54,074 nucleotides of DNA from a virus. The notes beneath the pieces were generated by a model that saw only the letters and a list, made by a program, of their open reading frames with translations, had not been told where the DNA came from and searched no databases. The position numbers and the translations under genes were made by a program. Positions 1 to 54,074 of this stretch are shown piece after piece. The stretch is taken from the IMG/VR virus record IMGVR_UViG_3300048804_000160, positions 1 through 54,074 of that record; one strand, 5' to 3'. Each line of letters opens with the position of its first letter. Position 1 is the first letter of the stretch.

Positions 1-504
1 TTCGAGATATTTAAATGTATACGGCTGTTTGGCACTACCGTTATCGAAGATTTCATAGTAATAATTTGGAAATTCTTCATATGCTTCGGATTGTGAAAAC
101 ATGTCTGAAAATCCGACTCTTTCAATTGCCACGAATTCCTGTGGATATTCTAAATCATAATTATACTGAGCTGCAAATGGTACGATATTATGCACAGATA
201 ATAAGTTTAGTATTGCTTTATGTAGTGCATAAAATGTTTTTGAGAGATATAGGTCACCATTTGCCATTAATATTCCTCTGGTATTACCCGCAAACCCTTC
301 AAGACTCTTAGGATTTTTATAAACCGGATATTGGTTGTCTGCTTTTCCAATTAATTCGGCATTGATAGGTGTGTTCTGTTTAAGGTCCACGCCTTGATTT
401 TTTGAAAAAACCTTATCAGCAAGTGATGGCTTATTGTCATCCTGCCAATAGTCTTTAACAAAATCTTGTATTTCTTCCCTAATTAATTGTGCTATCGAAA
501 GCAT
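1..504 (-). CDS. N-terminal part of a protein with a capsid-targeting-like tag (3' end outside window)
   Basis: An open frame starts at ATG 504 and runs without a stop to the window edge, so only about 168 residues are visible. The protein begins MLSIAQLIREEIQDFVKDYW. This N-terminus matches those of four other otherwise unrelated proteins here (genes ending or starting at 7011, 42752, 46234, 46687), all with the pattern (L/I)I(K/R)EE near residue 8-11. In T4, internal head proteins carry a short N-terminal targeting peptide that the head protease cuts at (L/I)xE; the tag here fits that pattern, so a virion-packaged protein is inferred. The remainder, with residues such as NTRGILMANGDLYLSKTFYALH, is not recognised. 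A class B promoter lies 14 nt upstream. Confidence 0.75.
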   Translation of the reverse strand, partial: MLSIAQLIREEIQDFVKDYWQDDNKPSLADKVFSKNQGVDLKQNTPINAELIGKADNQYPVYKNPKSLEGFAGNTRGILMANGDLYLSKTFYALHKAILNLLSVHNIVPFAAQYNYDLEYPQEFVAIERVGFSDMFSQSEAYEEFPNYYYEIFDNGSAKQPYTFKYLE

Positions 505-518
505 TTATTGTCTTTCTC

Positions 519-527
519 AATAAATAC
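519..527 (-). promoter_or_regulatory. Class B promoter element (GTATTTATT)
   Basis: Copy of the GTATTTATA-type element, ending 14 nt before ATG 504. Confidence 0.5.
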
Positions 528-534
528 AGTCAAT

Positions 535-936
535 TTAGTCAAATGATAATGTGACTTTTTTTGATTTCTTTCCGCTACCATTACAGGTTGGGCAGGTTTT
601 TGTTCCTGCAGTTGTTTCAAAACTCTGTACCTGTCCCGTACCAACACAAATAGGACAGATTTCTTCTACGTAAAAGTTTGGAAACTTTACTTTGAAATCC
701 GGCATATTGGCTTTTAACCAATCAAATGATAAATCATTGGCGACCATCGTAATGTCTTCAACAACAGTATAATCGCTATCCATACGTCTTTTAAGTTCCC
801 ATGAGTTAGTACCGCTTTGCCATTTTAGGTTGTATGCTTTATCTGTTGCTAAAAGTACCTTGACTTCATGCACAGTATCCGTACAGCCATATCTGAGCAG
901 GTATGTGTGTCCGGGTTTTAAATTTAATTCTTCCAT
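535..936 (-). CDS. DnaJ-type zinc-finger protein
   Basis: 133 residues, ATG start. The C-terminal third holds two CxxCxGxG-type knuckles, CPICVGTGQ near residue 93 and CPTCNGSGKK near residue 115, the signature of the DnaJ cysteine-rich zinc finger (CR domain). There is no J domain, so it is not a co-chaperone as such; a small zinc-binding protein is the safe call. The N-terminal ~85 residues are unrecognised. It heads toward the window's left end in a run with the two small genes upstream (944-1117 and 1114-1341), with a 7-nt gap. Confidence 0.7.
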   Translation of the reverse strand: MEELNLKPGHTYLLRYGCTDTVHEVKVLLATDKAYNLKWQSGTNSWELKRRMDSDYTVVEDITMVANDLSFDWLKANMPDFKVKFPNFYVEEICPICVGTGQVQSFETTAGTKTCPTCNGSGKKSKKVTLSFD

Positions 937-943
937 TTTATTG

Positions 944-1117
944 TTAATCTACAAATCCAATTATTTCTATGGTTTCGGGGTCACAGAGCATTTTGACTTC
1001 TTTACCATCAATAAATACGTACACTACCACTTTGCCTTTGACTTTATTATCTCGGTGATAGGTTCTACCCTCTTTTCCCGTTTTTGTCTTGACGAGATAT
1101 CCCGAATTTATGCTCAT
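944..1117 (-). CDS. Small hypothetical protein, 57 aa
   Basis: An ATG-to-TAA frame of 58 codons, MSINSGYLVKTKTGKEGR at the start and ETIEIIGFVD at the end. Its ATG overlaps the TGA of the upstream gene as ATGA, the usual sign of translational coupling, which is the main reason to accept it. It looks like a small beta-rich SH3-like protein (alternating VVVYVFIDGKEV), but no family is recognised. Confidence 0.7.
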   Translation of the reverse strand: MSINSGYLVKTKTGKEGRTYHRDNKVKGKVVVYVFIDGKEVKMLCDPETIEIIGFVD

Positions 1118-1341
1118 AATACACTTGGCTTTGATAGCGTGTCCTCTTGTCTTTTGCCTGCTACGACAACTACGTAAAACGTCATATTTTGTGGACCGCC
1201 AGCTAATGCTCCGACAGGATGTATTATTTCGTTATAGTAAATGATTTCCCAACCTTCAGTAATTAACTTATTGTAAAATTCCTGTACTGTAATTTCAGTA
1301 TGGGTTTCACTGAATCTCTTGTATCTGACATATTTTTCCAT
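1114..1341 (-). CDS. Hypothetical protein, 75 aa
   Basis: Starts at ATG 1341 (MEKYVRYKRF); the longer frame would need a TTG start inside the promoter region and is not used. A host-like promoter sits 19 nt upstream (1360-1391). The sequence has a hydrophobic strand MTFYVVVVAGKRQ in the C-terminal half. Its TGA overlaps the next ATG as ATGA, so it and the 57-aa gene form an operon. Function unknown. Confidence 0.7.
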   Translation of the reverse strand: MEKYVRYKRFSETHTEITVQEFYNKLITEGWEIIYYNEIIHPVGALAGGPQNMTFYVVVVAGKRQEDTLSKPSVL

Positions 1342-1359
1342 GAGTAAAAATTTAGTAAG

Positions 1360-1391
1360 CAAATATAGTTAATGTCGGCTATAAATGCAAG
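1360..1391 (-). promoter_or_regulatory. Class A (Bacteroidota sigma-type) promoter
   Basis: CTTG, 20 nt, TATATTTG on the minus strand, matching the Bacteroidota -33/-7 consensus TTTG-N19-21-TAnnTTTG. It drives the 75-aa gene operon. It lies back to back with a plus-strand class B element at 1399-1407. Confidence 0.75.
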
Positions 1392-1398
1392 TACTTTA

Positions 1399-1407
1399 GT
1401 ATTTATA
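1399..1407 (+). promoter_or_regulatory. Class B promoter element (GTATTTATA)
   Basis: Plus-strand copy, ending 31 nt before ATG 1439; the spacing is longer than the usual 11-18 nt. Confidence 0.45.
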
Positions 1408-1438
1408 AGAAAATTATTTTATACTTAAATTCAAAGCT

Positions 1439-1603
1439 ATGGCTAAAGATAGAGACGTTAAAGCATTAGAGCATAAAATTGCTGAATTAGCACAGAAAAT
1501 CAGTAATTTTGAAAAATACGATACTTCTAATAAGAAAACAAAAAGTCTAAAAATCTTAAAATTAAAATACGAAACCGAATTAGAGGAAATCCAAACACAA
1601 TAA
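1439..1603 (+). CDS. Small charged, probably coiled-coil protein, 54 aa
   Basis: An ATG-to-TAA frame on the plus strand, divergent from its neighbours: MAKDRDVKALEHKIAELAQK at the start, then a lysine-rich helix ending ETELEEIQTQ. Heptad-like hydrophobic spacing (LEHKIAELAQKI) suggests a short coiled coil. It has its own class B element upstream and a strong hairpin terminator 29 nt downstream, so it is a complete monocistronic unit. Function unknown. Confidence 0.65.
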   Translation: MAKDRDVKALEHKIAELAQKISNFEKYDTSNKKTKSLKILKLKYETELEEIQTQ

Positions 1604-1631
1604 TCGGACGATAATCGGACGATAATATTTT

Positions 1632-1666
1632 AAATCGGTAGAAAAACGGAAGATTTCTACCGATTT
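1632..1666. terminator. Bidirectional hairpin terminator
   Basis: Perfect 13-bp stem (AAATCGGTAGAAA with TTTCTACCGATTT) and 9-nt loop between two convergent genes, with T/A tracts on both sides. Just before it, TAATCGGACGA is repeated in tandem (1601-1623). Confidence 0.85.
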
Positions 1667-2029
1667 TTATTTTATAAACTTGCAGACAAAACCATAATCT
1701 CTATCAAATTCAGTTGAAGATACTCCAAGTTGCTGAATGTATTCAGCATAATTGTCCTTATAGTGCTGAATGAATTCATCAATTATGATAGGAATATCCG
1801 ATTCTTTTTTGACTTTACCCTTAAAATATTTATTTTTAAGAACTACGATAGACCAGGCTTTCCAATCAACAGGTAAATTTGGATGTTTTTCTTGAATATG
1901 TCTAATGCTAATGTCGATGATGAGAGCCATGTACGGCTGATACTGGGGATTCAGTAATTCTAATACAGATGCATATTTTTGTATGTGCGCATTAATTTCA
2001 TCAACGTTTTTATTTGTTAAGTCTAACAT
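1667..2029 (-). CDS. Hypothetical protein, 120 aa
   Basis: Start set at ATG 2029 (MLDLTNKNVDEINAH), which overlaps the GMP reductase stop by 20 nt and is preceded by GATAAAG; the longest frame would overlap by 59 nt. All-helical looking, with no recognised domain. It shares the transcript of the GMP reductase gene and ends at the bidirectional terminator. Confidence 0.65.
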   Translation of the reverse strand: MLDLTNKNVDEINAHIQKYASVLELLNPQYQPYMALIIDISIRHIQEKHPNLPVDWKAWSIVVLKNKYFKGKVKKESDIPIIIDEFIQHYKDNYAEYIQQLGVSSTEFDRDYGFVCKFIK

Positions 2030-3083
2030 ATGCTTTATCAGTAATTTGGCAAATATCGGCTTTTCCAATAAAATCGTTTAATGTCCGGGCATCACTATAA
2101 CTCATTGCATTTCGCAAGTAATGCTCGAAATTTTCAACCCAGCCATTTAGGTGATATTCTACCTTCCTGTATCTCGTAACGCCCTCAGAAGTCTTTAAAC
2201 GGGTCTTTCCCATTGCTTTTTGCGCTTCCTTGGTACTCATGCCTCTGAAATACTTTTTTATTGGATAGCCTTTGTCGAATAAACGATTAGCAAGTTCCTT
2301 GCCAATTTTAATACCATGTACATAATTGTCAGCACAACTTTCTAATGCCTTATTAAAAATTGAACCAATCATCACATAATCAGCACCCAATGCAAATGCT
2401 TTAATAATATCCGCATAATCTTTCATGCCACCATCTGCAACAATGGCAGGGGCAAATTTAAAATCATTGTCATCTTTATGGTCATATACATATAATAATT
2501 TTTCATGAAATACTTCCTGTATTAGTGATGCTAATGGATATCCAACGCCTGATTGTTTTGAAGTTATGCACCCATTGCCATTACCGATGCCTACACGAAT
2601 ATAATCAACGCAATTATTTTCTGCATACCAACGATAAGTTTCTGGATTGGCAATATTACCTACCATTATCGTTACGTCTGGTCTGAATTTTTTTATTTCT
2701 TTACAAATATCTACAATCAGTTTCATATGACCATTGGCAACATCAATAAGAATATTTGCATTTTTATGAAATCTTTGAACGCCAGTAATATGTGTTCGAA
2801 TATTATTTAATCCAAAGCTAACAAAAACGCCACCATCGTCAAGTTTTCCTGCCATAACTTCTTTTGCAAGAAATTGTAAATAAGGGACTGTTCTTGGTAG
2901 AACAACATTAATTTTGTTTTCAAGAAAAATATTCTTATTCTCATAATTTACCACAGTGTCCATTGGTGCAGTAAATAATGGTAATTTACTTGGTAATATA
3001 ATGTCTTTATATCTGCTTGATATGTCACCATGCACCTTGGGGACAATCAGTATATCATCAAAATCAAATTTTATGGTTGTCAT
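2010..3083 (-). CDS. guaC: GMP reductase (IMPDH/GMPR family)
   Basis: 357 residues, the usual length for GMP reductase. It shows the TIM-barrel motifs of the IMPDH/GMPR family in order: DDILIVPK, TAPMDTV, DVANGH (~115), VGNIANPET (~142), the catalytic loop RVGIGNGNGCITSKQSGVGYP with the active-site Cys near residue 172, ADGGMKDYADIIKAFALGADYVMIGS, and FRGMSTKEAQ. GVGYP after the catalytic Cys is typical of GMP reductase rather than IMP dehydrogenase, and there is no CBS insert. The enzyme converts GMP to IMP with NADPH, so here it would turn host guanylate toward adenylate precursors. It sits in a window with other purine and dNTP enzymes. The start is the first ATG; no clear promoter was found in the 190-nt gap upstream. 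Confidence 0.9.
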   Translation of the reverse strand: MTTIKFDFDDILIVPKVHGDISSRYKDIILPSKLPLFTAPMDTVVNYENKNIFLENKINVVLPRTVPYLQFLAKEVMAGKLDDGGVFVSFGLNNIRTHITGVQRFHKNANILIDVANGHMKLIVDICKEIKKFRPDVTIMVGNIANPETYRWYAENNCVDYIRVGIGNGNGCITSKQSGVGYPLASLIQEVFHEKLLYVYDHKDDNDFKFAPAIVADGGMKDYADIIKAFALGADYVMIGSIFNKALESCADNYVHGIKIGKELANRLFDKGYPIKKYFRGMSTKEAQKAMGKTRLKTSEGVTRYRKVEYHLNGWVENFEHYLRNAMSYSDARTLNDFIGKADICQITDKAYVRLNK

Positions 3084-3275
3084 AATTTAAAATAAAAAGA
3101 AGTGTGTTTCTTTGGTAAAAACAAAAGAGATTTCAAAATGAGTCTTGAGACTTGAAGATTGAAATTTAACTACATGACTATCGGAAACTTGAACATTCAT
3201 TGTCATTATCGTTGACCATAGTAGTTGCGAATATCTCAGTATGTCTTAGCTACTCGAAAGCACACTTCAGTTTCT
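3084..3275. other. Intergenic stretch with a weak 39-aa frame
   Basis: 192 nt between GMP reductase and the coiled-coil gene. A minus-strand ATG frame at 3087-3206 (MTMNVQVSDSHVVKF...) could encode 39 aa, but it lacks a promoter element or coupling overlap. No convincing RNA structure was seen. Confidence 0.25.
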
Positions 3276-3773
3276 TTACTTCAGTTCTGTTACAGGCGAT
3301 TCGTCTATTTCTTGTAGGTCTTCACTTGCATCACCCCAAGGAATATCAGTGGTATAATTAAAATTATCGATTTCGTCCTGAACAGCATCAACCTTTTTCT
3401 GAAATCCTACAACTATTTCGTTGCGTTTGGCTTCATCTGTGTGAACCTTATAATCCTTTATGGTATCGCTGTAGCCAATAGACTGCAGACCTTCGACAAC
3501 ACTTACTTCGTTCCAGAAAACAATCATTGCTTTTGCTTCTGAGAGTCTGTAAATTTGCTCTTGAATCGGATGATTGGCTTCATTTATAATGAACTTAAGA
3601 CCAATTAATTCATTGACTTTTGCTTGGAGTTCGGCATATACCTTATCCACATCGAATTTATCGGCACTCGAAGAACCTGCCAGATAAGAATTCTTATTTT
3701 TAATCTGGTCCTTTAGTTTAGCGATTTCACCAACTAATTTTTTTCTTGCTTTTAATGCTTTGTATAGCTTCAT
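3276..3773 (-). CDS. Coiled-coil protein, DIP1984-like
   Basis: 165 residues beginning MKLYKALKARKKLVGEIAKL. The layout (helical hairpin with KLxEAL-type N-terminus, LxxKVNELxxLxxxINEANHP, then a second helix pair) resembles the DIP1984 family of small helical proteins whose function is unknown. The C-terminus is acidic (EDLQEIDESPVTELK). A class A promoter lies 20 nt upstream. Confidence 0.6.
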   Translation of the reverse strand: MKLYKALKARKKLVGEIAKLKDQIKNKNSYLAGSSSADKFDVDKVYAELQAKVNELIGLKFIINEANHPIQEQIYRLSEAKAMIVFWNEVSVVEGLQSIGYSDTIKDYKVHTDEAKRNEIVVGFQKKVDAVQDEIDNFNYTTDIPWGDASEDLQEIDESPVTELK

Positions 3774-3793
3774 ATTTATTTTTATTTAATGAA

Positions 3794-3825
3794 CAATATT
3801 AGTTAAAATTATTGAAATGCGCAAG
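3794..3825 (-). promoter_or_regulatory. Class A promoter
   Basis: CTTG, 20 nt, TAATATTG (one mismatch to TAnnTTTG), upstream of the DIP1984-like gene. Confidence 0.65.
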
Positions 3826-3828
3826 GAT

Positions 3829-4719
3829 TTATAAAATTTTTGTTTTAATACGGAAATCTACTGACCATCCAATTGGCATAAATTGGGGATGCATAGTATC
3901 GATAAAATGATTTCTCCAGAGTTTAACAAATTCTTCGATTTTTTCCTCAGTATCGAGTTTCTGTGCAACATGATATCCGTGGTCGTAAAGAATACGATTT
4001 TCTGCTTTAAAGTCGTAAATTTCTTTTTCGTGCAAAACTTGTAGGTATAAATAAATCTTATAGAGTTGCATATAGTTATAATCGCAAATTGTTTCAAACG
4101 GAATACCAGTATGCTCTGCAATAAAGTATAGCTTTTCCAATTTAACGGCTTCTGCTACTCTGCCATAACATTTAAATAGTGAATGAATTGCGTTCAGTAG
4201 AATTGAATTATCTTTGCCTGCTTCACGTAATTTGCCAGTATATTCACTGTTAAGTTCACCAATAGTTTTAACACCATAAATTCTGGCGATTTCATCCTTA
4301 TAATTATTGGCTTTTTGCTCATATTGTGAGTGAAGTTCATGATTAATAAGAACTACATCATGATGATTTTTTGATTTATAGATTTCGGGGAAATATGTGC
4401 GATAACAATACGGTACAATATGATGCCTCTGCAGACCTTCTTCAATACCGCTTACCACACACCTTGCTTCCCGAATACTACGACCAAATTCTTCGTTGTC
4501 CTCAAAGCCATTACCTTTTGGAATAAAGGTCAATCCAATCATCTTTTTACCGATGACCTTTGCCAAACCTCTTTCAGTATACCACTTGGCTTTCTTTTCG
4601 CCACAGGTGAACATATGTCTTCCAGACGGATGATAAACCTTCCAGTTTTCGGAATTTAAATTCTTGCTTCCGACTTTCAGAATATTATTGCGTTCTTTAC
4701 CTGCGCTAATTTCTTCCAT
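3829..4719 (-). CDS. HNH-type zinc/nuclease-domain protein
   Basis: 296 residues from ATG 4719 (the longer frame needs TTG). Around residues 85-145 it shows CVVSG, then LQRHHIVPYCYRTYFP and HHDVVLINHELHSQYE, the pattern of an HNH-like fold found also at the C-terminus of some exonuclease and viral proteins. The His pair in RHHIVP and the later H...H are intact, so nuclease activity is possible. The C-terminal ~150 residues are helical and unrecognised. Unlike the homing endonucleases here it has no class B promoter and overlaps the nucleotidyltransferase gene by 14 nt, so it is more likely part of that operon than a mobile gene. Confidence 0.65.
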   Translation of the reverse strand: MEEISAGKERNNILKVGSKNLNSENWKVYHPSGRHMFTCGEKKAKWYTERGLAKVIGKKMIGLTFIPKGNGFEDNEEFGRSIREARCVVSGIEEGLQRHHIVPYCYRTYFPEIYKSKNHHDVVLINHELHSQYEQKANNYKDEIARIYGVKTIGELNSEYTGKLREAGKDNSILLNAIHSLFKCYGRVAEAVKLEKLYFIAEHTGIPFETICDYNYMQLYKIYLYLQVLHEKEIYDFKAENRILYDHGYHVAQKLDTEEKIEEFVKLWRNHFIDTMHPQFMPIGWSVDFRIKTKIL

Positions 4720-5710
4720 GATATACAATCATAAATCTATTGAAAATTTCATCACTACTTGAGTCCATAATAAAATCTTCGTAATCATCACCCAAAGCAT
4801 CTTTGAACTTACCAATAGCTTGACCCAATTCTTTTCCTTTAAGGTCGGGAAGCCATTCCATGACGATTTCGCCATTGAATTTATCTGCTAATGCTTTAGC
4901 CAATTCATCCCTTACATCCAAATCATGCAGTTTATACAGTAATTCGGCTTCCGGAAAAGCTGCATCAATGTCGATAAGATACATATCCTTATCTTCTTCG
5001 AAATCGTATTTGGTATTGATGCCATTGTCCTTGATGTAATTCAAGAACAAGTGATATGAACCTCTCTTACGGTTTCTTTTCTTGTCAAGACTCTTCAAAT
5101 TTTCCATTTGAAACATTTCTGAATCAAAGTACTTACCATCAATACAGAATTTGAATATTTCTTCAAGAGTATCAAAACCCTTCAAGTATCTATCATAATC
5201 ATATCCACCGAAGTCAAAAATTTTTCTCGCATCATTGGTGAGTAGAATATTTTCTGAGTTTGTTCCATGAACATTCCTGTACTTATAGAACAAACCTTCC
5301 CAACCATATGATAATCCAAACTTATGGTAAGTCTTACCCATGATATTTCCCAAAGGGTCGTATGAGAAATAAATTAATGCGGTTTCCCATTTACTTTCTG
5401 AAATCGGAATGAAATCAACTTGGAATCCTTTATAGTCGAATGAATAAACTCCACCATTGGCATTGATAGCATTTGGCATAAAAGCATTCTTAATATAATC
5501 TTTCCAATTGATGTTGGTATTTGCCGGAACTTTGATAAGTAAGTCCAAGTCACCGTGGTCTGCCTTGGTACGATAACAAGTAACGACAGAAGTGAATAAT
5601 GTTAAGTCATAGAATACTTTAATACTAAGTTCACTTCCAATTTGAATGAATTCTGCTGTGCTTTTTCTTTCGGTGAATACACCGTACTTATTTAATGCTT
5701 TACCACCCAT
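4706..5710 (-). CDS. Pol-beta superfamily nucleotidyltransferase (CCA-adding/poly(A) polymerase-like)
   Basis: 334 residues from ATG 5710; the longer frame begins with TTG inside a promoter. Near residues 50-60 DHGDLDLLI has the two spaced acidic residues of the nucleotidyltransferase active site, and FQVDFIPI (~100) supplies the third strand carboxylate. The C-terminal LKGKELGQAIGKFK resembles the GxxLGxxL helix of CCA-adding enzymes. None of the tRNA genes here encode CCA, so a tRNA 3'-end role is plausible but unproven; other RNA nucleotidyltransferase functions are possible. A class C promoter is directly upstream. Confidence 0.7.
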   Translation of the reverse strand: MGGKALNKYGVFTERKSTAEFIQIGSELSIKVFYDLTLFTSVVTCYRTKADHGDLDLLIKVPANTNINWKDYIKNAFMPNAINANGGVYSFDYKGFQVDFIPISESKWETALIYFSYDPLGNIMGKTYHKFGLSYGWEGLFYKYRNVHGTNSENILLTNDARKIFDFGGYDYDRYLKGFDTLEEIFKFCIDGKYFDSEMFQMENLKSLDKKRNRKRGSYHLFLNYIKDNGINTKYDFEEDKDMYLIDIDAAFPEAELLYKLHDLDVRDELAKALADKFNGEIVMEWLPDLKGKELGQAIGKFKDALGDDYEDFIMDSSSDEIFNRFMIVYHGRN

Positions 5711-5736
5711 AATAAATTCGTTTTTATAATTATGCA

Positions 5737-5766
5737 ATTATACGAAAATTACGGGAGAATGTTACA
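5737..5766 (-). promoter_or_regulatory. Class C promoter (TGTAACA-N17-TATAAT)
   Basis: CTGTAACATT and CGTATAATTGCAT on the minus strand, 26 nt before ATG 5710. Same two boxes occur at 9306, 17171 and 19446. Confidence 0.65.
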
Positions 5767-5772
5767 GAAAAC

Positions 5773-6090
5773 TTAGAATATTTTAAAAGTAATTTGAGTT
5801 TCTTCAATTTCTGGGTCTGATATTGTCCAATTATCTTCGTCTAATCCATCGAGAAATAATTCAATTGCTTCTTTGTCTTCTTCATATCCTTCTTGTAGAA
5901 GTTCTTCGGGACTTGTTGCTGATGCAAAATCAAATTCAGCATCATCATCGTTGGCTTCAATATCTTGTGTTGCACCGTCTCTGTCAAGGTCATACGACCA
6001 TACTATACAATTACCCTCTAAAATCAAATCTCCTGTTAAATTGCCAAGAATATCTTCTTGTAGTTTTTCGAATAATTCGTTGATATTCAT
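5773..6090 (-). CDS. Acidic hypothetical protein, 105 aa
   Basis: ATG 6090 (MNINELFEKLQEDI) is preferred to an upstream ATG that overlaps a CTATTTATG element. The middle is very acidic (EANDDDAEFDFASA). The N-terminus has an LFE motif, so it might be another short head-protease tag, but this is weak. Function unknown. Confidence 0.65.
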   Translation of the reverse strand: MNINELFEKLQEDILGNLTGDLILEGNCIVWSYDLDRDGATQDIEANDDDAEFDFASATSPEELLQEGYEEDKEAIELFLDGLDEDNWTISDPEIEETQITFKIF

Positions 6091-6168
6091 ACTTATAATA
6101 AATTTACGTAAAATAATTTTTACCATAAATAGAAAATAGTTGTCGAAAAGTCGGATTTACGTGAAATT

Positions 6169-7011
6169 TTATTGAACTTCTGCGGGACTACCGCTTAATT
6201 GTGCAAGTGATTGCTTACCACCTTCTACAAACCAATCAGCGATATCAGAACGTTGATGAACAACATTTAACATTTGGTCGATAACAAGTAGTTTTTCTTC
6301 AGGACTTGATGCTCTAAGTAATGTACTAAGTAGGTCTTCAAGAGGTTTCAGACCATAATCACTTATAAAGCCACCCATTTTACCTTCGGGGTCATTCATA
6401 TAATAATCGAAGAATTGACCTGTCATTGTTTCATAAAGTGTTTCTCTTAGTTGGTCTCTGCTTGGAAGTTCATCACCATATTTATCTTCGATAAAATTTT
6501 TAGCAAATGGATGAACAGTTGTATTACATGGCGAATTATCTTCAGGTTCTTGATATCCCTTTTTAGGATTGCTAAAGGGTATTTCAAGCTGATTTTTATC
6601 AAAAGGTTTATTGTAAACACAATTAAGTTGTTCATCTACCCAATATCCAATATTTTCATCGAATGCTTCTTGGTCGCCCCATTGCGTGTGACCTGCCAGG
6701 TTTGTGAAAATGCTGACTTTCATTGTATTGTTTTTTACAATATCTTCAATCATTTCCAAGCCTCTTGTATCTCTTACAGAACCATAGGTCATATAGTCTT
6801 CCCAAACTTTTTTTAGTCTTGGAAAGGGTATGACGGTCCAAGGAACATGTTTAGTAAATGTTGGATTGTTGTGGTATAGGAAATCATTGAATAGTTCTCC
6901 TTTTAATTCATCATATATTTCAAAATAAGAATAATCAATTTCTTCATCATTGTACGCTTCTTTGAGAAATCTTGTATATTCTTCTCGTATAATTGTCTGT
7001 AAGGACTTCAT
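6169..7011 (-). CDS. Protein with capsid-targeting-like N-terminal tag, 280 aa
   Basis: Begins MKSLQTIIREEYTRFLKEAY, one of five proteins here sharing an (I/L)I(K/R)EE N-terminus followed by an acidic helix. The body (FNDFLYHNNPTFTKHVPWTV..., GHTQWGDQEAFDENIGYWVDEQ, HPFAKNFIEDKYGDELPSR) is not recognised and has no obvious enzymatic motif. By analogy with T4 internal proteins, packaging into the head with tag removal after IRE is inferred. A class B promoter lies 15 nt upstream of the start and a terminator from the lipoprotein gene lies beyond it, so this is a separate late-type unit. Confidence 0.75.
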   Translation of the reverse strand: MKSLQTIIREEYTRFLKEAYNDEEIDYSYFEIYDELKGELFNDFLYHNNPTFTKHVPWTVIPFPRLKKVWEDYMTYGSVRDTRGLEMIEDIVKNNTMKVSIFTNLAGHTQWGDQEAFDENIGYWVDEQLNCVYNKPFDKNQLEIPFSNPKKGYQEPEDNSPCNTTVHPFAKNFIEDKYGDELPSRDQLRETLYETMTGQFFDYYMNDPEGKMGGFISDYGLKPLEDLLSTLLRASSPEEKLLVIDQMLNVVHQRSDIADWFVEGGKQSLAQLSGSPAEVQ

Positions 7012-7026
7012 GAAAACTGAATTTCA

Positions 7027-7035
7027 TATAAATAG
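7027..7035 (-). promoter_or_regulatory. Class B promoter element (CTATTTATA)
   Basis: Ends 15 nt before ATG 7011; first base differs from the GTATTTATA consensus. Confidence 0.5.
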
Positions 7036-7051
7036 TCCGGATATTAACAAA

Positions 7052-7075
7052 AAAAGCCAGATTGCTCTGGCTTTT
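7052..7075 (-). terminator. Rho-independent terminator
   Basis: AAAAGCCAG / CTGGCTTTT stem with a 6-nt loop, followed by a T-run on the minus strand; ends the lipoprotein operon. Confidence 0.85.
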
Positions 7076-7095
7076 ATATTGTCGTATTAAATTAT

Positions 7096-7512
7096 TTATT
7101 GTTTTGTCCAAATCATTGTTGGAGCACCGCCACTAACTTGTGGAGTCCATGTCATTTTTGATTTTCCGTTAGTAACAACATCAAATGTTTGCGTATCTGT
7201 TGGTGTAACTCCATCATTAGGGTCAAAATCTGGTTCGGTAAGTGTAAATGTATTCTTGTCATTGTCTACACTATATCCTGTAGCGGGACAAGTATAACTC
7301 TGCGTTCCTTGCAATAATGTTAATACATAAGTGTCATTAGTTTTTATAATAGCACTAAAACAAACTTTAGCACTACCTTTATCGCCTAATAAAAGGCTGT
7401 CGGATTTCCACGTTCCGATAACAAAATCGGAAAGTGGGGTTTCTTTTTTACAACTAAATCCAATTCCAATTATCAGAATAGTTGCAATACATAAAATTAA
7501 AGTTTTTTTCAT
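7096..7512 (-). CDS. Lipoprotein, lipocalin-like
   Basis: 138 residues. Signal peptide MKKTLILCIATILIIGIGF ends in a lipobox before Cys 21 (SC-KKE). The body starts FVIGTWKSDSL, like Bacteroidota lipocalin-type lipoproteins, and is rich in beta strands (YVLTLLQGT, FTLTEPDF, TFDVVTNGKSKMTW). Acylation and envelope location follow from the signal; the role is unknown. It follows the PEGA-domain gene by 17 nt and is closed by a terminator, so the two are one operon under the class A promoter at 8442. Confidence 0.8.
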   Translation of the reverse strand: MKKTLILCIATILIIGIGFSCKKETPLSDFVIGTWKSDSLLLGDKGSAKVCFSAIIKTNDTYVLTLLQGTQSYTCPATGYSVDNDKNTFTLTEPDFDPNDGVTPTDTQTFDVVTNGKSKMTWTPQVSGGAPTMIWTKQ

Positions 7513-7528
7513 TTTATTTGTTTATAAA

Positions 7529-8401
7529 TTATTTTACATCATAACTTTCAGGAAGTCCCAATTTTTCTTTGAGTTTTTTGTCATATGCTTGGGCATCTTT
7601 GTTAGCACCATCAACAGTATAATAATGGTCGGGACGAGATTTATCAGCACCCATAACCAAACCATATGATATTATTCCTGTGACTATACAAGTTGCAAGC
7701 ACTCCGACTTCAAATCCACCTGCTGTTGTTCCAACAGGATGTAAAAAGGGTTTTTTTACGAGCATATCAGCCAATACTGTTCCACCTATAACGAAACTTC
7801 CTAAGAATATACCTGCTCCCCAATTTGTCATTTTTGTTATTCTGAGATTATCAGCAGCATTTTGATTTAGAATGGCTTGGTTTCCTGCCAGTGCTGCTAA
7901 TGATACATCCCCAATTTCTTTAACACCACCTTTTATGATTTTAAAATCAGATACTTGGGTTGTGACAGTATTGGAATTGGAAAATCCGTAATAACCATAA
8001 TATCCGGGATACATGGCACTTCTACCTGTAGTCTGACTTAAAGAATTTGTTGAAAAAACAACGTCTACTTTAGAATTATTATATTCTTCACGTTCAGCAA
8101 TTTTGCTATCCATTATTTTTTCTTGCACCTGACCAGTATTCTTTATGAGTACAGTAGTTGCAGTATTTTCTTTGATTTCAACAATTTCGCCATATACGCT
8201 TGTCGTTCCAACCAAAACTTTCAAATAGTGACTTCCAACAGGAAGTACTAAAGAAGTTATGTCTGTAGTTTGTTTAGTTTCATCGACATAAACATTTATT
8301 CCGGTTAGTTCAGAAAAGATTTTCAGTGTACCAGTTTTCGTTTGACCGATTAATGATACGCATAGAAACATTAGTAATAAAATACTTAGAATTTTTTTCA
8401 T
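7529..8401 (-). CDS. Exported PEGA-domain membrane protein
   Basis: 290 residues with a signal peptide (MKKILSILLLMFLCVSLIGQ). Residues ~22-90 (TGTLKIFSELTGINVYVDET, then SLVLPVGSHYLKVLVG) are a PEGA domain, a small beta fold of surface proteins. Two hydrophobic segments follow, WGAGIFLGSFVIGGTVLADML and GVLATCIVTGIISYGLVMG. A glycine/tyrosine patch (YPGYYGYYGF) lies between. Probably anchored in the host envelope. Transcribed from a strong class A promoter together with the lipoprotein gene. Confidence 0.75.
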   Translation of the reverse strand: MKKILSILLLMFLCVSLIGQTKTGTLKIFSELTGINVYVDETKQTTDITSLVLPVGSHYLKVLVGTTSVYGEIVEIKENTATTVLIKNTGQVQEKIMDSKIAEREEYNNSKVDVVFSTNSLSQTTGRSAMYPGYYGYYGFSNSNTVTTQVSDFKIIKGGVKEIGDVSLAALAGNQAILNQNAADNLRITKMTNWGAGIFLGSFVIGGTVLADMLVKKPFLHPVGTTAGGFEVGVLATCIVTGIISYGLVMGADKSRPDHYYTVDGANKDAQAYDKKLKEKLGLPESYDVK

Positions 8402-8441
8402 AATTTATTTATTGATTAATATTAGTTAATAATTGAATGGA

Positions 8442-8473
8442 CAAACATAATTGAAATAAATGGCACTAACAAG
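8442..8473 (-). promoter_or_regulatory. Class A promoter
   Basis: TTCTTG, 20 nt, TATGTTTG; full match to the -7 box. Drives the PEGA/lipoprotein operon. Confidence 0.75.
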
Positions 8474-8516
8474 AATTATGTGTTAAATTTTCAGATATTA
8501 CATGAAATGTAGTTAT

Positions 8517-9164
8517 TTATTCTAAATTTAATTTCATTCCAAGCATTACGTAGTTTGCGTAATGACCAATGAACCCACCATCAGCATCGTAGTTAAGTAC
8601 TTCATCGTAATTTGATGCCCTCCATTCTAATCCGAGATAAATTCGCTTTGTCAGTTTATACCAACCTTGGGGTTCAAAAATAAAATATTTGTTATTCCAA
8701 AAGTCGCAATAACCACTTACTTGTGTTTTATCTCTATCTTGTGAAAATGTGGTTGTAATCTGATACCCATTACGCATTTCTTTATCGCCAAGATAAAGAA
8801 AGTTTTGATGGCGGTATGTAACATCAAAGGATAAATTAAATGATTTTCCGATTGTAAATGCTTTAGACACTCCACCAAGATAAACAGGAAATATTCTGAA
8901 TGTTTTGTTGAGTCCTGCGTTATATTGTAGAGTGGCAGAGAATGTTTTTGTAATGTTTACGTATCCCGATATTTCTGAGTAGGATTCAGTAATGCCATCA
9001 TGGTCTACCTTGAAGTCAGTGAAGTAATAGACAGTTCCGTGTTTAAGTGGCTTGTAGAGTTCAAATGTAATAAAATTGATTTTGGCATCGGTTAGTACTT
9101 GAAAATTCTGTGCATTTGCTGCAAACGAGCAAAGCAATAACGCAAGGATTAATAATCTTTTCAT
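8517..9164 (-). CDS. Outer-membrane beta-barrel, DUF5020/Tsx-like
   Basis: 215 residues with a cleavable signal peptide (MKRLLILALLLCSFAANAQN). The mature part alternates aromatic strands (FELYKPLKHGTVYYFTDFKV, SEISGYVNITKTFSATLQYN, YQITTTFSQD) and ends MLGMKLNLE, a short barrel terminus. This agrees with DUF5020 proteins of Bacteroidota, related to nucleoside-specific Tsx porins. In a phage it may alter the envelope of the infected cell. Translation is coupled by ATGA overlap to the small membrane protein upstream. Confidence 0.7.
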   Translation of the reverse strand: MKRLLILALLLCSFAANAQNFQVLTDAKINFITFELYKPLKHGTVYYFTDFKVDHDGITESYSEISGYVNITKTFSATLQYNAGLNKTFRIFPVYLGGVSKAFTIGKSFNLSFDVTYRHQNFLYLGDKEMRNGYQITTTFSQDRDKTQVSGYCDFWNNKYFIFEPQGWYKLTKRIYLGLEWRASNYDEVLNYDADGGFIGHYANYVMLGMKLNLE

Positions 9165-9286
9165 TTTTTGAGTTTTAGTTTCTTTTTTACTTTATCTATT
9201 GTGTTGGCGACACGTACATCGCCAATGACAACTACGATTAATAATACTATGAGAATTGTTAAGTAAATTTTGTCTGTCATTGGCAT
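9161..9286 (-). CDS. Single-pass membrane microprotein, 41 aa
   Basis: MPMTDKIYLTILIVLLIVVV then a basic tail ending KVKKKLKLKK. One transmembrane helix with positive-inside C-terminus. Its TGA overlaps the start codon of the outer-membrane gene (ATGA), and a class C promoter lies 20 nt upstream, so the pair is one operon. Confidence 0.75.
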   Translation of the reverse strand: MPMTDKIYLTILIVLLIVVVIGDVRVANTIDKVKKKLKLKK

Positions 9287-9305
9287 TAAAATAAATTACA
9301 TTGCG

Positions 9306-9336
9306 ATTATACGAATAATAATCGAATAATGTTACA
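9306..9336 (-). promoter_or_regulatory. Class C promoter (TGTAACA-N18-TATAAT)
   Basis: TTGTAACATT and CGTATAATCGC, upstream of the microprotein/outer-membrane operon. Confidence 0.6.
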
Positions 9337-9355
9337 AGAAAGCCAATATTTATTT

Positions 9356-9985
9356 TCAAATTTCGAAAATAATTGGTGGATTTACACACATATAATCGCC
9401 ATTAAGATTTGATGCGTTAATGAATATGACGTTATCAATCACTTTTTTTCCATACCCTTCATGAATATGACCAAAGATATGAATTTTTGGTTTAATTCTT
9501 TCAACAACTTCTTTATAGAGTGATGGTGAACCATGATGCTTCATATCCCAAGGTACTAAATCTCCAATCATATATGGTGGACTGTGTGTAATTAACACAT
9601 CAGTATTATCTGGAATTGCTGCCCAATGTTTAGCAAGTGTTTCTTCCGGACGATTGAATGCCCAATTATTAAATGGTTTTGAAACAGGTGTCCCCCAGAA
9701 ATGAATACCTTCAATTTCAACACCAGAATCTTCCAAGTATGTTACATTTTCTGGAACCTTTTCAATTGCTAAAAGATGATGAGTTTCAAAAAGCCAATCA
9801 TGATTTCCAGCGATAATTAGCTTATTAGCATAAGGTAATTTGGAATACCATTGCATAAAATTGACAATTTCATGACTTTGACCTATTGATGTGAAATCAC
9901 CTGCATGAATAATAACATCAGCAACAGGTAATTGTCCCAGATGCTTATGTTTTCCATGTGTATCAGATATAATGCAAATTTTCAT
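9356..9985 (-). CDS. Calcineurin-like metallophosphoesterase
   Basis: 209 residues with the full set of metal-binding motifs in order: DTHGKH (~8), HAGDFTS (~27), AGNHDW (~59), THSPPYM (~133) and FGHIHEGYG (~170). The short length and spacing match the MPPED/239FB branch. Substrate unknown;  cyclic nucleotide or other phosphodiesters are possible. It follows the nucleotidase fusion gene by 5 nt in one operon. Confidence 0.85.
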   Translation of the reverse strand: MKICIISDTHGKHKHLGQLPVADVIIHAGDFTSIGQSHEIVNFMQWYSKLPYANKLIIAGNHDWLFETHHLLAIEKVPENVTYLEDSGVEIEGIHFWGTPVSKPFNNWAFNRPEETLAKHWAAIPDNTDVLITHSPPYMIGDLVPWDMKHHGSPSLYKEVVERIKPKIHIFGHIHEGYGKKVIDNVIFINASNLNGDYMCVNPPIIFEI

Positions 9986-9990
9986 TTATT

Positions 9991-10896
9991 TTATCTTAGC
10001 AATGGTAAGTCATTCAATGAATTAAGTCGAAGATGACCAACATCATGTTTTATGTTCCAAGGTGCTGTGTATAAGTATGTAGTAATACCACCATTGTTCA
10101 TTTCTACAAAGTTTTCAAATGCATCATCAATAAATATTTCTACACCAGCATCTTTAGCAACTTGTACTTTGCTTGTGCGAACATCAATACTATATACTGG
10201 TTTTGCAGGAAAATGATATTTGTCAAGCCATGCTTCTGTTACTTCTTTTAAAACAGGTCTTGACGTTATATAGCAATGTACTTCAAATGGTAGGTCTTCT
10301 GGCTTGATAAGTGGTTCTACGTTCATATAGAACTCATTGAGAGTTCCTGCTTCACGCATTTCATTAAATCGTTTTCCGACCTGTCTATCCAAGTACCAGC
10401 AACTTGGTTCTACAAGTACTTCGGGATATAATTTATTCCAAGCTGCGGTCCAATTGGCAAGAACTCCATCAATGTCCAAACCTATTTTTGGTATGTTTAA
10501 ATATCTTTTTGGTCTGTCGTCACCCTGTGGAAAAGTATAATAAAATGCATTGAGAAAATGTACGTTGCAAGCTGCGTGAGCAATGTGCAAACGACCACTT
10601 TCTTTATCATAATCTTCGCCTCTTTCAATGGCAGCAATGTGCCTTTTAAGTGAAGCTAAAACTGAGGTCCAGGAAAGTCCACGTTCCCAATTTCTGTCAA
10701 AATATTTTTCAGCACCATCGGTCAGCACTTGAACAAAGTCTGCAAATGCATGTGGTTCAACTAAATCATATCTTTGCTTGCCTTTATTAAAGCGAAGTCC
10801 TGCACCTTTGCCTGTGACAGCAGTGAAGTCTTTTTCTTTTTTGTCTTGATTTTCCATAATTACTTCCTTTACTAATTCGTCTGTTTTTTTACTCAT
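9991..10896 (-). CDS. Fusion of dATP/dGTP pyrophosphohydrolase-like domain and HAD nucleotidase
   Basis: 301 residues from ATG 10896; the longer frame overlaps the upstream gene. Residues ~33-130 (GLRFNKGKQRYDLVEPHAFADF, NWERGLSWTSVLASLKRH, YDKESGRLHIAHAACNVHFL) match the N-terminal dATP/dGTP diphosphohydrolase family (DUF5664-like) seen in phages. Residues ~140-301 are a HAD fold: KIGLDIDGVLANW (nucleophile Asp), YITSRP, and IFIDDAFENF, like 5'(3')-deoxyribonucleotidases. Together they could take a dNTP to dNMP and on to the nucleoside, which suggests pool control. Related MazZ-type enzymes feed 2-aminoadenine synthesis, but no PurZ is in this window. Confidence 0.8.
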   Translation of the reverse strand: MSKKTDELVKEVIMENQDKKEKDFTAVTGKGAGLRFNKGKQRYDLVEPHAFADFVQVLTDGAEKYFDRNWERGLSWTSVLASLKRHIAAIERGEDYDKESGRLHIAHAACNVHFLNAFYYTFPQGDDRPKRYLNIPKIGLDIDGVLANWTAAWNKLYPEVLVEPSCWYLDRQVGKRFNEMREAGTLNEFYMNVEPLIKPEDLPFEVHCYITSRPVLKEVTEAWLDKYHFPAKPVYSIDVRTSKVQVAKDAGVEIFIDDAFENFVEMNNGGITTYLYTAPWNIKHDVGHLRLNSLNDLPLLR

Positions 10897-10909
10897 GATT
10901 TTTCTGTTT

Positions 10910-11275
10910 TTATTTTTCAAATATTTTAACACCAAACATTTCTTCGAGTTCTTTAAACGGTGCTTCGTAGGTTTTGGTTTCTGTTTTAAAATCATCGGCA
11001 ATTGAAAAAACTTCCAGTTCAGTTATATCGATTTGATAGTCTTCAATTGTTTTAATTTTTTCTTCCTTGGTTTTGGGTTTAATTGTCAGAACATACGTGA
11101 AGAATGCACGAAGTTGTCCTGGAGGTAAATCCGGATGTGACACGATTCTCAGTGAACCATAGGATTTTTTGTCAGTAAGTCCACGTAATACCCATCGTGC
11201 ATCTACACGTAGTTCGGTTACGTATCCCGTTAGTCTGTCCCAATACGTATCATTAAGGTCAATAACCCGTTCCAT
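10910..11275 (-). CDS. Hypothetical protein, 121 aa
   Basis: Starts at ATG 11275 (MERVIDLNDTYWDRLTG), which overlaps the stop of the microprotein upstream as TAATG. Contains a beta-rich first half (TELRVDARWVLRGL) and a basic linker (IKPKTKEEKIKTIEDYQID). Not recognised. Confidence 0.7.
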   Translation of the reverse strand: MERVIDLNDTYWDRLTGYVTELRVDARWVLRGLTDKKSYGSLRIVSHPDLPPGQLRAFFTYVLTIKPKTKEEKIKTIEDYQIDITELEVFSIADDFKTETKTYEAPFKELEEMFGVKIFEK

Positions 11276-11391
11276 TAACCAAAAAATATGTGTTGTATAA
11301 CATATATGCCACCACCAATAAGTATAGTAGCAAATAATAGGTTCATGAACCAATCAAATAGCCAGTTAATTACTTTTAAAAATTTTACCAT
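11275..11391 (-). CDS. Single-pass membrane microprotein, 38 aa
   Basis: MVKFLKVINWLFDWFMNLLF followed by a hydrophobic helix ILIGGGIYVIQHIFFG. TAATG overlap with the next gene supports translation. An aromatic, amphipathic N-terminus plus one membrane helix; role unknown. Confidence 0.7.
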   Translation of the reverse strand: MVKFLKVINWLFDWFMNLLFATILIGGGIYVIQHIFFG

Positions 11392-11422
11392 TATATTTTT
11401 TCATTATTTGGAAGTTTGCCTG

Positions 11423-12265
11423 TCAGTCGATTTCATTGACTTCATTTTGTCCTGTCAGAGGATTCCATATTTTATTTATGTCGATTTCATTGACTTCATT
11501 TTGTCTTGCGGGACAGCCATGAATTTCCATTGTACGTACACCAAGTGCAGTTACTTTACGAATTTCTTCAAGTGCAGCTTGAGTATCAAGATGATATACC
11601 TTGTCTTTCGCTTTTGCAATGTGAAATTCTATGTAGTTAATCCACTCAGCAACTGGTTTTTCTTCATCGGGTGTGCCATCGAGTGTTCTGCGTGCAACCC
11701 AAGTTTTGTCTTGATAGTCTCTTTCGCCATCAATACGTTTGTAAACTTCTTTTCTTTCCATTTTTAATCCATTTGTTAAATTATATCCACTTTTTATTGT
11801 ATTTTTAATTGTTGCAATAAAATCATTAAGAAATTTGTTTGCAGGATAATCACCACTAATGTCAACATCCTTGACAAAAATTATCATATTTTCTACACTC
11901 TCAAAAAGATAAGGTACATCGCCCCTTTCCTTCAAAAAAATGGTTTGCACCTTATTAAGTTTCTTGAGTTTGTAACCATTTTTGATTGTATTTTCTAAGC
12001 CAATAATGATTTGCTTAACTTCTTCATTCCAAGCATTGGTATAAAACGGATTACCTGATGATTGAATATAACCAAGATATGTCAGTAATTGGTCTAAGTT
12101 CGACCAATAATGACTATCTGGAATAACCTGCATGTAATTTGCATTAGGCACATATGTAGTTGTTATTGCTGATGCACCGAAATAAATGTTCGTGCCACCA
12201 GATGGATACAGTTTAGATAAATCTGTACCGTTTCCTTTTAAAGAATATCCTGTATTCTCTCCCAT
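11423..12265 (-). CDS. Hypothetical two-part protein, 280 aa
   Basis: The C-terminal ~100 residues (RIDGERDYQDKTWVARRT, KPVAEWINYIEFHIAKAK, ALEEIRKVTALGVRTMEIHG) match a small stand-alone phage protein type of unknown function; an internal Met (MERKEVYKRI) marks where such a gene would start. The N-terminal ~165 residues are unrelated and contain two similar helices (IIIGLENTIKNGYKLKKLNK and FIATIKNTIKSGYNLTNGLK), so the gene looks like a fusion. The last residues repeat QNEVNEID twice. Stop TGA. Confidence 0.65.
   Translation of the reverse strand: MGENTGYSLKGNGTDLSKLYPSGGTNIYFGASAITTTYVPNANYMQVIPDSHYWSNLDQLLTYLGYIQSSGNPFYTNAWNEEVKQIIIGLENTIKNGYKLKKLNKVQTIFLKERGDVPYLFESVENMIIFVKDVDISGDYPANKFLNDFIATIKNTIKSGYNLTNGLKMERKEVYKRIDGERDYQDKTWVARRTLDGTPDEEKPVAEWINYIEFHIAKAKDKVYHLDTQAALEEIRKVTALGVRTMEIHGCPARQNEVNEIDINKIWNPLTGQNEVNEID
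11426..11505. repeat. 26-bp direct repeat inside a gene end
   Basis: An identical 26-bp stretch occurs at 11426-11451 and 11480-11505, in frame, giving the doubled QNEVNEID at the protein C-terminus; looks like a recent 54-bp tandem duplication. Confidence 0.85.
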
Positions 12266-12267
12266 GA

Positions 12268-12918
12268 CTATCGACTTGCTTTACGGGATGCCCGTGCCAT
12301 TCTGTTCTTACGTTGACGTTTCTTACGATAGTCTTTGTCGAACTGATTGGTAGTTATGTTTGTTTGTACTCCTTTGTCTTTCACCAAGCGTTTTCTGCCA
12401 ATTGAACTGGTAACTGTGGTTACTCCGACAGTTTTTACCGCATTTTTTATTGGATGAAATTTTATGCGAGATTCTTTTAAATCACGGACTAAAATATCGT
12501 GTTTTTCGCCATCAGTTAATTGTCGTTTTTCTACAATATTAGTTTCAGGATTTAAAATCTTATATAATTTGACATCTTCGCCTTCTTTATTTTTTTCACT
12601 ACCTGCTGGTTTAATATAAAGGGTTGGTGTTATTTTGACATAAGTTTTTATGTTTAAATCTTCAGAATCATTGTCAACAGCACCGTCAACAGCACCGTCA
12701 ATTGCTCCGTCATTTTTTTCTTCAGCCACTATTTCGGCTTTAATTTCATCATTGATTTTTTGAAGTTCTTCTGGTGGGATAACTGATTGTACACTTGGTG
12801 TTACTTCAATTATTTTATCCTCTACATCGACTTCTTTAATAAGTGGAAACTCGTCAATTCTTCCTTCTTCTTCAATTTTTGGAGTGAATATTACTCCATC
12901 CTGTTTCTCTTCTGACAT
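12268..12918 (-). CDS. Hypothetical acidic/basic protein, 216 aa
   Basis: N-terminal half strongly acidic, with a short repeat GAIDGAVDGAVD (~72-84); the C-terminal 35 residues are strongly basic (DYRKKRQRKNRMARASRKAS), as in nucleic-acid-binding or virion proteins. It ends in TAG, which matters because the window carries an amber-suppressor tRNA. A class A-like promoter precedes it by 31 nt. Confidence 0.7.
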   Translation of the reverse strand: MSEEKQDGVIFTPKIEEEGRIDEFPLIKEVDVEDKIIEVTPSVQSVIPPEELQKINDEIKAEIVAEEKNDGAIDGAVDGAVDNDSEDLNIKTYVKITPTLYIKPAGSEKNKEGEDVKLYKILNPETNIVEKRQLTDGEKHDILVRDLKESRIKFHPIKNAVKTVGVTTVTSSIGRKRLVKDKGVQTNITTNQFDKDYRKKRQRKNRMARASRKASR

Positions 12919-12949
12919 TCATTTGAGATTAATATAAAGTTATTTTGCG

Positions 12950-12981
12950 TAAAACTACACAATCCGTAGCAAATATGCAAG
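12950..12981 (-). promoter_or_regulatory. Class A promoter (imperfect)
   Basis: TTCTTG, 20 nt, TAGTTTTA; one mismatch in the -7 box. Lies just past the terminator of the upstream gene. Confidence 0.6.
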
Positions 12982-12983
12982 AA

Positions 12984-13007
12984 AAAAAGGGCAACTACGC
13001 CCTTTTT
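12984..13007 (-). terminator. Rho-independent terminator
   Basis: AAAAAGGGC / GCCCTTTTT stem, 6-nt loop, T-run on minus strand; ends gene 13011-13346. Confidence 0.85.
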
Positions 13008-13010
13008 ATT

Positions 13011-13346
13011 TTATTCGGTTGGTACTTCAACCTTCACTAACACCGTGTACTTCTCCAAAATTCTATCAATTGTTTTTTGATATTTTTGAAGTGGATGACC
13101 GTCTTCCGGATAATGATTTTCAATCTGAGAAAAACTCCTGCCTCTGGCAATACCATAAGCTGCGTACATTACTCGTAAATCTTCTCTGTTAGTCTGATGC
13201 TTATAAGTTGCTTCACTTGCAGGCATCTTTCTTTCACCGATGATTTTATCGGTTTTTCTCTGATTTTTATAGAACTTCTGAAGTTCAACTTTGTCTTTAA
13301 TATCGGCTTTCATTTTTGCGATATCGGTTTTTGCTATTGTTTCCAT
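13011..13346 (-). CDS. Hypothetical protein, 111 aa
   Basis: METIAKTDIAKMKADIKDKV start; charged helical N-terminus, then YAAYGIARGRSFSQIENHYP, a stretch common in small phage proteins of unknown function. Monocistronic, with its own terminator. Confidence 0.7.
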   Translation of the reverse strand: METIAKTDIAKMKADIKDKVELQKFYKNQRKTDKIIGERKMPASEATYKHQTNREDLRVMYAAYGIARGRSFSQIENHYPEDGHPLQKYQKTIDRILEKYTVLVKVEVPTE

Positions 13347-13384
13347 GATAATGTTTATTTAAGATTAATTTAATTTATTTTGTG

Positions 13385-13460
13385 TAAACAAATTTGTTTA
13401 TATTACATAGTTTGCGTTACGCATTTTATGAAATCTTGATATCACAATTTGTGATATCAA
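13385..13460. promoter_or_regulatory. Two palindromes in an intergenic region
   Basis: TAAACAAATTTGTTTA (13385-13400) is a perfect 16-bp palindrome, and TTGATATCACA / TGTGATATCAA (13436-13460) an 11-bp inverted repeat with 3-nt spacer. Neither has a T-run, so operators are more likely than terminators. They lie just upstream of gene 13011-13346. Confidence 0.5.
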
Positions 13461-13485
13461 ATTATTATGGCGGTCTGATGTCTAT

Positions 13486-14280
13486 CTATAAATGTTTCAT
13501 TGATTTAATATTTTTCCATTTTTTACCTGTATTAATTTCAGATATTGTACTTCGACTAATGTTAAATTTTTTTGCAATATCTTTTTGTAAAAAGTCACCT
13601 TTACATAACAAACGTTGAATTTCCATTACTTCTTCGAGTTTCAATTTTTTGCACACATTTCCCGAAGTATACATATGTTTCGAATTTTCAGCATGTTCAA
13701 TCCACTCTAAATTAATATCACGATTATCGGTTTTTATTCCATTTATATGATTGACCTCAAGTGATGTGTTATCATTATATTTGAATGTTAATGCTACCAA
13801 TCTATGTACTCTATATGTTTTACGAATATGTTCATAATCAGTTAGACCAACGACCAAATATTCACGTGAAAAATTTTGTTTCATTATTTTATTGCCAGAT
13901 AAAGATTTTCCATGTTTTTTTACTCTACCCAAATTAGAAACAGAATAAAGTCCTTCATATTTTGGAATGGGTTTCCATATCTCGTAATTTAAATTATTGA
14001 TATTTAAATTTTGATATATTTTACGAGCACCATTTTTATAGTCTTGCAAATTTTTTTCTTTAATTATATTATCAACACTAAAATTAATTTCTTCAATGGG
14101 GATAAAGCCATCAAAAGAAGTATTTTTAATGTCACCATAATATTTAATGGTTTCAATATATGGAATACCAAAATTAAAACCAATGAAAACAAATTCACCT
14201 TTATGCCATTGAGCAATATTAGTGTTTCTACAAGTACCGATGTAGAACGAATTTTCTTTTAAATTTAATTTATCTATCAT
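13486..14280 (-). CDS. HNH homing endonuclease with NUMOD4
   Basis: 264 residues. EIWKPIPKYEGLYSVSNLGR (~100) is a NUMOD4 DNA-binding motif; YRVHRLVALTF and VNHINGIKTDNRDINLEW then AENSKH form the HNH_3 nuclease; the C-terminus (LQKDIAKKFNISRSTISEI) is a helix-turn-helix. The first ~95 residues are an extra, unrecognised domain. Single class B promoter 14 nt upstream. Family members are free-standing homing endonucleases. Confidence 0.9.
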   Translation of the reverse strand: MIDKLNLKENSFYIGTCRNTNIAQWHKGEFVFIGFNFGIPYIETIKYYGDIKNTSFDGFIPIEEINFSVDNIIKEKNLQDYKNGARKIYQNLNINNLNYEIWKPIPKYEGLYSVSNLGRVKKHGKSLSGNKIMKQNFSREYLVVGLTDYEHIRKTYRVHRLVALTFKYNDNTSLEVNHINGIKTDNRDINLEWIEHAENSKHMYTSGNVCKKLKLEEVMEIQRLLCKGDFLQKDIAKKFNISRSTISEINTGKKWKNIKSMKHL

Positions 14281-14294
14281 AATTACAAATTTAA

Positions 14295-14303
14295 TATAAA
14301 TAC
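14295..14303 (-). promoter_or_regulatory. Class B promoter element
   Basis: GTATTTATA, 14 nt before ATG 14280. Confidence 0.6.
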
Positions 14304-14349
14304 TTGAATTGCGAAAATAAATACTTCATTTATAAATTTAATTGCGACT

Positions 14350-14709
14350 TTAATTTTTAATTGCGACTTTAACTTCTTCAAGTGCTAAGTCTAAATTCTG
14401 CGTAATTTTACGCATTTCGGGCGTACCATAATAGCAAATACTGGTCAACTGGTTGTCAATGTCGGGTTCTGTGAATGCAACAACATTAGCACCATTGTCC
14501 TGTAATTTGTAAAATAGTCTTTGAAGTCTTTCTTCGTTATCAATCGATAACGAAATGAGATAATTTGAATCTCTTTTCCACTCTTGAAATTCTGAGGGAA
14601 AATGCTGAATGAATTCAGCAATTGCGTGCCCAGATTGAACTAATTGTTGTCCAGCACTCAAATCTTGTCGAACAACAGTAACTAATTTTATTATCTACTT
14701 ATCTTTCAT
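14350..14709 (-). CDS. Peptidyl-tRNA hydrolase 2 family protein with in-frame TAG at codon 5
   Basis: From the first TAG-free codon the frame reads IIKLVTVVRQDLSAGQQL then VQSGHAIAEF, the canonical start of PTH2 (KxVxVVRxDLxxGKxxAQxxHA), followed by LISLSIDNEERLQRLFYKLQ and IDNQLTSICYYGTP. PTH2 removes peptidyl groups from stalled tRNAs. The only in-frame ATG (14709) overlaps the upstream TGA as ATGA, but codon 5 is TAG (14695-14697). The alternative TTG at 14661 would remove the first core strand. A tRNA with anticodon CTA lies 1.4 kb upstream, so readthrough is a serious possibility; a broken gene next to an inserted endonuclease is the alternative. Listed as CDS on the readthrough view. 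Confidence 0.7.
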
Positions 14710-15410
14710 ATTAAAAAATTTAATTTGTTTTCAATATTTTCATTATACCTTATTCTTATTAATTGTATTAAATTTTCATCACAATATTTATTTTTTATAT
14801 TATCTCTTCTTTGAATATTATTAAATTCTTCAGTTCCACCAAAAGCATGATTTGGCTTAAAATGTTGAATGCCATCAAATTCAATCATAATATTTAAATT
14901 AGGTAAATAAAAATCAAATTTTAATTTACCAATATCTTTACAATTATTAAACATTTTATTTCGAATATATGTTATTCGATTTTTATTCAAAAAAGATTTT
15001 ATTTTTAATTCACCCTTTGAATCGTTACAAATTGGACATCCAATACCTCTCATGTGGTGAGCAGGTGCTTGTTCAAAAACACCATGTATTGGGCATATTA
15101 TATCGACATGAGTTTTATTGTTAAAATAATTGACCAAGGAATAATCATATTTATTACTATGTGTTTTATTCGAAATAATAATAAATTCGGTTTGGGAAAG
15201 TTTCAATTTATTTGCTTTATATTCGATAGCACATTTCGGACATCCAGATTTTCTAAGGATATGATTTTTTGGAGTTTGTTCAAAAACATTATGTTTTGAA
15301 CAAATTATTCTAATTTTTGTTGAAACGTTCTTGTAATTGACTAATGAATAGTTGTATTTTTCGCCATGAATTTTTTTGGCTTCTTTAATGAAGGACTCAG
15401 TATCGTACAT
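14706..15410 (-). CDS. DUF723-repeat homing endonuclease with EDxHD/Vsr-like nuclease domain
   Basis: 234 residues. Two copies of a ~60-residue zinc-finger-like repeat (IHGEKYNYSLVNYKN...CSKHNVFEQTPKNHI...GCPKC and HSNKYDYSLVNYFN...CPIHGVFEQAPAHHM...GCPIC), then a C-terminal nuclease-like domain: KFDFYLPNLNIMIEFDGIQH and RRDNIKNKYCDENLIQLIRI. These match phage homing-type proteins. It sits between a class B promoter and the PTH2 gene and may have inserted there: the 6-mer AAGTAG occurs at both sides (14695-14700 and 15480-15485). Confidence 0.85.
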   Translation of the reverse strand: MYDTESFIKEAKKIHGEKYNYSLVNYKNVSTKIRIICSKHNVFEQTPKNHILRKSGCPKCAIEYKANKLKLSQTEFIIISNKTHSNKYDYSLVNYFNNKTHVDIICPIHGVFEQAPAHHMRGIGCPICNDSKGELKIKSFLNKNRITYIRNKMFNNCKDIGKLKFDFYLPNLNIMIEFDGIQHFKPNHAFGGTEEFNNIQRRDNIKNKYCDENLIQLIRIRYNENIENKLNFLI

Positions 15411-15425
15411 AATGCTTTTATTTAC

Positions 15426-15434
15426 TATAAATAC
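15426..15434 (-). promoter_or_regulatory. Class B promoter element
   Basis: GTATTTATA, 15 nt before ATG 15410. Confidence 0.55.
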
Positions 15435-15524
15435 TAAGTTAGTTACGAATTGATAACCTATTTTTTCATTTTTGTTAACCTACTTCATTGTTTTAAATTT
15501 AATTGTTAATAATACTCTGCGGTA

Positions 15525-15533
15525 TATAAATAC
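15525..15533 (-). promoter_or_regulatory. Class B-like element without an adjacent gene
   Basis: AAGTATTTATATA followed 36 nt later by ATGAAGTAG. May be the original promoter of the PTH2 gene, now separated from it by the endonuclease gene. Confidence 0.4.
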
Positions 15534-15562
15534 TTAGAGAGTTCAAAATTACTACAATTATT

Positions 15563-15892
15563 TTAATTTCCTAATAAATTATCAATTTCTTTTTTGTCTT
15601 GTTTTTTTATTCTTGCCCTTGCCTGTGATGTTATGTAATCTCTTTCTGCCCGTACTTGTTTTCTTTTTGCCCTGACAGTCTTTGCATTATGCCAATGTGA
15701 ACCATCTGAACAATACATGTTATCGAATCCCTCTTGACTAATATCATTATCAGGTTGGTGCACTAATACTTCATTCCTGCCTGCAATTTTATTTGCATCA
15801 TGAATAAAAGGAGTTAATTTTCTCTGAGGCTTATGTCCATATAGACCAAAACCCCTTCTGTTGCTTTTCAAATCTTTTTTAGTTCTACTCAT
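15563..15892 (-). CDS. Basic hypothetical protein, 109 aa
   Basis: Strongly basic at both ends (MSRTKKDLKSNRRGFGLYGH; VRAKRKQVRAERDYITSQAR). No recognised domain; nucleic-acid binding is possible from charge only. Follows the small lipoprotein gene by 3 nt (TAATTAATG). Confidence 0.65.
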   Translation of the reverse strand: MSRTKKDLKSNRRGFGLYGHKPQRKLTPFIHDANKIAGRNEVLVHQPDNDISQEGFDNMYCSDGSHWHNAKTVRAKRKQVRAERDYITSQARARIKKQDKKEIDNLLGN

Positions 15893-15895
15893 TAA

Positions 15896-16027
15896 TTAAC
15901 TTTTAGAATGTGTATCACTTTTATGTCCTCTATCTGCATATGCAGGACAAAATTTTGGATTGCATGATGATAATAACATCATTGTCAAAACAAATAAAAT
16001 TATAAAAATCAATTTAATTTTTTTCAT
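15896..16027 (-). CDS. Small lipoprotein, 43 aa
   Basis: MKKIKLIFIILFVLTMMLLS then SC-NPKFCPAYADRG: a signal peptide with a lipobox before the first Cys and only ~24 mature residues. Such tiny phage lipoproteins include superinfection-exclusion and spanin-type proteins, but no homology is claimed. It lies between the CTA-anticodon tRNA and the basic protein gene. Confidence 0.7.
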   Translation of the reverse strand: MKKIKLIFIILFVLTMMLLSSCNPKFCPAYADRGHKSDTHSKS

Positions 16028-16043
16028 ATTCATAAATTTTTGA

Positions 16044-16114
16044 GGGCATAACGGGACTCGAACCCGTGGCAATTGGTTTTAGAGACCAATGTTCTACCTC
16101 TGAACTATATGCCC
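16044..16114 (-). tRNA. Amber-suppressor tRNA (anticodon CTA), Trp-like body
   Basis: Cloverleaf closes fully: acceptor GGGCATA/TATGCCC, D-stem GTTC/GAAC, anticodon stem TTGGT/ACCAA with loop CTCTAAA, T-stem ACGGG/CCCGT with loop TTCGAGT. Anticodon CTA (16080-16082) pairs with UAG. The anticodon arm is tRNA-Trp-like (normal loop CTCCAAA), so it probably arose from tRNA-Trp by one change, as in the classic E. coli su7 suppressor, which inserts mainly Gln. No CCA is encoded. Amino-acid identity cannot be told from sequence. Confidence 0.9.
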
Positions 16115-16118
16115 GTAT

Positions 16119-16319
16119 TTAACAAAATATTTTTTTATTTGCCTTCAATTCTTCTAATTTTTCCTTATTTTCTCTTAAATATATTTCTTCATCTGTCAAA
16201 TGAAATCCATCCTTACCTGATTTTCTGCGTTTCAAATACCTGCCATAACTGCCTTGTCGGACCAAACAGAGAATTTTTTCTCCCGTGTTTTCATCATATA
16301 AATAGCCAAGTCCTTGCAT
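16119..16319 (-). CDS. Hypothetical protein, 66 aa
   Basis: MQGLGYLYDENTGEKILCLV start, basic middle (RYLKRRKSGKDGF), helical acidic/basic end. Directly follows the stop of the next gene upstream (TAAATG). Ends 4 nt before the suppressor tRNA. Unrecognised. Confidence 0.6.
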   Translation of the reverse strand: MQGLGYLYDENTGEKILCLVRQGSYGRYLKRRKSGKDGFHLTDEEIYLRENKEKLEELKANKKIFC

Positions 16320-16619
16320 TTACTTTCTTGCATCAATTAATTTCTCCCAATATTGTGGTTTTAATTCATTTGCATCAAATGGCATATTATTCTCTGCATG
16401 AAACCATTGCAGGTGTACATGACTGTAATAACATTCACCTTTATCGGTAGTTACTGTTTGTAATTCTAACGGTAATTCTTTTCTGACATCAACTTTAACA
16501 ATTGCTTTCATATCATTTATGTATATAATCATTTCTTCAATGGCTGATTTCAAATCACCATAATGATGCAAGTGATATTTTTTTGCTATTTCAGTAAATT
16601 TTTCTTTTATACTAATCAT
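16320..16619 (-). CDS. Hypothetical protein, 99 aa
   Basis: ATG 16619 (MISIKEKFTEIAKKYHLHHY); the longer frame would use TTG. Overlaps the upstream gene by 8 nt. Tryptophan/tyrosine-rich C-terminus (HLQWFHAENNMPFD). Unrecognised, part of the 16119-17166 operon. Confidence 0.65.
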   Translation of the reverse strand: MISIKEKFTEIAKKYHLHHYGDLKSAIEEMIIYINDMKAIVKVDVRKELPLELQTVTTDKGECYYSHVHLQWFHAENNMPFDANELKPQYWEKLIDARK

Positions 16620-16881
16620 CTTCAAGTTTGTATATTTTTTTCCTTATAATAGCATAGTTGGTAAAACATAAATACATTGTCTTGAATTCCTGTCCTTCCT
16701 TTGCTACTTGATATATGTACTTCTCTCCCTTTGTAATTACTCTTTGTAATTCATTTACATCAATTCCCCATTCTTCTCTCTCATCTTCAGTACTATTTTT
16801 TAATATATATTCATACCCATCACAAAATCTATCAAACTCACTGACAGGGTATGTTCGCTTAAGTAGTTCAAAGTCCTGCAT
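16612..16881 (-). CDS. Hypothetical protein, 89 aa
   Basis: MQDFELLKRTYPVSEFDRFC start; mixed alpha/beta (YIYQVAKEGQEFKTMYLCF). Adjacent to the next gene with no gap. No known family. Confidence 0.65.
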   Translation of the reverse strand: MQDFELLKRTYPVSEFDRFCDGYEYILKNSTEDEREEWGIDVNELQRVITKGEKYIYQVAKEGQEFKTMYLCFTNYAIIRKKIYKLEDD

Positions 16882-17166
16882 CTAATTGTGATTGAACAGA
16901 GTCTCAGCAAGAATAGAAGTAACACCACCGTTACCGTGAAGGTTACAGTCGAGTTTTAATGTACAAATATCATCAAGATATTTTCCAAGTTCTTCTTGGG
17001 TTTCAGCTTTGCTCCAGATTTTTCCTTCGTCTACTGTGACGTTGCCAAGATTAATTGACAGACCGTCTTCATCAGTTTTTCTGATTATCTGACCAATAAA
17101 GGTTCTATTCCAGTCTGCTTTGACCATGAATAGTTCGGTGATTTCTATTGTCGGTAACTTTTTCAT
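16882..17166 (-). CDS. Hypothetical protein, 94 aa
   Basis: First gene of a four-gene run driven by the class C promoter at 17171. MKKLPTIEITELFMVKADWN start, glycine-rich end (LDCNLHGNGGVTSILAETLF). Unrecognised. Confidence 0.65.
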   Translation of the reverse strand: MKKLPTIEITELFMVKADWNRTFIGQIIRKTDEDGLSINLGNVTVDEGKIWSKAETQEELGKYLDDICTLKLDCNLHGNGGVTSILAETLFNHN

Positions 17167-17170
17167 AATA

Positions 17171-17201
17171 GTTATACGTAAATACTAATAAAAATGTTAC
17201 A
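17171..17201 (-). promoter_or_regulatory. Class C promoter (TGTAACA-N18-TATAAC)
   Basis: CTGTAACATT and ACGTATAACT 5 nt before ATG 17166, so the transcript leader would be very short or absent; an AGTATTTA stretch lies in the spacer. Confidence 0.6.
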
Positions 17202-17233
17202 GAAAAAGTCAAATTTTTTGACTTGCTGGTTTT

Positions 17234-17653
17234 CTATAATATGTGCCACACTTTGCTTAAATCTAAATAATTGTCAGCAAGATGTATTCCGGGTTGACTT
17301 AGTTTTGTCTCACTAACTCTTAAACTCATTGCCCTTTTACCCAATAATTCAAGTGTTGTGACATAATATATTTTATCGGTATTGGGACAATAAATTGCCC
17401 AAATATCTGTCTTAGATAGGTCAACAGGTACTTTTTTACCGTTTACAACACTTGATGTTACGATTTGTAATACACCTGTTTTATTTACGGTAATATATTT
17501 AATCTGTACCCTTTGAATTTTCATATTCTTATCTGCGATAATCAAATCGACATGTGTTCTATCTGAGAACGGCAAAAACACAAAAAATCCTTTTCTGACA
17601 ACATCTGCAATCACAGCAGCCAAACCGATATCTCCCTTTTCATTAGTATTCAT
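17234..17653 (-). CDS. PD-(D/E)XK endonuclease (PDDEXK_5, I-Ssp6803I-like)
   Basis: 139 residues. MNTNEKGDIGLAAVIADVVR then GFFVFLPFSDRTHVDLII and KIQRVQIKYI match the group-I-intron endonuclease family typified by I-Ssp6803I: E near the N-terminus, then D and QxK of the catalytic PD...(D/E)xK site. Probably a free-standing homing endonuclease; no intron is seen around it. Class B promoter upstream. Confidence 0.8.
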   Translation of the reverse strand: MNTNEKGDIGLAAVIADVVRKGFFVFLPFSDRTHVDLIIADKNMKIQRVQIKYITVNKTGVLQIVTSSVVNGKKVPVDLSKTDIWAIYCPNTDKIYYVTTLELLGKRAMSLRVSETKLSQPGIHLADNYLDLSKVWHIL

Positions 17654-17666
17654 AACAATATTTTAT

Positions 17667-17675
17667 TATAAATAC
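17667..17675 (-). promoter_or_regulatory. Class B promoter element
   Basis: AAGTATTTATAATAAA, 13 nt before ATG 17653. Confidence 0.6.
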
Positions 17676-17719
17676 TTTAATATTTAAGAAAGGGTTGACT
17701 CAACTCATGATTTGTTTGC

Positions 17720-17807
17720 GGAGAGGATAGGATTCGAACCTACGGGGCAATTTTAGTCGCCCAACAACTTAGCAGGTTGCCCTTTTCGACCACTCAAGCA
17801 CCTCTCC
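17720..17807 (-). tRNA. tRNA-Ser(GCT)
   Basis: Class II tRNA: acceptor GGAGAGG, anticodon arm GCAAC-CTGCTAA-GTTGT, long variable arm, T-arm with TTCGAAT. Anticodon GCT. Confidence 0.85.
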
Positions 17808-17810
17808 TTG

Positions 17811-17972
17811 CTATATTAAAGTCATTACTAATTTCAATTGATATTTTTCGCCTTCCTCTGTTTCTAACATTTGAACAGGAATTACGGCTTCTTCTGCAAA
17901 TTCAATTCTGCCATCATACACTAATTCTTCTGCTAATTGAAGCAAATTTCCGATATCCAGTTTTGTTTTCAT
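17811..17972 (-). CDS. Hypothetical protein, 53 aa
   Basis: MKTKLDIGNLLQLAEELVYD then GRIEFAEEAVIPVQML. Start overlaps the upstream TGA as ATGA. Ends in TAG, 3 nt before the tRNA-Ser gene. Unrecognised. Confidence 0.7.
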   Translation of the reverse strand: MKTKLDIGNLLQLAEELVYDGRIEFAEEAVIPVQMLETEEGEKYQLKLVMTLI

Positions 17973-18187
17973 GATTTCAATTCTCCAAATTCTTTTTTTA
18001 TTTCGGGATTTGCTTCAATAAACGCTTCTGAGCATTCACTGAGATACCAAGGATATAATTTTTCTTTGGCAACGCCTCTGGCTGCACTTCTGCAGTCTCT
18101 CCAACGGTCACCTTTTATAAGGTCAAGAATTATGCCTTCCAATTGCTTGGCATTGGCTTCTGCATTTATTTCACCGAACATTCCCAT
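17969..18187 (-). CDS. Hypothetical protein, 72 aa
   Basis: MGMFGEINAEANAKQLEGII start, amphipathic helices with Trp/Arg (KGDRWRDCRSAARGVAKEKL). Overlaps the upstream gene end by 17 nt; a second in-frame ATG at 18181 is possible. Not recognised. Confidence 0.6.
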   Translation of the reverse strand: MGMFGEINAEANAKQLEGIILDLIKGDRWRDCRSAARGVAKEKLYPWYLSECSEAFIEANPEIKKEFGELKS

Positions 18188-18431
18188 ATCTGTCGTCTTT
18201 AATTGTATTATATTCAGTTTCTCTTGTCATTATTTGATTAAAGCAATTATCACATAAATATGTTGTTAAATTATGACTGTTTTCAAATGCTTGATGCTCT
18301 TCTGATTGAAGTTCTTTGTCCCAAATATTTTCTTCGCCTATTTTATGTGAAGCAAGATTTTGGCAACCAACTTTCATGCATTTTACTCCTTTACATGTTA
18401 ACGGCAATTTGGGTTTAATTGTATTGCTCAT
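18171..18431 (-). CDS. Cysteine-rich zinc-type protein, copy 1
   Basis: 86 residues with CKGVKCMKVGCQNLASHKIG and YLCDNCFNQIMTRETEYNTI; five to six cysteines in pairs suggest one or two zinc sites. A paralogue lies at 25544-25819 with the same blocks. The family is unknown to me. It overlaps the upstream gene by 4 nt. Confidence 0.7.
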   Translation of the reverse strand: MSNTIKPKLPLTCKGVKCMKVGCQNLASHKIGEENIWDKELQSEEHQAFENSHNLTTYLCDNCFNQIMTRETEYNTIKDDRYGNVR

Positions 18432-18745
18432 TGCTTTTTATGTTTTAAAATTACTACACTACTAATTTTATATGCAAGAATTGCTTCTTGGTCATAATGC
18501 ACTAAAGTAAAATCAACAATTTTATTGATTTGCTCTTTGGTACAGATAATTCTACAAGGAATCATTCTGTCAACATATAACTGACCGTGTGGACTTACCC
18601 ACTGACCTTTGGCAGTCTTCATGACGGTTACTCCACCTGTAAGGTCTTTGACAAATGCATCCCATGCCTTATGATGCTCATAAGTGAACTCCTTGTCATT
18701 GTTGCCGGAAGCTGGAACCAATATTTTCCACAATTCAGTTTTCAT
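18428..18745 (-). CDS. Hypothetical protein, 105 aa
   Basis: MKTELWKILVPASGNNDKEF then GGVTVMKTAKGQWVSPHGQL and IICTKEQINKIVDFTLVHYD. Alpha/beta pattern seen in small phage proteins of unknown role; overlaps neighbours on both sides within the operon from bL12 downward. Confidence 0.7.
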   Translation of the reverse strand: MKTELWKILVPASGNNDKEFTYEHHKAWDAFVKDLTGGVTVMKTAKGQWVSPHGQLYVDRMIPCRIICTKEQINKIVDFTLVHYDQEAILAYKISSVVILKHKKQ

Positions 18746-19040
18746 ATTGTTCTTCTTTTAAAACGTTTGGTAATGACTTCTTTCTTTTGGTTTCAACTAA
18801 TCTGAAATAATCATCATAAAATACGTTATATCCAAGTTTCAAGCATAATGTTAAACCTTCTCCCTTATAATTTTTAATGTGAATCTCTCTGGAATCGCTG
18901 ATAACTGTATAAATACCATTGTATTGAAAGTAATCACTACCTCTCTTACATTCAAGTTTAATCAAGTCGCCCTTTTTAACTTTGTGAGGGTCACTTGCCT
19001 TTTTATACAACTTTTGTTGATATTTTATGATTCCTTTCAT
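18735..19040 (-). CDS. Hypothetical protein, 101 aa
   Basis: Beta-rich core (GDLIKLECKRGSDYFQYNGI, YTVISDSREIHIKNYKGEGL) like a small SH3/KOW-type barrel, flanked by basic segments. 2 nt after the bL12 gene, so probably co-transcribed. Confidence 0.65.
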   Translation of the reverse strand: MKGIIKYQQKLYKKASDPHKVKKGDLIKLECKRGSDYFQYNGIYTVISDSREIHIKNYKGEGLTLCLKLGYNVFYDDYFRLVETKRKKSLPNVLKEEQYEN

Positions 19041-19042
19041 AA

Positions 19043-19420
19043 TTATTTTATTTCAACTACTGCACCCACATTTTCCAGTTCGGTTTTAAGTATCAATGCA
19101 TCGGTTTTTGATACTTTTCCTGTCAGAAGACCCGGACATTTATCGACCAGTTCTTTTGATTCTTTGAGTCCCAATCTCAAGCATTCATTAACTTTTTTGA
19201 TGACATGTAATTTTTGTCCACCAATTTCTTTCAGATAAACATCAAATTCAGTCTGTTCTTTTACTGCAACTTCGGGTGTTGGTACACCAATCGGAGTTAC
19301 AATGCTCTGACCCTTGATGCCATAATCATTTTCAAGAATATCAATGAGTTGTTTTGCTTCTAACACCGTCAATTTTGTCAATGTGTCAGCAATTGCGAAT
19401 AATTTTGGATTTGTTGCCAT
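19043..19420 (-). CDS. rplL: Ribosomal protein bL12 homologue
   Basis: 125 residues, normal length. N-terminal dimerisation region MATNPKLFAIADTLTKLTVL, hinge, then a clear bL12 C-terminal domain: TEFDVYLKEIGGQKLHVIKK (host: EFDVVLKAAGANKVAVIK), CLRLGLKESKELVDKCPGLL (host: TGLGLKEAKDLVE) and a final strand GAVVEIK. bL12 forms the ribosomal stalk that recruits translation factors; virus-encoded bL12 is known and can probably enter host ribosomes. Directly under a class C promoter and next to RNase P RNA. Confidence 0.92.
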   Translation of the reverse strand: MATNPKLFAIADTLTKLTVLEAKQLIDILENDYGIKGQSIVTPIGVPTPEVAVKEQTEFDVYLKEIGGQKLHVIKKVNECLRLGLKESKELVDKCPGLLTGKVSKTDALILKTELENVGAVVEIK

Positions 19421-19445
19421 TATTTCTATTATTAATTATTATGCA

Positions 19446-19475
19446 ATTATACGTAAAATTTCTGAAAATGTTACA
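19446..19475 (-). promoter_or_regulatory. Class C promoter (TGTAACA-N17-TATAAT)
   Basis: ACTGTAACATT and TACGTATAATTGCAT between the RNase P RNA 3' end and ATG 19420; drives bL12. Confidence 0.7.
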
Positions 19476-19480
19476 GTAAA

Positions 19481-19788
19481 AGTAAAAAATAACATGAGCG
19501 TAGCCAGAATTCTGTTGTTAATCATCATTTATCTAAGCACCAACCCGACTATCACAGAGTTGCTTTCCCTCTAAGTCTGTATGGCTTGCACCCCACACTA
19601 CAAGTAGTGCTTCTAATCTCTGCGGTAGTAACGATTTTAAACAGTTGGTACTCTGATGCTTCATTTCTCAACCTAATCTTCCGCATTTAGCAAAGGTGTT
19701 CTGAACTTCCTCTATCCGGACATTTATCTGGACAAAATGTCCTGATTAGTGTCCGGATAGCGATGAATCCTCGGTGTTATTTTTTACT
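19481..19788 (-). ncRNA. rnpB: RNase P RNA
   Basis: About 308 nt on the minus strand. Closing helix P1: AGTAAAAAATAACA at the 5' end (19775-19788) pairs perfectly with TGTTATTTTTTACT at the 3' end (19481-19494). The 5' core GAGGAAG-TTCAGAAC (19699-19712) matches CR-I (GAGGAAAGUCCGG..). The 3' core has AGATAAATGATG (19523-19534) and ACAGAATTCTGGCTA (19501-19515), matching AGAUAAAUG...ACAGAAnnnnGGCU. Helix P4 forms with the conserved bulged U: AG-U-UCAGAA with UUCUGG-CU, while its bases differ from the usual CCGGG/CCCGG, which is covariation. RNase P makes the mature 5' ends of tRNAs. Confidence 0.88.
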
Positions 19789-19876
19789 GTTGTCCGGATT
19801 ATTGTCCGGATTTCGCCAGATTGTCGAGATTCTGGCGAGATTGTGATGGGGGTAGGTCTATGCCATGTTCATCACA
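19789..19876. other. Intergenic repeats upstream of RNase P RNA
   Basis: Minus strand holds a CGCCAGA / TCTGGCG hairpin (19813-19846) and tandem ATCCGGACA; a third and fourth TCCGGACA lie inside the RNA gene. No T-run, so not a clear terminator. Confidence 0.4.
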
Positions 19877-20317
19877 TTATGATTTCTCTTGTTGTTTTAA
19901 TAAATCAGAAATTCCATTCCAAAATTTAACATCTGCTTCACTACCAAGTGTGGGTAATATAACATAGTCAATCATCCTAATTGCCGAATATCTTGTTATC
20001 CAATTCGTATTACTTAAAGATTTTACAATTTTTTCTTGTACTTCCTCAAATGTAGGTATTGGAAATTTTATTATTTTTTCATCCAATGGTGCTTCACCCG
20101 ATGTATTATCTTCACATCCTTTAGGGGATTCCAAAATAAATTCAGTATATCCCAAGTCTTTTGCTTCTTTGAGATAAAGTTTTGCTGTTTGGATATTTGT
20201 TATGGCAATTGATAACAATCGTTTGGAGTTATCGTTGTCGGTCTGTTCTTTTGCTGCTCCAAGAATACTCATTTGTTTGTCGAGAGCATTTATTGATGTT
20301 TGAATAGATTCTTTCAT
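19877..20317 (-). CDS. Hypothetical helical protein, 146 aa
   Basis: MKESIQTSINALDKQMSILG start; two helices, then a proline-rich linker (KIIKFPIPTFEEVQ) and a second helical unit. 4 nt after the upstream gene. No family recognised. Confidence 0.65.
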   Translation of the reverse strand: MKESIQTSINALDKQMSILGAAKEQTDNDNSKRLLSIAITNIQTAKLYLKEAKDLGYTEFILESPKGCEDNTSGEAPLDEKIIKFPIPTFEEVQEKIVKSLSNTNWITRYSAIRMIDYVILPTLGSEADVKFWNGISDLLKQQEKS

Positions 20318-20321
20318 TGTT

Positions 20322-20600
20322 TTATTGTATTTTTACGAGTTCATTTACTGACCTTTGAATTTGTGCAATATGAAGGTCAATCACACGAGGTTTATTGTCT
20401 TCGTCAATGAATTTTATTTCGGCATCTTTTCCAACTTGATACTCATTTAACGTGAAATTCACAACCTCTGTTTTAAATGCCAGATGTTTATCGAGATATT
20501 CTTGCAATGTTGTTTGTGAAATCCACATAAATTCTGTTTCACATAAATTTTCAACAACTAATTTAATTAGTTTTCCTTTAAAAGATTTTTTGCTTTTCAT
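20322..20600 (-). CDS. Hypothetical protein, 92 aa
   Basis: Basic N-terminus MKSKKSFKGKLIKLVVENLC, then mixed alpha/beta (VNFTLNEYQVGKDAEIKFID). Upstream is a degenerate class A-like promoter (CTCTTG, 20 nt, GATATTTA). Unrecognised. Confidence 0.65.
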   Translation of the reverse strand: MKSKKSFKGKLIKLVVENLCETEFMWISQTTLQEYLDKHLAFKTEVVNFTLNEYQVGKDAEIKFIDEDNKPRVIDLHIAQIQRSVNELVKIQ

Positions 20601-20638
20601 GATTTATAAATTTTGTTGTAAATATCGCACTAAATTCC

Positions 20639-21316
20639 TTAATATGCAAGAGATTTTCTTTTTTCTCTTCTCTTGGTTCTACCATTGCCTTTGTTCAGTG
20701 CACCAAATGTTGGAGTCAATGAATGATGATTGGGACACAACAATTCCAAATTATTTAAGTTATGATTCTCAGAATTACCGTCCTTATGCTCCAGTTGAAT
20801 TGGCACTAAACCCGTAGTCGGATTTACTTCATTCCAGCCACACTTCATACACTTGTTACCGTGCTTATGTATGAGGTACTTTTTATACATGGTAGCGGGA
20901 AATAACACATTCCCATTTTCAATTTTCTTAAAATTTTCTTGTTGAAAATATTCGCCACTACATTTGGGGGAACAAAATTTTGTTTGACGTGAATTTAATG
21001 GCTGACCGCAATGTAAACAATTTTTCAGTTTGTTTATGTTGGCTCGTTTGGGGTATTTTCTATTGTTATATTCTGCACCGCATGACTGTGAACAAAATCT
21101 TCTGTTTTTACTTATTAACGATGTGAATACATTACTGCAGTTAAGACACGCTTTGGTTTCTTTGGTCTCAGCATAATTTTGGTGATACCCAAGTTTATTT
21201 AATTTTATCTGAACACACCTAAAATTTCTACCTAATACATTGGCAATTTCTTGAAATCCCTTTCCTTCCTTATGAAGTGCAATTGCTTTTTCAACGTCCT
21301 CTTTATTCCATTTCAT
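20639..21316 (-). CDS. HNH homing endonuclease
   Basis: 225 residues. N-terminal HTH (HKEGKGFQEIANVLGRNFRC), two C2C2 zinc ribbons (CLNCSNVF...FCSQSC and CLHCGQPL...FCSPKC), then HNH: CMKCGWNE, QLEHKDGNSENHNLNNLELL and CPNHHSLT. Class B promoter 14 nt upstream. Two tRNA genes lie just upstream at 21376-21529. Confidence 0.9.
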   Translation of the reverse strand: MKWNKEDVEKAIALHKEGKGFQEIANVLGRNFRCVQIKLNKLGYHQNYAETKETKACLNCSNVFTSLISKNRRFCSQSCGAEYNNRKYPKRANINKLKNCLHCGQPLNSRQTKFCSPKCSGEYFQQENFKKIENGNVLFPATMYKKYLIHKHGNKCMKCGWNEVNPTTGLVPIQLEHKDGNSENHNLNNLELLCPNHHSLTPTFGALNKGNGRTKRREKRKSLAY

Positions 21317-21330
21317 AATATTTACTTTAA

Positions 21331-21339
21331 TATAAATAC
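21331..21339 (-). promoter_or_regulatory. Class B promoter element
   Basis: GTATTTATA, 14 nt before ATG 21316. Confidence 0.6.
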
Positions 21340-21375
21340 TATGAAATGCGAAAAAAGATTTTCGAACTTAGTAGA

Positions 21376-21445
21376 GCAGGTGAAGGGAATCGAACCCTCG
21401 TCCTCGGCTCGGCAAGCCAATGCACTACCCCTATGCTACACCTGC
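21376..21445 (-). tRNA. tRNA-Gly(GCC)
   Basis: Acceptor GCAGGTG/CACCTGC, anticodon arm TTGGC-TTGCCGA-GCCGA, T-loop TTCGATT. Confidence 0.9.
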
Positions 21446-21456
21446 GATGTTATTGC

Positions 21457-21529
21457 ACACCGAATGGGATTCGAACCACATATCGTACCCCTGAGACGGG
21501 GCAATTCTTTCCAGTTAAACTACCGGTGC
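21457..21529 (-). tRNA. tRNA with irregular anticodon loop (possibly Glu CTC)
   Basis: Acceptor GCACCGG/TCGGTGT and T-arm TTCGAAT are sound, but the anticodon arm is GCCCC-GTCTCA-GGGGT, giving a 6-nt loop; with U33 at the second base the anticodon would be CTC. An 8-nt loop is the other reading. Function uncertain. Confidence 0.6.
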
Positions 21530-21560
21530 ATGTTGCAGGGTCTTCCCCTGCAATTTTTCT

Positions 21561-21809
21561 TTAAGGCATAAGCCTAAAAGTACTCAACTTATTTTTAAGT
21601 CCAACGTCTGCAGTCCAGTACCTGTAACCATCAGCCTTTTCATAGGCATCAAATTTTGTCATACCGCTAACGTAAAACTTTTGGATTTCACCATCCGTAG
21701 ACGTGATTTCCACAAGCCAAAGTCTCATAATTTTCGGATGCTTTCTGTAGAATGCATCGTCTTTCACGAGTTCTGGCTGTTCCTGCTTTTTTGTTTGTCT
21801 AAATAACAT
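21561..21809 (-). CDS. Hypothetical protein, 82 aa
   Basis: MLFRQTKKQEQPELVKDDAF, then an antiparallel sheet-like core (IMRLWLVEITSTDGEIQKFY). Lies between tRNA genes and an HNH gene. Unrecognised. Confidence 0.65.
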   Translation of the reverse strand: MLFRQTKKQEQPELVKDDAFYRKHPKIMRLWLVEITSTDGEIQKFYVSGMTKFDAYEKADGYRYWTADVGLKNKLSTFRLMP

Positions 21810-21873
21810 ACCAATCGCATAATCAATAGCAGGATTGATTTACGATGTGTTGAGATACTTCATAATTATCATT

Positions 21874-22548
21874 TTAAATTATTTTATCCAATATATTTGT
21901 TTTATGATATAAATTTATCCACCTTCTAATTGCAGTGTCACTAACATTATATTTTTTACCGATTGCACGATATGACATTGTTTTTAACATTCCGTTTAGT
22001 TCATCCAATGATGGTCGCTCTTTAACTTTTCTTTGACTTAATCTTGGTGGACTTATTCTTATCTTTTTTACTTTAATTGGTTTCGGTGATAATGCGGATG
22101 CTCCTTTACAATGTGTTTCCAGTGTTGCATTACAATTTGGACATAAGAACCTCAAATTTTCCAGATGATTATCATTGTTAACACCATTTATATGGTCAAG
22201 AATTAATGAAATTTTTTTACCATGCCAATTTTCATCTTGACCACAAAACTTACATTTATATTCAATTAAATTTTCAGCAATTATTCTGTCTTTTATCGTT
22301 TTTCTTCCAACATCATTTATACTAAAAATTTCTTCATTGCTTTTTCTCGAATAAATTCCTTGATTTGCTATCATTAACTCACTTCTGTTTAAAAAATGTG
22401 AAGTATCAATCTTCCATTCATTTAAACGTCTATGTAGTGTCTTATATGATGCACCTGATTCATTTCTTTCAAATTTATGTAAAACATCCCTATACGTATT
22501 ACATTCCGCTACAATTTGACGTAATTCATTTTCGTTATATTCAATCAT
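21874..22548 (-). CDS. HNH homing endonuclease with terminal HTH
   Basis: 224 residues. N-terminal HTH-like segment, zinc/HNH core CKFCGQDE, LILDHINGVNNDNHLENLRF and CPNCNATLETH, then a C-terminal HTH (MSYRAIGKKYNVSDTAIRRW). Class B promoter 16 nt upstream. Confidence 0.9.
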   Translation of the reverse strand: MIEYNENELRQIVAECNTYRDVLHKFERNESGASYKTLHRRLNEWKIDTSHFLNRSELMIANQGIYSRKSNEEIFSINDVGRKTIKDRIIAENLIEYKCKFCGQDENWHGKKISLILDHINGVNNDNHLENLRFLCPNCNATLETHCKGASALSPKPIKVKKIRISPPRLSQRKVKERPSLDELNGMLKTMSYRAIGKKYNVSDTAIRRWINLYHKTNILDKII

Positions 22549-22564
22549 CGTTTCAAACCTTTAA

Positions 22565-22573
22565 TATAAATAC
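22565..22573 (-). promoter_or_regulatory. Class B promoter element
   Basis: CGTATTTATATTAAA, 16 nt before ATG 22548. Confidence 0.6.
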
Positions 22574-22591
22574 GTTTGAGTTTTGTTTTGT

Positions 22592-22665
22592 ACACCCGGT
22601 GAGATTCGAACTCACAACCTTTGGTTTCGTAGACCAATGCACTAATCCAATTATGCTACGGGTGC
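22592..22665 (-). tRNA. tRNA-Arg(ACG)
   Basis: Acceptor GCACCCG/CGGGTGT, anticodon arm TTGGT-CTACGAA-ACCAA, T-loop TTCGAAT. Confidence 0.9.
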
Positions 22666-22667
22666 AT

Positions 22668-22796
22668 TTATTGTACCACAATAGTTCCGGTACATAATAA
22701 AATAAAAAATATGATTTCACCAAAAAGAATCGTCAATCCAAATAGCAATGCTTGCCTTGTCGGACGACACGTAAAATAATCAATCAGTTTTTTCAT
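22668..22796 (-). CDS. Membrane microprotein, 42 aa
   Basis: MKKLIDYFTCRPTRQALLFG followed by one hydrophobic helix (LTILFGEIIFFILLCTGTIV). Sits between the Arg tRNA and a DUF6527 gene within the array. Role unknown. Confidence 0.6.
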   Translation of the reverse strand: MKKLIDYFTCRPTRQALLFGLTILFGEIIFFILLCTGTIVVQ

Positions 22797-22808
22797 TTCA
22801 TTTTATTT

Positions 22809-23087
22809 TTAACACCAAACTATTTTGTTATTCACTATAAAATAATGTGCATGATATGGGTCTTGACCAGTGAAATTACCAATTGACGGAGAAAATGAAA
22901 CCGTACCATCGGGATTTTCAATTAATGTCCAACCGTCTTTCCAATTGGGTTTAAAGTTCATAACTGTTTTTTCACCACAACCACACGCACAAAGATGTAC
23001 TGCAACACAATATTTTTTTGTAATAAATACTTTTCCTTCTTCAATTTCAATTGGAATAGTATCAACAAATATAGGTATTAATTCCAT
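22809..23087 (-). CDS. DUF6527 family protein, copy 1
   Basis: 92 residues from ATG 23087; the longer frame runs through a tRNA. VAVHLCACGCGEKTVMNF, SFSPSIGNFTGQDPYHAHYF and VNNKIVWC are the conserved blocks of DUF6527, a small zinc-type family that also occurs in Bub-type (bacterial ubiquitination-like) operons as BubE. Here it stands alone beside tRNAs. A paralogue is at 25260-25547. Confidence 0.8.
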   Translation of the reverse strand: MELIPIFVDTIPIEIEEGKVFITKKYCVAVHLCACGCGEKTVMNFKPNWKDGWTLIENPDGTVSFSPSIGNFTGQDPYHAHYFIVNNKIVWC

Positions 23088-23142
23088 TGTTTTCACATTA
23101 CTTTTTATTATACTATAAACCCTAATACTTAAGGTTTTTTGT

Positions 23143-23216
23143 ACCCCTGGAGGGACTCGAACCCCCATAAGACCTTGTTTCGAAGACAAGCGCATTATCC
23201 GTTATGCTACAAAGGC
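23143..23216 (-). tRNA. tRNA-Arg(TCG)
   Basis: Acceptor GCCTTTG/CAGGGGT (G-T rich), anticodon arm CTTGT-CTTCGAA-ACAAG, T-loop TTCGAGT. Its 5' end overlaps the stop of the gene at 23207. Confidence 0.85.
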
Positions 23217-23413
23217 ATTATTCTATATTTTATGTGCAGTACGTCACCGTCTTCTGTTAAATACTTAGACATTCCGTCTCTGCGACCTTCACCGTAAACA
23301 ATTATTATACAACAGCCACTTTCATCTATAAATGCATATCCGGTTTGTGAAACAAAAGTCTTTCCATCAGTATATTCAAGTTTATTCTTGAGTTTCTCTA
23401 TCGTGAATTTCAT
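23207..23413 (-). CDS. Hypothetical protein, 68 aa
   Basis: MKFTIEKLKNKLEYTDGKTF start; beta-rich (CCIIIVYGEGRRDGMS). The TAG stop lies inside the 5' end of the tRNA-Arg gene (10-nt overlap). Overlaps the upstream gene by 32 nt in another frame. Moderately supported. Confidence 0.55.
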   Translation of the reverse strand: MKFTIEKLKNKLEYTDGKTFVSQTGYAFIDESGCCIIIVYGEGRRDGMSKYLTEDGDVLHIKYRIMPL

Positions 23414-23624
23414 TAGTTCGTTTTTTATAACGTGATACAGCTTTTTTCAATGCTTCATTGGGTTCAGAAGGATTTAATAATTCATTAAAGAAAATGTCAT
23501 AATCTTGATTTGTTGGTATGTATATTACTTCGTCACAACACAAGACAAAATCTTTTTCCAATTGCACTGAACTGTCAGGTGCATAAATTACTTTTCCACA
23601 TTTAGGACAAATCGCTGTTGCCAT
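23382..23624 (-). CDS. Zinc-ribbon hypothetical protein, 80 aa
   Basis: ATG 23624 (MATAICPKCGKVIYAPDSS); the longer frame runs through a tRNA. CPKC near the N-terminus and a later CC suggest a zinc knuckle. Role unknown. Confidence 0.6.
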   Translation of the reverse strand: MATAICPKCGKVIYAPDSSVQLEKDFVLCCDEVIYIPTNQDYDIFFNELLNPSEPNEALKKAVSRYKKRTNEIHDRETQE

Positions 23625-23640
23625 ATCAATTGTTTTTAGT

Positions 23641-23729
23641 GCACAGAGGTGGGACTCGAACCCACATATCACATTAGTGATACCAGTTTAGGAAACTGGG
23701 ACGGTCATCCAATTACGTTTTACTTGTGC
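23641..23729 (-). tRNA. tRNA with anticodon CCT (Arg) and a long variable arm
   Basis: Anticodon arm CCAGT-TTCCTAA-ACTGG, T-arm GTGGG/CCCAC with TTCGAGT, and a 17-nt variable arm that folds as TATCAC/GTGATA. A type II body with an Arg anticodon is irregular; the acceptor has weak pairs. The 5' end overlaps the HNH gene at 23720. Confidence 0.6.
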
Positions 23730-24337
23730 TTTTTTCTTCCAAAATATTCGGACCTTCCATTAGTTGCATTTTTATTTCTACTTCCAAAATTTTTTGTTAA
23801 TGAATGACAGTTTGGACATAAAAGTTCAATATTTTCTTCTTTATTATTTAATGAATTTCCATCAACATGATGATGTTGAAGTGGAATTTTATTACTGTGT
23901 TCATTTTTTTCTCCCCAGCCACACTTTTGACATTTATTATTAAATTTTTCAAAGAAATATTTTTTTATGTGATTTGACATTGAAAATTTCCCGATGATTC
24001 CGCTTTCTTTACCATTTTTCCATCTTTCAATATATTGTCGATATTCATATTCGCAATGACATTTATTGGAGCAAAATTCACTATCTCTTTCAGGATACAT
24101 GATAATTTCAACACAACAATTTTTACATATACCCCTTTTATATTCAATAAATGCTTTCCCCTTATTAAATGTTTCATTGGGATTAATATCACGTCTTCTC
24201 GGTAATGAAATTCCAAATCTTAGTGCTGCTTTTTTTATTGCACCACCAGTAACACCAAATATTTTTCCAATTTCTGAATAACTTTTATTTTCGTAAATTA
24301 TTAACTTTTCAAGTTCTTTTTCATTATAAGTATTCAT
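23720..24337 (-). CDS. HNH homing endonuclease
   Basis: 205 residues: HTH (YSEIGKIFGVTGGAIKKAAL), zinc ribbon (CKNCCVEI...FCSNKC), HNH core CQKCGWGE, LQHHHVDGNSLNNKEENIEL and CPNCHSLT. Class B promoter 11 nt upstream. Its stop lies 10 nt inside the 5' end of a tRNA gene. Confidence 0.9.
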   Translation of the reverse strand: MNTYNEKELEKLIIYENKSYSEIGKIFGVTGGAIKKAALRFGISLPRRRDINPNETFNKGKAFIEYKRGICKNCCVEIIMYPERDSEFCSNKCHCEYEYRQYIERWKNGKESGIIGKFSMSNHIKKYFFEKFNNKCQKCGWGEKNEHSNKIPLQHHHVDGNSLNNKEENIELLCPNCHSLTKNFGSRNKNATNGRSEYFGRKKHK

Positions 24338-24348
24338 GGTATTTTTAT

Positions 24349-24357
24349 CATAAATAC
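24349..24357 (-). promoter_or_regulatory. Class B promoter element
   Basis: GTATTTATG, 11 nt before ATG 24337. Confidence 0.55.
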
Positions 24358-24418
24358 TTCATTATTTATAAAAATCGTATAGACATAAAAAATAATGTAT
24401 TTAATTCTATCCATTAAA

Positions 24419-24529
24419 CTATAAGAGCATAAGTGCAGTTGCAATAACTGCTAATATTAACAACACCAAAGCGAATTTCAATTCATCTTTTCGTTGTTGT
24501 TTTGCCATTTCAGAAAAATAAGGAAACAT
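24419..24529 (-). CDS. Membrane microprotein, 36 aa
   Basis: MFPYFSEMAKQQRKDELKFA followed by a single helix LVLLILAVIATALMLL. Ends in TAG. Lies just downstream of tRNA-Arg(TCT). Confidence 0.55.
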   Translation of the reverse strand: MFPYFSEMAKQQRKDELKFALVLLILAVIATALMLL

Positions 24530-24546
24530 ATTTTAATTTTATTTGT

Positions 24547-24617
24547 ACCCCCACGGGGAATCGAACCCCAATTTGTTGCTTAGAAGGCATCCGTTCTATC
24601 CGTTGAACTATGGAGGC
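24547..24617 (-). tRNA. tRNA-Arg(TCT)
   Basis: Acceptor GCCTCCA/TGGGGGT, anticodon arm GATGC-CTTCTAA-GCAAC (one mismatch), T-loop TTCGATT. Confidence 0.8.
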
Positions 24618-24621
24618 AGGT

Positions 24622-24840
24622 TTATTTCTTTTTAAATTGGTCAACAATGTTTTCAATTACTGGCTTGTTTTTATCTATACGAAGAAAACTGTACCAAATA
24701 AATATCGAACAAAGGAAAACAATTATTGTGACAATTGCAACTTTTATGAAGTACGGAGTTAAATCAACATACTCTTTAAATCTTGATTGTAATTTCTTCA
24801 AGAAACGTTCTTCGTGATTTTCACTGGGCAAACTTTCCAT
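24622..24840 (-). CDS. Single-pass membrane protein, 72 aa
   Basis: Charged N-terminal half (MESLPSENHEERFLKKLQSR), one membrane helix FIKVAIVTIIVFLCSIFIWY, short basic tail ending QFKKK. Unknown role; between two tRNAs. Confidence 0.65.
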   Translation of the reverse strand: MESLPSENHEERFLKKLQSRFKEYVDLTPYFIKVAIVTIIVFLCSIFIWYSFLRIDKNKPVIENIVDQFKKK

Positions 24841-24856
24841 AACTATTTGAATTTGA

Positions 24857-24940
24857 GCCGATAGAGGGATTCGAACCCCCGGTGAGTTATTAGCATCTAG
24901 TTTACAAAACTAGCCTAATCGACCACTATAGGATATCGGC
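24857..24940 (-). tRNA. tRNA with anticodon TGT (Thr) and a long variable region
   Basis: Acceptor GCCGATA/TATCGGC, D-stem CCTA/TAGG, anticodon arm CTAGT-TTTGTAA-ACTAG, 16-nt variable region, T-loop TTCGAAT. The variable length is irregular for Thr. Confidence 0.65.
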
Positions 24941-24944
24941 ATTA

Positions 24945-25160
24945 TTATATGTATATTATTCTTCCACTTCTCATTAAAGTTATTTTTTTCCAAAAATCGA
25001 GATATTCATTTGATGTATTTTCAAATTTATTGGGAATAACAAGTATTTCAAAACCTGCACCCCTTAAATTAATTTCATTTTTAATATCTTCTTCTGAAAG
25101 GATAATCATGGAATATTCTTTATCCCATTTGTTCCATTCAAATATATGAAATCTTTCCAT
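24945..25160 (-). CDS. Hypothetical protein, 71 aa
   Basis: ATG 25160 (MERFHIFEWNKWDKEYSMII); the longer frame crosses a tRNA. Acidic helix then basic end (LMRSGRIIYI). Unrecognised. Confidence 0.6.
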   Translation of the reverse strand: MERFHIFEWNKWDKEYSMIILSEEDIKNEINLRGAGFEILVIPNKFENTSNEYLDFWKKITLMRSGRIIYI

Positions 25161-25179
25161 TATTATATCAAAATTTTGA

Positions 25180-25251
25180 GCCAAAAGCAGGAATCGAACC
25201 TGCAACATTCTGAATACGAATCAGATACTCTACCAATTGAGTTATTTCGGC
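25180..25251 (-). tRNA. tRNA-Thr(CGT)
   Basis: Acceptor GCCGAAA/TTTTGGC, anticodon arm TCTGA-TTCGTAT-TCAGA, T-loop TTCGATT. Confidence 0.85.
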
Positions 25252-25259
25252 ATTTATTT

Positions 25260-25547
25260 TCATAACCAAATTATTTTATTATTTGTAATAAAATAATGTG
25301 CATGATACGGGTTTTGACCGGACCAATTACCAATTGATGGAGTAAATGATATTGTACCATCAATATTTTCAATTAAATTCCATCCATCTTTCCAATTAGG
25401 TTTTAAATCCATTACTGTTTCTTCCCCACATCCGCAAGCACATAAGTGAATTGCAATGCCAAATTCTTTTGAAATATAACATTTGCCTTCTTCTAGTGGC
25501 TTTTCAATCTTATCAACATAAACAGGTGTTAAATAATCAATTTTCAT
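25260..25547 (-). CDS. DUF6527 family protein, copy 2
   Basis: 95 residues, same blocks as 22809-23087: IAIHLCACGCGEETVMDLKP, SFTPSIGNWSGQNPYHAHYF, NNKIIWL. The four-Cys HLCACGCG motif is intact. Overlaps the next gene by 4 nt, so it is co-transcribed with the zinc-type paralogue 25544-25819. Confidence 0.8.
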   Translation of the reverse strand: MKIDYLTPVYVDKIEKPLEEGKCYISKEFGIAIHLCACGCGEETVMDLKPNWKDGWNLIENIDGTISFTPSIGNWSGQNPYHAHYFITNNKIIWL

Positions 25548-25819
25548 TTTATTAATCGACCTTCAAATCGATTATCTTCAATAGTATTATATTCAGTTTC
25601 TCTTTTCATAACAAATTTAAAATGTTCTTCACATAAATAAGTTGTTGCATTATGTGATTCATCAAACTGTTGATGTTTTAAATACTCGTCATTTCCAATA
25701 CCTTCATCTCTACACCAAATATTTTCTTCACCAACTTTATGAGAAGCAAGTTCTCTGCAACCAACTATCATGCATTTTACTCCTTTACATGACATAGGTA
25801 AAAATGGTTTTTTTTTCAT
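25544..25819 (-). CDS. Cysteine-rich zinc-type protein, copy 2
   Basis: 91 residues; CKGVKCMIVGCRELASHKVG, LCEEHFKFVMKRETEYNTIE match the protein at 18171-18431. One Cys of the second pair is His here (LCEEH), still able to bind zinc. Confidence 0.7.
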   Translation of the reverse strand: MKKKPFLPMSCKGVKCMIVGCRELASHKVGEENIWCRDEGIGNDEYLKHQQFDESHNATTYLCEEHFKFVMKRETEYNTIEDNRFEGRLIK

Positions 25820-25859
25820 AGTTATTGATATTTAATATGTTATCATCACTTTTGAATGG

Positions 25860-25895
25860 TAGCATTGTTCGTGCTATTGTGCAAAATCAATGCTA
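25860..25895. other. Small hairpin in a 100-nt gap
   Basis: TAGCATTG (25860-25867) and CAATGCTA (25888-25895) can pair around a 20-nt loop, in the gap between tRNA-Asn and the zinc-type gene. No T-run. Confidence 0.3.
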
Positions 25896-25919
25896 TCGTT
25901 CATATTACCAATTTGTTGC

Positions 25920-25991
25920 GCCCCAGGTAAGGATTGAACTTACGACCTTTGGTTTAACAGACCACCGCTACTACCACTGAGCTACTGAGGC
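25920..25991 (-). tRNA. tRNA-Asn(GTT)
   Basis: Acceptor GCCTCAG/CTGGGGC, anticodon arm around CTGTTAA, T-loop TTCAATC. The HNH gene ends 1 nt before its 5' end. Confidence 0.85.
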
Positions 25992-25992
25992 A

Positions 25993-26325
25993 TTAAATTA
26001 TATTTCCTTCAATTTCTTTATGACAATTTGAACATACTAATATACATTTATCTAATTCTTCTTTTACTTTTTCCCAACTTCTTGTATAACCTTTTGCACC
26101 AATACCAAATTCTTTATCCCCATTAGTATGGTGAAATTCAAGTGCTCCAACATATTTATTATATCCACACTTTACACATTTTCCACCTTTGTATGCAACT
26201 GCTTTTTCTTTTAATACATGTCTTCTTTTTTGAACAGCATCAACAGCACATTTTTTACATCTTGAACGTCCATCAATACGAATGACATATTCTGTCAAAC
26301 CATGTTTCTTACAAATTTTTTCCAT
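25993..26325 (-). CDS. Small HNH endonuclease
   Basis: 110 residues: zinc pairs (CKKHG...CKKC, CVKCGYN), ALEFHHTNGDKEFGIGAKG, and CILVCSNCHKEIEGN form a compact HNH. No HTH. Class B promoter 14 nt upstream; ends against tRNA-Asn. Confidence 0.85.
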   Translation of the reverse strand: MEKICKKHGLTEYVIRIDGRSRCKKCAVDAVQKRRHVLKEKAVAYKGGKCVKCGYNKYVGALEFHHTNGDKEFGIGAKGYTRSWEKVKEELDKCILVCSNCHKEIEGNII

Positions 26326-26339
26326 ATATTTATTTTTAA

Positions 26340-26348
26340 CATAAATAC
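26340..26348 (-). promoter_or_regulatory. Class B promoter element
   Basis: GTATTTATG, 14 nt before ATG 26325. Confidence 0.55.
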
Positions 26349-26395
26349 ATGGATTAACAAAATCGGTTAATCACTCAAAGAACTTTTAAAAAGTT

Positions 26396-26475
26396 TGAAA
26401 CACAGCCGATTTTCTTCTGAATTTCGGTTTAACTACTCCTTTATAACAGTTTCGTACTATGAGCACTGTGTTTCA
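26396..26475. ncRNA. Possible small structured RNA
   Basis: An 80-nt element closed by a perfect 10-bp stem, TGAAACACAG with CTGTGTTTCA, directly upstream of tRNA-Ile. It is tRNA-sized but lacks a T-arm. Strand and role unknown; may be a degenerate tRNA. Confidence 0.4.
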
Positions 26476-26480
26476 TACGT

Positions 26481-26553
26481 AGCGAAGGTGGGACTTGAAC
26501 CCACAACCTTGACTTTATAAGAGTCCTGCTCTAACCATTGAGACTACATCGCT
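26481..26553 (-). tRNA. tRNA-Ile(TAT)
   Basis: Acceptor AGCGATG/CTTCGCT (one mismatch), anticodon loop CTTATAA, T-loop TTCAAGT. Reads AUA, a frequent codon in AT-rich genes. Confidence 0.85.
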
Positions 26554-26556
26554 ATA

Positions 26557-26763
26557 TTACCATTCAATTGTTGCATTACTTACACTTTTTATATCAATTT
26601 CGTATTCACCTTTAACGTGTCTGAGATTCATTAATGCTGCCCGAACTTCAATAAAAGTTGCATCTTTCGGACAATGAACTAACATCATTCCACTATTATG
26701 GTCTGCTGTTCCCTGACAGTAAGTTGTGTAATCATACTCCAATAAAACATATTTCATTTTCAT
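26557..26763 (-). CDS. Hypothetical protein, 68 aa
   Basis: ATG 26763 (MKMKYVLLEYDYTTYCQGTA); the longer frame enters a tRNA. Alpha/beta pattern (MLVHCPKDATFIEVRAALMN). A weak class B-like ATATTTATT lies upstream. Unrecognised. Confidence 0.6.
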   Translation of the reverse strand: MKMKYVLLEYDYTTYCQGTADHNSGMMLVHCPKDATFIEVRAALMNLRHVKGEYEIDIKSVSNATIEW

Positions 26764-26819
26764 AATAAAAATTTTCAATAAATATATGAAAAATTTTGCT
26801 TTTGCAAGTATTATTTTGT

Positions 26820-26890
26820 GCGAAATGTCGGATTCGAACCGCTTCCTCTGTTTGGTGGACAGACGCTTTACCAATTAAGCTACACTTCGC
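26820..26890 (-). tRNA. tRNA, formal anticodon ACC (Gly), C at position 33
   Basis: Acceptor GCGAAGT/ATTTCGC, D-stem GCTT/AAGC, anticodon arm TCTGT-CCACCAA-ACAGA, T-loop TTCGAAT. C33 in place of the usual U33 leaves identity uncertain. Confidence 0.7.
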
Positions 26891-27025
26891 ATGGACGGGG
26901 CACTGCGATAAAACAGTGTATCTTCCCCGATTTAAAAAAGTGTCCCATGTGCATCAAAGGGATTCCGGAGAACAGTCAGGATAGATTAACTGACCTTGCA
27001 CACCCACAGCAGGATGGGACTTTGA
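26891..27025. other. 135-nt non-coding spacer in tRNA array
   Basis: Contains GTCCCAT (26942) and ATGGGAC (27014) as an inverted pair and no plausible gene; perhaps leader/spacer of the tRNA transcript. Confidence 0.35.
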
Positions 27026-27097
27026 GCAGAAAACGGGACTCGAACCCGCAACTTTCAGCTTGGAAGGCTGACGCTCTACCAATTGAGTTACTTCTGC
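27026..27097 (-). tRNA. tRNA-Gly(TCC)
   Basis: Acceptor GCAGAAG/TTTCTGC, anticodon arm TCAGC-CTTCCAA-GCTGA, T-loop TTCGAGT. Confidence 0.9.
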
Positions 27098-27186
27098 GTT
27101 TTTGCCAGATTTTTACATGCTCTCACATGGGGTCATTTTCAATCTGGCGACCCATAGGGTGAACACCCTGTTTAGAATGTAGTTGT

Positions 27187-27258
27187 GGAGATTACTGGAC
27201 TCGAACCCGTTTCTCATGCTCTTCAGGCACACGCATAGACCATCTCTGCTAAATCTCC
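27187..27258 (-). tRNA. tRNA-Phe(GAA), copy 1
   Basis: Acceptor GGAGATT/AATCTCC, anticodon loop CTGAAGA in a G-T rich stem, T-stem with one mismatch. Confidence 0.75.
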
Positions 27259-27362
27259 ATATTTACAGGATTCCTTGTGAGGAAGTTACCCGAATTGCGC
27301 CACCTGCAACCCGACCTATAAAATTTTGTACTTCCACTTTGTATAGTACGAACTTTTTGCGT
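27259..27362. other. Spacer with tRNA-sized inverted repeat
   Basis: GTGAGGAAG (from 27276) and CTTCCAC (27330-27336) bracket about 60 nt, the size of a decayed tRNA; no T-loop is recognisable. Confidence 0.3.
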
Positions 27363-27433
27363 GGAATGGGAGGGATTTGAACCCCCGACTTTCTGCTCTT
27401 CAGACAGACACTCTACCACTGAGTTACCAATCC
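27363..27433 (-). tRNA. tRNA-Phe(GAA), copy 2
   Basis: Acceptor GGATTGG/CCATTCC (one mismatch), D-stem ACTC/GAGT, anticodon arm TCTGT-CTGAAGA-GCAGA, T-loop TTCAAAT. Confidence 0.8.
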
Positions 27434-27666
27434 GTTTAGTTCTGGTGTAAGCCTTATACTTACGTTTCCCGACAGCATTGCAACTATCTTTAATATGTCT
27501 CGGAGTCTATAATGTACTATTCACATTGCCAAATGCGAGTACAGAACTTCCTACTGAACATTAGGGCAGCTTCTTATGCAACCCAGAACTTTTACACCTA
27601 AATGACTCCATGAAAATCATTTTGATGCATGAATTAACTGATTTATTCCATTTCAATTAATTTTGC
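27434..27666. other. 233-nt non-coding region in tRNA array
   Basis: No gene-like frame. Has complementary pairs AGTTCTGG/CCAGAACT and GGTGTAA/TTACACC at its two ends (around 27437-27450 and 27580-27597), so a ~155-nt folded RNA is possible. Confidence 0.35.
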
Positions 27667-27752
27667 GGAGAATGTAGGATTCGAACCTACGGAGCAGGTT
27701 TCCCCGCCCACAGTTTAGCAGACTGTTACAATAACCACTCTGTCAATTCTCC
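27667..27752 (-). tRNA. tRNA-Ser(GCT), second copy
   Basis: Acceptor GGAGAAT/ATTCTCC, anticodon arm ACAGT-CTGCTAA-ACTGT, long variable arm, T-loop TTCGAAT. Confidence 0.9.
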
Positions 27753-27823
27753 AAATATACCCTTTTAACCCTTAGATAATTATAAGCCAAATGTTGATGG
27801 GTACTTAACACCAAATGCTTTGC

Positions 27824-27906
27824 GGAGAAAGAGGGATTCGAACCCCCGAAGGTTGCCCTTGTCAGTTTTCAGGACTGATGGTTTATAGCCACTCACCCAT
27901 TTCTCC
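27824..27906 (-). tRNA. tRNA-Ser(TGA)
   Basis: Acceptor GGAGAAA/TTTCTCC, anticodon arm TCAGT-CCTGAAA-ACTGA (C33), long variable arm, T-loop TTCGAAT. Confidence 0.85.
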
Positions 27907-27970
27907 ATTTGAATTTCTATGATATCCCACCAAAAAAGGGTGCTATGAAATTCTAACTGTCTGTCTGTGT

Positions 27971-28043
27971 TGTCTCGAAGGGACTTGGACCCCCGACCCC
28001 TTCCTTATCAGAGAAGTGCTCTTACCAACTGAGCTACGAGACA
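27971..28043 (-). tRNA. tRNA-Ile(GAT)
   Basis: Acceptor TGTCTCG/CGAGACA, D-stem GCTC/GAGC, anticodon arm CTTCT-CTGATAA-GGAAG, unusual T-loop GTCCAAG. Confidence 0.85.
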
Positions 28044-28172
28044 GTGTTAATGTATGTTTTATCATGCATTAACCCCCTTTTTTGGACTTAATGATGGTTA
28101 TTTCATACATTATAACGTTAAATACATTTTACATTTTGGTGGGTTTTTGTAAAGCATATTTTACATTATTGC

Positions 28173-28247
28173 GTTTCGGGTAAGAGTCGAACTTACATCT
28201 CGCTGTTTAACGGACAGCCGTTTTAACCATTATTGCACTACCGAAAC
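28173..28247 (-). tRNA. tRNA-Asn(GTT), second copy, C33
   Basis: Acceptor GTTTCGG/CCGAAAC, anticodon arm GCTGT-CCGTTAA-ACAGC, T-loop TTCGACT. The HNH gene 28230-29024 ends inside its 5' arm. Confidence 0.85.
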
Positions 28248-29024
28248 ATATTTTTCATTCCACTTTTTAATTTTCAATAGAAGTTTGTCTAATGTAATTA
28301 AACTTTGACATTTCTTTTTATTATTATCAATATGTTGAACTAATTTACAATTTGCAGGATGTTTTAATATATTGAAATCAACATTATTTTTAAATCCATC
28401 ATATACTGAATAGATGTGGTCTTTACTAACACCATTTAAATTATTACCTTTATTACTTGGACTATACCATCCCAATTTTTTTACAAGAGATAAATTAAAT
28501 TCATCGGGATAATCATTAACGTTAATATTAAACTCACATAGTGGGCGATAAAACTTATAATACATAAAACCACAATCGCTACAGATTATTTTATGTTTTA
28601 AGATTGGTTTATCATTACCACAAAATCTACATTTTCTAATTGAAATTAATGGTCTGTTTTCTCTTAATTTTTTATTTCTCACAATTTTATTTTCTTTCAT
28701 TTTAGTGGGAAATTTACTTTTAATTGTATGTCTAATTTTATTTTTTGTTTCTTCACTATGTTTTCTTCTTTTATTATTATATTGTGCTGAACAACTTTGA
28801 TTACAAAACTTTTTTTCATTACTTAATGTTTTATTAATGGATTTACCACAATTTTTACATAAAATAATTTCATGGTGTTGTTTTAAAACTTTAAGTCCCA
28901 ATCTAAATGCTCTATTGGTAAGTGTTCTATATGATACATTAAATTCTTTAGCTATTTCATTATAGTCTTTATTTAAGTTTATTAAACTTTTTAATTTATT
29001 ATCTAATTCATTATTCCATTTCAT
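28230..29024 (-). CDS. HNH homing endonuclease
   Basis: 264 residues: N-terminal HTH (YNEIAKEFNVSYRTLTNRAF), zinc ribbon (CKNCGKSI...FCNQSC), a second zinc pair (CRFCGNDK...CSDCG), then HNH core GVSKDHIYSVYDGF with HPANCKLVQHIDNNKKK. Class B promoter 13 nt upstream. Its last six codons (VSVVQ stop) lie within the tRNA-Asn 5' end. Confidence 0.88.
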   Translation of the reverse strand: MKWNNELDNKLKSLINLNKDYNEIAKEFNVSYRTLTNRAFRLGLKVLKQHHEIILCKNCGKSINKTLSNEKKFCNQSCSAQYNNKRRKHSEETKNKIRHTIKSKFPTKMKENKIVRNKKLRENRPLISIRKCRFCGNDKPILKHKIICSDCGFMYYKFYRPLCEFNINVNDYPDEFNLSLVKKLGWYSPSNKGNNLNGVSKDHIYSVYDGFKNNVDFNILKHPANCKLVQHIDNNKKKCQSLITLDKLLLKIKKWNEKYVSVVQ

Positions 29025-29037
29025 TTTTTTATTTTTA

Positions 29038-29046
29038 TATAAATAC
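29038..29046 (-). promoter_or_regulatory. Class B promoter element
   Basis: AAGTATTTATA, 13 nt before ATG 29024. Confidence 0.6.
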
Positions 29047-29083
29047 TTTAAAAACGAGTAAAAAATAGGACTTGAACCTTCGA

Positions 29084-29153
29084 GCCACCCAAGCGAATCG
29101 AACGCTTCTAATCTGTTTTGCAGACAGATACCTGACCAATCGGACAGGGTGGC
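29084..29153 (-). tRNA. tRNA-Cys(GCA)
   Basis: Acceptor GCCACCC/GGGTGGC, anticodon arm TCTGT-CTGCAAA-ACAGA, T-loop TTCGATT. Confidence 0.9.
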
Positions 29154-29256
29154 AAAATTTCCAACATGTCAAAGACCTTCTTACGGAGTTATATAAGGTG
29201 CAAACCTTATATGTTGTGATTATAAGCCGTAAGACTTATATTTTAAAGAATAAAAA

Positions 29257-29280
29257 AACCCGAATCTTGCGAATCGGGTT
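29257..29280 (-). terminator. Rho-independent terminator
   Basis: AACCCGA / TCGGGTT stem with T-run on the minus strand; nearly identical to the terminator at 41999-42022. Ends the 43-aa peptide unit. Confidence 0.85.
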
Positions 29281-29306
29281 CTTGGTTTATTAAAAACTTT
29301 TCAGTT

Positions 29307-29438
29307 TTATCTCATAAGAAAACCAGAACCCCCATCATCTCCATTATTTCTGCCTGTAAAGTCTGAACAGAATATAGAAATTCCGTTGCGACTTGAGGTC
29401 GATGTTATAATGGCTGATATGTGCCTGTACGTTTTCAT
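29307..29438 (-). CDS. Small peptide gene, 43 aa
   Basis: MKTYRHISAIITSTSSRNGI, a CSDF stretch, then glycine-rich GRNNGDDGGSGFLMR. An AAGTATTTAATAG element lies upstream and a strong terminator 27 nt downstream, giving a compact unit. Unrecognised. Confidence 0.5.
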   Translation of the reverse strand: MKTYRHISAIITSTSSRNGISIFCSDFTGRNNGDDGGSGFLMR

Positions 29439-29530
29439 TGTTTATTTATTATAAGTTCGTTTTCTATTAAATACTTGGCAAAGTTAAATAAAGTTTCAAT
29501 ACCACCAAACATTTTTTCAATTATTTTCAT
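29435..29530 (-). CDS. Possible 31-aa peptide
   Basis: MKIIEKMFGGIETLFNFAKY, ending IINKQ, with an ATGA overlap to the 43-aa gene. Its ATG directly abuts the T-run of the terminator at 29536, so it would need readthrough; weakly supported. Confidence 0.35.
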   Translation of the reverse strand: MKIIEKMFGGIETLFNFAKYLIENELIINKQ

Positions 29531-29535
29531 AAAAA

Positions 29536-29559
29536 AACCTCAGAAAATTTTCTGAGGTT
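29536..29559 (-). terminator. Rho-independent terminator
   Basis: AACCTCAGAAAA / TTTTCTGAGGTT perfect 12-bp inverted repeat with T-run; ends the 752-aa VWA gene. Confidence 0.85.
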
Positions 29560-29583
29560 CTTAAATATTTGAGTATCTGAATT

Positions 29584-31842
29584 TTAGATTTTAACTTCTT
29601 TTTCTGATAAATCGAAAGTAAAGTTAAGAAGTTGTTTGTCAAGGGTTAATTCGAGAGAGTTTTCATCGAATGTTTTGAATTCCTTGAACCATTTTTTGCT
29701 CAATATCAAAGCGAATTTAATCTGAGCAATTTCTTGCAATGCTTTCCTTCTTACTTTATTCAGTTCGTTGGATTTAGTAATCAGATAGGTTTTCAGCATT
29801 TCTTTCTGTTGTGCTTCTGAAAGAGTTTTGTACAATTCAGACTCTGTTACAGCAAGATATTTTTTAATTGCATCTACCATGACGTACTCGCTGAGTTTCA
29901 GACTTGCACCGCTTTTTATTTTGGCAACAACGTCTTCAACTTTTGGCAAGCTGCTAAGACTCTTTATTTTAGTTTCAAGATTCACTGACATGTAGAAGTC
30001 TGTTGATTCTTCGGCATCAGTTAAAGGAGCAAAGCCGTTATAGTCGGTAATACCGATTGTTTTCAGCCAATCTGCAGCTTCCTGTCCGAGCAATTCAACA
30101 AATGATTTACTTTCTTTCGGGAATAATGACTTCCTGTAATAATCGTAAACCTTCTTGTCTGCCTGGGTTTTCAGAAGTTCCCATTCCTGTACAGCCAAAT
30201 CTTTTGCAGAAAGTGAACGAACCATACCTCTGTTTATAATAGGCAGAGAATTAAGGTCGACAACAATTATAGCTGAAAAATCTGCACCTGCACTTATTAC
30301 TGCAAATGGTACGGAATTCGTTGTCAATAAATCAACAAGTTTGCTTGAATAACTTACTGGAAGTTTTTCAACGTTAACAATACCGTCCTTTATAAGAGTA
30401 AAGGTATTGTACTTGTAAGTAGCAACTTCATTGATTTTGAACTTGTTTTCAGGAAGTATTGCTTTTCCTTCAATACGAATACGAATACTGAGATTTGCAC
30501 GTTTTTCATTCCATACCAAATCAGTCATTGAATAACCTCTGTCTGGATTGGTGTTGGTGAATTTAACCTCAACGTTCTTCTGCTTCAATTCTTCTGTGAT
30601 TTTGTTGAGTTCTTCCACGTTTTTAGCCTCAGATAATCTCTTCTTGTCGGCTTCGCTAAGATTTTCGCCCCTTGCAACACGTTTCCTACCAATCCTGTTG
30701 TAAACAAAATCAGGATGATTAGGATAAAAAAGACAACCATCGATATTGCCTAACTCTTCAATTAAGTTCATCAAGCAATACGCATTGTCATCAACCTTCT
30801 GAATAGCACCCCTTCCATCAACAAAACGTTTTGCAGCATCAGCAACGCAGTCTTTGATTGCAGTTTTAAATGCGTTCAATTTCTGTTTACCAAATGCATT
30901 TGCAAGCATTTTGTAATAATGATTGTCGCCCAGAGCATAGAATACTCTCTCAGCCATTTCAGGCATAAAACGTTCAGAAAGTAAATAAATTGCAGCATAT
31001 AATGCAGTATCAGTAATTGATGCTTTTTCACCAATTTCTTTGGTTGAGAAAAAATATAATTCTTTTACATCATTGTTGACAGTTACTTTGTTGTTATCAA
31101 TATTATATACCAACACACTACCGTCAGAATCAATTGAAAACGCAAAATCATATAGATAATTATCTATAATATCTACAATGATTTTTTTACTACCACCGAG
31201 TTTTTTTGTAAATCCTTTAGCAATTACAACGTCATATTCTTCAAATCCAGAACAATCAATTTTTTCTGCCCCAAGAAGTTCACTTATTTGTGTAAGTTTT
31301 TTTGTGTCACAATAAAATCCATATTCCACTACAAGAGAAGCAGATAATTTTGGTGATATTTGTTTTACGGCATTTATAACGCTATTCCAAGACACATCAT
31401 CATTAGAGCAACCATCTGTCATAAAAATTAAAGAAAATAATCCCTTTGAATTATTTTTATTGATACGTTCAATTACATCATTGGCAAGTTCTAATGGTTT
31501 AGTAAATGCCGTTAAACCAATTGGCATTAAAAATTTATCGATGGCATTATTTAAATCATTAAGTTGTTTTAATGAATTTACGTGAACTTCCTCTTTCAGA
31601 ATGCCAGCATCATTTCTACCCGAAAACCAAATAATTGATATTGTGTCTTCCTCACCCTTAATTAAATTAGAAATTTTATTTTTTAAATTTTTTCTAATTT
31701 CGGGAAGGTCATGAGACATAGAACCACTAACATCAATAATAATCAAATGATTAATACTTTTTGCCACTTCCGTAGTTGTGTTGGAATTAATCTCTTGAGT
31801 TATGAGATTAAAGTCTTCATCAAATTTTACATACTTCTTCAT
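29584..31842 (-). CDS. VWA-domain protein, 752 aa
   Basis: Residues ~30-215 form a von Willebrand A domain with a complete MIDAS: LIIIDVSGSMS (~35), the Thr in GLTAFTKPL (~108), and FMTDGCSNDD (~142). The remaining ~530 residues (for example RFVDGRGAIQKVDDNAYCLM, NEKRANLSIRIRIEGKAILP) are unrecognised; they contain long charged helices. VWA proteins usually scaffold complexes by metal-dependent contacts. A class A promoter and own terminator make it monocistronic. A second VWA gene lies at 40003. Confidence 0.8.
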   Translation of the reverse strand: MKKYVKFDEDFNLITQEINSNTTTEVAKSINHLIIIDVSGSMSHDLPEIRKNLKNKISNLIKGEEDTISIIWFSGRNDAGILKEEVHVNSLKQLNDLNNAIDKFLMPIGLTAFTKPLELANDVIERINKNNSKGLFSLIFMTDGCSNDDVSWNSVINAVKQISPKLSASLVVEYGFYCDTKKLTQISELLGAEKIDCSGFEEYDVVIAKGFTKKLGGSKKIIVDIIDNYLYDFAFSIDSDGSVLVYNIDNNKVTVNNDVKELYFFSTKEIGEKASITDTALYAAIYLLSERFMPEMAERVFYALGDNHYYKMLANAFGKQKLNAFKTAIKDCVADAAKRFVDGRGAIQKVDDNAYCLMNLIEELGNIDGCLFYPNHPDFVYNRIGRKRVARGENLSEADKKRLSEAKNVEELNKITEELKQKNVEVKFTNTNPDRGYSMTDLVWNEKRANLSIRIRIEGKAILPENKFKINEVATYKYNTFTLIKDGIVNVEKLPVSYSSKLVDLLTTNSVPFAVISAGADFSAIIVVDLNSLPIINRGMVRSLSAKDLAVQEWELLKTQADKKVYDYYRKSLFPKESKSFVELLGQEAADWLKTIGITDYNGFAPLTDAEESTDFYMSVNLETKIKSLSSLPKVEDVVAKIKSGASLKLSEYVMVDAIKKYLAVTESELYKTLSEAQQKEMLKTYLITKSNELNKVRRKALQEIAQIKFALILSKKWFKEFKTFDENSLELTLDKQLLNFTFDLSEKEVKI

Positions 31843-31868
31843 AATTATGATTTTAAATTAATTTACCG

Positions 31869-31899
31869 CAAATATATTAAATTAATATTAATAAACAAA
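31869..31899 (-). promoter_or_regulatory. Class A promoter
   Basis: TTTG, 19 nt, TATATTTG; full consensus match, upstream of the VWA gene and inside the 3' end of the GIY-YIG gene. Confidence 0.75.
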
Positions 31900-32970
31900 T
31901 ATATTCAAACAATTTTTCATATTTTTAGGCATATGTTTGCAAATTTCATCTAACCATCCACTTTCACGTGTAATTCTATATGAAGTACTTGATTTCATTT
32001 GAAATTCTTTTCTTGTTTTATATTTTAATGCTTCTTGTTGACACATTTCCTTTGTCCAATATCCATTTTCCTTTCTCCCATTTGTCATATGTAAACAAAT
32101 TTCGTTAAGCCAATCATTACGATATGCTGCTGTATGTGCACCGCAAGATTTTTTTTGAAATTCGGATTTAGTCTTATATTTTAATGCTTCTTGTTGACAT
32201 GTTTCTTTTGTCCATTTTACTTGACAACCGCCAATTGCACCAGTTTTTGCAATATTCAATACTTGCCAGCCATTTTTATAATAATTATCTACATAATATT
32301 GTTCATTTTGTTTTGCTTTTTCAATATTAATATATTTAGTTAGTTGTTTAAATATTGGTTTATGACTACAGACTTGAATATGCTTGTAAATTTGTGATTT
32401 ATTGTCTACCAAATGTCTGGCAGTTCTTTTATTGAAATTGTACGTTAATCCGATATAAACAAAACCATCATCGAATTCAGCAGCATATGTACATCTTTTC
32501 TTTAAACTTCCAATGGTTGCCATATGTTGGCATATTTCATCAAGAAATTTGTTTTTAGTGGCGAATGCGTGTCCGCCACCACATTTTCGAGCAAACTCAC
32601 TTCTCGAATTATATTTCAATGCCTCATTTTTACAGAGTTCTTTACTCCATTTAATTCTCAAAACGGTCATGTGTTGACAAATTTCATTAAGCCAACCATT
32701 TCTTTTTGCGGAAAGATATGCACCCATAGAACTTTGATTGAACATAGTTCTGGTATTATATTTAAGTGCCTCATGTTTACATGCTTCTTTAAACCAAATT
32801 TTATTATATTGTGTCGGTCTTACCATGTGTTGGCATATCTCCTTTAACCACCCATTCTTCTGTGCAGTTATATATCCACTATTAGATTTTTTCTGAAACT
32901 CAACTCTGGACATATATTTGAATGCTTCTGCAGTACAATTTTCCTTAGACCAATATCTATATTTTCCCAT
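31888..32970 (-). CDS. GIY-YIG endonuclease with five ~46-aa repeats
   Basis: 360 residues. A central GIY-YIG nuclease (FVYIGLTYNFNKRTARHL, later NEQYYVDNYYKNGW with the catalytic Glu) is flanked by three repeats before it and two after. Each repeat reads W(S/T)KExCxxEALKYxxRxEF, then about 12 residues, then (N/S)GWLxEICQHM. The same unit occurs seven times in the helicase at 33506. The repeats are likely the DNA-binding part. It follows a ribbon-helix-helix gene with a 14-nt overlap, under a class B promoter. Confidence 0.85.
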   Translation of the reverse strand: MGKYRYWSKENCTAEAFKYMSRVEFQKKSNSGYITAQKNGWLKEICQHMVRPTQYNKIWFKEACKHEALKYNTRTMFNQSSMGAYLSAKRNGWLNEICQHMTVLRIKWSKELCKNEALKYNSRSEFARKCGGGHAFATKNKFLDEICQHMATIGSLKKRCTYAAEFDDGFVYIGLTYNFNKRTARHLVDNKSQIYKHIQVCSHKPIFKQLTKYINIEKAKQNEQYYVDNYYKNGWQVLNIAKTGAIGGCQVKWTKETCQQEALKYKTKSEFQKKSCGAHTAAYRNDWLNEICLHMTNGRKENGYWTKEMCQQEALKYKTRKEFQMKSSTSYRITRESGWLDEICKHMPKNMKNCLNIFVY

Positions 32971-33121
32971 TATTCATATGATTGAAATGTTCTTGCAGAA
33001 GCCAATTTATGAGTTTGGACTTATTTATTCTGAGTTCTTCAAGCCTCTCGTTGATTTCGGGGCGAATGGTGATTGAGAATTTCCTTTTCTTCTCTTCGGG
33101 TTTCATTTGTTTTCTTGCCAT
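32957..33121 (-). CDS. Ribbon-helix-helix protein, copy 1
   Basis: 54 residues from ATG 33121 (MARKQMKPEEKKRKFSITIR). The strand KFSITIRPEINERLEEL and helix NKSKLINWLLQEHF fit the CopG/Arc RHH fold. Probably a small DNA-binding regulator, here the first gene before the GIY-YIG endonuclease. Class B promoter 14 nt upstream. Confidence 0.75.
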   Translation of the reverse strand: MARKQMKPEEKKRKFSITIRPEINERLEELRINKSKLINWLLQEHFNHMNNGKI

Positions 33122-33135
33122 GATATTTACTTTAT

Positions 33136-33144
33136 CATAAATAC
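33136..33144 (-). promoter_or_regulatory. Class B promoter element
   Basis: GTATTTATG, 14 nt before ATG 33121. Confidence 0.55.
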
Positions 33145-33167
33145 TCAATAAAACTCAAAAAGTAGGA

Positions 33168-33332
33168 TTAGTCGCACTTTTTTATGAACTTTTTTACGTC
33201 TTTTTTGTCAGATTTTAGCCATTTATCTAACAATGAGTTGATTAACTTGGATTTATTGTAATTGGATTTCTCAAGTTCTTCGTCAATTTTCTGGTCAACG
33301 GCTATGGTTATCTTTGCTCGGTTCTTGCTCAT
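33168..33332 (-). CDS. Ribbon-helix-helix protein, copy 2
   Basis: 54 residues: MSKNRAKITIAVDQKIDEEL then NYNKSKLINSLLDKWLKSD, the same RHH layout as the gene at 32957 (NKSKLIN is shared). ATGA overlap with the 51-aa gene upstream ties it to the helicase operon. Confidence 0.75.
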   Translation of the reverse strand: MSKNRAKITIAVDQKIDEELEKSNYNKSKLINSLLDKWLKSDKKDVKKFIKKCD

Positions 33333-33484
33333 TTTTCATTTTCAGTTGTGCTCTCCGGTTGTGTTGTAACTGGTTCGGGTGTTGGTTCGTTTGGTATTAT
33401 TTGCTTCTCTTGACCCAATTGTTCTTCTGTTGGTTGCCAAGCAGGTTTCACATAATTTCGTTGTTCAAATTTTTCGTTTTCCAT
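33329..33484 (-). CDS. Low-complexity acidic protein, 51 aa
   Basis: MENEKFEQRNYVKPAWQPTE, then Pro/Thr/Glu-rich to the end (EPTPEPVTTQPESTTENEK). Probably disordered. Its TGA overlaps the RHH start (ATGA), and it follows the helicase by 21 nt. Confidence 0.65.
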   Translation of the reverse strand: MENEKFEQRNYVKPAWQPTEEQLGQEKQIIPNEPTPEPVTTQPESTTENEK

Positions 33485-33505
33485 ATTAGTAATATTAAAT
33501 TAAAA

Positions 33506-35974
33506 TTATTTCCTTATCATATGTGCTGTACATTCTTCAAACCAACCATTCTTTTTTGCTGTTCTATATGCATTATGATTTTTATTGTGCCATTCAGTTT
33601 TAGTTTTATATTTCATTGCATCAACAGCACAATTTTCTCTAATATTCCAATAACTTAATGGTTTTTGTTTTATCATGTGAGCAGTACATTCCTCTAACCA
33701 ACTATGCTTACGAGCAGCATTAACTGCACTGCCTTCATTATTCTGCCATTCTTTGATTGTTTTAAATTTCATTGCGCTTTTAATACATTTCTCCTTTGTC
33801 CATAAATTCTTTTTGTTCATATGAAGAGTGCATTCTTCAAACCAATTATTTCTTTTTGCTGCATTACATGCACCACTACCACCTTTTATCCATTCATTTA
33901 TTGTTTGAAATTTCTTAGCACTTTCAATACATAATTCCTTTGTCCATGAATTAAGAACCATTTTCATATGTTTAACACATTCATCGTACCAGCCTTCTCT
34001 TTTAGCAGCAGTATATGCACCACCCTCATTTATTCGCCACTCATTTATAGTTTGATATTTTTTAGCATTTTCAATACAACTTTCTTTTGTCCATGAGTTT
34101 CTTTTTTTCATGTGTGAGGTAATTTCATCAAGCCAACCATTTAGAAATGCCGCATTATATACACTTTGTTCATTTTTTTGCCATTCCGAATGTTCTGAAT
34201 ATCCCAATGCATTTTCAATACATTTTTCTTTAGTCCAATATCCAGACGGCTTTTGTGATTTTATTGTCATATGTTTGACACATTCATCGTACCAACCTTC
34301 TCTTTTGGCAGCATTATGTGCACCAGCAGCATTATTATTCCAATCAACAGGTCTTTGATATCTCGAAGCACTATCAATACATAATTCCTTTGTCCATCTA
34401 AATAATTTCTCCATATGTTGTATGCATTCATCATACCAACCATTTGCTTGTGCAGCACGGCATGCACCACGTTCATTTTTTTCCCAATCAATAGGTCTTT
34501 GATATCTTGAAGCACTATCAACGCATCTTTGTCTGTTCCAAAATCCGCTTGGCATTGCTTTTAGAAACTCTGCCCGAACATCCCTAATTGTCGTAAATGC
34601 ATACGTATGAAGTAAAGAATCTTTCTTATGATATATGTCTTTGAAAAGTTCGAAGACTGGTAGTGCCGAAAAGTCTATTGGCGATAATCTCTTGACTGAT
34701 TTCTTTCTGTTCGGGACAGCAGTGATGTCATTCGTATTATTACCACCGCCATTATTACCGTTGACATGTGGTCTTACGGGTATTTGCATGTCATTAAAGT
34801 TCTTCCCGTTAAAATGCGTGAAGTAATATTCGTCAGATAATGCCAAAACACCCGTCATAACGTACTTGTAATAATCACTGAGGGTGTTCGGGGCAACCTT
34901 GAAGAATAACTTCTGTAAGCCATTTGGATGCTTTCTAACGACTCTACAAAAGAGTTGATATACTCTGTCAACATTCATAGATGTTGTCATATCGACCACA
35001 TTAACGAGTTCTGGATAGTTAAATCCAAGTATACCTCTACCCACGACAATAAGTATGAGACAATCTGGGTCTGCTTTGAAATTTTCAATTTCCGTGGAGT
35101 CATAGTCAATGTCTGAAATGCTCAGTGCGGATTTAACGCCAATTTTGTCAAAATAATTCTTAACTTGTATGGCTTGCCTTTGAGATTTACAAGCAATCAT
35201 GGTTTTCTGCAAACGTTTCAAGGTAGGCAACCATTCGGGTAAAAGATTCATGTATTCATTACCTCTGATGCTCTTGAGTCTTTCAACAATCTTACCAATA
35301 AGGTCATCAAGTGTTTTCTTAGTCTCAGAATCTTTAAATTGAATGCTTTCTTTTAGTTCATCATTCTGGTTGTAATCGTATATGTCGAAGTTGTAACTAC
35401 TCGTGGCTATTTCAACATAAACATCTGATACCATACCTTCGTCAAAGATAGTGTTCAGTGTTACGGGTATAATCGGGTGTTTCTCTCTTATGAATATTGA
35501 AGGAGTACCTGTAAGCAATAGTTGTCTGCGGGGTTTGGTCTTCTTGATGATGTCCTTTACCATTTTTTCACCAAAATAAAACTGATGTGCTTCGTCAACC
35601 ACAAGCAGGTCAATCTTCTTGAGAGATTTTCTATTTAGAGTTTGCGGTAAGCAGACGTTCACGGCTTTGCTTTCATCATATTCACTGAAATTATCAGCCA
35701 ACTTATATGTGAAGTCTGGTTTGATTTCTTCCAAGACATCATGAAATTGTGTACGTAATATGGTAGTACCGTGTGCCAACACAATTACTTTTGAATTGGG
35801 ATTCTTCTGCAAGAAATCCTCAATGCAATGGATTGCCATTATTGTCTTACCAGCAGATGGGCAAGCAGCCAGTACTGTTATTTCCTGACTGCTTAGACTA
35901 TCTTTGACTTTGTTTATTGTTTCTGTTTGGTATGCTAATACCTTGAGATTTCTACTTTCGAACCAATTATTCAT
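33506..35974 (-). CDS. SF2 helicase (UvsW-like) with seven C-terminal ~46-aa repeats
   Basis: 822 residues. Helicase motifs: TINKVKDSL (Q-like), AACPSAGKTIMAIHC (Walker A, ~35), VVDEAHQFYFG (motif II, ~127), LLTGTPS (III, ~155), then MIACKSQRQAIQVKNYF (IV), ILIVVGRGILGFNYPELVNV (V) and YQLFCRVVRKHPNG (VI). Overall like phage UvsW-type recombination/repair helicases. From ~residue 475 seven tandem repeats of the type WTKExCIxSAxxYQTxxEW then (G)WYDECxxHM follow to the end; they match the repeats of the GIY-YIG protein. The fusion may target the helicase to DNA sites, or the 3' end was captured from a homing gene. Strong class A promoter. Confidence 0.88.
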   Translation of the reverse strand: MNNWFESRNLKVLAYQTETINKVKDSLSSQEITVLAACPSAGKTIMAIHCIEDFLQKNPNSKVIVLAHGTTILRTQFHDVLEEIKPDFTYKLADNFSEYDESKAVNVCLPQTLNRKSLKKIDLLVVDEAHQFYFGEKMVKDIIKKTKPRRQLLLTGTPSIFIREKHPIIPVTLNTIFDEGMVSDVYVEIATSSYNFDIYDYNQNDELKESIQFKDSETKKTLDDLIGKIVERLKSIRGNEYMNLLPEWLPTLKRLQKTMIACKSQRQAIQVKNYFDKIGVKSALSISDIDYDSTEIENFKADPDCLILIVVGRGILGFNYPELVNVVDMTTSMNVDRVYQLFCRVVRKHPNGLQKLFFKVAPNTLSDYYKYVMTGVLALSDEYYFTHFNGKNFNDMQIPVRPHVNGNNGGGNNTNDITAVPNRKKSVKRLSPIDFSALPVFELFKDIYHKKDSLLHTYAFTTIRDVRAEFLKAMPSGFWNRQRCVDSASRYQRPIDWEKNERGACRAAQANGWYDECIQHMEKLFRWTKELCIDSASRYQRPVDWNNNAAGAHNAAKREGWYDECVKHMTIKSQKPSGYWTKEKCIENALGYSEHSEWQKNEQSVYNAAFLNGWLDEITSHMKKRNSWTKESCIENAKKYQTINEWRINEGGAYTAAKREGWYDECVKHMKMVLNSWTKELCIESAKKFQTINEWIKGGSGACNAAKRNNWFEECTLHMNKKNLWTKEKCIKSAMKFKTIKEWQNNEGSAVNAARKHSWLEECTAHMIKQKPLSYWNIRENCAVDAMKYKTKTEWHNKNHNAYRTAKKNGWFEECTAHMIRK

Positions 35975-35995
35975 ATGTTACAGTTAAATGAATCA

Positions 35996-36026
35996 CAAAG
36001 ATATATAAAATTTTACAATATGCAAA
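35996..36026 (-). promoter_or_regulatory. Class A promoter
   Basis: TTTG, 19 nt, TATCTTTG: exact fit to the Bacteroidota consensus; drives the helicase. Confidence 0.8.
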
Positions 36027-36038
36027 TATTTACATTTT

Positions 36039-39000
36039 TTATCCACATTTTGAACTTCCACAACCTTTACAAACAAGACATCCTTCAATAAATTGAAGAT
36101 TTTCACTTCCACATTCAGGGCATTTACCTCTTCCCTTTTCACCGTCCTTAATATATCTTTTTATTGTACGTGCTACGCCATTTTTCCAAGTATTAATATA
36201 GTCTTCTTTAAAGTTCAAAGAATCTATGAGTTCATATTGTTTAATTACTGGCATTCCATGTCTCATGATTCCCGAAATTAATTTAGCATAGTTCCAAAAT
36301 TCGGGATTAAATGCTTGATTTAGTCCAGTATGAACTTGTTTTTCGCCATCACTATCAATATATTCAATATCATATCTTTTTATTTTGATTGGCTTGCTTT
36401 CTGCATCAATATCATCAATTATATTTTTAACTACTTCACATTCTTTCACGTGTGGTGGTAATTTGCTTAAACCATTTTCTAATTTACCTGTAAATATTTC
36501 ATATGGTCTGCCATCTTTCATACCTACAACAGCAATCCACTTTTCCAAATTATTTTGGAATCTATGAATTTCGGCTTTAAGTCTTTTTGGGCGTTTTGGC
36601 GCATTATTTTCTTGAAGTTTTTCTTCTTTTCCTTCATTATTAATAAGAACACCACTGCGACTTTCATCACGATAAACAGTACAACCCTTACAACCACTTC
36701 GCCATGCAGTTTCATACACTTTTGCAACAAGTTCTTCAGTTACATCTTTTGGTAGATTAACTGTTACAGAAATACTGTGGTCTACGTGACGTTGAATTCT
36801 ACCCTGCATTTCAACCTTTTTAACCCAATCTACATCATTTGCAGTTGCCTTATAATATGGAGATTTTTTTACTATTTCATCACGTTGCTCATCAGTCATA
36901 TTTCTGACTGCGTTTATATTATAATTATTAACATCCAGCCATATTTCAAATTTATGGTGAAATACCGGATATTCCTGCCATGCAATACCTTCGGCATCTT
37001 CAAAATCAGTTCTTACGTCTTTTTCTTGCGGATTGATTTTTCTGCGCCTTTTATATACTGGTGAAAAGCAAGGTTCAATTCCTGATGTGGTTTGAGTCAT
37101 GAGACTTGCTGTACCTGTTGGAGCAATTGTAAGTAGTGCGATGTTTCGCCTACCATATTTAATCATACTTTCATATAAATCGGGGTGTTCACTTTTTATG
37201 CGGAGAATAAAGGGATTATTCGCCTCACGTTTTGCATCGTATATTGGAAATGCGCCACGCTCCTTTGCCATTCTGATTGAAGAATCGTATGCATACAACT
37301 TTAAAGCCTTATGCACATTCTCGCTGAAAGTTGTTGCTTCATCAGTACCATAACGAAATCCAAGAGCTGCAAGCATATCACCTTCTGCAGTAACACCAAG
37401 TCCAGTTCTACGACCTCTAATGGTTTTATCCTTAATTCTTTCCCAAAGTCGGATTTCATATAGTTTTAAAAATTCGTCTTCGGGGTCTGAATTAATTTTA
37501 GCAAGAATCTGGTCAATTTTTTCAATTTCCAAATCGATTATATCGTCCATATAACGCATGGCAATTATCACATCGTTTACAAATAAATCCCAATCAAAAT
37601 ATGCGTTTTCTGTAAAAGGATATTTAACATAACCATATAAATTTAGTGATAATAAACGGCAACTATCGTCATTACAAAGAGGAATTTCACCACATCTTCG
37701 TGCAGAAATACCATTAACAATAATATTTCTACCCATATCTTCTTTAATACAATATACTGATTCATTGTTAATGTTTTTTATTACTATAACAGTATCTGTA
37801 AATGATGATTTTATTTGAAAATTATGTTCAACATTAATTTTATCTTCTTTGTCTTTAAAACCTAAAAATCCGACACTATTTTTATATTTAACCAAAGAGC
37901 CACCTAAACTAATTAATTCATATTGTATTTTTGTTTTGTATAATGAATTACCTCCACGACCATTGGGTAAACTTGTTAATTTACTATCTCTACGTTTATA
38001 TATACCAAATATCATTCCGTTTGAATGAAGTATCATTTGAACTTTTCTTAGCATTTCTTCATTGCTCTGCGATAATCTAACAGTAAATCCACTTCTTTGA
38101 GTACCTTGTACTGAACCATCACAATACATAAGTGCTGCAATATAAAATTTACCAATTTTTCTTGAAGAATTATTCATTATAAATTCAGGTACATCATGTT
38201 TGGTGTTATGATTAAATCCTACATTATTTAGTAATTTCGCCAACCATGCAGAAGAAATTCTAATTTTATTATATTTTTCACTACGTGAAACAAAATATTT
38301 ACTCAGTTTCGCATCATTTTCATTATAAAAATCTCCATACTGAAGATATAAAATATCAATTAAACTTAATACGAATTTTTCCATTCTAAATCTATCATCA
38401 CCCCAAAAATCCAAATGAGCACGATTACGTTTTTTATCAAATGTACCATCACCAGTTATTAATCCAATTAATGTTGCTAAAATTTCTTCATTGGTTTCAG
38501 GCAAACAACCAATAATTGAATCAAAAGCATTTGGTATTGCTATTAATATTTCATGTTCAGGAGTTAAATCTTTTGCTTCAATCATTCCCGTTGTAGTTGC
38601 AATGTGATGGTCAGGTGTACATCTTAATTTAAAACCTTTAGATGTTATAATTTCAAGAATTTCGGCATTTTTTTGTGTTAAAAACACAGGACTTGCTATT
38701 CTGATTAATGTTCCTTCTTGTGTGTTATCAATTTTCCAATTTTCTGGTTTTTCTTCACCATCATCAATATATGAAATTCTTCTATCAGAAACTATGTTTG
38801 TTGCTTTTATATCACATGTTGAATTTATAAATTTCGTTTCATTAATTGATGCTAAATCGCCAAATTTAACATATCCGTCTTCAGTTAATAAATATTCGCT
38901 TGCTGGAAAACATGGATTTGTTGAAGTAGTTTTATACCCTAAGTCTGCATAACAATCTGGAACACTTTCACGTATAACTTGGTCCCAGAATAAAATACCT

Positions 39001-39806
39001 GGTTCAGCAGAACGCCAAGCATTGAATATGATTTTCTTCCATAGCTTTTGTGCATCAATTTCTTTAGTAACTTTTGCTTGACCTTCAATTGGAAATTGCT
39101 GTTGATATGTTGTGCCTTGTGTTGCAGCAATCATAAAATCATCGTGGAGTTTTACTGATACGTTTGCACCAGTAACTTTTCCGGGAGTAAATTTGGCATC
39201 AATAAATTTTTCTGAATCAGGATGTCTGATTGAAATACTTTCCATTAGAGCACCCCTGCGACCATCCTGTGCTACTTCCTTTGTACTGTTAGAGTATCTT
39301 TCCATGAAAGGTACAACACCCGTAGAAGTGATTGCAGAGTTCTTTACGGGACTACCTGAAGGTCGTACAAATGAAAGGTCAAGACCTACTCCACCACGTC
39401 TTTTTTCTAATTGTACACATTCTTGGTCGAGTTTCAGAATTCCACCATAACTATCGCTTTCACCATCGTTTCCAATAACAAAACAATTACTGAGGCTTAC
39501 AACTTGGAGGGTATTACCGATTCCTGACATTGGTGAACCTTGTGGTACAATTCTTTCAAAATATTTTATTGTATCATAAATTTGTTCTTCAGTAAGAGGG
39601 TTGGGATATTTCGCTTCGATTCTCGCAAGTTCTTTTGCGATTCTATGATGCATATCATCTGGGTTCAGTTCGTAATAATTCTTATCGTCTTTTAAGCAGT
39701 ATTTTTTCATCCAAACATGTGCTGCCAATTCATCTAATTTAAAATATTGTAATGCAGACTTTTCGACTTCTTGTTTGGGATAACTTTTGAGATTTTTTTC
39801 CGTCAT
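36039..39806 (-). CDS. nrdJ: Class II (B12-dependent) ribonucleotide reductase with intein
   Basis: 1255 residues, of which ~406 are an intein. Exteins show NrdJ motifs: PQGSPMSGIGN, VQLEKRRGGVGLDLSFVRPS, SAEPGILFWDQV, TSTNP joined to CGEIPLC (active-site Cys), TAPTG-type ALLTIAPTGTASLMTQTTSG, the redox-type GCKGCTVYRDESRSG, and a C-terminal zinc ribbon CPECGSENLQFIEGCLVCKG. The enzyme makes dNTP precursors without oxygen or a separate radical subunit. The intein interrupts the active-site loop exactly before the catalytic Cys, so splicing is needed for activity. Class A promoter 34 nt upstream. Confidence 0.9.
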   Translation of the reverse strand: MTEKNLKSYPKQEVEKSALQYFKLDELAAHVWMKKYCLKDDKNYYELNPDDMHHRIAKELARIEAKYPNPLTEEQIYDTIKYFERIVPQGSPMSGIGNTLQVVSLSNCFVIGNDGESDSYGGILKLDQECVQLEKRRGGVGLDLSFVRPSGSPVKNSAITSTGVVPFMERYSNSTKEVAQDGRRGALMESISIRHPDSEKFIDAKFTPGKVTGANVSVKLHDDFMIAATQGTTYQQQFPIEGQAKVTKEIDAQKLWKKIIFNAWRSAEPGILFWDQVIRESVPDCYADLGYKTTSTNPCFPASEYLLTEDGYVKFGDLASINETKFINSTCDIKATNIVSDRRISYIDDGEEKPENWKIDNTQEGTLIRIASPVFLTQKNAEILEIITSKGFKLRCTPDHHIATTTGMIEAKDLTPEHEILIAIPNAFDSIIGCLPETNEEILATLIGLITGDGTFDKKRNRAHLDFWGDDRFRMEKFVLSLIDILYLQYGDFYNENDAKLSKYFVSRSEKYNKIRISSAWLAKLLNNVGFNHNTKHDVPEFIMNNSSRKIGKFYIAALMYCDGSVQGTQRSGFTVRLSQSNEEMLRKVQMILHSNGMIFGIYKRRDSKLTSLPNGRGGNSLYKTKIQYELISLGGSLVKYKNSVGFLGFKDKEDKINVEHNFQIKSSFTDTVIVIKNINNESVYCIKEDMGRNIIVNGISARRCGEIPLCNDDSCRLLSLNLYGYVKYPFTENAYFDWDLFVNDVIIAMRYMDDIIDLEIEKIDQILAKINSDPEDEFLKLYEIRLWERIKDKTIRGRRTGLGVTAEGDMLAALGFRYGTDEATTFSENVHKALKLYAYDSSIRMAKERGAFPIYDAKREANNPFILRIKSEHPDLYESMIKYGRRNIALLTIAPTGTASLMTQTTSGIEPCFSPVYKRRRKINPQEKDVRTDFEDAEGIAWQEYPVFHHKFEIWLDVNNYNINAVRNMTDEQRDEIVKKSPYYKATANDVDWVKKVEMQGRIQRHVDHSISVTVNLPKDVTEELVAKVYETAWRSGCKGCTVYRDESRSGVLINNEGKEEKLQENNAPKRPKRLKAEIHRFQNNLEKWIAVVGMKDGRPYEIFTGKLENGLSKLPPHVKECEVVKNIIDDIDAESKPIKIKRYDIEYIDSDGEKQVHTGLNQAFNPEFWNYAKLISGIMRHGMPVIKQYELIDSLNFKEDYINTWKNGVARTIKRYIKDGEKGRGKCPECGSENLQFIEGCLVCKGCGSSKCG
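37695..38912 (-). other. Intein with LAGLIDADG endonuclease in nrdJ
   Basis: Residues ~299-704. Starts with Cys (CFPASEYLLTEDGYVKF, block A), has block B LRCTPDHHIATTTG, two LAGLIDADG motifs (LIGLITGDGTFDK and FYIAALMYCDGSV), and ends GRNIIVNGISARR before the extein Cys. The usual terminal His-Asn is replaced by Arg-Arg, which should block Asn cyclisation. Confidence 0.85.
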
Positions 39807-39839
39807 GTAAATAATAATTTTTTATAAAAATTATGTTTG

Positions 39840-39871
39840 CAAATATATCGATAAGCCTTCATAAATACAAG
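39840..39871 (-). promoter_or_regulatory. Class A promoter
   Basis: TCTTG, 20 nt, TATATTTG; drives nrdJ. Confidence 0.75.
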
Positions 39872-39944
39872 AGTTTATTTGAATATTCTCAAAAATTTTT
39901 AAATAAATTTTAAGTCATTCAGACATAAACTTTTAACAAAAAAA

Positions 39945-39962
39945 GGACACCCGAAAGTGTCC
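39945..39962 (-). terminator. Rho-independent terminator
   Basis: GGACAC / GTGTCC stem, 6-nt loop, T7 run on the minus strand; ends the 296-aa VWA gene. Confidence 0.85.
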
Positions 39963-40002
39963 CAAAAAAAACGAAATAGATATAAAAACAGAAAAAATTT
40001 CT

Positions 40003-40893
40003 TTATTTTTTATCAGTATTATTAACTACTGTATTAGTGGTTGTATTTGGATTACTAAATGTGATGTTTGTACCATTAGAAGTAATATTGCCACCAATAT
40101 TTACATTACCAGCATCTTTACTGTTATTTGGGTCGTTTGGGTCATCAGGAATTAATGATTTTGACATTTTTTTGAAGTTTGCGCTTTTTGCACTCATACC
40201 CCTATAAGAAGTGGTTGCACAATTCAATGTTGATGACATTACGCCAACACCTGCAGAACTTGCAGTATATGTGAATGTGTTTCCAGGAGCAATACCAAAT
40301 GACGTACCAACTGCGAATGCATTTTGATTTGCTGCAAGATAAATGAAATTCCAATCATCTTTTTCACAATCAGCAATAAGTTTCTGAATATCTTCACGTC
40401 TGTATTCTTTACTTGCATTTTCGAAACCATCGGTTACAACGCAAACCAATACTTTAGAAGGCTTTTCAACGCCAAGACGGTTAAGTGTTGCTCTGTCTTG
40501 ATTAATTGTTTTACCGATTGCATCGTATAATGCGGTTGTGCCTCTTGGATACCACTGAGAACTTGTGATTTCTTTTACGTCTTTAATGTTTGCACATTCA
40601 TACAACCATTCGTGTTTGTCATCGAATAAATGAATTGTAATAGTTGCTTCGCCAGGAAGTTTCTTTTGTTGTTTTAGGAATTCATTGAATCCACCGATAG
40701 AATCGCTCATGATACTACCCATAGAACCACTGCGGTCCAAGATACAAATAATATGGGTCTTATCATTCATTGTTATAGTTTCTTCAGTGACAGTTGTAGT
40801 AACCGTAGTAACTATTTTTTTCTTTTTTTCTTTAACGGGTTTTACCTCTTCTTTTGTTGTAGTAGTTGTGACTACCTTTTTGTTTTTAGCCAT
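40003..40893 (-). CDS. VWA-domain protein, 296 aa
   Basis: Basic, Thr-rich N-terminus (KKVVTTTTTKEEVKPVKEKK), then a VWA domain from ~45: IICILDRSGSMGS (MIDAS), GTTALYDAI, CVVTDGFENAS. The C-terminal ~90 residues are low complexity, rich in Asn/Thr/Ser. Unlike the 752-aa VWA protein this domain is close to cellular stand-alone VWA proteins. Own class A promoter and terminator. Partner unknown. Confidence 0.85.
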   Translation of the reverse strand: MAKNKKVVTTTTTKEEVKPVKEKKKKIVTTVTTTVTEETITMNDKTHIICILDRSGSMGSIMSDSIGGFNEFLKQQKKLPGEATITIHLFDDKHEWLYECANIKDVKEITSSQWYPRGTTALYDAIGKTINQDRATLNRLGVEKPSKVLVCVVTDGFENASKEYRREDIQKLIADCEKDDWNFIYLAANQNAFAVGTSFGIAPGNTFTYTASSAGVGVMSSTLNCATTSYRGMSAKSANFKKMSKSLIPDDPNDPNNSKDAGNVNIGGNITSNGTNITFSNPNTTTNTVVNNTDKK

Positions 40894-40926
40894 TTCTCAT
40901 AATACTTAAGCATAAAATTATTTTCA

Positions 40927-40958
40927 CAAATATAATAATTCTTAAAGAATTATGCAAG
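40927..40958 (-). promoter_or_regulatory. Class A promoter with palindromic spacer
   Basis: CTTG, 20 nt, TATATTTG. The spacer holds AATTCTTTAAGAATT, a perfect 15-bp dyad that may be an operator. Confidence 0.75.
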
Positions 40959-41043
40959 ACTATTTTTATTTAGACTAAATAAAAATAATAACTGGCTCAA
41001 AATAAAAGACTTACTAAACATTATATTTGGTAAGTCTTCATGT

Positions 41044-41115
41044 GACCCCGGTGGAACTCGAATCCACAATCCTTACTTTAAGAGAGTACAGCTTCACCAA
41101 TTAAGCTACGGAGTC
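41044..41115 (-). tRNA. tRNA-Lys(CTT)
   Basis: Acceptor GACTCCG/CGGGGTC, anticodon loop CTCTTAA, T-loop TTCGAGT. HNH gene stop lies 15 nt inside its 5' end. Confidence 0.85.
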
Positions 41116-41751
41116 AATTTTACATATTTCTTCATATTCTTTTTTTAATCTGTGGCATCTTCCATAATTACCGCCTTTTGCTGCTAAACCAACGGTGATT
41201 AAAGATTGTCTCATGTTAAAATTATTCTCCAATAATACCTTAAATAATTCGTCATCATTAACTCTTCCTCGATTAATATTATTGCCCTTATTTCTTCCTC
41301 TCCATGTTGGTGTTAATGAATGACAATTTGGACAGAGTGCTTCAAGATTTTTTCTTTCATTATTTGAATGATGACCATCAATATGTTCTATTTCAAGGAT
41401 TAATTTTTCTCCAAGCCATTCCGATAATTTACATCTGTTACATTTTCCATTTTGTTCTAATATTACTCTTTTTTTAATGGTGTCTTCACCCAAAGTATTA
41501 TAATCAGCATTTAATAATCTTTCTTTATAATAGGCATTTCTTTTATCTTGAATTTCTTTCCATTTTTCATTAGAATATGTATGAAACACTCCTATTCGTC
41601 CCAATAATTTTTTACTTACCGCTTCATTAATTTCTTTTCTTTTTGCTTTAGTACTAAAACCATTTGCACAATTTTTTGAACAAAATTCACCACAACTATA
41701 TTTGCTATATTTAACAGCTTCTTTAATTTTACAATATTTACATTTACTCAT
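41101..41751 (-). CDS. HNH homing endonuclease
   Basis: 216 residues: zinc ribbon (CKYCKIKE...CSKNC), HNH core CNRCKLSEW, LEIEHIDGHHSNNERKNLEA, CPNCHSLTPTW, then a helical tail. Class B promoter 18 nt upstream. The C-terminal codons (DSVA stop) are part of the tRNA-Lys gene. Confidence 0.88.
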   Translation of the reverse strand: MSKCKYCKIKEAVKYSKYSCGEFCSKNCANGFSTKAKRKEINEAVSKKLLGRIGVFHTYSNEKWKEIQDKRNAYYKERLLNADYNTLGEDTIKKRVILEQNGKCNRCKLSEWLGEKLILEIEHIDGHHSNNERKNLEALCPNCHSLTPTWRGRNKGNNINRGRVNDDELFKVLLENNFNMRQSLITVGLAAKGGNYGRCHRLKKEYEEICKIDSVA

Positions 41752-41769
41752 AATTTGAACTATTTTTAA

Positions 41770-41778
41770 TATAAATAC
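41770..41778 (-). promoter_or_regulatory. Class B promoter element
   Basis: AGTATTTATATTAAA, 18 nt before ATG 41751. Confidence 0.55.
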
Positions 41779-41812
41779 TATCTACTTAAAAAATAGTTCA
41801 AATGAAATTTGT

Positions 41813-41894
41813 GCGCCCGGTGGGATTCGAACCCACGTAGGTCAACTGACCCCGGATTAAAGGTCCGGTGCATAGCCAACTTTGCTACGAGCGC
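41813..41894 (-). tRNA. tRNA with anticodon TTT (Lys), long variable arm, C33
   Basis: Acceptor GCGCTCG/CGGGCGC, anticodon arm CCGGA-CCTTTAA-TCCGG, variable hairpin GGTCA/TGACC, T-loop TTCGAAT. Type II shape is irregular for Lys. Confidence 0.65.
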
Positions 41895-41904
41895 AAATTT
41901 GTGA

Positions 41905-41984
41905 GGGTAGAGGGATTCGAACCCCCTGTGTTTCTTTGTTTCGGTTTTACAGACCGAAGTCACTCCACCACCGTGACCGTACCC
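41905..41984 (-). tRNA. tRNA-Tyr(GTA)
   Basis: Anticodon arm TCGGT-CTGTAAA-ACCGA, long variable region as in bacterial Tyr tRNAs, T-loop TTCGAAT. Confidence 0.85.
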
Positions 41985-41998
41985 ACATGAAAACAAAA

Positions 41999-42022
41999 AA
42001 CCCGAATCTTTCGAATCGGGTT
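41999..42022 (-). terminator. Rho-independent terminator
   Basis: AACCCGA / TCGGGTT with T-run; near copy of the terminator at 29257. Confidence 0.85.
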
Positions 42023-42047
42023 CTTAATATCTTTAAAAGTATATCTA

Positions 42048-42143
42048 TTACATGCCTATACTTTTGGACACAGTATTCCCGATTCCTATAAAGTGCTTTT
42101 TATAAGATTTTTTACCGTAATAATATGTACCAAATGTAATCAT
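42048..42143 (-). CDS. Peptide gene, 31 aa, with dedicated promoter and terminator
   Basis: MITFGTYYYGKKSYKKHFIG, then IGNTVSKSIGM: basic and tyrosine-rich. A full class A promoter lies 39 nt upstream and a strong terminator 25 nt downstream, so the unit seems made only for this peptide (or for a small RNA). Unrecognised. Confidence 0.5.
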   Translation of the reverse strand: MITFGTYYYGKKSYKKHFIGIGNTVSKSIGM

Positions 42144-42182
42144 TGCTTTATTTTCTAATTGTTTGTTTTAAATATCAAGTGA

Positions 42183-42213
42183 CAAATGTAGTAATAAATA
42201 CCGAACTTGCAAA
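42183..42213 (-). promoter_or_regulatory. Class A promoter
   Basis: TTTG, 19 nt, TACATTTG; drives the 31-aa peptide unit. Confidence 0.75.
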
Positions 42214-42229
42214 TAAAATCGCAATTATT

Positions 42230-42752
42230 TTACACATTATTTTCAAGTACGGTTTCATAATAATTAATTAACTGTTGTTCAGTACTGAAATACAGCACGT
42301 TAGTGGGTGGAGTATAATTAACCATTTCTCTGCCTTTTATGACTAAACCATCATATCCAAGTCTTTGCATTTCATCTGCAATCGTTGTTTTGCTACTGAA
42401 AAATTCATTACTTCTCGGCACACCATGCATTTTACAAAAATTAGTAACTACTTGTTGTAAAAAAATTTTCTGCATCATTTGTAGTATACACTATTTTTGG
42501 TTTCTTTGGTATTGCATTAACAAGAAAATAAACCTTACCATATTGTTTTGCCAAATCTCTATTCCCTAAAAAGGCAGAATATAAACCTTGTCCATAACTT
42601 GCAAATCCACCATTCTCCGCAGAATTATTATTATCACGTATACCTCTTATAGTTACGTTTTGTCGTTTCCACTTTAAATAATTGACATGATTATAGTCTT
42701 CAGTCACTACATTTGCAATTTCTTCTTTAATAATGTTAACAATACTTTTCAT
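42230..42752 (-). pseudogene. Tagged ADP-ribosyltransferase-like gene, frame broken at a T7 run
   Basis: The first part (to 42441) begins MKSIVNIIKEEIANVVTEDY, the capsid-targeting-like tag, and continues NVTIRGIRDNN...GFASYGQGLYSAFLGNRDLA, KVYFLVNAIP. The second part, in another frame, gives FCKMHGVPRSNE, RLGYDGLVIKGREMVNYTPP and NVLYFSTEQQ. Together they look like an ADP-ribosyltransferase fold protein (GxGLYxS, then GYDGxVIxGxExVxxxP). The frames join at AAAATTTTTTTAC (42457-42470); one T fewer would restore one 174-codon gene. This may be an assembly error, a real frameshift mutation, or programmed +1 shifting. T4 Alt is a packaged ADP-ribosyltransferase, which fits the tag. Overlaps the upstream protease stop as TAATG. 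Confidence 0.7.
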
Positions 42753-43555
42753 TATTCAACTAATCTGATTGTCCAAAAGTCGTCTGCAACATATGGCGTA
42801 TTTATATACCAATAAGGTAAATAAAAATATCCGTTTAAACCCCATGAAGTACCCCAGGAATTTCTGACTATGAGTGAATTTTTTTCATCATCATATCCAA
42901 CAGCTAATACTGCATGACCACCAATTGGTGCTTCATTGGGTAATGGTATTGGTACTTCTCCTGAATTTGCAACATCGTCAGTCATAAATGATTCGTATAA
43001 TGTGAAGCCAAATATAACAGGATATCCACTTACAAGGCATTGCTTTGTATCATATGTGTTATTCGAAGATAATCTTAAATATTCTTGAACTTGATTATCG
43101 AGTGCTGTAGCATAACAATCGGGACAAGGTTTTGATTTAAATTTACCTTCATTATATTTCCACATTGTTTCAGGACATACACCTGCATCAACAAGGGTTT
43201 TAATGCCTGTTCTTATCATTGCACCACCATCATCATTAATTGAGTTCTCAATTGACCTTTCATTATAATAAATAAATAATCTTGAAGGAATGAAATTGGG
43301 TTTGCTTTGTTTCATTTGTTCAAACTGAAATGCTGCACCAAGTGCATTTGCCGTACAACTACCAAGTTGTCCTTGGTCATAAATTGATGGGCATTGCGGT
43401 CTAAGGTCAAATAATGGCGGTAATGCTATTGGTGCGGTGACTTTGAATTTAATGTCTCTTGGGTCATATAGGTCATGTTTCCAGCCAAATTTTCTTCCTT
43501 GTGCCAAATCTTTTGCACTTTTTGATTTTCTGAAGATAATGTCAAATGTTTTCAC
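42752..43555 (-). CDS. Papain-family (C1) cysteine protease, copy 1
   Basis: 267 residues, GTG start. YDQGQLGSCTANALGAAF holds the oxyanion Gln and catalytic Cys (~68), IGGHAVLAVGYDD the His (~212), and VRNSWGTSWGLNGYFYLPYW the Asn (~232). No signal peptide; the first ~45 residues (WKHDLYDPRDIKF) match the pro-region end common to bacterial C1 members. Class B promoter 13 nt upstream and coupling to the tagged ADP-ribosyltransferase gene suggest a late, perhaps virion-linked role. Paralogue at 43645. Confidence 0.9.
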   Translation of the reverse strand: MKTFDIIFRKSKSAKDLAQGRKFGWKHDLYDPRDIKFKVTAPIALPPLFDLRPQCPSIYDQGQLGSCTANALGAAFQFEQMKQSKPNFIPSRLFIYYNERSIENSINDDGGAMIRTGIKTLVDAGVCPETMWKYNEGKFKSKPCPDCYATALDNQVQEYLRLSSNNTYDTKQCLVSGYPVIFGFTLYESFMTDDVANSGEVPIPLPNEAPIGGHAVLAVGYDDEKNSLIVRNSWGTSWGLNGYFYLPYWYINTPYVADDFWTIRLVE

Positions 43556-43568
43556 GATATTTATTTAT

Positions 43569-43577
43569 TATAAATAC
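43569..43577 (-). promoter_or_regulatory. Class B promoter element
   Basis: GTATTTATAATAAA, 13 nt before GTG 43555. Confidence 0.6.
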
Positions 43578-43581
43578 ACAA

Positions 43582-43606
43582 AAAAAGCGGAGATTCTCCG
43601 CTTTTT
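43582..43606 (-). terminator. Rho-independent terminator
   Basis: AAAAAGCGGAGA / TCTCCGCTTTTT between the two protease genes, T-run on minus strand. Confidence 0.85.
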
Positions 43607-43644
43607 AATATTTCGGTTTCAAAGTCTTAGACTTCGAGGCTAAT

Positions 43645-44463
43645 TTAAATTATTGATAAATCTATTTCAATTAATCTTATTGTCCAGAAGTCGGATGTTA
43701 ATTGGGCAAGTGATGTATATGCATATGGCATATAAAAATAGCCATTTAAACCCCAACTTCTTCCCCAACTATTTCTTACGATTAAAGCACTTTTGGCATC
43801 GTCATATCCAACAGCTAATACTGCATGACCACCTTCTAACTGGTCGGTATCTTTTGGCATTGACATGATACCCGTTTTTGCTACTTGGTCAGTCATAAAC
43901 GATGAATAAACACTAAAGCCAAATGCAACGGGAAAACCATCAGCAAGGCATTGTTTTATTTGAGGTATTGTGGGATTAACGCTTAAATATTCCTGAACTT
44001 GATTTTTTAAAGCACTTGCATAACAATTTGCTGGTGGTTTTTGTTTAAATTTACTTATTTTATATTTCCATAAATTTTCGCTACAAACACCATTGTTATT
44101 TAATGTTTTAATACCATTTCTTAGTGTTGCACCAGCATCACTATTTACAGTATTTTCCAGTACTCTTTCATTATAATAAATAAACAGTCTTGAAGGAATA
44201 AATGAAAGGCTTCTTTTTTTTATTTGTTTTAATTGTTCAAATTGAAATGCTCCTGCTAATGCGTTTGCTGTACAACTACCAAGTTGTCCTTGGTCATAAA
44301 TTATTGGGCATTGCGGTCTAAGGTCAAATAATGGCGGTGCTGGTTTATTTAAAACTATTTTGAACATATGGTCTCGATAGTCAGTTAATTCTGGCTTCCA
44401 ATTCAAAACCCTTTTATTGATACTACTATTGGATTCGTTTTTTAAGTAATTAAATGTATCCAT
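43645..44463 (-). CDS. Papain-family (C1) cysteine protease, copy 2
   Basis: 272 residues, all catalytic blocks kept: YDQGQLGSCTANALAGAF, EGGHAVLAVGYDD, VRNSWGRSWGLNGYFYMPYA. Clear tandem paralogue of 42752-43555, with a diverged N-terminus (MDTFNYLKNESNSSINKRVL). Own class B promoter and own terminator, so the pair is regulated separately rather than as one operon. Confidence 0.9.
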   Translation of the reverse strand: MDTFNYLKNESNSSINKRVLNWKPELTDYRDHMFKIVLNKPAPPLFDLRPQCPIIYDQGQLGSCTANALAGAFQFEQLKQIKKRSLSFIPSRLFIYYNERVLENTVNSDAGATLRNGIKTLNNNGVCSENLWKYKISKFKQKPPANCYASALKNQVQEYLSVNPTIPQIKQCLADGFPVAFGFSVYSSFMTDQVAKTGIMSMPKDTDQLEGGHAVLAVGYDDAKSALIVRNSWGRSWGLNGYFYMPYAYTSLAQLTSDFWTIRLIEIDLSII

Positions 44464-44477
44464 GATATTTTGTTTAT

Positions 44478-44486
44478 CATAAATAC
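44478..44486 (-). promoter_or_regulatory. Class B promoter element
   Basis: GTATTTATGATAAA, 14 nt before ATG 44463. Confidence 0.55.
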
Positions 44487-44497
44487 TAATAAAAAAA

Positions 44498-44515
44498 GCG
44501 AAGTTCGCACTTCGC
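44498..44515 (-). terminator. Rho-independent terminator
   Basis: GCGAAGT / ACTTCGC stem with TCGC-type loop, T7 run; ends the RNA ligase gene. Confidence 0.85.
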
Positions 44516-44548
44516 CTAATTTAATCTATTTGCTTCAAACACAATTCT

Positions 44549-45628
44549 TTATTCGTCTTCAAAGCCGTCCTTAAATGGTTTGCTGTAGACTGGTCGAATC
44601 ATCTTCCAGATTATTTCATCATATGGTCGTTTGTCATACATCTTAAACAATATTGCACTGTATTTTGTATTTAATGCTTCAATTGCAAATGTTCTACGGT
44701 CAGTACCCTTTACAGGATAAATTTTACCATATTCCATCAATGCTTGAGATTCAATATCATTGAAATCCCCTTTTAACTTACGAACAGTTTTTTGTAACCA
44801 ATCATAGAATTCGTCTGGAACTCTATCGAGTAGTTCGTCAAAGTCGTTATTGTTTTTCAGATGTTCCCAAATAGTTAAATTTGAAACGTTTGTTACAATG
44901 GCATGTAATCTGCAATATTCAGCAAATTTCATTTTTAAACGAAAACCATTAGCAAATCTTAAAACAACACCTTCTTTATTATCTTCTCCAATATTTATTA
45001 ATTTTCTTAATTCATCAAATGATTTAAGTTCCAGTTTTTTTACAACTGTGAAATATTCAGAATATGTAGCAAGTACACTTTCGTATGGTAGTTCATAACC
45101 ACTTAAAGTTTCTATTACTGCAAGCAACACAAGTTCCCTTCTGTTACCGTAATCAAGAACAATACGGTTTTCCGGATATAAAATTTCAAATAAATATGTC
45201 ATTTGTTCCTCTAACTTATCATAAAGCGGAACATGGAGCATCTTTTGTGCTTCTAATGCCTGTTCAGAAATAAATGAACCTCTGGAAGCCACTATCCATT
45301 TCGAAACTGATTTGTAGTAAAACAATATAATAAGCGAGCCATCCATTTTTTCAAATGCATCGAAATCCATTGACCAATCAATTTCTGATGGAAGATATTC
45401 TTCGTAGTTTTTGAATTTTTGAAATGGACGTGCCAAGATATTACCTTCTGCATCCACAACCAAACCACGGCATGACAAAGTATATTCGTCCCAAGCCTTC
45501 ATTGCTTGAACTCTTACCGAATAGTTAAGTATCCAGATATCATATTCTGGATGCTTATTTGCCATAATAAGTTTATTGTCGATGTATGTGTTCAACAATT
45601 TCCAATCAACCTTTTCCAACATTTTCAT
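44549..45628 (-). CDS. rnlA: T4 Rnl1-type RNA ligase
   Basis: 359 residues, close to T4 RnlA (374). Nucleotidyltransferase motifs: FEKMDGSLIILFYY (motif I, adenylated Lys ~93), ASRGSF (Ia), LFEILYPENRIVLDYGNRRE (III), KEGVVLRFANG (IV) and FRLKMKFAEY (V). T4 RnlA reseals tRNA cut by host anticodon nucleases; with 27 tRNAs here the same repair role is likely. It is the second gene of a two-gene operon after a methyltransferase, under a class A promoter, and no Pnkp-like partner is in the window. Confidence 0.88.
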   Translation of the reverse strand: MKMLEKVDWKLLNTYIDNKLIMANKHPEYDIWILNYSVRVQAMKAWDEYTLSCRGLVVDAEGNILARPFQKFKNYEEYLPSEIDWSMDFDAFEKMDGSLIILFYYKSVSKWIVASRGSFISEQALEAQKMLHVPLYDKLEEQMTYLFEILYPENRIVLDYGNRRELVLLAVIETLSGYELPYESVLATYSEYFTVVKKLELKSFDELRKLINIGEDNKEGVVLRFANGFRLKMKFAEYCRLHAIVTNVSNLTIWEHLKNNNDFDELLDRVPDEFYDWLQKTVRKLKGDFNDIESQALMEYGKIYPVKGTDRRTFAIEALNTKYSAILFKMYDKRPYDEIIWKMIRPVYSKPFKDGFEDE

Positions 45629-45633
45629 TTCAG

Positions 45634-46155
45634 TTATACTTTAGCATATATAATACCAAATTTCAGTTCTGCATTGGGAAATATCTCCTTTACTATTTCA
45701 AGATACTCCTCTTGGGTTTTATAGTGTTGAAATGTTCCGGATTTGGTCACTCCCGATTGTTTTGCGGGGTTTTTATATGTTGACCTAACGTAGAGCATTC
45801 CACCATCTTTAAGTGCATCATGCGCCATATTTAATGCATTCAACTGTATTTCATGTTCTGCTATGACATTTAATAAATTAAACATTGTCACAGTATCGAC
45901 ACTATTATCCTCAAGACCATAAATAATCTTGATGTTGTGTGCCAAACTTCTGTTATACGGGTCAAACACCAGATTTGTTACACCTTTCTCCAATAATTTT
46001 TCGGTCATTAAGTCATATTTTCCACCACCGATGTCTAAATTAGTGGTATTTGGTTGCCAACCAAAATGCTTGTCGACAATCTTAAACCCTGCTGGAACCT
46101 GTTTTATTGAAGTTTTTGCTGACGTATACTTTTGATGTACCATTGAATACTTCAT
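45634..46155 (-). CDS. SAM-dependent methyltransferase
   Basis: 173 residues from ATG 46155 (MKYSMVHQKYTSAKTSIKQV); the longer frame starts within the -7 box of the promoter. Class I fold motifs: NLDIGGGKYD (SAM-binding), VFDPYNRS, TMFNLLNVIAE and DGGMLYVRSTYKN. Substrate unknown; location 5 nt before RNA ligase raises an RNA-modification role. Confidence 0.75.
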   Translation of the reverse strand: MKYSMVHQKYTSAKTSIKQVPAGFKIVDKHFGWQPNTTNLDIGGGKYDLMTEKLLEKGVTNLVFDPYNRSLAHNIKIIYGLEDNSVDTVTMFNLLNVIAEHEIQLNALNMAHDALKDGGMLYVRSTYKNPAKQSGVTKSGTFQHYKTQEEYLEIVKEIFPNAELKFGIIYAKV

Positions 46156-46176
46156 CTGCTCAAACGTAATTAAGTA

Positions 46177-46209
46177 CAAATATATAAAAGAATTTCATAT
46201 AAAATCAAG
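46177..46209 (-). promoter_or_regulatory. Class A promoter overlapping a divergent class B element
   Basis: CTTG, 21 nt, TATATTTG toward methyltransferase/ligase. Its -33 box touches the plus-strand GTATTTATA at 46209. Confidence 0.7.
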
Positions 46210-46217
46210 TATTTATA
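46209..46217 (+). promoter_or_regulatory. Class B promoter element, plus strand
   Basis: AAGTATTTATAAAAAA, 16 nt before ATG 46234; start of the plus-strand tagged-protein operon. Confidence 0.6.
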
Positions 46218-46233
46218 AAAAATGTGGATTTAC

Positions 46234-46683
46234 ATGAAATTAAAATCTCTTATTAAAGAAGAATTAATTGATATGGTTCGGGAAACTGCAACTCAAGCAC
46301 CCGGAGCAACACTCGTAAAAGATGATAGGCTTAAATTCACTTCAATAGTTAATTCAACATTCAACAATTATGAAGGATTTACCAAGGATTTCGATACGGG
46401 CATTGATACAAGTAAAATTATTGTTCATTGGAACGTTAATTTTTTAGTAAATCCCGAAGGAATTTATAAGTTTAATGTTGAGGTAGAGCAAGTTGAGGGT
46501 CAATTTATCTTACGTATGTATGACAAACACTCCGATGAATTAATGCAAGAAACACCAAAAAATATTGCTGATACCAAGTGGAAATTTGAAATTGGTGAAG
46601 TTGCCGTTGAACAGGGTGGATTTTTATTTGTGAGAGAATTAGAATTCGATTTTAAAAATAATGTTTGTAACGTAGTATTTTAA
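46234..46683 (+). CDS. Protein with capsid-targeting-like tag, 149 aa
   Basis: MKLKSLIKEELIDMVRETAT start; ATG 46234 is chosen over 46222 because of promoter spacing. The remainder is a beta-rich domain (SKIIVHWNVNFLVNPEGIYK, EVAVEQGGFLFVRELEFDFK). First gene of a plus-strand run of four tagged proteins plus a membrane protein. Function unknown; virion internal protein inferred from the tag. Confidence 0.75.
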   Translation: MKLKSLIKEELIDMVRETATQAPGATLVKDDRLKFTSIVNSTFNNYEGFTKDFDTGIDTSKIIVHWNVNFLVNPEGIYKFNVEVEQVEGQFILRMYDKHSDELMQETPKNIADTKWKFEIGEVAVEQGGFLFVRELEFDFKNNVCNVVF

Positions 46684-46686
46684 CCA

Positions 46687-47529
46687 ATGAACTTAACATC
46701 ATTAATTAAAGAAGAGGTTAATGGCTTTCTTAATGAGTTTGCCGAAGAAGATATTGTTGATAGCCGTAATATTAATTTGCAGAAGGAATATGATGATTTA
46801 AATAAATTACTTTGGGAAGGCAAGTTGCCTAATGTCCCACTGAAATTTGATGCCAAAAAGAATGGATATGGTCGTGTAAATGGTATGATTGAACGATTCA
46901 CGAGAAAAGTAATTGTACATCATCTGGCAATATCAAACATGTATAGTTTCACATATCGTCAATTTAGAAATATTATGGCACATGAACAAATTCACGTATA
47001 TCAAATGGCAGTAAAGCAAGAAAGGGGTGGTCATGGTTGGGATTTTGAGCGTGAGGCACGTAGAATTAATGGTATGGGATTGGGATTTAATATTACTGCA
47101 AGAAACGGTGAAGATATACCAGTATCGGACCAAGCAAAACAAAATTTTAGTAAGAAAAAATTGATTGCTATGGTATTGAATTTTGATGGACAATATAGCT
47201 TAACATTGACAACTCCGAGCGTATATGAAAGAGAAGCAGACCAATTTTTTAAGATTTTTGACAGTGCAGTAAATAAGTTTCACAAATATAGTAGTGTGGA
47301 AATAACTGTAATTGAAACATCAAATCCTGAAGTAATGGGATTTCCAGTTGCAAGAACATTCATGAGAAGTGTAAGGTCAGTACCATTACATGACAGATTA
47401 CTTGAGCAATTGCTTAACGATAAAATAATTAAGGAAGTAAAAATAAAAAGAGGTATGCCAATGTCGGTATCCGAACAAGTTCTTTCAGAAGCCAATACGG
47501 GCGAATGGGAAGAAATAGAAATAGTTTAA
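46687..47529 (+). CDS. Tagged SprT-like metalloprotease
   Basis: 280 residues. Tag MNLTSLIKEEVNGFLNEFAE, then a SprT/Spartan-type domain: YDDLNKLLWEGKLPNVPLKF, GYGRVNGMI, zinc-binding AHEQIHVYQM (HExxH, ~100), and GGHGWDFEREARRING with the third His. The C-terminal ~130 residues are unrecognised. SprT-like proteases cut DNA-bound proteins; a packaged, injected one could act on host nucleoid proteins at infection. That role is inference. Confidence 0.78.
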   Translation: MNLTSLIKEEVNGFLNEFAEEDIVDSRNINLQKEYDDLNKLLWEGKLPNVPLKFDAKKNGYGRVNGMIERFTRKVIVHHLAISNMYSFTYRQFRNIMAHEQIHVYQMAVKQERGGHGWDFEREARRINGMGLGFNITARNGEDIPVSDQAKQNFSKKKLIAMVLNFDGQYSLTLTTPSVYEREADQFFKIFDSAVNKFHKYSSVEITVIETSNPEVMGFPVARTFMRSVRSVPLHDRLLEQLLNDKIIKEVKIKRGMPMSVSEQVLSEANTGEWEEIEIV

Positions 47530-47531
47530 CA

Positions 47532-47900
47532 ATGAAAAATAATAAACAAAGACTTTATGAAGTCATGGAAAGAGTAGCACCAAATTTTGGTGAAAATGAT
47601 TATAAGAAAATCATGAATGATTTTCCTGGTCATGCCAAATATGTAAATCCCGTAGATTCTCTACAATATAAGTGGTATCAAGAAGTATTGCAGTTCATGC
47701 AAGGCAATAATCCTATTGAGCAAAAAGCGGAACTTGTTAAATTTTTTCAGAATGACTTTTTTGGCATTGACTACGGAGAATTTCAAACAGACGAAGAAAT
47801 GGTTAATTGGTGGCTTTCTCCTGAAGAACAGAAATTTATTGCAGATGAAATGAACCCCAATGGCTCACCAAGTGAATTACAGAATGCACCGCTTAAATAA
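47532..47900 (+). CDS. Hypothetical protein with KQRLxEVM N-terminus, copy 1
   Basis: 122 residues from ATG 47532 (MKNNKQRLYEVMERVAPNFG). Shares its N-terminus with the next gene; LYE fits the (L/I)xE head-protease pattern. C-terminal part acidic/aromatic (EEMVNWWLSPEEQKF). 2 nt after the metalloprotease gene. Function unknown. Confidence 0.7.
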   Translation: MKNNKQRLYEVMERVAPNFGENDYKKIMNDFPGHAKYVNPVDSLQYKWYQEVLQFMQGNNPIEQKAELVKFFQNDFFGIDYGEFQTDEEMVNWWLSPEEQKFIADEMNPNGSPSELQNAPLK

Positions 47901-47907
47901 ATTTAAT

Positions 47908-48291
47908 ATGAAAAGAAACGATAAACAAAGACTTTTCGAAGTCATGCAAAGACTCGATAAAACATTTAATCCTAAGTTGAATGAAATGTTAGAGTCGCCA
48001 GAAGAAGAACAGACTAATCCAGATTTTCTTCCAATAACTACTCCTGTTGGAAGTCCTGATGATAAGTTATTTACTGAGGTTGTTAATCAAGGAATTGATT
48101 CGCATCTTGAAGGCTTTACCAAAAGTAAGTTCGAGATTAAAAACAGTTCGTTGGGTAATAGGAGAATATTTAACTTTCATAGGTCCGAATTACCAATATT
48201 GCTCAGAAGGTTAGAAGAAATTGGCAGTCCGGAAGCACTTCAATGGAAAGAAGACATTGAGCAATATAAAGATACTCCGGTATTTCATTAA
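47908..48291 (+). CDS. Hypothetical protein with KQRLxEVM N-terminus, copy 2
   Basis: 127 residues from ATG 47908 (MKRNDKQRLFEVMQRLDKTF). Only the first ~20 residues resemble the preceding protein; the body (LFTEVVNQGIDSHLEGFTKS, SLGNRRIFNFHRSELPILLR) differs. This shared start with unlike bodies repeats what is seen for the LIKEE tag. Confidence 0.7.
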   Translation: MKRNDKQRLFEVMQRLDKTFNPKLNEMLESPEEEQTNPDFLPITTPVGSPDDKLFTEVVNQGIDSHLEGFTKSKFEIKNSSLGNRRIFNFHRSELPILLRRLEEIGSPEALQWKEDIEQYKDTPVFH

Positions 48292-48299
48292 AAATAAAT

Positions 48300-48308
48300 G
48301 TATTTATA
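48300..48308 (+). promoter_or_regulatory. Class B promoter element, plus strand
   Basis: TGTATTTATAATAAA, 12 nt before ATG 48321. Confidence 0.6.
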
Positions 48309-48320
48309 ATAAAAAATAAT

Positions 48321-48635
48321 ATGAAAAAATATTGGGAAATGTTCGTAGCATGGCTGAAAGCAGTTGTGTTACCTTGGTTAAAAGGATTGTGGTTAAAATT
48401 TACCACATGGTTTATGGGCAAGGAACTTGCATGGATTAAGAAAAATTGGAAAGAAATCGCTAATTTTCTTATTATATTAATTGCATACTGGAAACTTAAG
48501 GCAGATAGTGCTGTGTTTGTTGCTTTTTTGTTAAAAGCATGGCTTATTGCAATGACTTTGTATTATGTCTTTATTCAAGGACTACAAATACAGAAGTTGT
48601 TTAAGAAAACACCACCTGCACCGCCTGTAGCATAA
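48321..48635 (+). CDS. Small membrane protein, holin-like candidate, 104 aa
   Basis: Tryptophan-rich N-terminal amphipathic region (MKKYWEMFVAWLKAVVLPWL), then two hydrophobic helices (IANFLIILIAYWKL and AVFVAFLLKAWLIAMTLYYV) and a tail KKTPPAPPVA. Own class B promoter and a strong terminator. Size and topology suit a phage holin, but no homology is claimed. Confidence 0.65.
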   Translation: MKKYWEMFVAWLKAVVLPWLKGLWLKFTTWFMGKELAWIKKNWKEIANFLIILIAYWKLKADSAVFVAFLLKAWLIAMTLYYVFIQGLQIQKLFKKTPPAPPVA

Positions 48636-48650
48636 CATACTGGAAATTCT

Positions 48651-48672
48651 AAACCCGTCAATTGGCGGGTTT
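48651..48672 (+). terminator. Rho-independent terminator
   Basis: AAACCCG / CGGGTTT stem, 8-nt loop, T-run; ends the plus-strand block. Confidence 0.85.
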
Positions 48673-48678
48673 TTTTGT

Positions 48679-48750
48679 AGCGACACAGGGAATCGAACCC
48701 TGATTCCTTCCTTATGAGAGAAGTGTCTTAGCCATTAGAGCGATGTCGCT
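48679..48750 (-). tRNA. tRNA-Met(CAT)
   Basis: Acceptor AGCGACA/TGTCGCT, anticodon arm CTTCT-CTCATAA-GGAAG, T-loop TTCGATT. Could also be a lysidine-type Ile tRNA; elongator Met is the default. Confidence 0.88.
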
Positions 48751-48763
48751 ATGTATATCGACA

Positions 48764-49090
48764 CTACCAAATAATGTCGATACATGCTCTTTGATACCCA
48801 CCATAATATCTGGTGTTGATTTTGGTTGGTTTTTTCATCCATTGCCTTGGATTTTTAGAAACTAATTTCCAGTTTGGAAATCTGGTGTTTGTTCCCTTTC
48901 TTTTACCACGGCATATTTCCATGTCATCGTAAATATATCCACCGTACCATTTTTTACCATCCGCATTTTCGTTGTGATGATAGCCACAGTATGAGCAATG
49001 AATTCTACACTTTTGTTCAAGATAAATCTTGTAGGCACGGTTGAATTCACCACGATTTGTGGTTGTCTTACTAATAATTTTACTTTTCAT
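48764..49090 (-). CDS. Hypothetical zinc-type protein, 108 aa
   Basis: CSYCGYHHNENADGKKWYGG, then MEICRGKRKGTNTRFPNWKL and NPRQWMKKPTK; a CxxC pair and many Lys/Arg/Tyr. The block RGKRKG...PNWKLVSKN is seen in small phage proteins but has no known role. Confidence 0.7.
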   Translation of the reverse strand: MKSKIISKTTTNRGEFNRAYKIYLEQKCRIHCSYCGYHHNENADGKKWYGGYIYDDMEICRGKRKGTNTRFPNWKLVSKNPRQWMKKPTKINTRYYGGYQRACIDIIW

Positions 49091-49148
49091 TTTCTTGTAT
49101 ACGCTTTAGTGCGTTACAAGAAATACATCCAAGGTCTTTTCATCGTTT

Positions 49149-49388
49149 TTAGTTTTTATCAATTAAATTTATTTCGTTAGCTATTTCTTGAAATTTCTTA
49201 TTAAGTTCTTCATATTTTATTCTGTCTTCTCCATCATCAGGTATTTCAACAAATTCAATCTTACCATCATCTATAGTGGTGGTGTATGGCTTGAGAAGTT
49301 TGTCTATTTCATCCATTACTTTGCCCAATGCCCGACCCTTTTGTTCATTGAGTTTTTCAAACACCTTTCTACCCATTTCTGTTATCAT
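49149..49388 (-). CDS. Hypothetical protein, 79 aa
   Basis: ATG 49388 (MITEMGRKVFEKLNEQKGRA), directly after the tRNA-Leu gene. Helical with acidic hairpin (IEFVEIPDDGEDRIKYEEL). Unrecognised. Confidence 0.6.
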   Translation of the reverse strand: MITEMGRKVFEKLNEQKGRALGKVMDEIDKLLKPYTTTIDDGKIEFVEIPDDGEDRIKYEELNKKFQEIANEINLIDKN

Positions 49389-49391
49389 AGT

Positions 49392-49474
49392 CCTCAAGGT
49401 CGGGGTCGAACCGACACGTCATTGCTGACAATAGTTTTTGAAACTATCACGTCTACCAATTTCATCACATGAGG
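49392..49474 (-). tRNA. tRNA-Leu(CAA)
   Basis: Class II: acceptor CCTCATG/CTTGAGG (one mismatch), anticodon arm ATAGT-TTCAAAA-ACTAT, long variable arm, T-arm GTCGG with TTCGACC. Confidence 0.85.
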
Positions 49475-49645
49475 AAGTATAAAGTAATGCGGAATATTTG
49501 GGTCAAATACATAATTTATCACAGGATTTTCAGCACCCTTTTTCAGTGCCCGGTTATATGCTTTGATGATATCTTTACCTGAAGCAATAACTTTGGTGTC
49601 CGTGAATGATTTTGTTATAATATATTTTCCGTAATACTTTTTCAT
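49394..49645 (-). CDS. DUF5678-like small protein whose frame runs through tRNA-Leu
   Basis: ATG 49645; MKKYYGKYIITKSFTDTKVI, ASGKDIIKAYNRALKKGAEN, PVINYVF resembles DUF5678 (GKYVAxxxGKVVAxGxDxxEA). The last ~27 codons lie wholly within the tRNA gene, so the natural end of the protein was probably lost when the tRNA became adjacent. Start overlaps the upstream stop (TAATG). Confidence 0.55.
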   Translation of the reverse strand: MKKYYGKYIITKSFTDTKVIASGKDIIKAYNRALKKGAENPVINYVFDPNIPHYFILPHVMKLVDVIVSKTIVSNDVSVRPRP

Positions 49646-49767
49646 TATTTCTTTTTTGGCACAACCCTTATGATTTTTCTTCGTGGGTCTGTTATTTTCA
49701 ACGGTTTGCCACAATGACAATCATCTTCTTTGGGTATTGGCTTTTTACTTTTGATTATGTTTGTCAT
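49645..49767 (-). CDS. Small basic protein with CxC, 40 aa
   Basis: MTNIIKSKKPIPKEDDCHCG, KPLKI, ending IIRVVPKKK. TAATG coupling downstream and ATGA coupling upstream both support translation. Possible single zinc knuckle half. Confidence 0.6.
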   Translation of the reverse strand: MTNIIKSKKPIPKEDDCHCGKPLKITDPRRKIIRVVPKKK

Positions 49768-49946
49768 TTCAAATCAAGTTTTTCGTCTTCATATACTTGA
49801 GTAGTTGCCATACCATCATTATGATATAACGTACCTTCCTTTTGCGCCCGGAGAATATCAGCAGGGTCTTCAATTCGTGTCAAATCACCCATACCGTCTT
49901 CTTCATAGTATCCTTCATCCAACCAATTTCTAAATAGTAATCCCAT
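49764..49946 (-). CDS. Acidic hypothetical protein, 60 aa
   Basis: MGLLFRNWLDEGYYEEDGMG then DPADILRAQKEGTLYHNDGM. Coupled to neighbours by short overlaps. Unrecognised. Confidence 0.6.
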   Translation of the reverse strand: MGLLFRNWLDEGYYEEDGMGDLTRIEDPADILRAQKEGTLYHNDGMATTQVYEDEKLDLK

Positions 49947-50121
49947 TTACTTCTCGTTTTAATTCTTGCTTAATTCGTTGTCTTTCAGCACCCTTATTAA
50001 TGTCACCAAGTTCAGTTTCCCACCAATTAACCCATTTACCACCAAATTTTTTACTCAATCTTTTTGGATGGCAATCGGTGTAGTTATATCTCATTTTTGC
50101 ACTTTTTCCGTAAGGTAACAT
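49930..50121 (-). CDS. Basic hypothetical protein, 63 aa
   Basis: ATG 50121 (MLPYGKSAKMRYNYTDCHPK); the longer frame needs TTG. Basic/aromatic (RLSKKFGGKWVNWWETELGD). Stop is TAG. Unrecognised. Confidence 0.6.
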   Translation of the reverse strand: MLPYGKSAKMRYNYTDCHPKRLSKKFGGKWVNWWETELGDINKGAERQRIKQELKREVNGITI

Positions 50122-50122
50122 A

Positions 50123-50389
50123 TTATATCCAAGGTTTACCAAATGCTGTCATTTCTTCTGCAGTCCATTTTCCTGCCTTCACCAAATCACCCTTTATCCT
50201 ATCAAGAACCAAGCAACAAATATTGCCTTTATCTTCCTGGAAATACTTCAAGAATTCTTTACGGTCTTCATCAGAAGCTAATTTAATGATTTCTTTGGCT
50301 TCTGCATGATATTGCTTTGCAATTTCCTTAACAACTGCCTTATTACAATTTTCCAATAAAACATCAATTGGAACATTTGGTTTTTTCAT
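50123..50389 (-). CDS. Helical hypothetical protein, 88 aa
   Basis: MKKPNVPIDVLLENCNKAVV then helices (KEIAKQYHAEAKEIIKLASD, CCLVLDRIKGDLVKAGKWT). First gene of the 49394-50389 operon under a class B promoter. Confidence 0.65.
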   Translation of the reverse strand: MKKPNVPIDVLLENCNKAVVKEIAKQYHAEAKEIIKLASDEDRKEFLKYFQEDKGNICCLVLDRIKGDLVKAGKWTAEEMTAFGKPWI

Positions 50390-50401
50390 GTTATTTTTTA
50401 T

Positions 50402-50410
50402 TATAAATAC
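50402..50410 (-). promoter_or_regulatory. Class B promoter element
   Basis: AAGTATTTATAATAAA, 12 nt before ATG 50389, placed right after tRNA-Leu. Confidence 0.6.
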
Positions 50411-50415
50411 TTAGT

Positions 50416-50521
50416 AGCGAAGATGGGAGTCGAACCCACACGGACATTACTGCCCACGGGATTTGATTTGCTCTATTCGAAGCACTAAGTCCAGCGTGTC
50501 TACCAATTCCACCACTACGCC
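50416..50521 (-). tRNA. tRNA-Leu(TAG) with a ~21-nt insertion in the anticodon loop
   Basis: 5' half is a normal Leu tRNA (GGCGTAG, GTGG..., stem CTGGA, then CTTAG). The 3' half resumes at AA-TCCCG, variable arm GGGCA/TGTCC, T-arm GTGGG-TTCGACT-CCCAT. Between CTTAG and AA lie 21 extra nt. Removing them leaves the standard 7-nt loop CTTAGAA. Confidence 0.7.
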
Positions 50522-50522
50522 A

Positions 50523-50987
50523 TTATTTTTTATTTGTTGCATTTTTTCCTCTGTGTGTTTCTGTTTGACTATGACAATTTGGACACAACATTTTTAAGTT
50601 CGACAACAAATGATTGGTTCTATCTCCATCAACGTGGTCTAATTCCATTTCCAATTTCTTTCTATGCCACTTATTTTTTTGTCCACATTCTTCACATTCA
50701 TTTTTTTTATAACCTTCACCGACTAATCTGTTTTTTAATTTAAATGTTTGATATTCTGGATGTTTACCTTCAAATATTATTTCTTCAATTGGTATTATTT
50801 TTGAGGGTCTTTTTCTTGTACCCTTTCCCGATTGATTTGTTTTATAACAATTTAAAATTATTGCTCTTCGTTTAAAACTATTGAAATGTATTTTTAATTT
50901 TGCAGCAGCTTGCGCCATGCTTGTTGATGATTTGCATACACTAATAAAATATTTATCATTTATTCTATCTTTAATTTGTTTTGGCAT
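50523..50987 (-). CDS. HNH homing endonuclease
   Basis: 154 residues: HTH-like N-terminus (SMAQAAAKLKIHFNSFKRRA), HNH core CEECGQKNKW, LEMELDHVDGDRTNHLLSNL, CPNCHSQTETH. Class B promoter 14 nt upstream. Stops 1 nt before the 5' end of tRNA-Leu(TAG). Confidence 0.88.
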   Translation of the reverse strand: MPKQIKDRINDKYFISVCKSSTSMAQAAAKLKIHFNSFKRRAIILNCYKTNQSGKGTRKRPSKIIPIEEIIFEGKHPEYQTFKLKNRLVGEGYKKNECEECGQKNKWHRKKLEMELDHVDGDRTNHLLSNLKMLCPNCHSQTETHRGKNATNKK

Positions 50988-51001
50988 AACATTTATTTTT
51001 C

Positions 51002-51010
51002 AATAAATAC
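51002..51010 (-). promoter_or_regulatory. Class B promoter element
   Basis: AGTATTTATT, 14 nt before ATG 50987. Confidence 0.5.
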
Positions 51011-51047
51011 TACACACTCAAGAAAAAAATTGTTTAGTGTCTGTTAA

Positions 51048-52094
51048 TTATTTATAGTTTTTTATTTTTCTTAAGTCTAAGCCACAATAAATCTCTTTAC
51101 TTAGAAATTCTGACGATATGTTATTTAAAATGTCAAACAATCGATATCTCCATCTATTATCTGAACCCCAATTATCTTCTGAATCTCTAATAAATATAGG
51201 ATATATTGTAGCTGGTTTTCCATCAGAGTCAGTAAATATGCCTTCATTCATAATCCTCTTATCAGTTACTTTCCAAAAGAAATTAATTGGTATTGTGACA
51301 TAATGTGGTTGATTATTATGTTTCAATATGATAATAAATACCTTATTTTCGGCATCTAAATTCACGTAAATACCTTCGTCATTGAAAGGAAAATTAATTT
51401 CTTTTTTCCTTTCCAAACACAGATAGGGAGTCAAATAACCAGTGAAAGAATCATCATCCATTTTATCCAATAGTGATTCATTTTGTTCATTGGCAATAAT
51501 ATATGTTAATAAAAACAATCTAATTGTGTCAACATTAATTAGCTTTATTATTCTTATATCAAAATGGGTTGATAGAAAAAGATATGCACTTTTAAATAAT
51601 CCTAAATGAGTTTCTTTAATAAGAAGTCTATCTGATAATGTCAGATTTTCTATTGTGAATGAATTGTTTTTACTAAAATAATCTGAAAGTGATTTATATT
51701 CATTCCCCTTAACTCTTTTACCATCAGAAACTATTAATTTTTCTTTTTGATAATTTAATTTCACTTGAAATGGTGCAATAACTCCTTTTAATTTTAAATT
51801 GGCAACCAAATCATCTTTAATTTCTTTTTTCATATAGAAATTATCAAGCATGAATGTTTTGTTGGTCTTTTCTTCAATAGTTCCAAAACCACAATTACAT
51901 GTATGACATACAGGTGTTGTTCTTATACCACCCCATGCTATTGGTGGGACGTGTTCATCAGTTAAAACTTGAGTGTTATTGGGAAATAACGATAAACATA
52001 TTGGGCATGGATATTCGGTGGGATTTTCATAGAATCCCGATAATTTTGCACCTTCGACACCAAAATTAAAAGCTAATTCTCTATTATATTTCAT
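51048..52094 (-). CDS. HNH-like zinc-motif protein, 348 aa
   Basis: N-terminal CPICLSLFPNNTQVLTDEHV, PPIAWGG, PVCHTCNCGFGTIEEKTN is an HNH/RRXRR-like zinc module (two CxxC pairs around EHVPP). The remaining ~270 residues are an unrecognised alpha/beta body. No class B element was seen upstream. It lies between an HNH gene and a stray 13-nt copy of the tRNA-Leu 5' end, so both genes may form one inserted segment. A defence-type or mobile nuclease is possible; role unknown. Confidence 0.65.
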   Translation of the reverse strand: MKYNRELAFNFGVEGAKLSGFYENPTEYPCPICLSLFPNNTQVLTDEHVPPIAWGGIRTTPVCHTCNCGFGTIEEKTNKTFMLDNFYMKKEIKDDLVANLKLKGVIAPFQVKLNYQKEKLIVSDGKRVKGNEYKSLSDYFSKNNSFTIENLTLSDRLLIKETHLGLFKSAYLFLSTHFDIRIIKLINVDTIRLFLLTYIIANEQNESLLDKMDDDSFTGYLTPYLCLERKKEINFPFNDEGIYVNLDAENKVFIIILKHNNQPHYVTIPINFFWKVTDKRIMNEGIFTDSDGKPATIYPIFIRDSEDNWGSDNRWRYRLFDILNNISSEFLSKEIYCGLDLRKIKNYK

Positions 52095-52116
52095 TTTTAA
52101 AAATTATTTAAAATTT

Positions 52117-52129
52117 CACCACTACGCCA
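52117..52129 (-). repeat. Fragment of the tRNA-Leu(TAG) 5' end
   Basis: Thirteen nt, CACCACTACGCCA on the plus strand, equal the tRNA-Leu 5' end at 50510-50522. Looks like one side of an insertion into the tRNA locus. Confidence 0.6.
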
Positions 52130-52133
52130 AATA

Positions 52134-52331
52134 TCATTCTTTGTCATGATGACCAGTTGTATTGTTACCCCAAAAACCACTATCAGTGGAATTCTTTACA
52201 ACAGGAATATCGTCATCATCTAAGGCATTTAATCTTGCAAACCTTATTTTCTTTTTCTTATTTTTCTCTCTAACAATATTAGCTGCTGTTTCAGTTAAAT
52301 CGACACCATCATATCTATCTTCTGTTTTCAT
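52134..52331 (-). CDS. Hypothetical protein, 65 aa
   Basis: MKTEDRYDGVDLTETAANIV start, basic centre (REKNKKKKIRFARL), acidic DDDD. Overlaps the MazG-like gene by 4 nt. Unrecognised. Confidence 0.6.
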   Translation of the reverse strand: MKTEDRYDGVDLTETAANIVREKNKKKKIRFARLNALDDDDIPVVKNSTDSGFWGNNTTGHHDKE

Positions 52332-52636
52332 GATTCTTCAAGTATTATTCTGTTATCAAAACTGCCACGTTCTAATTTTTTCTTCGCTTTTACTTCCTTA
52401 ATTTTATCCAAATGAAAATCGTAAAACTTAGCAAGTGCTTCAAGTACTTCCATTACATCAGCAAATTCTTCCAGACTTGGTTTTTCTTTAAATTCCAAGA
52501 TTTCTTCTCCAAGTTTTTCGTAGAGTTTTTCAAGAAATTCTTTATCGTCTTTAGCTATATGGTATTTGCAACCCCCGCCAGACCTTTTAATGATTTTAAG
52601 AATTTTATCCCTAACCAGTTTATTATATGTTTTCAT
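52328..52636 (-). CDS. MazG-like NTP pyrophosphohydrolase
   Basis: 102 residues: YNKLVRDKILKIIKRSGGG, EFLEKLYEKLGEEILEFKEK and LEEFADVMEVLEALAKFYDF show the phage/bacterial 'KLVRDKI' NTP-PPase pattern, with the EExxE and ExxD metal ligands. It would hydrolyse a (d)NTP to its monophosphate. With the fusion enzyme at 9991 it is the second dNTP-cleaving enzyme here. Confidence 0.8.
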   Translation of the reverse strand: MKTYNKLVRDKILKIIKRSGGGCKYHIAKDDKEFLEKLYEKLGEEILEFKEKPSLEEFADVMEVLEALAKFYDFHLDKIKEVKAKKKLERGSFDNRIILEES

Positions 52637-53064
52637 ACCTGCAATACCATTCGCATGTCTTCTTTATTATATATTCTGTGGAAGCATCCTTGTCCACAAA
52701 TTGTTTGAAAATAGTAACCCTTAAAGAAATAAATCGTACTTGGAAAATGTTTTGGTTCAATTTCTGCTACTTCAATTGGTTCATAATTGTGAACAAGATA
52801 ATCAATCACAAAAGCCAATTTATTATTTGGATATGGCTCATAGCCTTTATGTCCACATTTTTCCAAATAACCGTCATCATGTTCAAGAATCAATCGGTAC
52901 ATCAGAGTTTCAAAATCATGAGTTTCAAGATATTTTTCGAATTTTCTGTAACGACCATCGGCAATTTTTAATTCCTTTGCCATTTTTTCAATAAACTCAT
53001 TACGAATGGCAATACCTTCAGGAGATTCTGCCCATTTTTTCATTTTTTTGTAATCCAAACTCAT
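52633..53064 (-). CDS. Hypothetical protein, 143 aa
   Basis: MSLDYKKMKKWAESPEGIAI then helices, and a beta part YFFKGYYFQTICGQGCFHRI. Short overlap with the MazG-like gene. No known family. Confidence 0.65.
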   Translation of the reverse strand: MSLDYKKMKKWAESPEGIAIRNEFIEKMAKELKIADGRYRKFEKYLETHDFETLMYRLILEHDDGYLEKCGHKGYEPYPNNKLAFVIDYLVHNYEPIEVAEIEPKHFPSTIYFFKGYYFQTICGQGCFHRIYNKEDMRMVLQV

Positions 53065-53066
53065 AA

Positions 53067-53258
53067 TTAATTTAATTTTGTTAGTTCAAATTTTCTTTTA
53101 TATTCATCAAATTCTTTATCTGACATTTTAAGTAGTCCGTCTGCTAATATTTTGGCTTCAACATCCCTTTTTTTCATAGTATTTGGATGATTCATGTAGA
53201 GCACAAAAAGTATTGCTTCTTTCGCTCTGTCAAGTTTATTTATTTCTTCGTCAGTCAT
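53067..53258 (-). CDS. Hypothetical helical protein, 63 aa
   Basis: MTDEEINKLDRAKEAILFVL, ending KMSDKEFDEYKRKFELTKLN. Overlaps the HNH gene by 4 nt. Unrecognised. Confidence 0.6.
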   Translation of the reverse strand: MTDEEINKLDRAKEAILFVLYMNHPNTMKKRDVEAKILADGLLKMSDKEFDEYKRKFELTKLN

Positions 53259-53797
53259 AATTTATTTATCCAAAATAACGCAATTTTTTTGCAAAAAGCA
53301 ACTGTTTCTTCTTCGGTCATCGAATTTTTCATGTAGTTTATTGGTGTTGACACAAACACCACATTATTTTTTTCATATGGTTTATTCGAATCAACTCGGT
53401 CAAGCGATGCCATTTCAAACATCTGATGTCTTTTTCTTGCTTGAGGTAACTTAAGTTCAATTCCTGTGTATGGACATTTACCGTTTTGTTTATTCCATTG
53501 TTCAAGCAAATCGTCTAATGTTAAATCACCCAAGTTTTTTCTTCGTTTTGCTCTCCTTATAAATTCCCGAAAACCAGTAAATTGGTCTCTTTGAGTTTTA
53601 CCATTAAAATTATCAACATTTCCCTTTCCTATCCAAATGCCCAGATTTTTAATATTTGTTTTTCCAAGGCAACTTTGGGAGCAATAATGTTTTTTACCTT
53701 TTGCTTCCGTTCTTTTTATTTCTGAAACCGCTTTTTCAAACGGAGTATTGCAGTTATAACATATAACTACTGCTGTTTTTCTTTTATACTTTTCCAT
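53255..53797 (-). CDS. HNH endonuclease next to tmRNA
   Basis: 180 residues from ATG 53797. Zinc ribbon CYNCNTPF...HYCSQSC, then CPYTGIEL, ASLDRVDSNKPYEKNNVVFV and STPINYMKNSMTEEE, an HNH of the type found in homing proteins. Class B promoter 17 nt upstream; the tmRNA 3' end lies 54 nt upstream of the start, repeating the habit of such genes to sit beside tRNA-like genes. Confidence 0.85.
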   Translation of the reverse strand: MEKYKRKTAVVICYNCNTPFEKAVSEIKRTEAKGKKHYCSQSCLGKTNIKNLGIWIGKGNVDNFNGKTQRDQFTGFREFIRRAKRRKNLGDLTLDDLLEQWNKQNGKCPYTGIELKLPQARKRHQMFEMASLDRVDSNKPYEKNNVVFVSTPINYMKNSMTEEETVAFCKKIALFWINKL

Positions 53798-53814
53798 CTT
53801 CCACAATATTTTAT

Positions 53815-53823
53815 TATAAATAC
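53815..53823 (-). promoter_or_regulatory. Class B promoter element
   Basis: AGTATTTATAATAAA, 17 nt before ATG 53797. Confidence 0.6.
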
Positions 53824-53851
53824 TGTGGAAGTGCGGAAAAGTTTGTGGAAG

Positions 53852-54074
53852 TGGAGCAGAAGGGAGTTGAACCCTTGTCCAGTCATGCGACTAATACGTT
53901 TTCTACAAGTTTATCTGAATTTTCTAATTCAGCGAAATATCTGATGTTTGCGGAACATCAACAATCCGTCTTGTCTTTTGCTTCCTTAAGCCGGAAGGTT
54001 CTTTGCTGAGTTTTTTGTTTCCTTATGCTGCGATTGCAAGTTCAGCTTGTCTTGCGAATACTGCTTTACCTCTC
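53852..54074 (-). ncRNA. ssrA: tmRNA (ssrA), 3' part; 5' end outside window
   Basis: On the minus strand the visible part starts within the tag reading frame: GKAVFARQAELAIAA then TAA (54025-54027), ending in the AA-type degron. A structured linker follows (hairpin CTGAATT/AATTCAG) and then a tRNA-like 3' end, T-arm AAGGG-TTCAACT-CCCTT and acceptor strand CTGCTCC-A. The matching 5' acceptor (GGAGCAG-type) must lie beyond 54074. tmRNA rescues stalled ribosomes and tags the product for proteolysis. Confidence 0.85.

Follow-up and report, generated by a model that had tools for sequence, protein, structure and literature searches.

The window analysed here is the whole of the IMG/VR record IMGVR_UViG_3300048804_000160, with a length of 54,074 nt, and probably represents a fragment of a phage genome. 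On its + strand it carries a run of four genes, the first two of which start with one shared N-terminal peptide (tag 1) and the last two, P0001 and P0002, with another (tag 2). The stretch 46222-48635 is identical in a near-identical record of 83 kb (G001). The features are as follows.

6169..7011, - strand: a further tag-1 gene (MKSLQTIIREEYTRFLKE)
42230..42752, - strand: tag-1 gene (MKSIVNIIKEEIANVVTE), two frames in the window, one frame of 173 aa in G001 (L086 6303-6824)
46209..46216, + strand: promoter-like motif GTATTTAT, just upstream of the tagged run of genes
46234..46683, + strand: operon gene 1 with tag 1 (MKLKSLIKEELIDMVRE, MKLKSLIKEEL..)
46687..47529, + strand: operon gene 2 with tag 1 (MNLTSLIKEEVNGFLNE, MNLTSLIKEEV..) on an SprT-like metallopeptidase
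47532..47900, + strand: gene P0001, 122 aa, tag 2 and a predicted helical cargo
47532..47588, + strand: tag 2 of P0001, residues 1-19 (MKNNKQRLYEVMERVAPNF), short form, terminal LxE missing
47908..48291, + strand: gene P0002, 127 aa
47908..47985, + strand: tag 2 of P0002, residues 1-26 (MKRNDKQRLFEVMQRLDKTFNPKLNE), full form with LNE at its end
48016..48288, + strand: conserved cargo domain of P0002 (FLPITTPVGS..VNQGIDSHLEGFTKS..)

The SprT-like assignment of operon gene 2 (Pfam, E 1e-07) was obtained on its identical copy in G001. Elsewhere in the window, ARAGORN revealed 24 tRNA genes, one of which (16042-16114, - strand) has the anticodon CTA and was labelled Pyl, so that it may be an amber-suppressor tRNA. 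The gene at 36039-39806 (- strand) reads by eye as a ribonucleotide reductase with an intein-like insert; its best alignment with the relative in record G004 covers 451 aa at 70%.

Residues 2-19 of P0001 and 3-20 of P0002 are identical at 10 of 18 positions (E 3e-05, BLASTP, single comparison), which confirms the claim of the initial annotation that two unlike, adjacent proteins share an N-terminus, with the likeness covering about 18 residues only. A homologue of P0001 (L184) has the full tag ending in TFKPKLNE, plus about 20 further residues, where the window has the short form. In the AlphaFold model of P0002, a tag helix at residues 5-16 (pLDDT about 50) and a linker below 50 precede an alpha/beta domain at 40-121, mostly confident; P0001 was modelled as all-helical with low confidence (mean pLDDT 58). 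Neither protein had an informative match in Pfam or PHROGs, P0001 showing only a weak one to phrog_4734 (E 0.01), and NCBIfam and PADLOC gave nothing for P0001. A fold search with the P0002 model in PDB and viral libraries returned no match at E 1e-3 or better, and no match to the tag consensus or P0002 was found among 50,697 phage records, for which a query of 26 residues is perhaps too short.

Tag 2 is a recurrent N-terminal label on otherwise unrelated proteins, with a consensus of roughly MKKxxKQRLFEVMxR[LV]DKTFKPKLNE and a length of about 26 residues. The initial annotation had proposed a motif search in the genome and its relatives; viral contigs scanned with a degenerate DNA pattern that encodes KQRL[FY]E[VIM]MxR yielded 51 stretches from 43 records, the conservation of KQRL[FY]E in this main set being imposed by the search pattern itself. 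Its position is strictly N-terminal: the core motif occurs 61 times in the window and the 51 loci, each time 3-9 residues after an in-frame Met, on 52 distinct proteins, though these counts are not independent because the records and the proteins are mutually related. The proteins form about 21 clusters, a number that is approximate because of single linkage at score 70 and that includes one truncated protein, probably a member of another cluster. In a reverse search, TFKPKLNE alone was matched 47 times; in 40 cases (31 distinct) it immediately follows an N-terminal helix of this type, in variants such as KxRLFEVM, KNRIMEVM and KQLLFENM, and [LI][FM]E occupies a constant position in all 40; among the seven remaining matches, one (L177) is cut off by the locus end. 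The same DNA pattern found nine matches in cellular genomes, namely one tag-like match on a contig of a Bacteroidota MAG, which hints at the host, six internal to Marinobacter proteins, and two in short frames without a tag-like start.

A 21-position profile of tag 2 was then scored on gene starts. In G001, the genes of P0001 and P0002 reached 68.5 and 43.4 bits against -7.9 for the best internal-window control, some of the scored genes, including P0001 and P0002, having been used to build the profile. More than 16 bits were reached by six genes in G003 (where a seventh is weak, with 10.5 bits), three in G004, six in G011 and two in G001, so that a single record has up to six tag-2 genes; internal-window controls never rose above -3.3 in all records scored. 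No tag-2 gene was detected by the profile in the 150 of 160 kb examined of Flavobacterium phage immuto. The strings KQRLFEVM, FKPKLNE and QRLFEVMGR are absent from the literature searched, which covers few subscription papers, and the accessible portions of PMC3012670, PMC9958956, PMC7824862, PMC9024508, PMC5694885 and PMC9723584 make no mention of tag 2.

The shared N-terminus had been proposed to be either a second cargo tag or a variant of the first. The former is supported, as differing families carry tag 2; the latter was rejected, since no tag-1 gene of G001 scores more than 4 bits with the tag-2 profile. Tag 1 has the consensus MxLxxLIKEExxxFLxE, ends mostly in LxE and likewise occurs on unlike proteins. 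The start of a scaffold-like protein, TSIIKEAL or SSIIKEAL (L091 3011, L088 10828), resembles tag 1 by eye.

The cargo of tag 2 is modular. Forty-six tagged proteins were compared with family databases, comprising 40 of the 52 (12 near-duplicates or truncated proteins were dropped) and six from whole records; matches were reported per set, without naming the matching member. Pfam assigned four of them to GP88, two to DUF4313 and two, weakly, to Peptidase_M91 (E 0.0023), and single members to AAA_33, Cupin_2, ART-PolyVal, Peptidase_M78 (weak) and others, while PHROGs placed three in a metallo-protease family and one with polynucleotide kinases, the latter also found in NCBIfam. In tagged relatives, the P0002 domain begins anywhere from 30 to 282 residues after the protein start.

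We infer, with good confidence, that the shared N-terminus is a capsid-targeting propeptide which would load effectors and internal proteins into the prohead and be cut off there. A rather unlikely alternative is that it is a helix for docking or oligomerisation in a different phage assembly, for instance a complex for host takeover, the tail or a compartment inside the cell, with LxE as a helix cap or a by-product of an acidic linker. The sequence behind the helix bears on both. The [LI]xE motif, which is that of the T4 prohead protease, is enriched there: 42 of 52 proteins have it within 18 residues after the helix (shuffle mean 12.7, maximum 24 in 2000 shuffles), against 64 of 398 downstream control windows, and, with one member per cluster, it is present in 12 of 21 (shuffle mean 3.7; none of 5000 shuffles reached 12). 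LNE alone is found in 30 of 52 proteins, where shuffles average 0.9, and in one of 398 downstream windows, which speaks against a mere helix cap or linker. What favours the other assembly is that the terminal [LI]xE, present in P0002, is missing in nine of the 21 cluster representatives, P0001 among them; in such proteins the RL[FY]E inside the tag may be used instead, or there may be no cleavage. In a lysine-rich tagged family, all 23 distinct members have [LI]xE adjoining WNFDK[KG] on its N-terminal side. For the 19 with a recognised start, the distance from the tag Met to WNF is 29-32 residues in three proteins, in which a short tag ends there, and 91-117 residues in 16, in which an acidic stretch precedes WNF. 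That [LI]xE is kept at such different distances again argues against the alternative, and is most simply explained by a protease site where the mature protein begins.

Tag 2 also co-occurs with T4-type head genes, a further point against another assembly. In 22 of the 43 tag-2 records, mostly the longer ones and including some near-duplicates, Peptidase_S77 (S77) was found in 14 and Gp23 above the cut-off in 14, each being not found in the other eight. Among the eight tag-2 records longer than 100 kb, S77 is present in seven and gp23 in all; the exception for S77 is G007, in which gp23 lies within 3 kb of the record end. Five further tag-2 records revealed both genes in four cases. Neither gene was found in the window's record or in G001, both probably fragments, or in G034 (208 kb), which has tag 2 and thereby counts for the alternative. 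The genes of the protease, a scaffold-like protein and the capsid protein are clustered in all three records inspected for this, and tagged genes of G003 are found close to T4-type portal and terminase genes.

All 14 capsid proteins compared, one per record, carry [IL]NE at residues 58-60, which likewise counts for the head and against another assembly. In T4, gp23 has LTE at 63-65 and gp24 has LLRE at its cleavage site; gp23 loses 65 residues and gp24 loses 10, according to the available part of PMC9958956. An alignment of the capsid [IL]NE with the LTE of T4 was rejected, as MAFFT placed a 34-residue gap across the T4 site, and the likeness is therefore one of position, not of alignment. At 11 protease loci (L053-L063, 11 of 17 inspected), all 11 sequences display [LIV]xE shortly before a conserved stretch, a count made without a control. 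In six tag-2 records (G005, G012, G013, G030, G031 and G032; L064-L069, L194, L195), the match to the prohead protease profile is split in two, with a spacing of about 1 kb, and a single open frame of 598-651 aa spans both parts; the insert is perhaps an intein. Another conserved large protein (671-803 aa in three cases, L089 5862, L090 7760 and L109 14554, and found at others) has a helix-like start and [LIV]KE before LGTLIDYKRA; its gene lies near the portal and terminase in G003, and it is possibly a processed core protein. By eye its N-terminus is similar to tag 2, but only two of six sequences scored above zero with the profile.

The distribution of the P0002 domain touches on the same question. 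At 15 loci with this domain, tag 2 is present on eight proteins, including one in G001, and a tag-1 start on one (L139, MKLQEFVTKEVEKLIEES); one has another start (L138), four are untagged, and one runs off the contig at its start (L136). The four untagged proteins are short, and two of them are alike. For the zincin domain, three of four loci have tag 2, and the fourth (L147) is an untagged homologue with 33% identity. No S77, gp23 or tag-2 match was found in the records of the four untagged proteins and of L147, with lengths of 61, 37, 214, 203 and 129 kb, or in that of L138 (18 kb). The record of L139 (372 kb) has both S77 and gp23, no match to the tag-2 pattern, and tag-1-like starts on 14 of 469 genes, as counted by a loose pattern without a control. 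We have counted it in favour of head targeting that untagged homologues occur in records in which neither head gene was found, and the tag-1-bearing homologue where both exist. As this homologue of the P0002 domain bears tag 1 in another T4-like phage, tag 1 and tag 2 look interchangeable on their cargo. Three neighbouring proteins of the 372 kb record (L211 7934-8724) share another N-terminal motif, HSxVxLITNSST.

Under the propeptide reading, the predicted amphipathic helix KQRLFEVMxRL would most likely dock on the core of the prohead while the head is being assembled. After completion of the shell, a gp21-type protease would, by analogy with T4, cut at [LI]xE, usually the LNE at the tag end, and perhaps at RL[FY]E inside the tag as well. 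The mature protein would then stay in the head and be injected together with the DNA, again as in T4. The anatomy of P0002, with a low-confidence predicted helix, an unstructured linker and a folded domain, fits such a propeptide.

It is very improbable that the conserved element is the nucleic acid itself, namely a signal for translation or regulation in the surroundings of the start codon. Of the 52 tag-2 genes, 24 have the promoter-like motif GTATTTAT in the 60 bp upstream, which favours such a signal in that some of the 5' region may have spread along with the tag. Synonymous codons nevertheless vary (five for Leu4, four each for Arg3, Val7 and Pro17, numbered from the K of KQRL), and conservation in the protein frame continues to about residue 26. 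In four records, GTATTTAT was found upstream of 44 of 291, 48 of 289, 25 of 95 and 24 of 133 genes, against 0-13 genes for five permuted, reversed or complemented control motifs in the same records. It also precedes the genes of the protease, the scaffold-like protein, the portal and the terminase, and many others, in related records. Mostly it lies 13-25 bp upstream of genes and is strongly orientation-specific (46209; L090, L078, L088 and others). GTATTTAT is a candidate phage promoter common to tagged, head and other genes, and might be a 'late' one. Least credible of all is a tandem gene duplication with later divergence of the remainder, for which the adjacency of P0001 and P0002 and their roughly 18 common residues could speak: full-length homology, which the initial annotation had named as the mark of a simple duplication, is contradicted by BLASTP (no similarity beyond the N-terminus, the sole other segment having E 0.26), the tag stands on Pfam-distinct domains, and homologues of the P0002 domain without the tag exist.

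The carriers of the proposed propeptide are T4-like giant phages, known mostly from environmental DNA, with Bacteroidota as probable hosts. Among isolates, a Microcystis phage and Flavobacterium phage immuto, whose host is Flavobacterium sp. LMO8, come nearest by capsid protein, each at about 33%, and the available part of PMC9723584 describes Bacteroidetes phages that reach 331 kb and have head genes of this kind. In immuto, other N-termini are shared by unlike proteins (L126, L127 and L128; KKQILSEQFxRMQxLAGIITES, ENFDLKKFLVENKLTxNSxLL and KKSQLRxIIKEEL), and this phage offers a culturable system for such tags. A more speculative extension, which we consider doubtful yet worth stating, is that several address codes for head loading exist in parallel, with tags 1 and 2 docking on different core partners and with effectors such as peptidases, kinases and proteins of the ADP-ribosyltransferase type switching between them by exchange of a module of about 25 residues. 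If this were true, the head would be a programmable delivery system. Since the tagged proteins number in the dozens, fall into two tag classes or more and include one natural swap, the targeting rule can be searched for by sequence comparison, and the tag could serve as a simple search that predicts which uncharacterised phage proteins enter the host with the DNA.

Several known systems invite comparison. For DarB of phage P1, the N-terminal 30 residues suffice to take a reporter to the capsid; in the part of PMC9024508 available, the P1 capsid is compared with that of HK97 and the signal is described for DarB, whereas tag 2 occurs on dozens of proteins. In SPN3US and phiKZ, a related prohead protease removes N-terminal propeptides from inner-head proteins, and two paralogues have identical first 15 residues, a sharing reminiscent of tag 2. 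Their propeptides are mostly longer than 100 residues, however, the SPN3US motif is AxE, unlike that of tag 2, and a common tag on dozens of unrelated proteins is not reported in the accessible text of PMC5694885, from which these details are taken. Within the window itself, tags 1 and 2 are both N-terminal on unlike proteins, LxE standing mostly at the tag-1 end, but they differ in consensus.

The closest parallel is the capsid-targeting sequence (CTS) of T4, which directs internal proteins to the prohead core, their N-terminal peptides being removed by gp21; IPI and Alt then act in the host (PMC3012670, PMC9958956 and PMC5694885, in the portions available). The CTS of IPII and IPIII resembles tag 2 in being short, N-terminal and borne by unlike proteins; it closes with [IL]xE (MKTYQEFIAE), as the full form of tag 2 does, and T4, like most tag-2 records searched, has a gp21-type protease and gp23. 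The CTS comprises about 10 residues, in contrast to about 26 for tag 2, with its roughly 21 cargo clusters and a second tag class in the window. No significant similarity between tag 2 and the T4 CTS was found, 275 and 770 of 2000 shuffles scoring as high, and the best score of four tag-1 sequences against it was reached by 62 of 2000 shuffles, uncorrected. Since no relationship to the CTS is detectable, tag 2 would work like it without established homology, and our best reading, by analogy, is that of a tag which acts as the T4 CTS does while being unrelated to it in sequence.
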